Assembly: GCA_001784805.1 (NCBI GenBank)
Contig: MFSE01000021.1
Location: 68,241 to 117,215 of the forward strand
Reading direction: 5' to 3'
Length of the DNA stretch: 48,975 nucleotides
DNA from: Candidatus Moranbacteria bacterium RIFOXYA12_FULL_35_19
GTDB lineage: Bacteria; Patescibacteriota; Minisyncoccia; Moranbacterales; UBA2206
The notes beneath the pieces were generated by a model. The model worked only from the letters and a program-made list of their open reading frames with translations, made no database searches and was not told where the DNA came from. The position numbers were made by a program, and so were the translations under genes. Every line of letters begins with the position of its first letter. The stretch's first letter is position 1. Positions 1 to 48,975 of this stretch are shown here, in pieces.

Positions 1-1
1 C

Positions 2-901
2 AAAAGAATGCTACAAGATTTAATGAAGAAGGAATTTATCAAGGAGAGTCAAGAAGCAATTATTGCAGATTTGGAAAAATATAATTTAGGAATATTAGTT
101 TTAGTTAGAAAAGACGGCAGTGCTTTGTATGGACTCAAAGATATTCCATTGGCGATTAAAAAATTTAAGGAATATAAAATTGATAAGAGTATTGTCGTGG
201 TGGATATTCGACAGGGACTATATTTCAAACAGATTTTCAAAATATTAGAACTGATCGGATTTAAAAAGAAAATGCAACATATTGGATATGAATTCGTTTC
301 TCTTAAGGGAAGTGAAACAATGTCTTCACGAAAAGGCAATATTATCCCAGCTAAATTTTTGATGGAAAAAATAATGGAAAAAGTACGAGAAAAATTTCCA
401 CAGACTAAAATAGAGAAAGAAATAGGATTAGGAGCTTTGAAATTTTTTATGCTTAAATATAGCGCCCAAACAAACATTGAGTTTGATATGGATGAGGCAG
501 TTAGATTGGACGGAGCAACTGGTCCATATGTGCAATATGCTCACGCGAGAATTTGTAGTATCTTAGAGAGGGCGAAAGAATTTTCCAAGGTTCAACCTTT
601 GGAAATCTCAAGGTTGAACCTTGGGAAATTAACGCACGAAAAAGAATTGAATTTAATCAGAGAACTGAATAAATTTCCGGAATTGATTGAAGAAATTTCA
701 AAAAATTACGAAGTGCATAAATTGCCGTATTATGTGATAAAATTGGCGGATAAATTCCATTCCTTCTATAATGATTGCAAAGTAATAGACGAAGAAAATT
801 TGGAACTTACCAGCGCTAGACTAAACCTCATAAATGCTGTTAGAATAGTATTAGGAGAAGCGCTAAGATTGATGGGAGTGAAGGCGCCAGGAAAGATGTG
901 A
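2..901 (+). CDS. argS: Arginyl-tRNA synthetase, C-terminal part (5' truncated by window edge)
   Basis: ORF 8..901, open to window edge; MSSRKGN signature and DGATGPYVQYAHAR motif, DALR-like C-terminus. Confidence 0.93.
   Translation, partial: KRMLQDLMKKEFIKESQEAIIADLEKYNLGILVLVRKDGSALYGLKDIPLAIKKFKEYKIDKSIVVVDIRQGLYFKQIFKILELIGFKKKMQHIGYEFVSLKGSETMSSRKGNIIPAKFLMEKIMEKVREKFPQTKIEKEIGLGALKFFMLKYSAQTNIEFDMDEAVRLDGATGPYVQYAHARICSILERAKEFSKVQPLEISRLNLGKLTHEKELNLIRELNKFPELIEEISKNYEVHKLPYYVIKLADKFHSFYNDCKVIDEENLELTSARLNLINAVRIVLGEALRLMGVKAPGKM
585..624. repeat. Palindrome in frame inside argS (KVQPLEISRLNLGK)
   Basis: ccaaggttcaacctt (585-599) and aaggttgaaccttgg (610-624), perfect 15-bp arms; same family as the metG element. 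Confidence 0.85.
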
Positions 902-903
902 TT

Positions 904-999
904 CTTTACTAATTACTAATCAAGTACTAATATACTAATTTACTAAAAACATCTATTTCTCTTATTGGTATATTCGTAAAAAATTAGTAATTAGTAAAG
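904..999. repeat. Intergenic palindromic repeat (TACTAAT-type), perfect 17-bp arms
   Basis: ctttactaattactaat (904-920) is the exact reverse complement of attagtaattagtaaag (983-999). Confidence 0.85.
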
Positions 1000-1033
1000 A
1001 AAAAAAGCTAAATTAATTAACTAAGGCAAAACT

Positions 1034-2200
1034 ATGAAGATCGGTATTGACGCTCGAACAATATTAAATCCAGAAAAAGGCGAAGCGATCGGAGTGGGGC
1101 ATTATACCTACCAGCTCATTCGTCATCTTTTGGAAATTGACAAAGAAAACGAATATGTTTTGTTTTTTGATTTTCGCGTGCGGGAAAAAGATATCAAAAA
1201 ATTTGCCCGACCGAATGTGAAGATAAAATTCTATCCGTTTTCGGATTATAAAAAATATTTACCGGGAGCTTACAATGAAATTTTAGGCACGGCGACTCTC
1301 ATGAAAGAAAATTTGGATGTTATCCATTCGACTTCGCCAATGAGTCGCATTCCAATGGGCTACCTTGGAAAAACGATTGTGACAGTCCACGATTTGGCGG
1401 TTTACAAAGTGCCGGAAGTTTTTCCTAAGCTCAAGCGGACGAAAATAAAAGCCAAAACAAGCTTGATGATCGGAAAAGCGGACAAAATAATTGCCGTTTC
1501 AAATTCCACCAAAAAAGATATTGAAAATATTTTCAAATATGATAGCGAAAAAATCAAAGTTATCAATGTTGGTTTTGACAAGCGACTTTTTGAAGAATCA
1601 AAGCTAGCCCGCGAAAAAGTTTTGGAAAAATATGGCATTCCTTTGGATAAAAAGTATATTCTTTTTCTTGGTACAATTGAGCCGATAAAAAATATCACTA
1701 GACTTTTGGAAGCGTTCAAAATTTTCAAAGAAAAATGTCAAAAAACTAAAGGCAAGTGCGAGCACAAACTTATTTTAGCCGGAAAAAATGGCTGGCTCTC
1801 ACAGGAATATAAACAGATAGTGAAAGATCTTGGTTTGATTAAGGATGTAATTTTCACCGGCTATGTGGTGGGTGATGAACTTGTCCCACTTTTCAAAAAC
1901 GCTGATTTTTTCGTGATGCCTTCGCTCTACGAAGGTTTTGGGATGACAGTTTTGGAAGCTTTTGCAACAGGTACGCCGGCGATTGTGTCGAATGTTTCTT
2001 CTATTCCAGAAGTGGCAGGAGACGGGGCTTATCAAATCAATCCGATAAATACCGAAAGTATTGCTGAAGCGATGATAAAATTTGCCATGGACGAAAATTT
2101 GAAAAATGAATTTCGCGAAAAAGGCAAAAAACAAGTGGAGAAATTCAACTGGGAAAAATGCGCGAAAGAAACACTGGAGGTTTATAAAAGTTTTCAGTAA
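1034..2200 (+). CDS. Glycosyltransferase family 1/4 (GT-B)
   Basis: IGVGHYTYQL N-terminus, FLGTIEPIKNITRLLEAF and PSLYEGFGMTVLEAFATGTPAIVSN (GT4 EX7E region). Confidence 0.9.
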   Translation: MKIGIDARTILNPEKGEAIGVGHYTYQLIRHLLEIDKENEYVLFFDFRVREKDIKKFARPNVKIKFYPFSDYKKYLPGAYNEILGTATLMKENLDVIHSTSPMSRIPMGYLGKTIVTVHDLAVYKVPEVFPKLKRTKIKAKTSLMIGKADKIIAVSNSTKKDIENIFKYDSEKIKVINVGFDKRLFEESKLAREKVLEKYGIPLDKKYILFLGTIEPIKNITRLLEAFKIFKEKCQKTKGKCEHKLILAGKNGWLSQEYKQIVKDLGLIKDVIFTGYVVGDELVPLFKNADFFVMPSLYEGFGMTVLEAFATGTPAIVSNVSSIPEVAGDGAYQINPINTESIAEAMIKFAMDENLKNEFREKGKKQVEKFNWEKCAKETLEVYKSFQ

Positions 2201-2205
2201 TTTCC

Positions 2206-2676
2206 CTACAAAAATACAAAATATTACAAAAATACAAAAGTACAAAAAATGGATGAAGATAAAGTTATTTATAAAGAGCTGAGTTATGAAGTAATGGGAT
2301 CGATATTCGAAGTGTTCAAGGAATTAGGATATGGTTTCAAAGAAAGATATTATGAGGATGCCATTGCTAAGGAATTTGAAAACAGAAAAATAAAATTCAA
2401 AAGACAAATACCCTATAAACTAAGATATAAAGGCGAAATAGTCGGAAGTTTTAGATTTGATTTTCTTGTGGAAAATAAAATTATAGTTGAATTAAAAAGA
2501 GGAGACTATTTTTCAAAGAATAATATGACTCAAGTTTTGCAATATTTGAAAGCAGCAAATCTAAAGTTAGGAATTTTGATTAACATAACAAGTGGCGGTG
2601 TGAAATTTAAAAGAATTCTTAATATAAATTAATTTTTGTACATTTGTATTTTTGTACAATTTTTGTAATTTTGTAG
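2206..2676. mobile_element. Palindromic element with ~43-bp TACAAAA-type arms whose loop is the GxxExxY gene
   Basis: Left arm 2206-2248 ctacaaaaatacaaaatattacaaaaatacaaaagtacaaaaa; right arm 2633-2676 reverse-complements to ctacaaaattacaaaaattgtacaaaaatacaaatgtacaaaaa. Confidence 0.65.
2249..2632 (+). CDS. GxxExxY protein (PDDEXK_3-like nuclease family)
   Basis: ELGYGFKERYYEDAI (GxxExxY motif), FRFDFLVENKIIVELKRG (D-Xn-ExK pattern). Confidence 0.88.
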   Translation: MDEDKVIYKELSYEVMGSIFEVFKELGYGFKERYYEDAIAKEFENRKIKFKRQIPYKLRYKGEIVGSFRFDFLVENKIIVELKRGDYFSKNNMTQVLQYLKAANLKLGILINITSGGVKFKRILNIN

Positions 2677-2679
2677 TGT

Positions 2680-5640
2680 ATGTTTAAAAAAGTTGAGGCG
2701 AGGCAAAAATATTCGCAGATGGAAGAAGAGGTAATTAAATTTTGGAGAGAGGATCAGATTTTCGAAAAATCTGTCTCGATGAGGGATAAAAAAGACTCCT
2801 ATGTTTTTTATGATGGACCTCCCTTTATCACAGGAGTTCCGCATTATGGAACACTGCTTTCTTCAATTATTAAAGATATTGTCCCGAGATATTGGACAAT
2901 GAAAGGTAAACGAGTGGAGAGGCGATGGGGTTGGGATTGTCATGGTCTTCCGGCAGAAAATTTGGTGGAGAAAAAATTAGGCATTAAAGATAAAAGGGAT
3001 GTTTCGAAAATTGGATTGGAAAAATATATTGAAACTTGCAGAAACGAGATGGTTCAAGGTGGAAATGAATGGGAAAACACCATTGAAAGAATTGGACGGT
3101 GGGTAGAATTCAAAAATGCTTACAGAACCATGGACAAAGAGTATATGGAAAGTGTTTGGTGGGCTTTCAAAACTTTGCACGAAAAAGGAAAAATTTATGA
3201 AGGCGAAAAAGTCCTGATGTATTGCACTCGCTGTGCTACCCCAATTTCAAAAGCCGAAGTGGCGATGGATAATAGTTATAAGGTTGTCACTGACCCATCG
3301 GTTTATGTGAAATTTAAGTTGGAAGGTGAAGAAAATAAATATTTGTTAGTTTGGACAACTACGCCTTGGACACTAATTTCCAATAGTGCTATTGCGGTGA
3401 ACAAATCAATAAAATATAGCGAGATTGAATATGAAAATGAAATTTTGATTATGGCCGATGCTCTAGTTGAGAAAGCTATGACCAATGAAAAACATGAGCC
3501 ATTAGAATATAAAAAATTAAAAACTTACAGCGGAGAAGAATTGGTTGGCAGGAGTTATGAACCTTTATTTGATATAAATATAAACAAAGATAATGCTTTT
3601 AAGATTTGGCATGCAGATTTTGTGCATGATGAAGAAGGCACGGGAATAGCTCATGAATCACCAGCTTATGGCGAAGAAGATTACGAATTGAGCAAGAAAA
3701 ATAATTTTCCGTGGATAATGTCTACCGATGAAAATGGAATTTATACTTATGGCAGATGGCAGGGCAAAAATATTTGGGAGGTAAACAAAGAAATCGCCAA
3801 AACACTTTTGGCCGAGGACGTTGTTTTCAAAATTAACTACATTGATCATGAATATCCACATTGTCATCGTTGCGCAACTAAGCTAATGTACCGTGCTCAT
3901 CCAAGTTGGTTTATGAATATTGACGGGCAAAAATCAGAAATGCTCTCGCAAAATAAAAACATTAATTGGTTTCCGGAACATTTTAAGGATAAGAGATTTA
4001 AACATACAGTTGAAACCGCCCCCGATTGGAATTTGAGTCGAGATCGTTTTTGGGCTACGCCAATTCCAGTTTGGCGGGGAGAAAAAAGTGATGGCACGAT
4101 GGTGACAAAAGTGGTGGGAAGTTATCAAGAACTCAAAGAACTTTCTGGTGCGGAGCTTCCGGACTATCATTTGCCGTATGTGGATAATATAACTTTCGAA
4201 TTGGATGGAGTGAAAATGAAGCGAGTGGAAAAAGTGATGGATTGTTGGTTTGAATCAGGCTCGATGCCTTTTGCTCAATTTCATTATCCTTTTGAAAATC
4301 GTGAAAAATTTGAAGAAAATTTCCCAGGAGATTTCATCTCGGAATATGTTGGACAAGTCAGAGCGTGGTTTTATTATCTACATGCAATTTCAGTAGGACT
4401 TTTTGGTAAAGAAGCTTTCAAAAATGTAATTGTGACGGGGACAATTGCTGGGGCTGATGGCAAGAAGATGTCAAAATCTTTGGGAAACTATACAGATCCA
4501 AATATTCTTTTTGAAAAATATAGTGCTGATGCGCTTAGATACTTATTTGCTAATTCACCATTACTCAACGGAGAGGATTTTATCTTGACCGACAAAGATG
4601 TTTCGGATATTCAAAGAAAATTAGGAACTCTCTGGCAAAGCTATAGTTTTTTTGTGATGTATGCCAATGTGGATAAATGGATTCCCAAAGAAAATAATGA
4701 AGCACTTCGAGGGGGCAATTTGTTAGACAAATGGATTGTTTCAAAATTGCATGAATTAATTAAAGTGGTGGATGAAAATATGCTTGCTTATGATTTGCCA
4801 AATGCAACAAAGCCAATCATGGATTTTATCGACAATCTCTCCAATTGGTACATTCGCCGAAGCCGAAAGCGATTTTGGAAATCGGAAAATGATGGGGATA
4901 AAAATGAAGCTTATGAAACATTGCATTACGTTTTGATAACTTTAGCAAAATTAATGGCACCGTTTACGCCGTTTATTGCGGAGGAGATTTTTAGGAACTT
5001 GACTTCGAATACCTCACCCCAACCCTCTCCTTATAAAGGAGAGGGAGAAATCACCCCTTCTCCTTTACAAGGAGAGGGTGCCCGTAGGGCGGATGAGGTG
5101 GATTCCGTACATCTAGCTGATTTCCCAATCGCCGATGAAAAATTGATTGATGAAAAATTGAATAAGGAAATGGAAGAAACGAGAAATATTATCACCGAAG
5201 CTTTGCAGTTGCGTGCCAAGGCGGGGATAAAAGTTCGTCAACCTCTATCCGAATTACTAATTACTAATTGCGAATTACGAGCGGAATTTTTAGATATAAT
5301 AAAAGAAGAAGTAAATATTAAACAAATTACACAAGACAAAAATGCGGAGAATATTAAGCTCGATACCAAAATTACCCCCGAACTCAAACTCGAAGGTCAA
5401 GCGCGAGAGGTAATTCGGTTTATCCAAGAGATGCGAAAAGAGGCGGGTTATGAAGTTGACAATCGAATTGAAATAGTTTATAGTGGCAAATCAGAAGTTC
5501 TTGAAAAATTTAATATGCTTATCGCCAAAGAAACTTTGGCTGAAAATATATCGTCTTCCAACGAAATTTCCGAAGCCGATCTCAAAAAAACTTTTGAGAT
5601 GGATGGGGAGAAGTTGGAAATTGGGATTAGGAAAATTTAG
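2680..5640 (+). CDS. ileS: Isoleucyl-tRNA synthetase
   Basis: YDGPPFITGVPHYG (HIGH-type region), WGWDCHGLPAENLVEKKLG, KMSKSLGNYTDP (KMSKS). Confidence 0.96.
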   Translation: MFKKVEARQKYSQMEEEVIKFWREDQIFEKSVSMRDKKDSYVFYDGPPFITGVPHYGTLLSSIIKDIVPRYWTMKGKRVERRWGWDCHGLPAENLVEKKLGIKDKRDVSKIGLEKYIETCRNEMVQGGNEWENTIERIGRWVEFKNAYRTMDKEYMESVWWAFKTLHEKGKIYEGEKVLMYCTRCATPISKAEVAMDNSYKVVTDPSVYVKFKLEGEENKYLLVWTTTPWTLISNSAIAVNKSIKYSEIEYENEILIMADALVEKAMTNEKHEPLEYKKLKTYSGEELVGRSYEPLFDININKDNAFKIWHADFVHDEEGTGIAHESPAYGEEDYELSKKNNFPWIMSTDENGIYTYGRWQGKNIWEVNKEIAKTLLAEDVVFKINYIDHEYPHCHRCATKLMYRAHPSWFMNIDGQKSEMLSQNKNINWFPEHFKDKRFKHTVETAPDWNLSRDRFWATPIPVWRGEKSDGTMVTKVVGSYQELKELSGAELPDYHLPYVDNITFELDGVKMKRVEKVMDCWFESGSMPFAQFHYPFENREKFEENFPGDFISEYVGQVRAWFYYLHAISVGLFGKEAFKNVIVTGTIAGADGKKMSKSLGNYTDPNILFEKYSADALRYLFANSPLLNGEDFILTDKDVSDIQRKLGTLWQSYSFFVMYANVDKWIPKENNEALRGGNLLDKWIVSKLHELIKVVDENMLAYDLPNATKPIMDFIDNLSNWYIRRSRKRFWKSENDGDKNEAYETLHYVLITLAKLMAPFTPFIAEEIFRNLTSNTSPQPSPYKGEGEITPSPLQGEGARRADEVDSVHLADFPIADEKLIDEKLNKEMEETRNIITEALQLRAKAGIKVRQPLSELLITNCELRAEFLDIIKEEVNIKQITQDKNAENIKLDTKITPELKLEGQAREVIRFIQEMRKEAGYEVDNRIEIVYSGKSEVLEKFNMLIAKETLAENISSSNEISEADLKKTFEMDGEKLEIGIRKI
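5011..5103. repeat. Palindromic element inside ileS, in frame (encodes TSPQPSPYKGEGEITPSPLQGEGARRADEVD)
   Basis: acctcaccccaaccctctccttataaaggagaggg...ccttctcctttacaaggagagggtgcccgtagggcggatgaggtg; stem-loops ccctctcc/ggagaggg; related sequence in tgt at 16939. Confidence 0.85.
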
Positions 5641-5655
5641 ACAAGGAGAATAAAA

Positions 5656-5949
5656 ATGACACGAAGAAGATCGTCGCTGGATAATAAATGGAAACAGCAA
5701 CAAAGGCAATATGCTAGCAACATCTTTTTAAGTGATGTTGAAAGCGCTGCGAAGGAAGCTGTAAACCAAGAAGAGACGGAGGAATTAATAAGGGAAAGAG
5801 TTATTGCTATTGGAAAGTTAAAAATTTTCGAAGGAAGTATGATTACTTTACCTTCTGGCAATTCAAGTCGGGTAAGTAGAATTTTGCCAGACTTATTACT
5901 TAGACTTGAAAATTGGGATGAGATTGATCCCTGCAATTTATTAAAATAA
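5656..5949 (+). CDS. Hypothetical protein (97 aa)
   Basis: ORF with upstream aaggag; no family recognised. Confidence 0.55.
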   Translation: MTRRRSSLDNKWKQQQRQYASNIFLSDVESAAKEAVNQEETEELIRERVIAIGKLKIFEGSMITLPSGNSSRVSRILPDLLLRLENWDEIDPCNLLK

Positions 5950-5976
5950 AATAAAAAAATAGAAAGGAGAAATTGG

Positions 5977-6246
5977 ATGACTAATATTCGCAAAATGGTC
6001 GGACTTGCTCTGACTGGGTTGGTTTTTTTAGTATTTATTTTCTCCTTGCCCTCAATTTTAATTTTAGGAGAAAATTTTTTTATTGCGGATCCCATCGGGC
6101 TTGATGAAATTACGGAGTGGTTAAGATTGCCATATCCAAGAACAGTAACTATTTTAGTTTATTGTTTATTTTTCTTGTTGGGCGCTAAATTAGCGCGTAA
6201 GCAAGAAATTAAAAAAATCAAAAATCAAAAAATGGAAAGGAGGTAA
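5977..6246 (+). CDS. Hypothetical small membrane protein (89 aa)
   Basis: RBS aaaggaga upstream; two hydrophobic segments. Confidence 0.6.
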   Translation: MTNIRKMVGLALTGLVFLVFIFSLPSILILGENFFIADPIGLDEITEWLRLPYPRTVTILVYCLFFLLGAKLARKQEIKKIKNQKMERR

Positions 6247-6248
6247 TT

Positions 6249-6404
6249 ATGGAAGTTATTTTGGAAACCATACTTAATATTTGGCCGAATACAATCAAGC
6301 TAATTTTCTCGGACAAGAGGGTAGCTATATCCCTTATCTTTATTAGCTTGGGTTTGCTTGTATTTTTTTCAACCAAGCTTGTAGATAAATTTATGGAGGA
6401 ATAA
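6249..6404 (+). CDS. Hypothetical 51-aa membrane protein (below ORF-track cutoff)
   Basis: ATG preceded by aaaggaggtaatt; MEVILETILNIWPNTIKLIFSDKRVAISLIFISLGLLVFFSTKLVDKFMEE*. Confidence 0.55.
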   Translation: MEVILETILNIWPNTIKLIFSDKRVAISLIFISLGLLVFFSTKLVDKFMEE

Positions 6405-6430
6405 AATGAAAATTTATTTTTTCCTTCAGC

Positions 6431-6470
6431 CGAGCGGTTGTGACGATCTTTCGTTGCAACCGCTTTTTTT
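6431..6470 (+). terminator. Intrinsic terminator
   Basis: agcggttg...caaccgct followed by ttttttt. Confidence 0.7.
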
Positions 6471-6483
6471 CTTGAAAAAAGCT

Positions 6484-6511
6484 TGCCAAAAGGCAAAAAG
6501 TCTGCTATAAT
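6484..6511 (+). promoter_or_regulatory. Sigma70-like promoter with extended -10
   Basis: TTGCCA (6484) - 16 bp - TATAAT (6506), TGC immediately before -10. Confidence 0.55.
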
Positions 6512-6517
6512 GGTTAT

Positions 6518-6588
6518 GTGAGTGGGTAATTAGCCAGTTGGCGAAAGCCCAAAAGCGTTATAAATCGGGTGAAAAGCCCGTTTTTTTT
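6518..6588 (+). ncRNA. Candidate short structured RNA/leader ending in a terminator, upstream of the CAP-domain gene
   Basis: Starts ~7 nt after TATAAT; hairpin segments gggtaa..ggcgaaagccc; terminator cgggtgaaaagcccg + T8. Confidence 0.4.
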
Positions 6589-6591
6589 ATT

Positions 6592-6674
6592 TTACGAAAT
6601 ACGAAATTAACTAAATACGAAAGTACGAAAGGGAGTTTGAATGTTTCGTATTTCGTTCATTTCGTAGTTCGTAA
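6592..6674. repeat. Intergenic palindrome (TACGAAA-type)
   Basis: ttacgaaatacgaaattaactaaatacgaaagtacgaaa ... tttcgtatttcgttcatttcgtagttcgtaa. Confidence 0.8.
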
Positions 6675-6682
6675 ATAATATT

Positions 6683-7483
6683 ATGATTAAGAAACTAAAA
6701 ATAAAATTAATAGAAGAGTCGTTTTTGGAAATCGTGGCGATTGCGATTATGTTTTTTATTTTTGCTGCTCCAATTTTAGCCAGTGAAATTACGCCGGATA
6801 AAGTGATAAAGCTGGTGAACTCGGCTCGCAGTCAAGAAGGCTTGGAACCGTTGGCTCAAAATGAAACTCTAACACAAATCGCCAAGGACAAGTTGAATGA
6901 TATGATTGAGCATAATTATTTTGCCCACACTTCGCCAAGCGGAAAAACTCCTTGGAGTTGGTTTGTCAAAGAAAAATATGATTACCAATACGCCGGAGAA
7001 AATTTGGCGATTAATTTTACTTCGGCCGAAGATCAACAAAAAGCTTGGATGAAAAGCCAAACGCATAGAAAAAATATTCTCAATTCTAATTACAAAGAGA
7101 TTGGTGTAGCTTTTGGCGCAGGGGAAATTGACGGGCAAATGTCGCTTATCACTGTTCAAGAATTCGGTACCAGAGTGGCAATGGTGGATATTCCTAAGGA
7201 TGGAAAAAACTTTTTGATGCAAGAAGGCAAGGATTTATTGGAAGAGGGAACTAGAATATTGCCTCAAGTGCTGGCAGTCAAAACTCAATCTCCGCAAAAA
7301 AATAAAACAGATAGCGAACCGAGCATAAAAATTGATCCAGCGAAAATCTGGCCGAGCGTATCAGAAGCTTTATCCTTGGTTGCCTTGCTACTATTTTTGG
7401 GATCACTAGTTATTTTGCCAATTTCTTTTCTGGCAGTGGCCTGCGACAAGATCTATATATTATATGAAACAAAAAGAATTTAA
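6683..7483 (+). CDS. CAP/SCP-domain (YkwD-like) membrane-associated protein
   Basis: VNSARSQEGLEPLAQNETLTQIAKDKLNDMIEHNYFAHTSPSG, AGENLA, SQTHRKNILNSNYKEIGVA; N- and C-terminal TM segments. Confidence 0.87.
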   Translation: MIKKLKIKLIEESFLEIVAIAIMFFIFAAPILASEITPDKVIKLVNSARSQEGLEPLAQNETLTQIAKDKLNDMIEHNYFAHTSPSGKTPWSWFVKEKYDYQYAGENLAINFTSAEDQQKAWMKSQTHRKNILNSNYKEIGVAFGAGEIDGQMSLITVQEFGTRVAMVDIPKDGKNFLMQEGKDLLEEGTRILPQVLAVKTQSPQKNKTDSEPSIKIDPAKIWPSVSEALSLVALLLFLGSLVILPISFLAVACDKIYILYETKRI

Positions 7484-7570
7484 ATAGAGAGTAAAATAAA
7501 ATAAAGGGGATAAAAGCCGAAAGGCTAAAAAAACAAGAAGGCAAGATTCCTTGCTTTACCCGAAAAATTT

Positions 7571-7858
7571 ATCCCCCCTCACTTTATTTTATGTACTATG
7601 TCTACTTATTAAAAAGTATAAAAACAGGAAAACATTATATTGGATGCACAAGCGATCTAAGAAGAAGATTCGCAGAGCATAATAATGGAAAAAGTTTTTA
7701 TACTAAGGATAAAAGACCATGGGAATTAAGATATTATGAAGCTTTTTATTCTCAAGAGGATGCTTTTAGTAGAGAAAAACAATTAAAGAAAAATAAAAGC
7801 GGGTATAGAGAATTAAAAAGAAGATTAGAAAAAAGCTTAAAATAAAGTGAGGGGGGAT
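7571..7858. mobile_element. Palindromic element with perfect 20-bp terminal inverted repeats whose loop is the GIY-YIG gene
   Basis: atcccccctcactttatttt (7571-7590) and aaaataaagtgaggggggat (7839-7858) are exact reverse complements. Confidence 0.7.
7591..7845 (+). CDS. GIY-YIG nuclease family protein
   Basis: MYYVYLLKSIKTGKHYIGCTSDLRRRFAEHNNGK...FSREKQLKK. Confidence 0.93.
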   Translation: MYYVYLLKSIKTGKHYIGCTSDLRRRFAEHNNGKSFYTKDKRPWELRYYEAFYSQEDAFSREKQLKKNKSGYRELKRRLEKSLK

Positions 7859-7886
7859 GAACGGGAAACAAAAACAAAAACAAAAA

Positions 7887-7912
7887 ACTCCACCAATTTG
7901 GTGGGTTTTTTA
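7887..7912 (+). terminator. Intrinsic terminator
   Basis: ccaccaatttggtgg followed by gttttttattt. Confidence 0.7.
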
Positions 7913-8130
7913 TTTTACAAAAAATTATCAAACCACAAATTTTGCTTTTGTCAAGCCAAATTCGCCAGTTGACGGAGGATAACTTTCTCTTGACATAAAT
8001 TTGGTATTTGGTAGTATTAAATTAAGAAGGAAATAAAAAACAATAGAATAAAAAATCTTGACAAGGAGGGTTGTCGAGATAGGGTGAATATGCAAGCATT
8101 TTTTTGGGTGAAAAAAATTGTTTCATTTTT

Positions 8131-8187
8131 CAAAAGCCAATCATTGGTTGTTATTGAGTTATAGCAATCAGCGATTGGCTTTTTTTG
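8131..8187 (+). terminator. Long hairpin / intrinsic terminator
   Basis: agccaatcattggttgttat...atagcaatcagcgattggct then ttttttt. Confidence 0.65.
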
Positions 8188-8207
8188 TATTTAAAAATTG
8201 AATATGG

Positions 8208-8266
8208 TAGGGGGTTCAATTTATTGAACCTGAAATAATTTGGGGTTTGATAAATCAAGCCCCTAC
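8208..8266. repeat. Compound palindromic repeat (gtaggggg..cccctac)
   Basis: gtagggggttcaatttattgaacctgaaataatttggggtttgataaatcaagcccctac, with inner palindromes ggttcaatttattgaacc and tttgataaatcaa. Confidence 0.7.
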
Positions 8267-8349
8267 GAAAAAGCCAATCAGGTCGAGGGTGTCGGACTAC
8301 CCAAAGTGTCCAAAATTAATTAGTCTAATAAATTTAATTTAAAACAATT

Positions 8350-9021
8350 ATGAAAAATATAATTAAAAGTTTGCTAGTTGTTGTAGCTGTCGCTGCAGTG
8401 GCTGGTGGCGCAACATGGTCATATTGGAGCGACACCGTAACAAGCTCTGAAAATAGCTTTGCTTCAGGAACAATGGAGTTGGAAATAAATGATAATCTAT
8501 CCGCAGCTACTGCTTCTGCTGTTTTCAATGTAACTGGTCTATATCCAGGAGCTGATATCCCTGAGCAAAATTTCAAAATTGAGAATATTGGTTCAGTAAA
8601 TGCAAATCATATTGATTTAACTGTTACTTTGGATGTCGATAATGATTTAGCGAAAAATATTTACTTTACTACTGATGACAATGGTATGAGATTTGGTGCT
8701 TCAACTAGCGGGGATCAATCAGATCTTATTGCTCAAGAAATGATTTTAGGAGATTTAGGAAATGATTATCACATCACTCAACCAGGCGGCGCTTTGTTTG
8801 CAGGAGTTGATACTAATAGTGATGGAAGACTTTCTCTTTCAGAACTTGCAGCTGCGGGAAAGATTCAAATTTCTCCAGATAGCAATAATGAAGGAATCAA
8901 TGCTGGAACAACCGCTTATCTTTATATGCATCCACATGTTGACATTGCTTTGACAGCTCAAGGGGAAACTGTTAACGCGACTTTTACCTTTGATTTGCAA
9001 CAGGATGCTTCTCAGTTATAA
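8350..9021 (+). CDS. SipW-dependent-type (camelysin/TasA-like) secreted protein with EF-hand-like loop
   Basis: MKNIIKSLLVVVAVAAVAGGATWSYWSDTVTSSENSFASGTMEL signal/early motif; DTNSDGRLSLSE loop. Confidence 0.8.
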   Translation: MKNIIKSLLVVVAVAAVAGGATWSYWSDTVTSSENSFASGTMELEINDNLSAATASAVFNVTGLYPGADIPEQNFKIENIGSVNANHIDLTVTLDVDNDLAKNIYFTTDDNGMRFGASTSGDQSDLIAQEMILGDLGNDYHITQPGGALFAGVDTNSDGRLSLSELAAAGKIQISPDSNNEGINAGTTAYLYMHPHVDIALTAQGETVNATFTFDLQQDASQL

Positions 9022-9090
9022 TCTGATTTCTTTTCGTTCCGCGATTTTTCGCGGGACGAGTGGAACTAGGATTTCGAGAAAGACAAATTT

Positions 9091-9678
9091 ATGATCGGAA
9101 AAATTTTCAAAACAATATTAAATACTATTTTAGGAATCTTGATTTTTATCGGAATTTTGGTAGTATTTTCTTTTTTGAAAATCCCGGGGAATTATAAGAT
9201 TTTCACCGTCCAATCAGGCTCGATGGAGCCAGCCATTCATACCGGCAGTCTGATTTTTGTCAAACCGCTTGAAGGATATAAAAAGGGTGATATTGTGACC
9301 AGGACAACCAAAGATGGAAAAGCAACAGTGACGCATAGAATAATTGAGGAGGCAGAGGAGAAAGGGGAAGTTTATTTCAAAACTAAAGGAGATGCCAATG
9401 ATGGTGGGGATACGGAAAAGGTTTTTGCAAAAGAAATTATCGGTAAATCATTTCTGGTTGTGCCACTATTGGGATATCCAGTAAATTATGCTAAAACACC
9501 AGTCGGCTTGGTTTTGATCATAATTATTCCCGCCGTGGTTATTATTTATGACGAAGCGCAAAAAATAAAAGCGGAAATTTTGAAAAAAATTGATTATCGA
9601 AAAAGAATGAAAAAAAGAGAAGAGACTTTGAATAATAAAAATGAAGAAAAAAATGAAGAAACGCAAGAAAAAATATAA
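9091..9678 (+). CDS. Signal peptidase I, SipW-type
   Basis: VQSGSMEPAIHTGSLIFVKPLEGYKKGDIVT, VTHRIIE, FKTKGDANDGGD. Confidence 0.9.
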   Translation: MIGKIFKTILNTILGILIFIGILVVFSFLKIPGNYKIFTVQSGSMEPAIHTGSLIFVKPLEGYKKGDIVTRTTKDGKATVTHRIIEEAEEKGEVYFKTKGDANDGGDTEKVFAKEIIGKSFLVVPLLGYPVNYAKTPVGLVLIIIIPAVVIIYDEAQKIKAEILKKIDYRKRMKKREETLNNKNEEKNEETQEKI

Positions 9679-11266
9679 ATCTGTGATTACGCAAAGAATT
9701 TTCCAATCGGTGAAAAAATTAGCGATGGTTTTTTGTGGTTTATTTTTGATTCTTGGGATGGGAAAAATTCAGGGAACTAGTTCATATTTTGCAGATAGTG
9801 CTGTTTCAGCTGGAAACGCTTTTTCCTCTGGCTATTGGATAGTGCCAACAGTGGAAGTGATTAGTCCGGAGTCTGGCGATGAGTGGCAAGTTGGTTCGAC
9901 GCAAGATATTACTTGGACGGCTGATTCTTCTGATCCGACAAAAACAGCCGGAATGAGTATTGACATTAATTATCAATGTGGTGGTGGTTCTTGGAGTAAT
10001 ATTGCTAATGGCACGACTAATGACGGAAGTTATTCTTGGATAGTGCCGACAAATATTTCGGATGAATGCGAAATTCGAATTTTTGCTACTGATGACTATG
10101 CTCTTACGGGAATGGATGATAGTGATCAATTTGAAATTTCTTATATGATTGTGCTTAATGAATTTGTGCCGTATCCGGCATCAGGACTGACTGAAATGGT
10201 GGAAATTTATAATTACGGCGATGAAGCGGTGGATGTTAACAATTGGTTTATCACTGACAATCAGGGGCCGGCGTCGCATCGAAGGCTGATTGATTCAGCT
10301 CATACTGATACAGGAAGCACAACGATTAACCCGTCATCTAGCCGATTTTTGGTAATTACAAATTATGCGGATTTTTATCTTAATAATACTGGTTCGGATG
10401 ATGTTCGGCTTTATGACAGCGCGGGAAATTTGATTGATGAACACAGTTTTTCAGATGCAGTGCAAGGAAAATCGTACGCGCGGATTCCAGATGGCGTTGG
10501 CAATTGGGTTGATCCCGTGCCGACTCCGGGAGAAAAAAATAATCCAAGCAATGATTTGGATGATATGAGAAAATATTATAAAAAAGCTTGTTTTGATGAC
10601 GGTAAACCGATTTGCAAAGAAAGCTTTTTGAAATCACTGGGGCTTTTGGAGGAGGATAAAAAAGAAGAAAAAGCAGAAGAAATTATCGAAGAAATAATTG
10701 TTGAAGAAAATCCGGTGATTCCAATTGAAGAGTCTACTGTTGAAGAAGAGGATAGCGTTGCTGATGAAGAAGAGGCGGAAATTGAAACAGATGAAAATAA
10801 TACTGATGAAACCGAAGATAATAATGTTTTGGAAGAAGAATTAAACGAAGAAATTGCGGAGGAAGTTTTGCCTTCCGAAGAAGAATTAATTGAGGAAGAA
10901 AATAATAATACGGATGAAACGGTAGAAGCAGAAGGTGAGACAGAAAAAAATATTTCCGAAGAAGAAGATGAAGAAAAAACAGAAACAGAAGAAGTGAAGA
11001 AGGAACCTACTTTATCGGTAGACGAGGAGGAAAAGGAAAATGAGGATAAAAAAATTGAAGAAGAAAAACTAGAGGCTGAGAAAAAAGCTAAAGCTAAGGC
11101 TGAAGAAGAAGAGAAAGAAAAAATAAAAGCACAGGAAGAAAAAGCTAAGGTTGAGGCTAAAGCTAAGGAGGAAGATGAAAAAAAGAAAGAAAAAGAAAAG
11201 AAAGATAATGAGGAAAAAGAGGATGACAAAAAAGAAGAAGCAAAGAAGGAGGAAGAGGCTGAATAA
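9641..11266 (+). CDS. Lamin-tail-domain-type secreted surface protein with long Glu/Lys-rich C-terminal tail
   Basis: N-terminal camelysin-like SSYFADSAVSAGNAFSSG; LNEFVPYPASGLTEMVEIYNYGDEAVDVNNWFITDNQG (LTD-like); low-complexity E/K tail. Confidence 0.75.
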   Translation: MKKKMKKRKKKYKSVITQRIFQSVKKLAMVFCGLFLILGMGKIQGTSSYFADSAVSAGNAFSSGYWIVPTVEVISPESGDEWQVGSTQDITWTADSSDPTKTAGMSIDINYQCGGGSWSNIANGTTNDGSYSWIVPTNISDECEIRIFATDDYALTGMDDSDQFEISYMIVLNEFVPYPASGLTEMVEIYNYGDEAVDVNNWFITDNQGPASHRRLIDSAHTDTGSTTINPSSSRFLVITNYADFYLNNTGSDDVRLYDSAGNLIDEHSFSDAVQGKSYARIPDGVGNWVDPVPTPGEKNNPSNDLDDMRKYYKKACFDDGKPICKESFLKSLGLLEEDKKEEKAEEIIEEIIVEENPVIPIEESTVEEEDSVADEEEAEIETDENNTDETEDNNVLEEELNEEIAEEVLPSEEELIEEENNNTDETVEAEGETEKNISEEEDEEKTETEEVKKEPTLSVDEEEKENEDKKIEEEKLEAEKKAKAKAEEEEKEKIKAQEEKAKVEAKAKEEDEKKKEKEKKDNEEKEDDKKEEAKKEEEAE

Positions 11267-11289
11267 ATTAATGTAAAAATGCAAAAAAG

Positions 11290-12204
11290 ATGAAAAAATA
11301 TTTTATCAAAAATTTAGCGGTAATTTTTTTAGGAGCAATCTTTTTGATTGTGCCGGCAAATTTTGCATTGGCGGATGATGAAATTGATGTGGAATTTTCT
11401 GATGGAACGGATATTGATGGTGATGAAATTTTTGATGAAGACAATATTTATCCCGGCTGGGAGAAATCAAAAACGATTCGCGTGCAAAATGAACATCCTT
11501 CAGAAGATGCCGACCTTTATTTCACTTTTGATGTTAATGGCGACAAAAAATTAGCGGAGAAATTAAAGTTATATGTAATTAAAGTGGCAAATGATGATTA
11601 TCGGATTGGTGGCGAAGGTGACCGCTGGACGCTGGAAGAAGCGGACGAAGAAGAGTTATATGTTGACAGGCTGGATTCAGGAGAAGAGGAAGAGTATGAA
11701 ATAAAAATAAAATTTGACAAGGATGCTGGCAATGAATATCAAGGATTGGAAACTGATTTTGATATTGATTTTCAAATTGAATCGGGAGAAGCCGGATCAG
11801 GAACAGAAGGAGAAATTTTAGCGGGAGAAGGGCGGGTGGTTTCTGGCAATCCTCCAGCGGAAGAAGTCCAAGGCGCGACAACTGAAGAAGGTGGACAGGG
11901 CGGAGGGGAAATTGCTGGGCAGGAGGAAAAATGCCAAAGCTGGCCTAAATGGGTATGGATTTTGGCGCTAGCGATTTTTGCTGGAATTTTCGGATATGAC
12001 GCCAGAAAAAATTATGTTCGGGAGGAATATGGTTGGAAGATTGCTCTTTTGTGGACAGCTCTTGCAGTTGGATTTTGGTACTATTTTGACAAATGTCGAG
12101 AGTTCCAATGGTTTCTTTACGGCGCAATCATAATCGCTATTGCTGGTCATTTTCTTTACCTTTACTTACTTAGAAAAAAAGTAAAAACCCCAAAACTTGA
12201 CTAA
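11290..12204 (+). CDS. TasA/camelysin-like secreted protein with C-terminal TM helices
   Basis: Signal peptide ...FALADDEIDVEFSDGTDIDGDEIFDEDNIYPGWEKSKTIRVQNE; two to three C-terminal TM segments. Confidence 0.6.
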   Translation: MKKYFIKNLAVIFLGAIFLIVPANFALADDEIDVEFSDGTDIDGDEIFDEDNIYPGWEKSKTIRVQNEHPSEDADLYFTFDVNGDKKLAEKLKLYVIKVANDDYRIGGEGDRWTLEEADEEELYVDRLDSGEEEEYEIKIKFDKDAGNEYQGLETDFDIDFQIESGEAGSGTEGEILAGEGRVVSGNPPAEEVQGATTEEGGQGGGEIAGQEEKCQSWPKWVWILALAIFAGIFGYDARKNYVREEYGWKIALLWTALAVGFWYYFDKCREFQWFLYGAIIIAIAGHFLYLYLLRKKVKTPKLD

Positions 12205-12230
12205 AAATTCAAAGTATGCTTAAATAATTG

Positions 12231-12262
12231 TTAGCCTAAAACATTAGGCTTTTAGTTTTTTT
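12231..12262 (+). terminator. Intrinsic terminator
   Basis: agcctaaaacattaggct followed by tttagtttttt. Confidence 0.65.
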
Positions 12263-12323
12263 AAAATTTATTCACATAAGTCTGCAATTAATTGATTTTT
12301 AAACTAAAAAAAGGAGGGTGAGA

Positions 12324-12683
12324 ATGTTTAACAATGCGTTATTGGCAGATGACGATGCGACTATAAATTATATTGTAGAAAAAGCCGTGTCGAACGCTTC
12401 GTTAGCAAAGAATATAATAATTACCGATGATAGGTTGGAACAAGTCGACATACTGAAACATAGCACAGTAGACTTGCTTGTTGTTGACCTAAAGAATGGC
12501 GGATCAAGAATTATTGAACTTGCCAGAAAAAAACATCCGAATATTAAAATTCTGTGTTTTTCGGGAAGTGTCAATGAGAATGTGGAAAGGATTGTGCGCG
12601 AAAGTGGCGCCAATGATTTTCTTGCAAAACCGGCCGGGATTGGTGAAATTACAGAAAAAATTAAGAATTTACAAATTAAGTAA
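12324..12683 (+). CDS. Stand-alone response-regulator receiver-like protein
   Basis: ALLADDDATINYIVEKA, DLLVVDL, ILCFSGS, GANDFLAKP; RBS aggaggg before ATG at 12324. Confidence 0.75.
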   Translation: MFNNALLADDDATINYIVEKAVSNASLAKNIIITDDRLEQVDILKHSTVDLLVVDLKNGGSRIIELARKKHPNIKILCFSGSVNENVERIVRESGANDFLAKPAGIGEITEKIKNLQIK

Positions 12684-12689
12684 GAGTGA

Positions 12690-12736
12690 CAAGGCGCTTC
12701 GTTGCAGATTCATTGCAACGGGCGCCTTTTTGTTTT
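12690..12736 (+). terminator. Intrinsic terminator
   Basis: aaggcgcttcgttgca...tgcaacgggcgcctttttg. Confidence 0.65.
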
Positions 12737-12787
12737 GGGAGAAAGATAGTAGAATAGAAGTAAGAAGAAAGAAGTGAGATATAGGAA

Positions 12788-12912
12788 AATTTTCAATTTT
12801 CAATTCACAAGTTTCAATGAATTTTCAAATTAAAAATTTTCAAACGGAATTTATTAAAAATATTGAAAATTGAGAATTGAGTGAAAATTGAAAATTGAGA
12901 ATTGGAAATTAA
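12788..12912. repeat. Intergenic palindrome (TTCAATTT/AAATTGAA-type)
   Basis: attttcaattttcaattcac ... gagtgaaaattgaaaattgagaattgg. Confidence 0.65.
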
Positions 12913-12955
12913 GATTAGATAAGAAACAAGATACAAAAATTAAGATGCAAATTTT

Positions 12956-13690
12956 ATGGAATATAAATATAATGCGATTGTTTTGAATAAGATTGATACG
13001 GGGGAAACTGACCGGGTGTATGTGGCCTATACTTTGGAAGCGGGGCGGATTTTGGCGCGGGCGATTGGAGTCAAAAAACCCAATGCGAAATTGGCGGGCA
13101 ATTTGGAGCCGATCACCTACTGCGAAATTTTTTTAGCCAAAGGCAAAGGGCGGGGCAATGTTACGGGCGCGATTGCGGTAGAAAATTTTTTGGCGATTAA
13201 GGAAAATGTCGAAGCGTTGGAAAAAGTTTTTAGTGCTTTCAAGATTTTTTCTCGCTTGGTGACCCAAGAAGAAAAAGACGAAAAAATATTTCGACTTCTT
13301 TTAGATTATCTGTTAGCAATGGAAAAACAAGCCGGCGGGGAAAAGATAGAGCTAAAAAATAATTTGAAATTTGATATTTTGACACTGGGATTTATTTTCA
13401 AATTATTGCAAAGTTTAGGCTATAAGCAGGAAGTAAAAAAGTGCGCCGTCTGTTTGACGAAATTGACTTCCGGAGAAAATTATTTTAGCGCAGAACTTGG
13501 CGGAACCCTTTGTCCGATTTGCGCTAAGCGCTCAAAAAATAAAATTAGGATAACAGACGAAGTGGTGAAATTTATCCGAATTTTTTTGGATAATAAAATA
13601 GAAAATATCGGCAAGATAAAATCAGAAAATAAAAATATCCATCATCTCAAAATTATCGCCCAAGAAGCGGTGAGATGGATAACGGGATAG
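12956..13690 (+). CDS. recO: DNA repair protein RecO
   Basis: YNAIVLNKIDTGETDRVYVAYTLEAGRILARAIGVKKPNAKLAGNLEP; CxxC...CxxC (CAVC..CPIC). Confidence 0.88.
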   Translation: MEYKYNAIVLNKIDTGETDRVYVAYTLEAGRILARAIGVKKPNAKLAGNLEPITYCEIFLAKGKGRGNVTGAIAVENFLAIKENVEALEKVFSAFKIFSRLVTQEEKDEKIFRLLLDYLLAMEKQAGGEKIELKNNLKFDILTLGFIFKLLQSLGYKQEVKKCAVCLTKLTSGENYFSAELGGTLCPICAKRSKNKIRITDEVVKFIRIFLDNKIENIGKIKSENKNIHHLKIIAQEAVRWITG

Positions 13691-13695
13691 CTCTT

Positions 13696-13728
13696 CGCCA
13701 CTTTCTTTTTCCCAAAAAGAAAGTGGCA
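13696..13728. repeat. Perfect hairpin gccactttcttttt/aaaaagaaagtggc
   Basis: 14-bp arms around ccc. Confidence 0.8.
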
Positions 13729-13741
13729 GAAAGAAAAAAGG

Positions 13742-13870
13742 CCACCCAAATAAAATAAAGAAATAAATTTTCGATTTTTTCGCTAAATTTACTAACTCCA
13801 CTTAGGCACTGATGAGTAAATTCTTAACGCGAAAAAATCTCAATTTATAATTCTTTATTTTATAGGGTGG
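13742..13870. repeat. Long imperfect intergenic palindrome (~50-bp arms)
   Basis: ccacccaaataaaataaagaaataaattttcgattttttcgctaaatttact vs reverse complement ccaccctataaaataaagaattataaattgagattttttcgcgttaagaatttact. Confidence 0.8.
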
Positions 13871-13988
13871 GTTGAAATGAGATTAAAATAATAGTATTGA
13901 AAAAGCTCAACTTTGGAGAAGTGTGGGTCTTGTTGTTAAAAACCAAAAAATCTAGTATTATAAAAGTATAAATTTAAAAACAAATACT

Positions 13989-15887
13989 ATGTCTTTACGG
14001 GATATTAAGGAAAATTTATATAAAAAAGAAGCGCCGGAGAATTTGTCGGAGCATGAAATTAGCCAATATGATCCGACAGTGGCTAAAAACACTGGCGAAA
14101 TGGGCAAGGGGGCGGATGATTTGTGGGCAAAAAAAACCGGACTGGACAAAGTGGAAAAAAAAGCCATTAAAAAAGGTTTGATTATTTTGGCGATTGTCAT
14201 TGGAATAATCGTTGCAATGTCTGCCTACTGGATGATTAGACAGATGATGTTTCAAGCTGGCAACGCTACCATTTCCATTGTTGGACCATCACAAGCCAAT
14301 AGCGGAAAGCTTTTGACTTATGAAATAAATTATCAAAATGATAATCGCTTGAGTATAAAAAATGCAACTTTGAAAATAACTTATCCGGAAAATTTCAAGC
14401 CTTTGGAGGAAGCTGGTTTTCAAGTGGAAAATTTAACTTCCGGTAATTTCAATTTGGGGACAATCAACGGCAAAAGCCAAGGCAAAGTTATTCTAAATGG
14501 CAAAGCGTATAGTCCCAAGGGCGCGCTTATTTATTTGCGCGCGTCTTTGTCATACAATCCTTCCGGCTATTCCAGCCAGTTCCAAACTAATAGTCAAATA
14601 GGAGTGAATGTTATATCGGCGCCGATTACTTTGGAAATGTTGGCTCCACAAAATGCTTCAAATGGTGACGCGGTGGATTATCAAATAAATTATAGAAATG
14701 ACGGAGCAGAAATAATTAATAATTTAGTGATTGAAGCGAAATATCCAGATCAATTTACTTTCTCTTTGGCCAGTCCCAAAGCTTCTAATTATAATAACTC
14801 TTGGGATATTGGTAATCTTTCTGCGGGTCAAAGTGGAAAAATTGTCATCAGCGGAAATTTGGAAGGAGAAAGAGAAAATATCAAAAAAGTGGAAGCGAGT
14901 ATTGGAACTCGCGAAAAAGGAGAAATGATTGTATTTAATTCTGAAAGCGCGGAAACTAAAATAGTTTTCTCGCCTCTCGTTATTGCACAAGTGGTAAATG
15001 ATAAAAAAAATCTCAATGTTAATGCCGGCGATACTTTGAGATTTGAAATAAATTATAAAAATAACGGCAATCTTGGACTGCGTGATGTGATTATTACGGA
15101 AGAAATAGATAGTCCTGTTTTGGATTATTCCAGTTTGAAAATGGATGGCGGAAGTTTTGATATAGACAGCAAAACGATAACTTGGAAAGCTTCGGATATA
15201 AGAAGTTTGAAAAATTTGGGAGCTTCTCAAATGGGAAAAATATTTTTTTCTATCAGAGTCAAAGATATTTTACCAGTGGGCGAAGAAAAAGATAAGAATT
15301 TTGTGATAAAAACTGTGGCTAAAATTGACAGTCCAGATGTGCCGACGCCGATTTCTATGAATAAAATAATTTCCAGTAATGCCATCAATATGAAAGTTAA
15401 TTCTAAATTGGCAATAAGCGTCAAAGGTTATTATAGTGATCAAGCAATTCCAAATTCTGGTCCAGTTCCGCCAAAAGTCGGAGAGGAAACAACCTACACG
15501 ATTCATTGGAAAGTACTGAATGTTTCTAATGATATTTCTGGCGCTACTGTTTCGGCTATCTTACCGACCAATTCCCAAATGACAGGCAATATTTTTCCAC
15601 AAGATGCTAATTTGAAATATAACGAGAGGACTAACGCGGTTGTTTGGACTATTGGTAATGTCAATTCAGGTGCTGGACTTTTGTCGCCATCGCCAGAAAC
15701 AGCTTTTCAAATCAAAATTAAGCCATCGCCGGATCAAGCAGGTCGAGAAGTTGGACTGTTGGGCAAGACAGTTTTCTCCGCCAAAGATCTTTTTACTGAA
15801 GAAAATCTTTTAGTAGAAGCGAAAGAAAAAAATACTAATCTTTATGAGGATAGTTCTATAATTGGAAAAAATAAAGTGGTAAACTAA
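13989..15887 (+). CDS. Large surface protein with tandem DUF11-like beta-sandwich repeats, N-terminal TM anchor
   Basis: Repeated GKLLTYEINYQNDN / GDAVDYQINYRNDG / GDTLRFEINYKNNG / GEETTYTIHWKVLN units; TM IILAIVIGIIVAMSAYWMI. Confidence 0.75.
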   Translation: MSLRDIKENLYKKEAPENLSEHEISQYDPTVAKNTGEMGKGADDLWAKKTGLDKVEKKAIKKGLIILAIVIGIIVAMSAYWMIRQMMFQAGNATISIVGPSQANSGKLLTYEINYQNDNRLSIKNATLKITYPENFKPLEEAGFQVENLTSGNFNLGTINGKSQGKVILNGKAYSPKGALIYLRASLSYNPSGYSSQFQTNSQIGVNVISAPITLEMLAPQNASNGDAVDYQINYRNDGAEIINNLVIEAKYPDQFTFSLASPKASNYNNSWDIGNLSAGQSGKIVISGNLEGERENIKKVEASIGTREKGEMIVFNSESAETKIVFSPLVIAQVVNDKKNLNVNAGDTLRFEINYKNNGNLGLRDVIITEEIDSPVLDYSSLKMDGGSFDIDSKTITWKASDIRSLKNLGASQMGKIFFSIRVKDILPVGEEKDKNFVIKTVAKIDSPDVPTPISMNKIISSNAINMKVNSKLAISVKGYYSDQAIPNSGPVPPKVGEETTYTIHWKVLNVSNDISGATVSAILPTNSQMTGNIFPQDANLKYNERTNAVVWTIGNVNSGAGLLSPSPETAFQIKIKPSPDQAGREVGLLGKTVFSAKDLFTEENLLVEAKEKNTNLYEDSSIIGKNKVVN

Positions 15888-15893
15888 GAAGGG

Positions 15894-16036
15894 CGAGGAT
15901 TTGAGAAAAATATAAAAAAGAACTCGAAAGCGAATTTTCTTACCAAAATTTTTTTGACAGGCAACGGCGGAACAAAATAATTTTGGAGAAAATGCGCTTT
16001 CTCAAACAGTACTTTTTATATTTTTCTCAAATCCTC
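15894..16036. repeat. Very long imperfect palindrome (~58-bp arms) between surface gene and tgt
   Basis: cgaggatttgagaaaaatataaaaaagaact..cgaaagcgaattttct..ccaaaatt vs reverse complement of attttggagaaaatgcgctttctcaaacagtactttttatatttttctcaaatcctct. Confidence 0.85.
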
Positions 16037-16055
16037 TTAAATATATAAAAGAAAA

Positions 16056-17192
16056 ATGTTTGAAATAATTTCAAAAAACCCAAACAGTCGATGTGGAATA
16101 ATTCGGACTAAAAACGGAGAAATTAAAACTCCGTTTTTTATGCCAGATGCTACGCGCGGATTCGTGCGATCGATTGACAATGGAATATTGGAAAAAGAAA
16201 TAGGTTTGGAAGCAATTCTCATTAACACTTATCATTTGTTTTTGAATCCTGGAATGGAAACAATAAAAAAAGCAGGAGGAGCGCATAAATTTATGAATTG
16301 GACAAAGCCCTTACTTTCGGATTCCGGTGGGTATCAAGTTTTTTCCTTGATTCATAAAAATCCGCGCTTGGGAAAAATTACCGAGGACGAAGTTATTTTT
16401 CGTTCGCCGATTGATGGATCGAAACATATTTTGACGCCAGAAAAAGCTATTCAAATTCAATTTGATTTAGGGGTGGATATGATGGTGTGCTTGGATGATC
16501 CGCCGCCTAATGATTATCCAAAAGAAAAAATAGCGCAGGCGGTTTCGCGGACAATTCGCTGGGCGAATCGTTGTAAAAAAGAATATGAAAAACAAATTGA
16601 AAAAAGAAAAGTATCCAAGGCAGATAGACCGTTGATTTTTGGTGTTATTCAGGGTGGAGAGTATTTGGATTTGCGAAAACATTGCACGCAGGAGTTGGTG
16701 AAAATTGGATTTGATGGCTATGGTTTTGGGGCCCGTCACATTGATAGCGAGGGAAATTTTATGGAAGAAGTGGTGCGAGAAACTGCCAAATTTATTCCAG
16801 AAAAGGCACTTCGTTTTGCTTTGGGAGTGGGTACGCCGGAGGATATCGTCAAATGTTTTTCCTATGGTTGGGATATGTTTGATTGCGTGATTCCCACGAG
16901 AGAAGGAAGACATGGCCGTTTGTTTTTACGAAAAAATACCCCCTCTCCTTTACAAGGAGAGGGTTGGGGTGAGGTGGATTTTTACGAAACAATTAATATC
17001 AATAACGGAAAATACAAAGATGATTTTTCACGTGTTGACGAGCATTGCGATTGCGTGCTATGTAAAAACCATACGCGCGCCTATTTACATCACCTTTTTG
17101 CTTCCAAAGAAATGCTCGGAATGAGACTCGCTGCGATTCATAACTTGAAGTTTTATGCGGATCTTATGAAATCTTTACGAATTACGAATTAA
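16056..17192 (+). CDS. tgt: Queuine/archaeosine tRNA-ribosyltransferase
   Basis: LLSDSGGYQVFSL, GVIQGG, GVGTPEDIVKCFSYGWDMFDCVIPTREGRHGRLF, CDCVLCKNHTRAYLHHL. Confidence 0.95.
   Translation: MFEIISKNPNSRCGIIRTKNGEIKTPFFMPDATRGFVRSIDNGILEKEIGLEAILINTYHLFLNPGMETIKKAGGAHKFMNWTKPLLSDSGGYQVFSLIHKNPRLGKITEDEVIFRSPIDGSKHILTPEKAIQIQFDLGVDMMVCLDDPPPNDYPKEKIAQAVSRTIRWANRCKKEYEKQIEKRKVSKADRPLIFGVIQGGEYLDLRKHCTQELVKIGFDGYGFGARHIDSEGNFMEEVVRETAKFIPEKALRFALGVGTPEDIVKCFSYGWDMFDCVIPTREGRHGRLFLRKNTPSPLQGEGWGEVDFYETININNGKYKDDFSRVDEHCDCVLCKNHTRAYLHHLFASKEMLGMRLAAIHNLKFYADLMKSLRITN
16939..16977. repeat. In-frame palindromic insertion in tgt (TPSPLQGEGWGEVD)
   Basis: ccccctctcctttacaaggagagggttggggtgaggtgg; matches ileS element at 5011-5103. 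Confidence 0.85.
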
Positions 17193-17215
17193 GTACAAAT
17201 ATACTAATGTACGAA
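17174..17215. repeat. TACGAAT-type repeat at 3' end of tgt (supplies tgt C-terminus and stop)
   Basis: ttacgaattacgaattaagtacaaatatactaatgtacgaata; similar to 17933-17967. Confidence 0.7.
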
Positions 17216-17224
17216 TAATTTTTT

Positions 17225-17296
17225 ATGAGTAATAAAAAAGTCGAATTGCTTGCGCCGGCGGGCTTGCCTCGCCAAAGCCGTAATTTAGAAGTATAA
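17225..17296 (+). pseudogene. Decayed duplicate of the U32 peptidase start (MSNKKVELLAPAG then unrelated palindromic sequence and stop)
   Basis: atgagtaataaaaaagtcgaattgcttgcgccggcgggc... parallels KSIELLAPAG of the ORF at 17308. Confidence 0.6.
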
Positions 17297-17307
17297 GCTT
17301 TAAATTA

Positions 17308-18636
17308 ATGAAAAATAATATTAAAAAAAATAAATCTATCGAACTCCTCGCGCCGGCGGGAAGTCTTGAGAAAATGAAATATGCCTTTGCTTATGGCGCG
17401 GACGCAGTGTATTTTGGCGTGCCGGATTTTTCACTACGAGTGCGGATTAATAAATTTAGCGAGCAGGATATTTTGGAAGCAGTCGATTATGCTCATAAAC
17501 TTGGCAAGAAAATTTATGTGACGCTTAACATTTATGCACATAATAGTCATTTGGAAAAAATCGAAAAGCATTTAAAATTTCTTAAAAAAATAAAAATTGA
17601 TGGAATTATCGCCAGTGATCCTGGGATAATAAATCTGATAAAAAAATATTTGCCCAAGGTGGATATTCATCTTTCTACGCAAGCCAACGCGACTAATTTT
17701 GAAGCGGTGAAATTTTGGAAAAGTTTGGGAGTGAAAAGAATAATTTTAGCGCGGGAAGTGACGCTCAAAGAGATTGAAGAAATTGCCAAAAAAGTGAAAG
17801 GGATTGAGTTGGAATATTTTGTTCACGGTGCCATGTGCATGAGCTATTCTGGCCGATGCATTCTTTCCAAATGGATGAATGGTAAAAGCGCGAATCTGGG
17901 GGATTGCACGCAACCGTGTCGCTGGGGATTCTCTACGAATTACGAATTAAGTACGAATGTACGAATAGGAAAAGAAGAAATTAAAAAGATGACGATTATT
18001 GATAATCAGAAAAGATATGAAATGAATGTTGAGGAGGATCGGCAGGGGACATATTTTTTCAATAGTTATGATCTGAATCTGATTTCGCATTTGGAAGAAT
18101 TGATAAAGGCGGGGATAAGTTCCATGAAAATTGAAGGAAGGGCGAAAAGTGTTTATTATGTCGCAGTGGTGACGAGAGCGTATCGAAAAGTAATTGATGC
18201 AATTGTAGAGACGAATTGCAATGCGTCTGTACGAAAAATAATTTTGGAGCAAAAAAAAGAATTGGATAATTTAGTGCATCGCGGATATTCCACGGGTTTT
18301 CTTTTGGGACAAGAACCAGCACATAATTTTTCCGGAAAACTTTTTGGTGGGGAAGTTGAGTTTGTCGGGGAGACGAGAGGGGTGGAAGGAAAATTAAATA
18401 TTATGAAAATTCATAATGCGGTTTTGAAAAATGACAAAATTGAAGCAATTACGCCGGAAAAAAATATTTCAGTTAAAATCAAAAAAATATTTAACGACCA
18501 GAAAAAAGAAATCTCCGAAGCCCACGGCGGACACAAGAAATTATATTATTTTGAATTCGACAAAGTTTTGCCGGAGGGAAGTTTGATAAGACGAAAATTA
18601 TTAGGACAAGATGCGAAGCAAGGTTCGGCCGAATAA
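17308..18636 (+). CDS. Peptidase U32 family protein
   Basis: IELLAPAGSLEKMKYAFAYGADAVYFGVPDFSLR, EYFVHGAMCMSYSGRCILS, KIEGRAKSVYYVAVVTRAYR. Confidence 0.93.
   Translation: MKNNIKKNKSIELLAPAGSLEKMKYAFAYGADAVYFGVPDFSLRVRINKFSEQDILEAVDYAHKLGKKIYVTLNIYAHNSHLEKIEKHLKFLKKIKIDGIIASDPGIINLIKKYLPKVDIHLSTQANATNFEAVKFWKSLGVKRIILAREVTLKEIEEIAKKVKGIELEYFVHGAMCMSYSGRCILSKWMNGKSANLGDCTQPCRWGFSTNYELSTNVRIGKEEIKKMTIIDNQKRYEMNVEEDRQGTYFFNSYDLNLISHLEELIKAGISSMKIEGRAKSVYYVAVVTRAYRKVIDAIVETNCNASVRKIILEQKKELDNLVHRGYSTGFLLGQEPAHNFSGKLFGGEVEFVGETRGVEGKLNIMKIHNAVLKNDKIEAITPEKNISVKIKKIFNDQKKEISEAHGGHKKLYYFEFDKVLPEGSLIRRKLLGQDAKQGSAE
17933..17967. repeat. TACGAAT-type sequence in frame inside the U32 gene (STNYELSTNVR)
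   Basis: ctacgaattacgaattaagtacgaatgtacgaata, nearly the same as 17174-17215. Confidence 0.75.
18205..18232. repeat. Palindromic repeat in frame inside the U32 gene (VETNCNASVR)
   Basis: gtagagacgaattgcaatgcgtctgtac, imperfect palindrome. Confidence 0.7.
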
Positions 18637-19626
18637 TTTTATGCGGACAAGAAGGGTGATGGCATCGAAAACAATATTTCTAAAAAACCAAGAACAGATG
18701 ATGAGAAACGCCATTATTTCATGAACTCTTTTTTCTCGAATGGTGGCATAAGTTTTTTTCGGACGATGTTTTTTATCAAGAATTATTTTAGCGATGTCTT
18801 CTCCAGAAACAAGGGCTTGATAAATGCCTTCGCCGGTGTAGCCGTCGGCGATGCCGGCGGCGTCTCCGGAGAGAAAAATATTTCCAAAACGGAAACCGCG
18901 ATAGTCGCAGTTTATGAGAAAGGCTTCGCGGACGGAATTTTTAAGGTCAATGTTTTTTTCTTTAGCCCATTTTTCAAATTTCTGTTGGGCTTTCAGGGGC
19001 GAGAAAATTTTTTGCGGATAGCCATAACCAATCGAGACATAATCTTTGTGGGGAAAAATCCAAGCATACCAAGCTTTGAAAAATTCAGAGCGCATAAAAA
19101 TTTCAAAGTCATTGAAATTTCCACGGGGAATTTTGTATTGGATTGCTATGCCGGCTAAACGAGTTTTTATTTTGAGATGTCGGCGAACAATGGAATTTGA
19201 TCCGTCGGCACCGATGAGATAGTTGAATTTTATCTTTTCATTTTCTTTGGTGACAACAAAATCTTTTTCAATTCGGATGATATGCGTTTCTGTGCGGACA
19301 TCGACAAACTGGCGATTTATTTTTTCCAATTGCCACTGGCCCAATTTTTTTCGATCCACCGTGTAGAAAAAATTTTCAGCAAATTTTATGGTTGAACGAA
19401 AATGGGGAGAATTGAAAACAATTTCATTATATTTATGATCAATAATTCCTTCTGGCAAATTGAGATAGCGAACACTTTTTCGCGTGAGGCCCCCCGCGCA
19501 AATTTTCGGACCAATCTCGGCGTTTTTTTCCAAAAGTAAAACTCTTCTTCCGGCATCGCCCAAAATCTTGGCGGCGTTTAGTCCGGCCGGTCCCGCGCCG
19601 ATGATAATTATATCGTATGATTCCAT
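18601..19626 (-). CDS. Geranylgeranyl reductase family FAD-dependent oxidoreductase
   Basis: MESYDIIIIGAGPAGLNAAKILGDAGRRVLLLEKNAEIGPKICAGGLT (GxGxxG), GDAAGIADGYTGEGIYQAL. Confidence 0.88.
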   Translation of the reverse strand: MESYDIIIIGAGPAGLNAAKILGDAGRRVLLLEKNAEIGPKICAGGLTRKSVRYLNLPEGIIDHKYNEIVFNSPHFRSTIKFAENFFYTVDRKKLGQWQLEKINRQFVDVRTETHIIRIEKDFVVTKENEKIKFNYLIGADGSNSIVRRHLKIKTRLAGIAIQYKIPRGNFNDFEIFMRSEFFKAWYAWIFPHKDYVSIGYGYPQKIFSPLKAQQKFEKWAKEKNIDLKNSVREAFLINCDYRGFRFGNIFLSGDAAGIADGYTGEGIYQALVSGEDIAKIILDKKHRPKKTYATIREKRVHEIMAFLIICSWFFRNIVFDAITLLVRIKLFGRTLLRILS

Positions 19627-19822
19627 AGGATTATTTAAAAATATCATTTATATTATAGCGGTAAATTTGGAAAATAAAAAGCCTTGGGCTTGACTAATTT
19701 TAAGTTAGTTGCTTTTATTAAGTTCAGAGCGCTGTACCGTCGAAAGTGTCGCCAAGGGCGATGCTAGGGTGTTGCTCTGCACCCACAAAATAGTGCCATT
19801 TTTATGGCACTTTCTCTCCCTC

Positions 19823-19908
19823 GCCGGCTAGGACCTCGATCCTTAGCCGGCTTTTTTCTTCATTTAAGCCTAAAAAACAGCATTTTTCAATTTTATCGAT
19901 AAACTTTT
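19823..19908. repeat. Terminator-containing direct repeat, copy A
   Basis: gccggctaggacctcgatccttagccggcttttttcttcatttaagcctaaaaaacagcatttttcaattttatcgataaactttt. Confidence 0.75.
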
Positions 19909-20010
19909 CAGGCTCGATGGTCGTAGGTTTGACTTTTTAATAAAAATATGCTATACTAATTTGTCAGAATAATATAGGTTTTCCTTAACAATAAAATAAA
20001 GGAATAAAGA

Positions 20011-20502
20011 ATGAAAAAAATATTATCTGTAATAATTATTGCAAGTTTATGTTTATGTGGAAACATAAATAATGTAAATGCTGGAGACCATGGGGATCCT
20101 GTTGAAATTCCCCTTTGGTGGTATATTCCAGTTGTAATAATTGGACTACCAGCGGTAATATTAAATTTGCCAGGGGATTTATTTGAATGGATCCATGATC
20201 ATAATCCAGACTTCTTTTATGAAAAAGAAGAAGTCTGCATCAGATTTTATTTTTCGCTTGATAGTAAGGCGAAAAAAAATCTGATAGAAGTAGTTGAAAA
20301 AGAAGGGTGGATAAGGCTTAGAAGAGGTTACTATCCTTATCCAAGCGAAGATAAAAAAATTATTTTGTTTTTTCAAAAATATTCTGGTAATTTTACCCTA
20401 GAGGTACAAACCGGGGGAGATATATTTTTGATTAACAAAGATATCCCCCAGGAGGATGCTGGGAGATATTTGAAAGAATTTTTACATAAAAATTGCCCTT
20501 GA
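20011..20502 (+). CDS. Hypothetical secreted protein (163 aa)
   Basis: Signal peptide MKKILSVIIIASLCLCGNINNVNA; flanked by direct repeats. Confidence 0.55.
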   Translation: MKKILSVIIIASLCLCGNINNVNAGDHGDPVEIPLWWYIPVVIIGLPAVILNLPGDLFEWIHDHNPDFFYEKEEVCIRFYFSLDSKAKKNLIEVVEKEGWIRLRRGYYPYPSEDKKIILFFQKYSGNFTLEVQTGGDIFLINKDIPQEDAGRYLKEFLHKNCP

Positions 20503-20509
20503 ATGGGCT

Positions 20510-20600
20510 GCCGACATAAGGATCTCGATCCTTAAGCCGGCATTTTTTTCTTTATTTAAGCCTAAAAAACAGAATTTTTCAATTTTATCGATAAACTTTT
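20510..20600. repeat. Terminator-containing direct repeat, copy B
   Basis: gccgacataaggatctcgatccttaagccggcatttttttctttatttaagcctaaaaaacagaatttttcaattttatcgataaactttt. Confidence 0.75.
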
Positions 20601-20610
20601 TTACTTAGTG

Positions 20611-20651
20611 ATGAACAAATATTTGCGGTCGCAAGAATTTGTTGATATAAT
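20611..20651 (+). promoter_or_regulatory. 36-bp palindrome overlapping a sigma70-like promoter (candidate operator), copy 1
   Basis: atgaacaaatatttgcggtcgcaagaatttgttgat; TTGCGG (20623) - 17 bp - TATAAT (20646). Confidence 0.5.
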
Positions 20652-20757
20652 ATATTTGTAAATTTATATTGCTAATTGCTAACATCTAACATCTAATATT
20701 TAATATCTAGCACCTAATAGTTAGTATTTAATCTAATCTAATTTAAGTAAAATAAAA

Positions 20758-21327
20758 ATGGATAGGGAAAATAAAAATCTAACAAAAAAAATTATTTTAG
20801 GAGTGCTTTTGGCTGGCGGGATAATTGTCGCTTCTACTAACCCAAAATTTGGTCAGAAAATTATTCCAGAGATAATAAAGTTGATAAAATATAAATATAA
20901 AAACAAAAAAGAAAAAAATAAAATTTCAAGTATATTTTATCGTTTGAAAAAGAATAATTTAATAGATGTTGAATTTAGGAGTAAGCAAATTTTCGTATCA
21001 TTAACCGAAGAAGGTAAGAAAAAAGCCGGCAAATATCAAATAGACAATTTAGAAATTAAGAAGGATAAAGAATGGGATAAAAAGTGGAGAGTTTTGATTT
21101 TTGATGTTAAGGAAAAAGATAAATCAAAAAGAGAGGCGCTTCGCGGGAAAATTATTGAGCTGGGACTTTACCAATTGCAAAGAAGTGTTTGGGTTTGTCC
21201 TTATAATTTTTTACGAGAAATAGAGATATTGCGGGGTTTTTTTGGATTCAATAAAGATGAAATGAAAGTTATAACGGCAAGTGAAATAGAAAATGATGAA
21301 AAAATAAAAATATTTTTTGGCTTGTAA
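20758..21327 (+). CDS. PaaX-like / Cas2-like domain protein (winged-helix plus Cas2-like ferredoxin fold)
   Basis: KISSIFYRLKKNNLIDVEFRSKQIFVSLTEEGKKKA (wHTH-like) and KWRVLIFDVKEKDKSKREALRGKIIELGLYQLQRSVWVCPY. Confidence 0.75.
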   Translation: MDRENKNLTKKIILGVLLAGGIIVASTNPKFGQKIIPEIIKLIKYKYKNKKEKNKISSIFYRLKKNNLIDVEFRSKQIFVSLTEEGKKKAGKYQIDNLEIKKDKEWDKKWRVLIFDVKEKDKSKREALRGKIIELGLYQLQRSVWVCPYNFLREIEILRGFFGFNKDEMKVITASEIENDEKIKIFFGL

Positions 21328-21395
21328 TTATGAGTAATAAGACTTATTATAGGATACAGTGGGGTAGTAATAAATAAAGAGCAGGATTTTTTATT

Positions 21396-21431
21396 ATGAA
21401 CAAAAAATTGCGGTCGCAAGAAATTGTTCAT
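21396..21431. promoter_or_regulatory. 36-bp palindrome, copy 2, upstream of the membrane protein gene
   Basis: atgaacaaaaaattgcggtcgcaagaaattgttcat, same core as copy 1. Confidence 0.5.
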
Positions 21432-21470
21432 AGTTAGTTTTATAAAAAATAATTTTTTAAAAATAATATT

Positions 21471-22421
21471 ATGCCAGAGATTGAAAAAAACAAATTACTT
21501 CCGACCTATGCAGAAGTTTTAAGGGAATTGGGAGATCAAATTAATTTAAGAAAATGGATTATTTTGAAAAGGTCACTATTATTAATTTGGCCAGTATTGG
21601 TGGGGTCAGTTACTCTTGTAATTGGAAATAGCCTTTATAATGAGGGGGTTTTAACTAGGGAATCACCTTTATTTATTGGGGGAATAATACTTCTTTGTTT
21701 TTGGGCAATATTCATTGTTTTTTATGGAGCTATAATGAGGCATATTTTTGAAATAGAAAAAAGAATCTGGGTAGATTCATTTTTTGATAAAAAAAATATT
21801 GAACCAAATATTAGCTGGAAAATTTCTCAAAAAATATTTTGGCCTGTTTTTATTTTTAGATTTAAAATTTTTGCAAGATATTATTTTTTACCTGTTTTTT
21901 TATATCTCTTATCTTTATTTATCTATATTGTTGCTATTTTGAAATTTAATATTATGTGGCATTGGTCAATATTTCCAATAATTTTGCTGGGTGGCCCAAT
22001 TGTTATTTGGCTTTATGCTTACTATCTTAGAATCAAGCTACGCTTTTCTTGGTTTATTTTTTTGGATCAATATGGGAAAGATAATTTTTCCTTTAAAAAT
22101 TTAATCAAAGAGATGGAAGAGTTAGAAAAAATTAGTAAAAATGAGCAATTTAAAAAAGCTTTTATGATAAATTTTGGTGTAGATTCAGTTGAGGTTTTAA
22201 TTAATACAGTCAATTCTCTAATATCAAATAAATTGATTTCATTAAATAGTAATGTCGGAAATGTAGCAGGTGTTGTTTTGAAACATGCGGGCGATGAAAT
22301 AGCTATGCAGGCGAGTAGTTTTGCCAAAATTGCTGCAATGTATATTCTTTATCAATTTGCTCGGCAGGAACTTTATGGTAAATCTCAAGAAGTTAACGAT
22401 TTTATCTATAATCTAGGCTAA
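21471..22421 (+). CDS. Hypothetical multi-pass membrane protein
   Basis: ORF of 316 aa with four or more hydrophobic segments. Confidence 0.65.
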   Translation: MPEIEKNKLLPTYAEVLRELGDQINLRKWIILKRSLLLIWPVLVGSVTLVIGNSLYNEGVLTRESPLFIGGIILLCFWAIFIVFYGAIMRHIFEIEKRIWVDSFFDKKNIEPNISWKISQKIFWPVFIFRFKIFARYYFLPVFLYLLSLFIYIVAILKFNIMWHWSIFPIILLGGPIVIWLYAYYLRIKLRFSWFIFLDQYGKDNFSFKNLIKEMEELEKISKNEQFKKAFMINFGVDSVEVLINTVNSLISNKLISLNSNVGNVAGVVLKHAGDEIAMQASSFAKIAAMYILYQFARQELYGKSQEVNDFIYNLG

Positions 22422-22446
22422 GTAATAATTTTGTAAAAATAATTTT

Positions 22447-24102
22447 ATGTCACAAGAAAAAAATAATATATCCTCCTCCGCCAAGGCTTCGGCGGGTAAA
22501 ATGGAAAAAATCGTGTCGCTTTGCAAGCGTAGAGGTTTCGTGTATCCTGGAAGTGAAATTTATGGAGGGCTGGCTAATTCCTGGGATTTTGGGCCGTATG
22601 GAATAGAGTTAAAAAATAACATCAAGCAGAATTGGTGGAAAACTTTCGTGCAAAATCGCGAAGATATGGTGGGTTTGGATAGTGCGATTATTATGAATCC
22701 GAAAGTCTGGGAAGCTAGTGGACATTTAACAGAATTTTCAGATCCGTTAGTAGAATGTTTAAATTGTCATGATAGGCTTAGAGCAGACCAAATAATTAAA
22801 GATATGAATAGCTTTTCTTCTGTTGTTAAGGAATTTATGATCAAGGCAGAAATATTATTAGATGATATAAACAAAGATGTTAATATTGCAGGTATTCTAA
22901 TTGATTCTTCGGAGCAAATGTTAAGAGATAAAAAGCTTACCGAGCTAAATGAAAAAGAAAAAACTACGATTAAGAATATAGGTGAAATTTATAATTATAA
23001 ATTAAACTCAGCTAAAGATAAAATTAAAATAGGAAAAAATATAATAAAGGAAATATTAAATACAAAAAAATATCTTGGATTTATTACCCAAATCTATTTA
23101 AATAGATTTGAAACTTGTCCAATATGCGGATCTATGAAATGGAGTACTCCTAAAAGTTTTAATTTAATGTTTAAAACTTTTATCGGACCTACTGAAAATG
23201 ATTCTAGTGTTGCTTATCTTCGCCCTGAAACCGCCCAAGGAATTTTTGTAAATTTTAAAAATATTATTGATTCTAATAGTATAAAAATGCCTTTTGGCGT
23301 AGCGCAAATCGGCAAAGCTTTTAGAAATGAAATTACTCCGGGAAATTTTATTTTTAGAACACGCGAATTTGAACAAATGGAAATTGAGTATTTTTTTAAT
23401 CCAGAAAAGACAAAATGGGAAGTGAAATTCGATGAATTATTGGAGGATTTTAAAAAATGGATGAAAGAAATTGGGGTTGATTCCAAAAAACTATTTTTTC
23501 ACGATATTGAAAAAGAAGAATTAGCGCACTATTCTAAAAAAACAATCGATGTAGAGTTTGATTTTCCTTTTGGGAAAAAAGAACTTTTTGGTTTGGCCTA
23601 CCGCACTGACTTTGATCTAAAAAATCATAAATTAAATTATAAAGATCAAGAAACACAAGAAGAATTTACTCCTCATGTGATTGAGCCAAGCGTGGGAGTG
23701 GAAAGAATGATGCTAGCGGTTATGCTTTCGGCTTATACTGAAGAAGATGCGTTAACAGCAGACGGAAAAACTGAAATTAGAACGGTTATGAAGTTTTCAA
23801 AAAATATTGCTCCAATTAAGGTAGCGATTTTACCACTTTCCAAAAAAGAAGAACTTTTGAAAATATCTAAAGAAATTTGGGAAAGTCTTCGCCCGCTTTT
23901 TATGACTGAACATCATATTAGCGGATCAATCGGCAAAAGATATCGTCGGCAAGATGAAATCGGTACGCCCTATTGCGTGACAGTGGATTTTGAAACGCTA
24001 AATGATAAAGCTGTCACAGTTCGCGACCGCGACACGATGGAGCAAGAAAGGATTGCGATTGATAAATTGGAAAAATATCTCGGAGAGAAATTTAAACTTT
24101 AA
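22447..24102 (+). CDS. glyS: Glycyl-tRNA synthetase (class II, alpha2 type) with enlarged Zn-region spacer
   Basis: GGLANSWDFGPYGIELKNNIKQNWW, YLRPETAQGIFVNFKN, FRNEITPGNFIFRTREFEQMEIEYF. Confidence 0.94.
   Translation: MSQEKNNISSSAKASAGKMEKIVSLCKRRGFVYPGSEIYGGLANSWDFGPYGIELKNNIKQNWWKTFVQNREDMVGLDSAIIMNPKVWEASGHLTEFSDPLVECLNCHDRLRADQIIKDMNSFSSVVKEFMIKAEILLDDINKDVNIAGILIDSSEQMLRDKKLTELNEKEKTTIKNIGEIYNYKLNSAKDKIKIGKNIIKEILNTKKYLGFITQIYLNRFETCPICGSMKWSTPKSFNLMFKTFIGPTENDSSVAYLRPETAQGIFVNFKNIIDSNSIKMPFGVAQIGKAFRNEITPGNFIFRTREFEQMEIEYFFNPEKTKWEVKFDELLEDFKKWMKEIGVDSKKLFFHDIEKEELAHYSKKTIDVEFDFPFGKKELFGLAYRTDFDLKNHKLNYKDQETQEEFTPHVIEPSVGVERMMLAVMLSAYTEEDALTADGKTEIRTVMKFSKNIAPIKVAILPLSKKEELLKISKEIWESLRPLFMTEHHISGSIGKRYRRQDEIGTPYCVTVDFETLNDKAVTVRDRDTMEQERIAIDKLEKYLGEKFKL
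22474..22496. repeat. Short palindrome in frame near GlyS N-terminus (SSSAKASAGK)
   Basis: tcctccgccaaggcttcggcggg. Confidence 0.65.
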
Positions 24103-24148
24103 ACAAAGAAAAGATATGAAAGAAGATTTTTTTAAAAAAGGAGCAAGA

Positions 24149-25666
24149 ATGATTCAAGAAAATAACAATCTAGAAAAATTAAAGGAAGAATTGTTAGAAT
24201 TATATTATTTAAGCTCGGCAGTTTCAGTTTTGCATTGGGATCAGGAAGTTTATATGCCTAAAAAGGGAAGTAATTTGCGTGCCAAAACTATTGCTGAGAT
24301 GTCAGGGTTGATACATAACAAATTCACTTCTTCTCAATTTGGGAAACTTATAAAAGAAGCAAAGATCGAAATGGAAAAGGGTAAATTAGATGAAAATAAT
24401 ACTTGTATTGTAAAAGAAATTTGGCGTCAGTATAGTCGCGAAAAAAAATTACCGGTGGAGTTTGTAAAAAAAATGGCTGAACTTGAATCAAAGGCGCAAT
24501 ATATTTGGACAGAAGCGCGTAAAAAATCAAATTTTAAAATGTTTTTGCCGTATCTTAAAAAAATCATTGAAATGAAAAGGGAAGAAGCTAAATTTATAGG
24601 TTACAATAAAAATCCTTACGATATACTCTTGGATGTATATGAACCAAATGTAAAAAGCGATGAAATATCTTTAATATTTAAAGAATTAAAAGATTTTCTT
24701 GTTCCTTTTTTGCAAAAAATAAAGAAATCAAAAGTTAAGATAAATAACAAAATATTAAAAGGCAATTTTGAAATTGAAAAGCAAATTGAATTTAATAAGT
24801 TTATTGCGCAAAAGATCGGTTTCGATTTTGATGCAGGAAGGCTTGATATTAGTGCTCATCCATTTACTAATTTCTCAAATCCATTGGATGTTCGCATGAC
24901 TACTCGGTATAAAAAAGATGATTTATTCTATTCTCTAAATAGCACCATTCATGAAACCGGTCATGCCCTTTACGAACAAGGCTTATCTGTAGAAAATTTT
25001 GGCACTCCATTGGGTGAGTCTATATCATTAGGAATACATGAGTCGCAGTCTAGAATGTGGGAAAATTTTATCGGAAAAAGCTTAAGTTTTTGGAAATATT
25101 TTTATCCTAGAATACAAAAAGAGTTTCCTGTTAATTTTTCCAATATTTCTCAAGAAAATTTTTATAAAGCCATAAATATTGTGAAACCCTCATTTATTCG
25201 TACGGAGGCGGACGAGGTGACTTATAATCTCCATATAATTATGCGGTTTGAAATTGAAAAAGATTTAATCGAAGGTTCTATAGCGGTAGAAGATTTGCCA
25301 AAAATTTGGAATAGTAAAGTTAAGGAATACTTTGGCTTGGAAGTACCTAACGATGCATTAGGAGTTTTGCAAGATGTGCATTGGTCAAGCGGGTTAATCG
25401 GATATTTTCCAACATATACTTTGGGAAATCTTTATTCTGCTCAATTTTACAATATAGCTAAAAGAGAATTATTGAATTTAGAAAAAGAACTCGCCATGGG
25501 GCATTTTGAACACTTACTTAGCTGGCTTCGAAAAAATATCCATATTCATGGAAAACTTTTTTCGGCAGACGAGCTTGTAGAAAAAGTGACTGGAGAAAAA
25601 CTTAATAGCCAATATTTTATTAATTATATAAAAGATAAATATTCTAAAATATATAAGCTCAATTAA
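24149..25666 (+). CDS. M32 carboxypeptidase (Taq family)
   Basis: HETGHALYEQG (HExxH), GESISLGIHESQSRMWEN, VLHWDQEVYMP; RBS aggag before ATG 24149 (ORF track start 24002 overlaps glyS). Confidence 0.92.
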   Translation: MIQENNNLEKLKEELLELYYLSSAVSVLHWDQEVYMPKKGSNLRAKTIAEMSGLIHNKFTSSQFGKLIKEAKIEMEKGKLDENNTCIVKEIWRQYSREKKLPVEFVKKMAELESKAQYIWTEARKKSNFKMFLPYLKKIIEMKREEAKFIGYNKNPYDILLDVYEPNVKSDEISLIFKELKDFLVPFLQKIKKSKVKINNKILKGNFEIEKQIEFNKFIAQKIGFDFDAGRLDISAHPFTNFSNPLDVRMTTRYKKDDLFYSLNSTIHETGHALYEQGLSVENFGTPLGESISLGIHESQSRMWENFIGKSLSFWKYFYPRIQKEFPVNFSNISQENFYKAINIVKPSFIRTEADEVTYNLHIIMRFEIEKDLIEGSIAVEDLPKIWNSKVKEYFGLEVPNDALGVLQDVHWSSGLIGYFPTYTLGNLYSAQFYNIAKRELLNLEKELAMGHFEHLLSWLRKNIHIHGKLFSADELVEKVTGEKLNSQYFINYIKDKYSKIYKLN

Positions 25667-25671
25667 TTTTT

Positions 25672-26943
25672 ATGAATTTCAAAAAAACTACTCTCAAAAA
25701 TAGTCTTCGAATAATTACTGCGCCAATGAAAGAAACTCAAACCGTGACGGTAATGGTTATGATTGGGGTCGGGTCTCGTTTTGAGAGTGAAAAAGAAGCC
25801 GGACTTTCTCATTTTATCGAACATATGTTTTTCAAAGGCACAAAAAAACGGCCGACTACTTTGGCAATTTCAGAAGAGCTGGAATCAATCGGTGGAGAAT
25901 TCAATGCTTTCACTTCAAAGGACAAGACAATGTATTATGCTAAAACGGACGCTAAACATATTGGGACAGCTATGGATGTGATTTCTGACATATATCTGAA
26001 TTCCAAGATGGAAGAAAAAGAAATTGCCAAAGAAAAAGGCACGATTATCCAAGAGATAAATATGTATGAAGATATGCCGATGAGTAGTGTACATGAAATT
26101 TTTGAAAGGATGCTTTATCCGAAAAACAGTTTAGGAAGGGAAATTGCGGGAAGCAAAAAAACCGTGAGTTCATTTAAGCAAAAAGATTTTTTAGCGTATA
26201 TGAAAAAGTTTTATGTTGCCAATGACACAGTTGTGGCAGTGGCGGGAAATTTTGATGAGAAAAAGATAGTCAAAGAAATTGGAAAATATTTTTCCAAAAT
26301 GCCAGCGGGCAAAAAAACAAAAATTTCAAAAGTTAAAGAAAATCAAACAGAACCAGTCGCAAGGATTAAATTTAAAAAAACTGACCAGACGCATTTGGTT
26401 TTGGGAGTGCGAGCTTACAAGAGAAATCATAAGGATCGTTACGCTTTGGCTTTGATGTCGATTATTCTTGGTGGAGGAATGTCTAGTCGACTTTTCATCG
26501 AAGTGCGAGAAAAGCGAGGGCTAGCTTACTATGTGCGAACTGGAATTGAAACTTATGAAGATGCAGGCTATGTTTCAACTAGCGCCGGAGTGGAGCATAA
26601 AAATTTAGAAGAGGCAGTTCGCGTTATACTCGAAGAATATAAAAAAATTGCCGAGGAGAAAGTGAGTGAAAAAGAATTGCAAAAAGCCAAGGACTTTGTC
26701 AAAGGCCGAGCGGTGATGGGAATGGAATCATCAGATGAAGTAGCAATGTTTTTTGTTGATCAAGAACTGACTGACGGAGAAATCTTAACCCTAGAAGAAA
26801 AGTTTAAGCTTATTGATAAAGTGAATACAGATGATATACTAAGAGTAGCGCAGGATGTTTTTCAAAAAAGCAGGCTTAATTTAGCGGTTATTGGACCGCA
26901 TAAAAATGAAGAAAAAATAAGAAAAGGATTGAAATTAGCTTAA
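25672..26943 (+). CDS. M16 family zinc peptidase
   Basis: GLSHFIEHMFFKGT (HxxEH), GGEFNAFTSKDKTMYYA, YYVRTGIETYEDAGYVSTSAGV. Confidence 0.94.
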   Translation: MNFKKTTLKNSLRIITAPMKETQTVTVMVMIGVGSRFESEKEAGLSHFIEHMFFKGTKKRPTTLAISEELESIGGEFNAFTSKDKTMYYAKTDAKHIGTAMDVISDIYLNSKMEEKEIAKEKGTIIQEINMYEDMPMSSVHEIFERMLYPKNSLGREIAGSKKTVSSFKQKDFLAYMKKFYVANDTVVAVAGNFDEKKIVKEIGKYFSKMPAGKKTKISKVKENQTEPVARIKFKKTDQTHLVLGVRAYKRNHKDRYALALMSIILGGGMSSRLFIEVREKRGLAYYVRTGIETYEDAGYVSTSAGVEHKNLEEAVRVILEEYKKIAEEKVSEKELQKAKDFVKGRAVMGMESSDEVAMFFVDQELTDGEILTLEEKFKLIDKVNTDDILRVAQDVFQKSRLNLAVIGPHKNEEKIRKGLKLA

Positions 26944-26963
26944 TTTTAAAAATAATTTATTTC

Positions 26964-26992
26964 ACTAGATTCCCGTTTTCACGGGAATGACA
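26964..26992. repeat. dRS3-like palindromic repeat (ACTAGATTCCCG..CGGGAATGACA)
   Basis: actagattcccgttttcacgggaatgaca; same core as at 31543 and 31631. Confidence 0.75.
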
Positions 26993-26999
26993 AACTGTC

Positions 27000-28007
27000 A
27001 TGGAAACTCAATCAAAAAAAGTAGAAATTTCAACTAGTATAGTGCTAAAAACCATCGTAATTCTTTTAGGCGTGTGGTTTTTATTTTTAGTGCGGGATAT
27101 TATAATCTTGCTTTTTATCGCAGTGATTATTGCGGCTTCGATTGATCCAGCGGTGGATTATTTGCAAAAGAAAAAAGTTCCTCGCTCGGCGGGAGCAATG
27201 TTGATTTATGTGATTCTGTTTTCAATTTTGGCTCTTATTATATCCTTTATGGTGCCGTCCATTGTCAATCAATTCCATGATTTTTCTCAAAACTCTTCGC
27301 AATATTTCGGAGATTTTGGAGGAGCGATCAATTCTTCGCAAAATTCTGGCATCAATAGAATTATCCAAGGTATTGCTAATAATATTGAAAGCAGTTTTAC
27401 TAATATTTCAAAAAATATTTTCTCCAAAACGCTGGGAGTTTTTTCTGGATTGCTTTCAGTGGTAGTGGTTTTTTCTATGGCTTTTTATATGGTAATGGAA
27501 GAAAGTGGAATAAAAAAATTCATTGTTTCGATTATGCCGGAAAAAAACAAAACTTATGCGGCAAGTCTTACCGATAGAATTGAAGGCAAAATTGGAAAAT
27601 GGATGCTCGGGCAACTTTTTTTGATGCTGGTAATTTTTGTCTTAGATTTTATCGGATTATATCTAGTCGGTGTGCCGTATCCATTGCTTTTGGCAATTTT
27701 TGCCGGAATTTTGGAAGTAGTGCCGTATGTTGGACCGATAATTTCAGCCGTCCCAGGAATAATTTTGGGATTTTTAGTTTCTCCAACGGTGGGAATGCTG
27801 GCTTTTGTGGTCTATCTCATTGCACAACAATTTGAAAGTCATGTGGTTATTCCTCTCACAATGAAAAAAGCGGTCGGGCTCAATCCTGTGGTGACGATCG
27901 TGGCAATTCTCATTGGTTTCAAATTGGCGGGAGTGCTCGGTGCGATTATTTCAGTACCGGCAGCCACAGCCGTTAGTTTGGTTGTTAATGATTTGATGGA
28001 AAAATAA
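27000..28007 (+). CDS. AI-2E family transporter (PerM-like)
   Basis: Multi-TM, LLAIFAGILEVVPYVGPIISAVPGIILGF, QQFESHVVIPLTMKKAVGLNPVVTI. Confidence 0.92.
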   Translation: METQSKKVEISTSIVLKTIVILLGVWFLFLVRDIIILLFIAVIIAASIDPAVDYLQKKKVPRSAGAMLIYVILFSILALIISFMVPSIVNQFHDFSQNSSQYFGDFGGAINSSQNSGINRIIQGIANNIESSFTNISKNIFSKTLGVFSGLLSVVVVFSMAFYMVMEESGIKKFIVSIMPEKNKTYAASLTDRIEGKIGKWMLGQLFLMLVIFVLDFIGLYLVGVPYPLLLAIFAGILEVVPYVGPIISAVPGIILGFLVSPTVGMLAFVVYLIAQQFESHVVIPLTMKKAVGLNPVVTIVAILIGFKLAGVLGAIISVPAATAVSLVVNDLMEK

Positions 28008-28013
28008 ATTTTT

Positions 28014-28730
28014 ATGAACAGCGGTATATTATATATTATTGCAACTCCGATTGGAAACCTTTCTGACGTTACCTTTCGTGCAGTGGAAACTTTGCAAAAG
28101 GTTGATTTGATTGTGTGTGAGGATACGCGGAATTCTAAAAAACTTTTAGATCGCTATGAAATTTCAACTCCGACAATGTCTTTTTATCAAAATTTAAAAA
28201 GTGGAGGAAGTATAAAACCTGTGCCGAAATTAAATTTAATAATCCAAGAATTGAAAAGTGGAAAAAACTTGGCGCTTATCACTGACGCTGGAACTCCTGG
28301 GATTTCTGACCCAGGAAATCAGCTGGTAGCGAGTGCTGTGGAAAATAATATTGCCGTTATCCCGATTCCCGGTGTTTCAGCCCTCACAACTCTTGCAAGT
28401 GTTTCCGGAATTGATTTGACACAGTTTGTATTTTTAGGTTTTCCGCCTCACAAAAAAGGCCGTATGTCTTTTATAAAGAAAATTACTGAAAGTGAATATC
28501 CGGTAATACTTTTTGAATCTAAATATAGGATAATGAAATTAATTGCGGATTTGGCGGATTTTGGCGGATCGAACGGAGGAGAAAAAATAAATATTATCAT
28601 TGGCAGAGAATTAACGAAAATGTTTGAGGAGATTATAAGAGGCAGTGCAGAAAAAGTTCTTGATTATTTAAAGACTGACGACAATAAGCAGAAAGGAGAA
28701 TTTGTAGTTATAACATATAAAGAAAAATGA
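28014..28730 (+). CDS. rsmI: 16S rRNA (cytidine(1402)-2'-O)-methyltransferase
   Basis: LYIIATPIGNLSDVTFRAVETLQKVDLIVCEDTRNSKKLL, ALITDAGTPGISDPG, VIPIPGVSAL. Confidence 0.95.
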   Translation: MNSGILYIIATPIGNLSDVTFRAVETLQKVDLIVCEDTRNSKKLLDRYEISTPTMSFYQNLKSGGSIKPVPKLNLIIQELKSGKNLALITDAGTPGISDPGNQLVASAVENNIAVIPIPGVSALTTLASVSGIDLTQFVFLGFPPHKKGRMSFIKKITESEYPVILFESKYRIMKLIADLADFGGSNGGEKINIIIGRELTKMFEEIIRGSAEKVLDYLKTDDNKQKGEFVVITYKEK

Positions 28731-29176
28731 CAATTTATACGAAGAATGGAGAAACTTTATTATATGAGAAGGAATCTTATATTTTAAGAGGAATTTTCAT
28801 GAGAATTTATAATGAGTTAGGGCCTGGCCACAAAGAGTCTGTTTATGCAAATGTTTTTAAACAAGAGCTGAAAAACGAAAACATTCCTTTTGAAAGTGAA
28901 AAACAAATAAATTTACGAAGAAATAATGAGCTAATAGGAAAATTAAGAATTGATTTCTTAGCTTTTGGGAAAATAATAGTTGAATTTAAGGCAGTGGAAT
29001 TTTTATTGCCAGTAGCTAAAAAGCAAGTGCAATCTTATCTAGTAGCTTCTGAATATAAATTAGCATTCCTAGTTAATTTTGGAGGAAATAAATTAGAAAT
29101 AATAAGAAAAGTAAATGATAGAGCGAAAAAATCCGTCTTATCCGCCTCTAAATCCGCTCTATCCGCAATATTATGA
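28727..29176 (+). CDS. GxxExxY protein (PDDEXK_3-like nuclease family)
   Basis: ELGPGHKESVYANVF, LRIDFLAFGKIIVEFKAVE; ATGA overlaps with both neighbouring genes. Confidence 0.9.
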   Translation: MTIYTKNGETLLYEKESYILRGIFMRIYNELGPGHKESVYANVFKQELKNENIPFESEKQINLRRNNELIGKLRIDFLAFGKIIVEFKAVEFLLPVAKKQVQSYLVASEYKLAFLVNFGGNKLEIIRKVNDRAKKSVLSASKSALSAIL

Positions 29177-30603
29177 ATAATAAATTTTATATCACAACTA
29201 CACTACCCTATATCAATGCTAATCCGCATATTGGATATGCACGGGAAATTATTGAAGCGGATGTTTTAGCGAGATTCCATCGCGGAAAAGGTGATGACGT
29301 GTTTTTTAACACTGGAGTGGATGAGCATGGTCAAAAAATTTACGAAAAAGCCAAGGAATTAGAATCTGATCCACAAAAATATTGCGATGAAATGGCGGCG
29401 AAGTTTGATGATTTGAAAGAAGCACTTAATTTAAGTTACGATAATTTTATTCGAACGACTGATGCCTCGCATGTACTAGCAGTTCAAGAATTTTGGAAAA
29501 GATGTGAAAAAAATGGCGATATTTATAAGAAAAATTATAAGGTGAAATATTGCGTAGGGTGTGAACTTGAAAAGACTGATTCAGAATTAGTTGATGGAAA
29601 ATGTCCAGATCATCCAAACATGGAATTGGAAATCATTGAAGAAGAAAATTATTTTTTTCGCTATAGCGCTTTTCAAGAAAAGCTGACTGAATTGTATAAA
29701 AATAATTCAGCATTTGTACTTCCCGAAAAAAGATTCAATGAAGTCAAAGCTTTTCTAGAAAGAGGATTGCAAGATTTTAGTATTTCGCGACTTAAAGACA
29801 AGATGCCTTGGGGCGTGCCAGTGCCTGACGATGAAAATCAGGTAATTTATGTTTGGTTTGATGCTTTGGTAAACTATATTTCCGCCATTGGTTGGCCAGA
29901 AAAAACGGAAAATTTTGAAAAATGGTGGCCAGCAGTTCAGTTATGCGGAAAAGATAATCTTCGTCCACAATCTGCGATGTGGCAAGCGATGCTTTTGGCG
30001 GCAAATCTTCCTCCATCGGCGCAAATTTTTGTAAATGGTTTTATTACTGTGAACAGTCAAAAGATGAGTAAAAGTCTAGACAATGTGATTTCGCCGTATG
30101 AAATGGTGGAAAAATTTGGAATTGATGGCACTCGCTATTTGCTTTTAGCCGGACCGAATTTTGGAGAAGATTTTGATATTACTTGGGAAAAACTTATTGA
30201 AAAGTATAACGCCGATTTAGCGAATGGACTAGGAAATTTAGTTTCGAGAGTAATTAAATTGGCTGAAGGAGTAAAAGACAAGCCAAAGGTTCGACCTTTG
30301 GAAACCAAAGGTCGAATCTTTGGCGAGTTTAGTAAATTAGTTGAAAAATTAGAGTTAGGGCAATCGCTGGAATATATCTGGAAAATAATTGACGAGGATA
30401 ATAAATTTATTGGGGACAATAAACCGTGGGAACTGGTCAAAACAAATCAAGAAAAATTTGAAGAAGTAATGCAAAAACTCTTGGAAGATCTGAATTTAAT
30501 TTCAGAACTTTTGATTTCGTTTATGCCAGAGACCTCGCAGAAAATTAAAAAAGCGCTAGAAACAAAAAAATTAGAAGAAGTTTTATTTCAAAGGATAAAA
30601 TAA
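29173..30603 (+). CDS. metG: Methionyl-tRNA synthetase
   Basis: TTTLPYINANPHIGYAREIIEADVLARF, GVDEHGQKI, NSQKMSKSLDNVISP. Confidence 0.96.
   Translation: MNNKFYITTTLPYINANPHIGYAREIIEADVLARFHRGKGDDVFFNTGVDEHGQKIYEKAKELESDPQKYCDEMAAKFDDLKEALNLSYDNFIRTTDASHVLAVQEFWKRCEKNGDIYKKNYKVKYCVGCELEKTDSELVDGKCPDHPNMELEIIEEENYFFRYSAFQEKLTELYKNNSAFVLPEKRFNEVKAFLERGLQDFSISRLKDKMPWGVPVPDDENQVIYVWFDALVNYISAIGWPEKTENFEKWWPAVQLCGKDNLRPQSAMWQAMLLAANLPPSAQIFVNGFITVNSQKMSKSLDNVISPYEMVEKFGIDGTRYLLLAGPNFGEDFDITWEKLIEKYNADLANGLGNLVSRVIKLAEGVKDKPKVRPLETKGRIFGEFSKLVEKLELGQSLEYIWKIIDEDNKFIGDNKPWELVKTNQEKFEEVMQKLLEDLNLISELLISFMPETSQKIKKALETKKLEEVLFQRIK
30283..30323. repeat. Palindrome in frame inside metG (KPKVRPLETKGRIFGE)
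   Basis: ccaaaggttcgacctttgg aaa ccaaaggtcgaatctttgg; 18/19 inverted match. Confidence 0.85.
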
Positions 30604-30669
30604 ATTTTATATAACTTATAACATGTAGTATAAAACATATTTTGTTTCATGTTTCATGTTTCATGTTTC

Positions 30670-31539
30670 ATGCTTGTTGACACCCACGCTCATCTAAATT
30701 TCTCCGCCTATAAAAATGACGCGGAGGAAGTAATTAAAAGAACCCTGGCAGGGGGTGTTTTTGTGATTAATGTGGGGTCGCAATATTCGACCAGTGTGCG
30801 GGCGGTGGAATATGCCAAGAAATATGATGGACTATATGCGGCCATTGGAATTCATCCGCTCCATCTTCAAGCGCAAAAATTTTCCTATCATGATCCAGAT
30901 GAAATTGAAGAGGTTGAAATTGAAACGGCTGGAGAAATTTTTGAAAAAGAAAAATATTTGGAGTTGGTGAAAAATTCAAAAGTGGTGGCGATTGGAGAAG
31001 TGGGATTGGACTATCATCATTTTGAATCTGAAGACCCGCCTCGCGTCGACGAAGCGTCTCCGCGAGTCGAGGCGGGTAATATTGAAGATTTAAAAAATAA
31101 ACAAAAAGAAATATTTTTGGAATTTATTAATCTAGCAAATGAAGTTCGAAAACCAATTATGATCCACTGTTGGGATGCGTATGATGATTTATATGAAATA
31201 CTGGAAAAAAACCCAGTGGGAAAAAGGGGCGTGATTCATAGTTTTGTGGGAAGTTTCAAAACAGCCAAGAAATTTATCGAGCTTGGCTATTTGATCGGAC
31301 TTAATGGTATAATCACTTATGGGATAAGTTATGATAAATTAATTAGAGAGGTTGGCTTAAAAGACATAGTCTTGGAAACAGATTGTCCGTATCTCACTCC
31401 TGTGCCAAAAAAAGGTGAGCGAAATGAACCGATATATGTGAAATATGTGGCGCAAAAAATTGCCGAAGTGAAAGAAATTTCACCGGAAGAAGTGGAGAAA
31501 ATAACCACGGAAAATGCAAATCGATTATTTAGAATATAG
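30670..31539 (+). CDS. tatD: TatD family metal-dependent DNase
   Basis: MLVDTHAHLNFSAYKND, IGIHPLH, IGEVGLDYH, PIMIHCWDAYDDL, VLETDCPYLTP. Confidence 0.93.
   Translation: MLVDTHAHLNFSAYKNDAEEVIKRTLAGGVFVINVGSQYSTSVRAVEYAKKYDGLYAAIGIHPLHLQAQKFSYHDPDEIEEVEIETAGEIFEKEKYLELVKNSKVVAIGEVGLDYHHFESEDPPRVDEASPRVEAGNIEDLKNKQKEIFLEFINLANEVRKPIMIHCWDAYDDLYEILEKNPVGKRGVIHSFVGSFKTAKKFIELGYLIGLNGIITYGISYDKLIREVGLKDIVLETDCPYLTPVPKKGERNEPIYVKYVAQKIAEVKEISPEEVEKITTENANRLFRI
31034..31077. repeat. GC-rich palindrome in frame inside tatD (DPPRVDEASPRVEAG)
   Basis: acccgcctcgcgtcgacgaagcgtctccgcgagtcgaggcgggt. Confidence 0.85.
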
Positions 31540-31542
31540 CGC

Positions 31543-31659
31543 TGTCATTCCTGCGAAAGCAGGAATCTAGTGTAAAAACTAAATTAAATAGTGCTATATA
31601 AAAGATTTATATTTCTAATATGATTTTGTGACTAGATTCCCGCCTACGCGGGAATGACA
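31543..31659. repeat. Pair of inverted dRS3-like repeats forming a ~117-bp composite palindrome
   Basis: tgtcattcctgcgaaagcaggaatctagt (31543) ... actagattcccgcctacgcgggaatgaca (31631). Confidence 0.8.
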
Positions 31660-31684
31660 AGGATAGATTTTTAATGCAATAAAT

Positions 31685-32386
31685 ATGGAATATCCAATGC
31701 GAATAAATAAATATTTGGCGAAAAAAAACATTTGTTCCCGTCGAGAAGCGGATGAACTGATTAAGTTTGGCAAAGTCAAGATAAATAATAAAAAAGCGGT
31801 GCTAGGGGACAAGGTTTTGGAAAATGATGAAGTGAGCGTTTCAAATAAGAATCAAAAAAAATTATTCTATTTCGCTTATAATAAACCAGTGGGAATTATT
31901 ACCCATAGTCCGCAAGGGAATGAACGCAGTATTGAAGATATAATAAAAATTCCACAAAAAGTTTATCCAATCGGAAGATTAGACAAGGATTCTTGGGGGC
32001 TGATTCTTCTGACTAATGACGGAAGGATAACGGATAAAGTTTTGAATCCAGAAAAAAAACACGAAAAGGAATATGCTGTGCGGGTGAATAAAATTATGTC
32101 GGAAAGTTTTCAAAATAAAATGGCGCGCGGGGTGATGCTGGACGATGGCTATAAAACTAAGCCGTGCCAAGTGCAAAAAATTAACGAAGCAATGTTTTCG
32201 ATAATTTTGACGGAAGGAAAAAAACGGCAGATTCGAAGAATGTGTACGGCGTTGGGATATGCCGTAGTGGATCTCAAAAGAGTGCGAGTTATGAGTATTA
32301 AAATTGGTAGTCTAAAACCGGGGGAATTTCGAGAAATCAAGGGGGCGGAACTGGAGCATTTTTTGAAAGAATTGGATTTGGAATAG
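31685..32386 (+). CDS. RsuA/RluB-family pseudouridine synthase
   Basis: MRINKYLAKKNICSRREADELIKFGKVKIN (S4), YPIGRLDKDSWGLILLTNDG, EGKKRQIRRMCTALG. Confidence 0.92.
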   Translation: MEYPMRINKYLAKKNICSRREADELIKFGKVKINNKKAVLGDKVLENDEVSVSNKNQKKLFYFAYNKPVGIITHSPQGNERSIEDIIKIPQKVYPIGRLDKDSWGLILLTNDGRITDKVLNPEKKHEKEYAVRVNKIMSESFQNKMARGVMLDDGYKTKPCQVQKINEAMFSIILTEGKKRQIRRMCTALGYAVVDLKRVRVMSIKIGSLKPGEFREIKGAELEHFLKELDLE

Positions 32387-32460
32387 GAATTATAAAAAAA
32401 TCAAATATTGACGAATAAAAAATGAAGGAGTATAATAATTTATGTTTTGGAAAAGCGAAA

Positions 32461-32715
32461 ATGATATTCAAAGACGAAAAAATTAAGAGAATATTTACAA
32501 AAGTGGTTTTATTTAGCAGTGCCTATATCTTTATCCCATTGATTTTTTTTGGAATAATTGGATATATTGCGGACAGAAACCTGAAAACTGGGCCGAAGTT
32601 TATGCTTATTGGAGTTGGAATTGCTTTTGTATTTTCGAATGTGTTGCTTTTCAAGAAACGTAGTTTTTTATCAAAAAAAATAAAAGAAGAAGTAGATAAA
32701 ATAACAAACAGTTAA
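32461..32715 (+). CDS. Small membrane protein at head of ATP synthase operon (AtpI/AtpZ-like)
   Basis: Two TM segments IFIPLIFFGIIGYIADR...FMLIGVGIAFVFSNVLLF; position before atpB. Confidence 0.5.
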   Translation: MIFKDEKIKRIFTKVVLFSSAYIFIPLIFFGIIGYIADRNLKTGPKFMLIGVGIAFVFSNVLLFKKRSFLSKKIKEEVDKITNS

Positions 32716-32719
32716 TTTT

Positions 32720-33493
32720 ATGGAACTAGACATATCACTCGCTCCCGAGATACTTTTTAATTTTGGTTTTTTACCAGTCACCAACACTTTGCTCTGGTCT
32801 TTTGTTTTGAGTATATTTTTAATTGTAATTACCTTGGCAATGCGTTTCTCATTAAAAACTATTCCAGGAAGGTGGCAATTATTATTTGAAGTTATTCTTG
32901 ATGAAGGTATGAAGCTTGTTGAGAGTATAATGAAGGATGAGAAGAAAGCGAAGAGAGTTTTTCCCTTAGTTTTTACCATGTTTATTTTTATTGTTTTTGC
33001 TAATCTCATTCCATTTATTCCAGGGCAATCAGCACTTTCAATTCATACACAAAACGGAGACATCTCTCCTTTTCGCGCAATCATGTCAGACTATGGCATG
33101 GTTTTTGTTTTAACGGCGATATCCATTATAACTATTCAAATTGTGGCAATTATTGCTCATGGTCCTTTTGGCTATCTGGGAAAATTTATTAATCTTAAAA
33201 GCCCGTTGGCTTTTGTTTTAGGACTAATGGATTTGATTGGTGAATTGTCAAAAATACTATCTTTATCTTTCAGACTTTTTGGAAATATTTTTGCCGGAGA
33301 AGTGCTAGGATTAGTGATGCTTTTTTTAGCGCCATTTATTGTTCCTTTGCCATTTGCTCTGCTTGGTCTTATAACGGCAATTATCCAAGGTTTTGTTTTT
33401 TCTCTTTTAACTTTAATATTTATTTCAATGGCGGGAGAGATAGAAGTTAAAGAAGAAAAAAAATCTAAAGCGTGTGTAAATTTTAATAATTAA
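32720..33493 (+). CDS. atpB: F0F1 ATP synthase subunit a
   Basis: LSLSFRLFGNIFAGEVLGLVMLFLAPFIVPLP; operon context. Confidence 0.94.
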   Translation: MELDISLAPEILFNFGFLPVTNTLLWSFVLSIFLIVITLAMRFSLKTIPGRWQLLFEVILDEGMKLVESIMKDEKKAKRVFPLVFTMFIFIVFANLIPFIPGQSALSIHTQNGDISPFRAIMSDYGMVFVLTAISIITIQIVAIIAHGPFGYLGKFINLKSPLAFVLGLMDLIGELSKILSLSFRLFGNIFAGEVLGLVMLFLAPFIVPLPFALLGLITAIIQGFVFSLLTLIFISMAGEIEVKEEKKSKACVNFNN

Positions 33494-33498
33494 TTTAA

Positions 33499-33735
<237 letters not shown>

Positions 33736-33747
33736 AAGATAAAAAAG

Positions 33748-33770
33748 TCTAGCTTTTTTAAAAAGCTAGA
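33748..33770 (+). promoter_or_regulatory. Intercistronic hairpin between atpE and atpF
   Basis: tctagcttttttaaaaagctaga followed by T-rich tcattttgtttttt. Confidence 0.6.
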
Positions 33771-33808
33771 TCATTTTGTTTTTTAAATAATAGGTTAAGA
33801 AAAAAAGT

Positions 33809-34303
33809 ATGAAACTTTTTGAAGCTTTAGGTTTAAATTGGAAAATTTTATTAGCCCAACTGATTAATTTCGGTCTTTTGGTTTGGATACTACATAGATT
33901 TGGTTACGGACCGATTATCAAATTTATTGATGAACGAAGGAAAAAAATTGAAAAAGGGCTTAAGAATGCCAAAGAAGTAGAAGAAAAAATGGAGAAAGCC
34001 AAAGAGGTCGAAAAAGAAATTATCGTTTCTGCTAAAAAGGAAGCCCAAAAAATAGTTAGTGCTTCAACAGAATTAGCCAAGAGAAATCAAGAGGAAATTA
34101 TAAAAAAAGCCGAAGAAGAAGCGCAGAGAATTCTGGACTCTTCTCAAAAAAAAGCTATTCAAGAGAAAGGCAGAATAATTAGTGAAGCAAAGGGAGAAGT
34201 GGCTGAATTAGTGGTTTTTGCTACTGAAAAAATTATTTCAAAAAATATTGATAAATTCGAGGACAGGGAAGCGATAAATGAATTGATAGCAGATGAAAAA
34301 TAA
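33809..34303 (+). CDS. atpF: F0F1 ATP synthase subunit b
   Basis: N-terminal TM then charged coiled coil; position between atpE and atpH. Confidence 0.9.
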   Translation: MKLFEALGLNWKILLAQLINFGLLVWILHRFGYGPIIKFIDERRKKIEKGLKNAKEVEEKMEKAKEVEKEIIVSAKKEAQKIVSASTELAKRNQEEIIKKAEEEAQRILDSSQKKAIQEKGRIISEAKGEVAELVVFATEKIISKNIDKFEDREAINELIADEK

Positions 34304-34553
34304 AAAAAACATAACCAATATTTTGTGGTGGAAGTCAGGGCTGGTCCTTTTCAGCAGAATTTCTAGTTGGATTATCGGGCCGATATTTTTTGCAGTGTTA
34401 ATTGGAAGCTGGCTGGATAAAAAATATAATAGCGATGCCTGGATTTTTTTGTTAATTATAGGAGGAGCTATTCTGATTTCATCTTTTGGAATATTTAAGG
34501 AAACGATAAAGGAAATGAGAAAAAATAATAAAGATATAGAAAACAAGTTATGA
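34293..34553 (+). CDS. Second AtpI/AtpZ-like small membrane protein, inserted between atpF and atpH
   Basis: RISSWIIGPIFFAVLIGSWLDKKYNSDAWIFLLIIGGAILISSFGIFKETI. Confidence 0.55.
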   Translation: MKNKKNITNILWWKSGLVLFSRISSWIIGPIFFAVLIGSWLDKKYNSDAWIFLLIIGGAILISSFGIFKETIKEMRKNNKDIENKL

Positions 34554-34951
34554 AAATTACTGCTAATCAATACGCTAAAACACTTTTTGAACTTATTGAC
34601 AATAAGCCATCCCAAGATGTGGAAAAAATTATCTATAATTTCGTTAGAGTTGTTAAGAAAAACAAACAGATAAAATTATTTCCAGGAATTTTAGAAAGAT
34701 TAAGTTTTATTTGGAATAATAAATATAAAATAGCGGAAGCAAAGATAATAAGCGCAGAAGAATTAAATGAAAAGGATGAAAAAAAGATAAAAGATTATCT
34801 TAAGGAAAAATACAAAGTGGAAAAAGTTGTGATTAGCAAAGAAATTGATAAAAATATTATTGGGGGATTTATTATTAAAACCGGAGACGATATTGTTGAT
34901 CAAAGTATATCGGGAAAAATAAAAAAATTAAGGGAAAATTTAATTAAGTAA
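34550..34951 (+). CDS. atpH: F0F1 ATP synthase subunit delta
   Basis: [12 protein letters not shown]-terminus, [30 protein letters not shown]-terminus. Confidence 0.88.
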
Positions 34952-34968
34952 AATTTAAATATATTTTT

Positions 34969-36519
34969 ATGGATAAAAATTACATCATTGAACAGTTAAA
35001 AAAACAAATTGAAAATTTCGAGACTAAAACGCAGACTGAAAAAGTTGGAACGGTTTTAGAAGTTGGAGACGGTGTGGCAAAAATTTCGGGTCTTTCTGAT
35101 TGTATGGCCTCTGAAATGTTAGAATTCACAAATTCACACAAATCAGGAGACAAATTAAACACAAATAAAACAGAATCAATATATGGGGTGGCGCTGAATT
35201 TGGAAGAAGGACAAATTGGTGCCATGATTTTGGGTGCTTTCGAGGGGATCAAAGAAGGTGATCAAGTGAAATCAACCGGAAAAATTTTGTCAATTCCAGT
35301 CGGCGAAAATATGATTGGCCGAGTTATCAATCCTTTGGGACAACAAATTGATGGCAAAGGTGAAATAATTTGCGATAAGTTCTATCCAATCGAAAAAATT
35401 GCTCCGGGAGTTATCACTCGACAATCCGTTAATCAACCAGTGCAAACTGGAATCAAGGCGATTGATGCGATGATCCCAGTCGGGCGAGGTCAACGGGAAC
35501 TTATTATCGGTGACCGACAAACTGGAAAAACTGCCATTGCGATTGATGCCATCATCAACCAAAAAGGTCAGGATATGATTTGTATCTATGTCGCCATTGG
35601 ACAAAAAGAATCCAAGATTGCTCGCATTGTAGCAGAATTGGAAAAGAAAGGTGCGATGGAATATACTACGATTGTTTTGGCGGGCGCATCAGATCCAGCC
35701 GCGTTTTCTTTTATCGCTCCCTATTCTGGTTGCGCTCTCGGAGAATATTTCTTGGACAAAGGCAAAGATGTTTTGGTGATTTATGATGATCTTTCCAAGC
35801 ACGCTTGGGCCTATCGCCAAATTTCTTTGATTCTCAAACGTCCACCAGGACGCGAAGCTTATCCAGGAGATGTTTTCTATCTGCACTCTCGTCTTTTGGA
35901 ACGAAGTGCGAAGCTCAACAAAGATTTTGGTGGCGGATCAATCACAGCTTTGCCAATCATCGAAACGCAAGCGGGCGATGTGTCAGCCTACATTCCGACT
36001 AATGTTATCTCAATTACTGATGGACAAATTTATTTGGAATCAGATTTATTCTACAAAGGAATTCGTCCAGCTTTGAATGTGGGACTTTCTGTTTCTCGTG
36101 TGGGATCAGCCGCGCAAACTAAGGCCATGAAAAAAGTGGCCGGAAAACTTCGTTTGGACTTGGCGCAATTTCGAGAATTGGAAGCTTTTGCTCAATTTGG
36201 ATCTGACTTGGATGAAAATACTCGACGGCAAATTGAACGAGGCAAAAGAACAGTAGAAATTTTAAAACAAGATCAATATGCGCCGATGCTCATGGAAAAC
36301 CAAGTGGCTATTCTCTACGCTCTCACCAATGGATTTTTGGATGATGTGGCGGTTGAAAAGATAAAAGTGTGGGAAGCTGATTTCCAAAGATATCTAGATT
36401 CCAGCGCTAAAGAAGTTTTGACTCTGATTGCGGAAAAGAAAGAATTAACGGAAGATGTGGTGGCGAAATTGGAAAAGGTGATTAAGGATTTTAAGGATAT
36501 ATATCAAAATGGAGAATAG
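34969..36519 (+). CDS. atpA: F0F1 ATP synthase subunit alpha
   Basis: [15 protein letters not shown] (Walker A), [20 protein letters not shown]. Confidence 0.97.
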
Positions 36520-36522
36520 TTT

Positions 36523-36607
36523 TACGAACTACGAAATAAATACGAAATACGAAAGTACGAAAATGGAGACTAAGCGTTTCGTATTTCGCTAATTTCGTAG
36601 TTCGTAA
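36523..36607. repeat. Intergenic palindrome (TACGAAA-type) between atpA and atpG
   Basis: ttacgaactacgaaataaatacgaaatacgaaagtacgaaa ... tttcgtatttcgctaatttcgtagttcgtaa. Confidence 0.82.
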
Positions 36608-36618
36608 ATGAAAAATTT

Positions 36619-37578
36619 ATGGCTTCAGGTAAAGAAATTAAAAGACGAATAAAGTCCATCAAAAATACTGGGAAAATTACCCGAGCAATGGAGATGGTGA
36701 GCGCGGCTAAAATGCGGAGGGCTATTTCATCTGTTTTGGCAATTAGGCCGTATGCGCATAGCGCTTGGAATGTGCTGACAAATTTAGCGCGATCTTTTGA
36801 AAGAAAACAGGAGGGACTTTTGGAAGTGCGTGAAGTGAAAAGAGTTTTGGCAGTGGCCATCACATCTAATCGCGGACTTTGCGGATCATTCAATTCTCAA
36901 ATCGCCAAGAAGATAAGGGATGAAATTTCTAACCCAAAAAATTTGAAGATAAATCGAATCGGCAACAAAAAAATTGAATCAAAAATTTCTGATAAAGATT
37001 TGAAAATTGATTTCATTACTGTTGGACGAAAAGGAGAAAGCGTGATTCGCCGAACCGGAGAGGAAATTGTGGCGTCTTTCAATGATCTGACCTATCTGCC
37101 GAAATTTGAAGCCGTGCGAGCAGTGGGAAAAATTGTCATTGATGATTATCTAGCTAAAAAATATGACAAGGTAGTTATTTTCTATACCGACTATGTTTCT
37201 GCGATAAAACAAGAAACAAAAGTCCGTCAGATTTTGCCACTCTCAAAAATTGATTTGGAAAAACAAATTGCCGAGATGGATATTTTGGCCGAGCAATATG
37301 GTTTGGCTAAACCAGCTTCTGAATATAAGGTTGAACCAAGTCCAGAGGAAGTTTTGGATTATATTATTCCGCGACTGATTGAAATGCAGATATATCATGC
37401 TATTTTGGAATCCAATGCTTCCAAAGAATCCTCTCGAATGGTGGCCATGCGAAACGCCACGGACGCTGCCAATGAAATGGCCGATGGTTTCACCCTGGCA
37501 TATAATCAGATACGGCAGATGAAAATTACTCAAGAGATTGCGGAGATTAGTGCAGGGATGGCGGCATTAGAGCAATAA
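36619..37578 (+). CDS. atpG: F0F1 ATP synthase subunit gamma
   Basis: SGKEIKRRIKSIKNTGKITRAMEMVSAAKMRRA, SNRGLCGSFN, MVAMRNATDAANEM. Confidence 0.96.
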   Translation: MASGKEIKRRIKSIKNTGKITRAMEMVSAAKMRRAISSVLAIRPYAHSAWNVLTNLARSFERKQEGLLEVREVKRVLAVAITSNRGLCGSFNSQIAKKIRDEISNPKNLKINRIGNKKIESKISDKDLKIDFITVGRKGESVIRRTGEEIVASFNDLTYLPKFEAVRAVGKIVIDDYLAKKYDKVVIFYTDYVSAIKQETKVRQILPLSKIDLEKQIAEMDILAEQYGLAKPASEYKVEPSPEEVLDYIIPRLIEMQIYHAILESNASKESSRMVAMRNATDAANEMADGFTLAYNQIRQMKITQEIAEISAGMAALEQ

Positions 37579-37620
37579 CCGATGCGAATCTACGAATTGT
37601 GAATAAGAAATAAAAATATT

Positions 37621-37710
37621 TGTCATCGCGAGCGAAACGAAGTGAAGCGTGGCGATCTCGAAACTAAAAAAGGAGATTGCCGCGGTCGCTAACGCTCCCT
37701 CGCAATGACA
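37621..37710. repeat. Palindromic repeat TGTCATCGCGAGCG...CGCTCCCTCGCAATGACA
   Basis: tgtcatcgcgagcgaaacgaagtgaagcgtggcgatctcg...gagattgccgcggtcgctaacgctccctcgcaatgaca. Confidence 0.75.
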
Positions 37711-37742
37711 AGTATTAGAAAGTTCTTTGGAAAATTGAAAAT

Positions 37743-37790
37743 AAAAAAGCCACACAACTCTTGCGATGCAAGAATCGGTGGCCTTTTGGT
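37743..37790 (-). terminator. Intrinsic terminator for the minus-strand gene
   Basis: On minus strand: aaaggccaccgattcttgcatcgcaagagttgtgtggcttttttatttt. Confidence 0.6.
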
Positions 37791-37808
37791 GAAAAGAAGC
37801 GGTATGCT

Positions 37809-38126
37809 CTATTTTGTTCGTATGGTGGCTCCTTTAAAAAGCCAGCCGCTACACACATAACACTCCACTTCTTTGCCAGCTGGGTTCGTAGCTTTGACAG
37901 TAAAGCGTGCGGCATCTTTACTACTGCATCCCCGTAATCCCACAGCGAACCATGCATGGTCGATGACTTTAATATTGCTGAAGCCCTGCGTTTCAACAGC
38001 TCTGATAGCAACATTTTTATCAACCAATATGCCACGGCAAGATAAAACAATGGAAATGGCAACGAATAAAATAATAATAATGAACTCAATTCCGCCTTCG
38101 CCTTTAATGTTCTGCAAGCTTTTCAT
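37809..38126 (-). CDS. Hypothetical small membrane-anchored protein
   Basis: MKSLQNIKGEGGIEFIIIILFVAISIVLSCRGILVD...; RBS-like ggagg upstream on minus strand. Confidence 0.65.
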   Translation of the reverse strand: MKSLQNIKGEGGIEFIIIILFVAISIVLSCRGILVDKNVAIRAVETQGFSNIKVIDHAWFAVGLRGCSSKDAARFTVKATNPAGKEVECYVCSGWLFKGATIRTK

Positions 38127-38226
38127 TTCTAGATCCTCCCTTGATTAATGAGTTATTGTTAAAAAATACGTTGATTTTCACTAACCTAATATTATACTCC
38201 AAACTACCCCAAAAGTCAACCCTTAA

Positions 38227-39804
<1,578 letters not shown>

Positions 39805-39809
39805 ATTTA

Positions 39810-39942
39810 TTGATCTTCTAATTTTTAATTTTTATTTTTTAATTTTTAAATAATATTTAAATTTTTAATGAATAATTTTAGAATTAATAAATTAAAAATT
39901 CATTAAAAATTTCAAATTAAAAATTAAAAATTTATAACATTT
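39810..39942. repeat. AT-only palindrome (TTAAAAATT-type) between atpD and atpC
   Basis: ctaatttttaatttttattttttaatttttaaataa ... caaattaaaaattaaaaatttataac. Confidence 0.6.
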
Positions 39943-39943
39943 A

Positions 39944-40381
39944 ATGTCTAAGTCAACCATTAAATTCAAAATTGTTACTCCTGAAAAAACTGTTTTCGAA
40001 GACACGGTTGATCAGGCGACTTTGCCGACGGCAGACGGGGAAGTGACAATTTTGCCTAATCATATAAGTTATATTGCCAGTCTGAAAGCGGGCGAATTAA
40101 TGCTTAAGAAAAAAGGAGAAGAAATTTTGCTTTGTATTTCTGGAGGCTTTATTGAATTTCATAACAATGAACTTATTATTTTAGCTGACACGGCCGAGCG
40201 CGCTGAAGAAATTGATTTGAAACGCGCCGAGGAGGGAAGAAGAAAAGCTGAAGAACTTAAGAATAAAAGAGTGTCAATGGATGAAAATGAATACGCTCGT
40301 GTGGCCGCCGCTATTCAAAAAGAATCAGCTCGAATCCGCGTGGCAAAAAAACATTATACAAAATTAGGCATGAAAGCGTAA
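39944..40381 (+). CDS. atpC: F0F1 ATP synthase subunit epsilon
   Basis: KFKIVTPEKTVFEDTVDQATLPTADGEVTILPNHISYIASLKAGEL. Confidence 0.93.
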   Translation: MSKSTIKFKIVTPEKTVFEDTVDQATLPTADGEVTILPNHISYIASLKAGELMLKKKGEEILLCISGGFIEFHNNELIILADTAERAEEIDLKRAEEGRRKAEELKNKRVSMDENEYARVAAAIQKESARIRVAKKHYTKLGMKA

Positions 40382-40479
40382 ATGTTTAAAAAATAGAGAT
40401 TAAACTATTTATATCTTACTGGATACTAAAAGCTAATCAAAAGTTTTGTGAAATTTGAGACCTAAAAAAGGTACTTGAC

Positions 40480-40594
40480 CCCTTTTGCTCTCTTTGTTTT
40501 TACTGGAACAATTCATGGAGAAATAACCGATTCGCTGAAAGGTGAAAATGGATTTAGTTATGATCCGATGGATATTATTGACTGTTTTGCTTAA
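40480..40594 (+). pseudogene. Remnant of RdgB/HAM1 (XTP/dITP pyrophosphatase)
   Basis: Frame translates LFVFTGTIHGEITDSLKGENGFSYDPMDIIDCFA*, matching the RdgB G-x-I...GENGFGYDP region; no upstream gene body. Confidence 0.6.
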
Positions 40595-40638
40595 TATGGT
40601 ATAGTGTAAATAATCATCTAAACCAACTTAAGAAATAT

Positions 40639-41583
40639 ATGAAATATTTAGACAAAAAAATTCAAAAAAGAATTGATGACAAGTTAAAATTGCTAAATTC
40701 TTTTCGCCCACTGCCATCCTCTGCAGTTAAAAAACTTAGGGAGCAGTTTGAAGTGGAAATGACTTATAATTCTAATGCGATTGAGGGTAATAGTTTGACA
40801 CTTAAAGAAACATATTTGGTCATCAATGAGGGTATAACCATTAAGGGCAAGCCGCTCAAAGATCATCTTGAAGCCAAAAGTCACAAGGAGGCCTTGGAAT
40901 ATTTGTATTCATTGGTGGAAAATGGAAAGAATAATACGGTGTCGGAAAGGTTTATCAGGTCGTTAAATCAAATTGTTATGCAGGATATTGATAAAGAATG
41001 GGCGGGAAAATATCGAAACAGCGGGGTGGTTATCGGCGGAGCGGATCATAAACCACCAGAAGCCTTAGAAATTCCAAGACTAATGCAAAATCTTATCGGC
41101 TGGGTTGGAGATAATAAGAAAAAAATGCATCCGGTGGAGCTGGCGAGTATTGTGCATCACAAATTAGTTTTTATTCATCCTTTTTTTGATGGCAATGGCC
41201 GAACTTCACGTTTGACGATGAATATTGTTTTGATGCAATCAGGATTTCCCCTAGTAATTGTCTTGAAAAATGATCGAAAAAGATATTATCGGTCACTGTC
41301 TTTAGCAGATAAAGGCGACTATGTTCCTTTTGTGAACTTTATTGCTCGGGCGGTGGAGAGAACGCTGGATATTTATCTGAAAATACTAATGCCAAGCAAA
41401 AAAGGCAAAGAGGAATTTATCTCACTATCAGAATTAGCCAAAGACACAAAATTTACGGAAAAATATCTAAATCTTTTGGCGCGCAATGGAAAATTAGAAG
41501 CACACAAGGAAGGGCGTAATTGGCTTACATCTAAAGATGCACTAAGGAGATACCTAGAAAGTCGAGAAAGGAAGAGAAAATAA
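40639..41583 (+). CDS. Fic family protein
   Basis: HPFFDGNGRTSRL (HPFx[D/E]GNGR), inhibitory-like SNAIEGNSLTL, C-terminal wHTH-like region. Confidence 0.93.
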   Translation: MKYLDKKIQKRIDDKLKLLNSFRPLPSSAVKKLREQFEVEMTYNSNAIEGNSLTLKETYLVINEGITIKGKPLKDHLEAKSHKEALEYLYSLVENGKNNTVSERFIRSLNQIVMQDIDKEWAGKYRNSGVVIGGADHKPPEALEIPRLMQNLIGWVGDNKKKMHPVELASIVHHKLVFIHPFFDGNGRTSRLTMNIVLMQSGFPLVIVLKNDRKRYYRSLSLADKGDYVPFVNFIARAVERTLDIYLKILMPSKKGKEEFISLSELAKDTKFTEKYLNLLARNGKLEAHKEGRNWLTSKDALRRYLESRERKRK

Positions 41584-41621
41584 TTGGTATGATATGGAAA
41601 AAATAAAACCTTTAACTTCAA

Positions 41622-41660
41622 GGGGCATTTGCAAATAATTGCGATGCCCTTTAATTTTTG
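41622..41660 (+). terminator. Terminator-like hairpin after fic
   Basis: ggggcatttgcaaataattgcgatgccctttaattttt. Confidence 0.55.
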
Positions 41661-41686
41661 TTTAGTCTTTTTTTGAATTTATGCCA

Positions 41687-41720
41687 CAATAATTTTATAA
41701 AAAAGCTTGAAATAAGCCAA
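41687..41720. repeat. 34-bp direct repeat, copy 1
   Basis: caataattttataaaaaagcttgaaataagccaa, identical to 48859-48892. Confidence 0.85.
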
Positions 41721-41802
41721 AAATGGTGATAAAGGTTGACAAAGTAGAAATATTCGTGTAATATAGGTATAGATAATAACAATATATAATTATTATATCA
41801 AT

Positions 41803-42621
41803 ATGAAAAGCACAATCTTGTCTCAAAAAGATTCAGAATTACTGGAAAATTTGATCGCCAAAAACGGCCTATTTATTACTTTTGAACAAGTGGTTAAGGA
41901 ATCAGCTTCTTCAATGAGTCGTCAGGAGATTAGGAATTTAGTTAGTAAACTTGTGAGAAACGGCTGGTTAGTGAGAATAAAGAAAGGAAATTATTATATA
42001 ACCACTCTTGAATCAAGAGGGACTTTTAATGTTTCCAATTTTGTTATTGCTCAAGTTCTTTTTGAAAATTCATATATATCTTGTGAATCTGCTTTGCAGC
42101 ATCATGGAATATTTGATCAGCATCTCAAAACTATTGTCAGTGTTTCATTGAAAAAAATGTCCAAAAAAGAAATTCAAGGAATAACCTTTGAGTTTATAAC
42201 TACGAATAAAAATAATTTTTATGGTTGGAATGAGTTTGAGCTGGATGGGTGTTTGGTAAAAATTGCTACTGTTGAAAAAACTATTTTGGATATATTGAAT
42301 TTCAAGAGAACGCTTAGCACTGTGGATTTAGTTTTAGAGAAACTAAAAAATTATCGAGACAGTATTGATATTGCTAAATTTAACGAATTTAGTAAAAAAC
42401 AATCCATTACGGTGCAGAGAATCTTAGGATTTTTATTGGATAAGGCGGATATTGATTCAAGCTATCTTCATAATTCAACAAAAGGAAAAACCAGTAATAG
42501 CTATATGACTAAGGATAGCAAATTATTTAGCGCTAAATGGAGACTTTATTATCATAATCATTACGAAAGTAAAAGTTATGGATATTCGAGAAATTGTAGC
42601 GGAAAAAATACGCTCGACTAG
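41803..42621 (+). CDS. AbiEi-type antitoxin/transcriptional regulator
   Basis: N-terminal wHTH VSKLVRNGWLVRIKKGNYYIT; SCESALQHHGIFDQ; VATVEKTILDIL-like IATVEKTILDIL. Confidence 0.78.
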   Translation: MKSTILSQKDSELLENLIAKNGLFITFEQVVKESASSMSRQEIRNLVSKLVRNGWLVRIKKGNYYITTLESRGTFNVSNFVIAQVLFENSYISCESALQHHGIFDQHLKTIVSVSLKKMSKKEIQGITFEFITTNKNNFYGWNEFELDGCLVKIATVEKTILDILNFKRTLSTVDLVLEKLKNYRDSIDIAKFNEFSKKQSITVQRILGFLLDKADIDSSYLHNSTKGKTSNSYMTKDSKLFSAKWRLYYHNHYESKSYGYSRNCSGKNTLD

Positions 42622-42880
42622 TGATAGGGCGAGATATCGGGATTTTTATGATTTATTTCAAATTTTTAAAAATTATAAAATAAATCTAAAAGAAATAATA
42701 AAACTTATTTCGCAAAAAGAAATTCGAAAGCCGATAAGTCAAAAATCAATATTGCTTAATTGGAAAATTGCCAAACAAGAAAAAGCTGTGGAATCGCAAA
42801 AAATATATTATTCCGAGGAAGTTGCAAATAGAGAAATAGAAAAAATGCTTGAAAAAATAGAGATTAAAATAATTAAATGA
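42578..42880 (+). pseudogene. C-terminal fragment of AbiEii-type nucleotidyltransferase toxin (NTase core missing)
   Basis: DIREIVAEKIRSTSDRARYRDFYDLFQIF is typical of the AbiEii C-terminal half; no upstream GSxxxxDxD domain. Confidence 0.65.
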
Positions 42881-42990
42881 AAACAGAAGTATTATTTATT
42901 ACGGGGAACAAAAAAAGGAATCTCGAGAAAAACAGTTAAAAATATTGTGAAATTTTAGGGAAAATATTAACTCAAATATATTCGCGCCCC

Positions 42991-43019
42991 TTGACAAAAT
43001 TTTGATTAAGATATAAAAT
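42991..43019 (+). promoter_or_regulatory. Sigma70-like promoter of the T-box-like leader
   Basis: TTGACA (42991) - 17 bp - TAAAAT (43014). Confidence 0.65.
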
Positions 43020-43023
43020 GCAA

Positions 43024-43320
43024 TTACTTTAAAAATAACAAAACCTACGAGTTGGATCCTCCGATTTTATCGGAGGGCTGGGTCTAACTTACCCCGATTT
43101 ATCTCGGGGAAGGTGGTTTCTGCATAACCTACGTCATGGCGGGGTAAAGTGGAAGCTCGGCATCCTCCGTAATCATAGGATAATCAATGTCGGTTCTTAC
43201 TTTTGTGAGAATGTCTGAGTTGATGAGTGAAAATAAGTGCTGGCACCTTTCGAGGTGTTTTTTATTTTCAAAAAAAGGTGGTACCACGAAGTTTTTCTAA
43301 GACTCTTCGTCCTTTTACTC
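43024..43320 (+). ncRNA. T-box-like regulatory leader (antiterminator/terminator core recognised; Stem I not verified)
   Basis: aaaaggtggtaccacgaag...cttcgtcctttt matches T-box core AGGGUGGNACCGCG...CGUCCCU; preceded by several hairpins (cctccgattttatcggagg, ccccgatttatctcgggg, gcacctttcgaggtgt). Confidence 0.6.
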
Positions 43321-43424
43321 AATGCTTTTTGCATTGCGTGCGAGGATGGGGAGTTTTTTTATTTGGGAAACTTCTTGATAAGAGTTCTTTTAAAATTTAT
43401 AACCCTAAAAAAGGAGATTGCATC

Positions 43425-43760
43425 ATGGAAAATGAAACTGTGCTTATGATTAGGTTGGTTTTAATTTTAACAATTTTAGTAGAGGGGATTATACTGGATA
43501 GGGCTTATCTAGAAAAAAAACGAACAGCTGTAATTGTAAAAGATAAGCGGATTAAATGTGGGAGGATGGAAACTGGTTGGTCTGGTCCGGACTTTTATTA
43601 TGAGGATTTCATCATTGATTTTGAGCTGTACGGTAAGAAATACTCAGCTTTTGTTTCTTCTAAATTCTATGAAACAATAGAAAGAGGAGCAATAGTTTGT
43701 TTGGAGTATGGAAAAAGTCGTCTTATCAGATCAATGGTATTTAAAGTTTTGGAAAACTAA
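43425..43760 (+). CDS. Hypothetical small membrane protein
   Basis: RBS aaaggaga before ATG 43425; MENETVLMIRLVLILTILVEGIILDRAYLEKKR; ORF-track start 43227 lies inside the RNA leader. Confidence 0.65.
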   Translation: MENETVLMIRLVLILTILVEGIILDRAYLEKKRTAVIVKDKRIKCGRMETGWSGPDFYYEDFIIDFELYGKKYSAFVSSKFYETIERGAIVCLEYGKSRLIRSMVFKVLEN

Positions 43761-43805
43761 AATGTTATTAAAAATGAATAACTTCCAAAAAGGAGAAAGA
43801 GTATC

Positions 43806-44570
43806 ATGCAAAAATTCATGAATAAGTTTCGGTTTAGACAGGATGGCGCGTTATTGGTTGGAATTGAACGAGAATGCTTTCTGATAAACAATGAAAGTAA
43901 GATATCACCAATGGCGCAACTGGTTTTGAGTCATCTTGCAGACAAAGAACAGTTTGGATATGAATTTTCAGCTTGCCAGCTGGAGGATAGGATCGGACCA
44001 TGTGGTTTAAATGAAATAAAAAATCAATTAAAGGAGAATGAAAAGGATGTAATAGAAGTCGAATCTAAACTTCAATTCAAAAGAAGCTGGATGGAAGTTG
44101 CGCCTGAAGATATGCCATTAGATATTTATCCTGATCCTACCGGTAGATATCAAGAAATTAAAAAAAAGTTATCCGGAAATATTTTACTGGCGGCATGCAG
44201 AGTGATTGGTACACATATTCATATTGGTATGCCTGATCATAATACTGCAATAAAAGTCTATAATCAAGTTATTTCTGAATTAGATCGTTTATGCAATGAG
44301 GGTGATGGTTCATCTGGTAAAAGGCTATAAATTTATAAGATAGTAGCGCCAAATCAAGCGCTTCGACCTTATAAAAATTGGAAAGATTTTTATCAACAGG
44401 CGATTGAAAATAATTTTGCAGATGATCCGAGGAAATGTTGGCAGTTGATAAGAATATCTATTCATGGAACAATCGAATTTAGGATGTTTGGCGCAACAGA
44501 TAATCTTGACAAGATTGTAAGTTGGGCAAAAATTTGCCATGGCTTATGTAAGGTCGCGATGGGGTTGTAG
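43806..44570 (+). pseudogene. Glutamate-cysteine ligase family 2 (GCS2)-like gene with an in-frame TAA at codon 175
   Basis: VGIERECFLINNESKISPMAQLV ... GDGSSGKRL* then same frame IYKIVAPNQALRPYKNWKDFYQQ...SIHGTIEFRMFGATDNLDKIVSWAK. Confidence 0.7.
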
Positions 44571-44579
44571 ATTTGAAAC

Positions 44580-44608
44580 TTGGGGAGCAGACATCGTTCT
44601 GCTTCCCA
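44580..44608 (+). terminator. Terminator-like hairpin
   Basis: ggggagcagacatcgttctgcttccc then AT-rich. Confidence 0.5.
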
Positions 44609-44619
44609 ATTAATTATTA

Positions 44620-45420
44620 ATGTTTAAAAATATGGATTACAAAATAAAATTTTTTAGTAGTGATAAAAAACCTATAGTTGTAGTCGTGGGATGTCTTCAC
44701 GGCGATGAACTTGTAGGAAAAAAGATTATTTTTCGATTAAGGAAAATTAAATTAAAAAAAGGGACGCTTATTACTATTATTGCAAATGAGAAAGCGGTAA
44801 AACAGAGGAAGAGATTTATTGATCAAGATCTGAACAGGTCTTTTCCTGGTAAAAGGAATGGTAATTACGAAGAAATATTGGCGTATAATATTTTGAAAAT
44901 TACAAAAAAGGCCGATTTCGTTTTGGACATCCACTCAGCCACAACGGATGTGAAAGATCTGGCAATAATTACAAAAACAAAAAAGGCTGTTTTGAATTTT
45001 GTATATGCAATTAATCCCAGAAGGATTGCTCTGATGAAAAAAGATATAGCGGGGAAATCTTTGATAGGTTATTGCAAGACAGCTGTATCTTTGGAGTACG
45101 GAAAAGACAATAGTAGAGCAACTTACAAAAATACATTTAGTTCGATAATATCTTTTTTGGAAAAAGAAAAAATGATTGATGCTAAAAATAAAAAAAGAGA
45201 GCAACGAAAAATTGATTTTTATGAGATAAAAGGTGTTGCAAAAAAAGAAAAAAATGATGTTTTGAAAAAGAATATTAAGAATTTCAAACTTATTAAAAAG
45301 GGAGAAATATTTGCGATAAGAAATAACAAAGGGATGGTATCTAAGGAAAATTTTTACCCCATTCTTTTTGGAGAGGAAGCCTATGGTGATATCTTTGGAT
45401 TTAAGGCCACAAAAGAATGA
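44620..45420 (+). CDS. Succinylglutamate desuccinylase/aspartoacylase (AstE/AspA) family zinc hydrolase
   Basis: VVVVGCLHGDELVGKKI (HGdE), DQDLNRSFPGKRNG, FVLDIHSAT. Confidence 0.88.
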   Translation: MFKNMDYKIKFFSSDKKPIVVVVGCLHGDELVGKKIIFRLRKIKLKKGTLITIIANEKAVKQRKRFIDQDLNRSFPGKRNGNYEEILAYNILKITKKADFVLDIHSATTDVKDLAIITKTKKAVLNFVYAINPRRIALMKKDIAGKSLIGYCKTAVSLEYGKDNSRATYKNTFSSIISFLEKEKMIDAKNKKREQRKIDFYEIKGVAKKEKNDVLKKNIKNFKLIKKGEIFAIRNNKGMVSKENFYPILFGEEAYGDIFGFKATKE

Positions 45421-45492
45421 CAATTAAATATATAAATTTGAAATTATTCTTGTATCATGCTAGATTTAGTAGGAAATAAGGCGATATTTTTT

Positions 45493-46284
45493 ATGAGTAA
45501 ATACCTGTTATTTTTTAAAAACTCCATTTCTGAAGCGATTGTTTATCGTTCGCATTTTTTTATGCTTTTAGTCTCCCAGATAATTTCAGTTTTTGTTTTT
45601 GTGTTTCTTTGGAAGGCTATTTATGCCGAAGGAAATCAAATCGGGGGATATTCCCTAAATGATTTGATTGTTTATTATATTCTTTCAGCACTGCTTTCTT
45701 TTGTGATTCAGGGAATAGATGTGGCATGGAGAGTGGGTGATGAAATAAGATTGGGAAATATTACGAATTTTATTTTAAGACCGGTTAGTCATTTTTGGTC
45801 AACCTTTTGGATAATAGCTGGGAAAGCATTTTTAAATCTTATAGTTGTAGGTATAATAATTATTCCAGTCTTTTTTTTCTATCCCGAATTTTTTAGCGGA
45901 GATATTAACGCAATACGATTGGCTGGCTTTATTTTTTCAATCATTGGTGCGCTGGTAATATTTATGGAATTTTTTTATTTGATCGGGCTGGCTACTTTTT
46001 GGATGGGAGATGCCAAGGGATTTAATTTTTTTGTTAGGATGATTATGTTTTTTTTAGCAGGCAATATGATTCCATTAGATCTTTTGCCAAAAACTCTTTC
46101 AAATATCAATAATTTTTTACCGTTTAAATTTATGGCTTGGTTTCCAATTGCTATTTGGAGCGGGAAAATAAAAATAGAGGCAGAAATTTTTTTCCCGGTT
46201 TTACTTTGGATTTTGATACTGGGGATTTTTATTAAATATATTTATAAAAAAGGTTTGGAAAAATATGAAGGATTTGGCGCGTAA
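45493..46284 (+). CDS. ABC-2 family exporter permease
   Basis: Six hydrophobic segments; GDEIRLGNITNFILRPVSHFW; start likely ATG 45493 (MSKYLLFFKNSI). Confidence 0.85.
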   Translation: MSKYLLFFKNSISEAIVYRSHFFMLLVSQIISVFVFVFLWKAIYAEGNQIGGYSLNDLIVYYILSALLSFVIQGIDVAWRVGDEIRLGNITNFILRPVSHFWSTFWIIAGKAFLNLIVVGIIIIPVFFFYPEFFSGDINAIRLAGFIFSIIGALVIFMEFFYLIGLATFWMGDAKGFNFFVRMIMFFLAGNMIPLDLLPKTLSNINNFLPFKFMAWFPIAIWSGKIKIEAEIFFPVLLWILILGIFIKYIYKKGLEKYEGFGA

Positions 46285-47077
46285 ACTGAAAAAATACATA
46301 ACAATTTTTATTCTTTTTAAAAAGATAAATTTTTCAGAGCGGATTGCCTATCGATTTGGTTTTTTTCTTATGTCCTCGGCGGTTTTCGTACAATTATTCT
46401 TTAATTTATTTTTTATAGAGATTATTTTTAGTTGGACTAAAAATATTTATGGCTGGAGCCATTATGAAGTCCTTTTGATTGTTGGGACAACATTGCTTTT
46501 GGACGGACTAATGTGGACGAGTTGCGCTTTTGTCCATATTCTTGGCCAACATATAAAAATGGGGACATTAGATTTTTTACTTACCAAGCCGGTAGATACT
46601 CAATTTTTAGTTTCTATTTTTCGAGGAGATTTGGAAGATATAATAAGAGTTGCAACCGGATTGGGGGTAGTAATTTTTTCTTTAACTCATCTGGGAAATT
46701 TAGGTTGGGAATTTATCCTAAATATTTTTTGGTATTTGCTACTTATAGCTAACGGTTTTATAATAATCTACAGTATAGCAATTATGTTGAGCGCTATAAA
46801 ATTTTGGACGATTGATTCCGGTGGATTTCATGTGGCGGATACGATTATAAGAGCTGCTCAATATCCGACGGATATTTTCAGTGGGAAAATGATGCATTTC
46901 ATTTTTTCTTTTATCTTTCCCTTAGCGTTTATTGCAACTGTTCCGGCAAAAGTATTATCGCGTGGGTTCGATGGAAAATTAGTGGCGGAATCTTTTTTAG
47001 TGGCAGGAATATTTTTTTTAATCTCTAGAAAAATTTGGAAATTTGGGTTAAGTAAATATTCTAGCGCTAGTAGCTAA
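46265..47077 (+). CDS. ABC-2 family exporter permease (second subunit)
   Basis: Six hydrophobic segments; HIKMGTLDFLLTKPVDTQFLVS. Confidence 0.85.
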   Translation: MKDLARKLKKYITIFILFKKINFSERIAYRFGFFLMSSAVFVQLFFNLFFIEIIFSWTKNIYGWSHYEVLLIVGTTLLLDGLMWTSCAFVHILGQHIKMGTLDFLLTKPVDTQFLVSIFRGDLEDIIRVATGLGVVIFSLTHLGNLGWEFILNIFWYLLLIANGFIIIYSIAIMLSAIKFWTIDSGGFHVADTIIRAAQYPTDIFSGKMMHFIFSFIFPLAFIATVPAKVLSRGFDGKLVAESFLVAGIFFLISRKIWKFGLSKYSSASS

Positions 47078-47094
47078 TTATTTTATGAAATAAA

Positions 47095-48078
47095 ATGGCA
47101 ATAATAGCAGTTAAAAATCTAAGCAAGATTTATTTTTCTAGTAAAAAAGAACCGGGAATTTTGGCTGGAATAAAAAATCTTTTTAATCCTGATATTTTGG
47201 AGATAAAAGCTGTTGAGGATATAAATTTTGAAATTGAAGAAGGAGAATTTGTGGGATTTTTAGGGCCGAATGGCGCTGGAAAAACTACTACACTTAAAAT
47301 GCTTTCTGGTATAATCAAGCCAACAAGCGGAAGTATGAGTGTAATGGGCTTTGATCCATGGGAAAAGAAAAATGAATATAAAAGACAATTTGCGCTACTG
47401 ATGGGACAGAAAAATCAGCTTTGGTGGGACTTGCCCGTGATGGAAAGTTTTCTTTTGAACAAAGAAATATACGATATTCCGGATGATCAATTTGAAAGAA
47501 CGCTTGATGAATTATCAGAACTTCTTGATATCAAAAAAATATTAAATATTCAAGTTCGAAAATTATCATTGGGCGAAAGGATGAAATGTGAGTTGGTCGC
47601 TTCGCTTCTGCATTCTCCCAAAGTTTTATTTTTAGATGAACCGACAATCGGGCTGGATGTGGTGGCGCAAAAAAATATCCGCGATTTTCTAAAAAAATAT
47701 AATCAGGAAAAGAAAACCACTATCATCCTAACCTCGCATTATATGGAAGATATTGAAAAGCTTTGCAAGAGGATAATAATAATTAATCAGGAAATATTTT
47801 ATGACGGATTACTATCCGATCTTATTGAAAAATATGCAAAAAATAAAATTCTTCAAATAACTTTTAATGATCCAGTGGAAGAAAAAGATATAAAAAAATT
47901 TGGTTTGGATTATAAATTTAATCCAATAGAAGTAAGTTTCAAATTACCAAGAGAAGAGGTTAAGGAAAAAGCCAGAGAAATTCTATCGTCCAATTTGCCG
48001 GTTGATGATATTATGATTGACGAAGTAGAAGCCCAAAGTATTATAAGAAATATTTTTCAGAAAGTGGATAAAAGATAG
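47095..48078 (+). CDS. ABC transporter ATP-binding protein
   Basis: FLGPNGAGKTTTLKMLSGI (Walker A), LSLGERMKCELVASLLHSPKVLFLDEPTIGLD. Confidence 0.95.
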   Translation: MAIIAVKNLSKIYFSSKKEPGILAGIKNLFNPDILEIKAVEDINFEIEEGEFVGFLGPNGAGKTTTLKMLSGIIKPTSGSMSVMGFDPWEKKNEYKRQFALLMGQKNQLWWDLPVMESFLLNKEIYDIPDDQFERTLDELSELLDIKKILNIQVRKLSLGERMKCELVASLLHSPKVLFLDEPTIGLDVVAQKNIRDFLKKYNQEKKTTIILTSHYMEDIEKLCKRIIIINQEIFYDGLLSDLIEKYAKNKILQITFNDPVEEKDIKKFGLDYKFNPIEVSFKLPREEVKEKAREILSSNLPVDDIMIDEVEAQSIIRNIFQKVDKR

Positions 48079-48086
48079 AATTATTT

Positions 48087-48233
48087 AAGTTCGCGCAAGT
48101 TAGCCGAAGCTTTCGAAGTTTCTTGGAAAAATATCCCTCAAATTCAGCCCTTATTTTGACCAAGGGTTTTGTTGGAGAAATAGAAATCGGACGCAGTAAT
48201 ATAAAATTTATTCCAGTGTGGTATTTGGGATGA
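48087..48233 (+). pseudogene. Remnant of a DUF4143-type AAA ATPase C-terminus
   Basis: Frame translates KFAQVSRSFRSFLEKYPSNSALILTKGFVGEIEIGRSNIKFIPVWYLG*. Confidence 0.45.
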
Positions 48234-48330
48234 TATTGGAATTAAAAAATAGAAATAATGGAATTGCGGAAAAGGTACTTGACCACTCTTGCTCTTTCTT
48301 CCACTCCTTTTTAATTGGTATAAGCAATAT

Positions 48331-48781
48331 TATGTTTAAAAAGAAGCTAGTTTGTGTATTGTTTAATGCAGGCAAGGGGGATGAACTAACTCAACAATGC
48401 CGAGAGAGAATTTTGGCTGGATTGACTTTTGAAAATTCAATTCTTTGTTTTGTCGGGGCAAAAACATGGTTAATGAAAACCATTTGCCCCGACAAAATTG
48501 TAATAGAACTGAATAATTGTAGTGATACAGTTGGTAATATAAAAGAAATAAAAAAATTTATAAAGGGTAAAAATTTTATTGAAATTTTAATAATAAGCAA
48601 TCATTATCATTTGCGAAGAATAAAGCTACTGATGAAAATTTTTAATCTCGAGGCTAATGTAGAATCTGCAGAAGAAATAATAGGAATAAAGAACAAAATT
48701 AGTTTAGTGGAATATTTTTTGTATTTATTTACGTATATTTTTTGGATAGTTGGATTTATAAAAACTAAAGAAGTCTCTTGA
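48331..48781 (+). CDS. DUF218 (YdcF/ElyC-like) protein
   Basis: GKGDELTQQCRERILAGL, SDTVGNIKEIKKFI, IISNHYHLRRIKLLMK. Confidence 0.6.
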
Positions 48782-48858
48782 TTATAGAAATGCTTATTTA
48801 AAAAAAGCCTTCTTAGAAATATTTCTGGGGGAGGCAGTTTTTTTTCATTTTTATACTG

Positions 48859-48892
48859 CAATAATTTTATAAAAAAGCTTGAAATAAGCCAA
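48859..48892. repeat. 34-bp direct repeat, copy 2
   Basis: caataattttataaaaaagcttgaaataagccaa, identical to 41687-41720. Confidence 0.85.
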
Positions 48893-48975
48893 GATATTGA
48901 ATTCAAGAATTTAGAGCCCCTTTTTTAGAACTCTAGAGCGATAACTTCGTTAGGTGTTAAGTAATTAAGGGCTTT

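Follow-up and report, generated by a model that had tools for sequence, protein, structure and literature searches.

Why should a small nuclease gene exactly fill the loop of a long palindrome? The question is raised by a locus upstream of ileS in the window, that is, the whole 48,975-nt stretch of DNA analysed here (G000:C21:68241-117215, from the G000 genome of 988,700 bp). We propose, with a probability of roughly 0.6, that the locus is a palindromic mobile element and that its homing-like spread at the DNA level is driven by its small nuclease. The mobility of the element is well supported by sequence comparison; that the nuclease is the driver of the spread is what we infer.

The nuclease gene and its palindromic arms

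The gene order around the element is argS (8-901), a glycosyltransferase gene (1034-2200), the element and ileS (2680-5640). The left arm (2206-2248, plus strand), with the repeated word TACAAAAN, adjoins the ATG of a GxxExxY/PDDEXK_3 nuclease ORF of 127 aa (2249-2632, plus strand); the TAA ends at 2632, and the right arm (2633-2676, plus strand) begins directly after it and ends just before the ileS ATG at 2680. The arms thus abut both start and stop codons, as the preliminary description had stated. It had also placed the element in an argS-ileS interval: the element does lie upstream of ileS, but the glycosyltransferase gene also stands between it and argS. A repeat search gives ungapped arms of 31 nt (2218-2248 and 2633-2663), 90% complementary and 384 nt apart; the longer arms described for 2206-2676 hold as a gapped local alignment, with an inverted-repeat score of 30 against a shuffle maximum of 12.5. 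Only two of the 46 main ORFs of the window score above 14.5, this one (30) and the GIY-YIG ORF 7591-7845 (21.5), which sits within a 24-nt inverted repeat (96%, 7568-7861) of a different arm sequence, CCCCCCTCACTTTATTTTA. An arm nearly identical to the left arm is present at the orthologous site in the congener G004, and the end of the glycosyltransferase gene and the element match G004 as well, unlike the IleS N-terminus, which is 67% identical to that of G004 and 89% identical to that of G012, a member of another genus. Recombination next to the element is possible from these identities.

The encoded protein belongs to the family to which it had been assigned, scoring above the curated cut-offs of both TIGR04256 (119.7 bits, cut-off 35, E 8e-35) and PF13366 (116.7 bits, cut-off 22, E 9e-34). 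Its motif residues E32, D71, E81-x-K83 and Q95-x3-Y99 are intact; among 152 proteins, D71, K83 and Y99 are invariant, and Q95 is found in 151, E32 in 146 and E81 in 140. The AlphaFold2 model (pLDDT 92) finds its best Foldseek match in Cas4 SSO0001 (4ic1, E 8e-5), followed by weaker matches to AdnA, lambda-exonuclease-like proteins, a Holliday-junction resolvase and I-Bth0305I (3r3p); when solved structures were compared by sequence, none matched clearly. The GxxxE-like, D, ExK and QxxxY motifs are common to Cas4, RecB and lambda exonuclease, from which the window protein differs in being minimal (127 aa), with no link to a CRISPR or recombination operon seen. Together with the conserved residues, dN/dS values of 0.04-0.16 in nine pairs of GxxExxY orthologs indicate that the nuclease function is kept under strong purifying selection. 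As to a defence role, PADLOC gave only weak Cas4/Csn2 matches, and no phage family was found. A GxxExxY relative of 34% identity, annotated as a PD-(D/E)XK nuclease, lies at KC292026.1 91528-91872 in Halogranum tailed virus 1.

The window element is one case of a general rule across many bacterial phyla. The G000 genome has seven GxxExxY genes, and at least one such gene is present in 33 of the 56 genomes searched. Inverted repeats were scored by aligning 110 nt from each side of the gene, taken upstream of the matched domain and downstream of the stop codon. With the 99.9th percentile of dinucleotide shuffles as threshold and shifted intervals of the same locus as controls, 52 of the 75 GxxExxY genes of the order, which comprises relatives of Ca. 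Moranbacteria, exceeded the threshold, versus 1 of 447 control intervals. In a scan of public genomes, 80 loci comprised 44 free-standing copies and 36 read in frame within a larger reading frame, a proportion that is not a population frequency because the scan was seeded with a four-sequence alignment of the in-frame clade and is biased to it. The free-standing loci exceeded their own shuffles in 30 of 44 cases. So did 21 of the 30 loci from outside Patescibacteria; Omnitrophota, Spirochaetes, Halomonas, Billgrantia, Bacteroidetes, Planctomycetes and Desulfobulbaceae are among the groups represented. A search of the open-licence literature, and hence weak evidence of absence, found no report that links GxxExxY genes to palindromes.

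The nuclease is not the only cargo of this kind. Genes of the order for PF05635, the 23S rRNA intervening-sequence protein (IVP), lie in word-repeat palindromes in 24 of 30 cases (L037, L268-L296), with words of their own such as CATGAAACATG and AACAGTGAACAG, unlike those of GxxExxY; flanks of GIY-YIG genes of relatives exceed their shuffles in 8 of 29. Since this cargo is also flanked, the architecture is wider than the GxxExxY nuclease.

Arm words and the states of insertion sites

The arms are repeats of short words of 6-10 nt, among them TACAAA, TACGAA, TACTAA, GCGGAT, CACGAAT, CACGGAT, TCCGAAT and TGATT. These dialects were assigned by simple counting of words, and 50 loci received no label. 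On the tree of 152 proteins, the arm word changes 29 times; 500 label shuffles gave a mean of 65 changes and never fewer than 57. Within the free-standing elements of the order it changes 14 times, against 29.7 when shuffled (minimum 25). The label shuffles ignore the shared history of related rows, so that these numbers, and those for insertion type below, express association and not cause. The arm word follows the nuclease tree, which means that arms and protein travel together. The split between in-frame and free-standing copies needs only two changes (shuffle minimum 29), so in-frame insertion is largely confined to one clade, and that between lepA and recG insertion needs three (shuffle minimum 7).

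Cargo-less palindromes accompany the filled ones. The empty relative that had been reported upstream of atpD (38265-38359) is real, with 41-nt arms that are 83% complementary and the same TACAAA word as the window element; it corresponds to the match G000:C21:106505-106599 of our palindrome model R1 and is itself part of the alignment of that model. Two more empty palindromes built in this way occupy 902-1001 (TACTAA, between argS and the glycosyltransferase gene) and 6591-6675 (TACGAA). For the second GxxExxY ORF of the window (28727-29176, plus strand, 149 aa), only a 3' arm of GCGGAT words is visible, and it is read into the C-terminus. Other palindromes were also observed in the window: a 60-nt inverted repeat of another type with GTCATTCCTGCGAAAGCAGGAATCTAG (31527-31675), to which GTCATTCCGG palindromes upstream of atpD in G002 and G006 are similar, and short palindromes within the coding frames of ileS (5022-5079) and argS (579-630), apparently in-frame insertions of other palindrome families.

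At orthologous sites, filled, empty and clean states exist side by side. Filled sites upstream of ileS are present in G000, G004, G011, G044 and G041. The site is empty in G001 (a TACAAA palindrome, the same word) and G053 (TACTAA type), reduced to a partial arm in G015 and G012, and clean in G003, G020, G028 and G008. The idea that the nuclease gene is cargo of a palindromic mobile element passes this comparison and is supported by the flank counts as well. Congeners differ likewise, and with differing words, at pheT, at frr, in the gap between argS and the glycosyltransferase gene and at atpD. The pheT site is filled with TACTAA in G000, G001 and G006, empty with TACAAA in G004 and clean in G002, G003 and G016; frr is filled with GCTAAT in G000, G002 and G006, empty with TACAAA in G003 and G004 and with GCGAAT in G001, and clean in G005 and G016; the argS-glycosyltransferase gap is empty with TACTAA in G001, TACGAA in G005 and G006 and a GCTAAT type in G004, and clean in G003 and G016. 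G000 and G004 differ at pheT despite LepA segments that are 99% identical; thus, the turnover is recent. No target-site duplications were seen by eye at pheT, frr or the argS-glycosyltransferase site.

The element also enters conserved protein genes. LepA carries the nuclease between PVRMxY and ILNLIDTPGH (or IFNLIDTPGH) in G000, G001 and G004, a position at which their congeners G002, G003 and G006 have just NYKEYI; the same site is occupied in many other Patescibacteria. The RecG site lies between the QR of the motif EQHRFGxxQR and PHxLxMTATP, and further in-frame sites are found in GatB (L161, gene named from sequence) and at a second position in LepA (L142). G000 itself has a cargo-less GCGGAT-word palindrome at this second LepA site and a half-palindrome remnant at the RecG site. 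The host frame continues through the entire unit in lepA, recG and gatB and meets no stop codon. Between G000 and G001, the LepA elements share 51% identity and the hosts 87%. The G001 element is closer to that of L143 (71% identity), although the two host LepA proteins share only 58%. These values point to independent, horizontal acquisition at one site. Unrelated small in-frame palindromes, encoding PHPGPLLEKERG and CLPVGKVGN, occupy the same LepA site in L090 (G019 lepA) and L094 (G015 lepA).

At the junctions we looked for perfect stems of at least 7 bp formed by host sequence and its inverted copy. In lepA and recG, left-junction stems are present in 15 of 36 occupied versus 2 of 37 unoccupied genes (4.7% of random windows), and right-junction stems in 6 of 36 versus 3 of 37; part of the recG stems could be native sequence. 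As only the left side is clear, junction hairpins were dropped as a mark of all inserts. The left-junction stems are compatible with fold-back repair of a break.

How the element may spread

Taken as sequence evidence, these comparisons establish the architecture and its generality, an intact nuclease under selection, the alleles at shared sites, the turnover of dialects and independent acquisition at one site. We propose the following mechanism. Two arms of 6-10-nt words would form a long hairpin around one gene for a minimal RecB/Cas4-type PD-(D/E)XK nuclease. This nuclease may recognise its own dialect, as words or as a hairpin, or else a target that matches, and would cut DNA at such palindromes or targets; repair of the break would then copy the palindrome in, with or without the gene, and cargo-less palindromes would be non-autonomous copies or remnants. 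The recurrent insertion at the same sites supports the homing-like, site-specific behaviour that had been suggested. Two observations need to be considered at the same time. Palindromes without any GxxExxY gene occur in G050 and G029, which counts against the nuclease as driver; and the PF05635 IVP, a four-helix bundle and no nuclease, is also palindrome cargo, so the nuclease is not essential to the architecture.

REPIN/RAYT systems combine dispersed non-autonomous palindromes with a rarer protein-coding partner, and by analogy the palindromes here could be REPIN- or MITE-like units whose movement depends on a Y1 (RAYT-like) transposase from another locus, with the nuclease gene a captured passenger. 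Y1_Tnp genes are indeed present in 28 of 40 genomes, with five matches in G000. Across 31 genera, palindrome number (among the matches listed) correlates with Y1 transposase number at rho 0.61 and with GxxExxY number at rho 0.64, and the partial correlations of 0.38 and 0.44, respectively, do not separate the two; as model R1 matches each palindrome on both strands and the number of its candidates is capped, the palindrome counts are relative. Single genomes argue against the transposase, since G006 has no Y1_Tnp match yet at least 49 palindrome matches and five GxxExxY genes, and G007, G013, G019, G041 and G055 have Y1_Tnp with 0-1 palindrome matches among the matches listed. The arm dialect, moreover, tracks the GxxExxY tree, and the gene is under strong purifying selection, as a passenger need not be. 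We therefore consider this explanation unlikely. The partner proposed here is a PD-(D/E)XK nuclease inside the palindrome, not an external Y1 transposase.

Alternatively, the element could act through RNA, in the manner of a 23S rRNA intervening sequence (IVS), the arm stem being processed by RNase III or by the nuclease, the protein mainly regulating its own message and the unit spreading by rare recombination. The cargo mostly points the same way as its neighbours (84 same and 13 opposite downstream, 94 and 7 upstream), which fits this explanation and suggests that it is expressed from host transcripts. The 23S IVP family has the same hairpin-cargo architecture (the 24 of 30 above), in the Coxiella burnetii IVS heptamers are repeated ahead of the ORF and RNase III carries out the excision (PMC4990558), and tRNA splicing endonucleases are among the weak fold matches of the window protein. 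However, excision without ligation would split the messages of lepA, recG and gatB, whose units are read in frame; the best fold and motif matches act on DNA (Cas4, RecB and lambda-exonuclease types); and site hopping and horizontal acquisition require a DNA step anyway. An RNA-level unit is thus quite improbable. Ordinary intergenic hairpins beside a small gene, whether terminators or chance repeats, would suit the single arms of G000, which are AT-rich and of low complexity, but the chance of this is negligible given 1 of 447 control intervals versus 52 of 75 GxxExxY genes, only 2 of 46 window ORFs, and arms that are built alike but richer in G+C in other phyla and within coding genes.

Relation to known elements and significance

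A homing-like, nuclease-driven palindromic element would stand beside several known systems, the 23S rRNA IVS and Rickettsia palindromic elements being the nearest. Like it, the 23S rRNA IVS with an S23/IVP ORF (PF05635) has one small ORF in a hairpin loop; that of Coxiella has been called a selfish element of unclear origin (PMC4990558). The window element, however, is located outside 23S rRNA, with a glycosyltransferase gene on one side and ileS on the other, its ORF matches PF13366 only and not PF05635/S23, and GxxExxY elements occur between and inside protein genes with many cargo-less relatives. Rickettsia palindromic elements (RPE) are in-frame palindromic repeats in unrelated protein genes, about 150 bp long and with no nuclease cargo described (PMC10969869). 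In-frame insertion is common to them and the GxxExxY relatives in lepA, recG and gatB (the window copy itself is intergenic), but compared with their description the GxxExxY elements hold a full nuclease ORF in the loop, and entire sub-lineages of them are specific to either lepA or recG. The GxxExxY element is thus not an IVS, and with its nuclease cargo it goes beyond RPEs. Homing endonucleases of introns and inteins, such as I-Bth0305I (the weak fold match 3r3p), are likewise encoded by small nuclease genes at fixed sites in conserved genes and acquired horizontally. Here, by contrast, the reading frame of the protein runs through the insert; the inserted frames, on inspection, showed only arms and nuclease, with neither splicing domain nor intron; and the free-standing copies lie between genes in palindromic arms.

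More tentatively, and at somewhat less than even odds, these elements may form a separate class of autonomous mobile element in Patescibacteria and other phyla, in which a mini-nuclease and a clade-specific word hairpin are the whole element. Such a class would home to fixed sites, some of them in frame within lepA, recG and gatB, and would be a source of dispersed cargo-less and in-frame palindromes; palindromes of the IVS and RPE type may be its relatives.

How small palindromic elements such as 23S rRNA IVS and RPE move is a long-standing question. A nuclease with an intact active site inside the palindrome, arms that match its lineage and congeners in filled, empty and clean states make this question directly testable. 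For GxxExxY (TIGR04256), a widespread family whose name merely describes its motif, the proposed mechanism would supply a role, and it would show that a nuclease domain is tolerated inside LepA and RecG.
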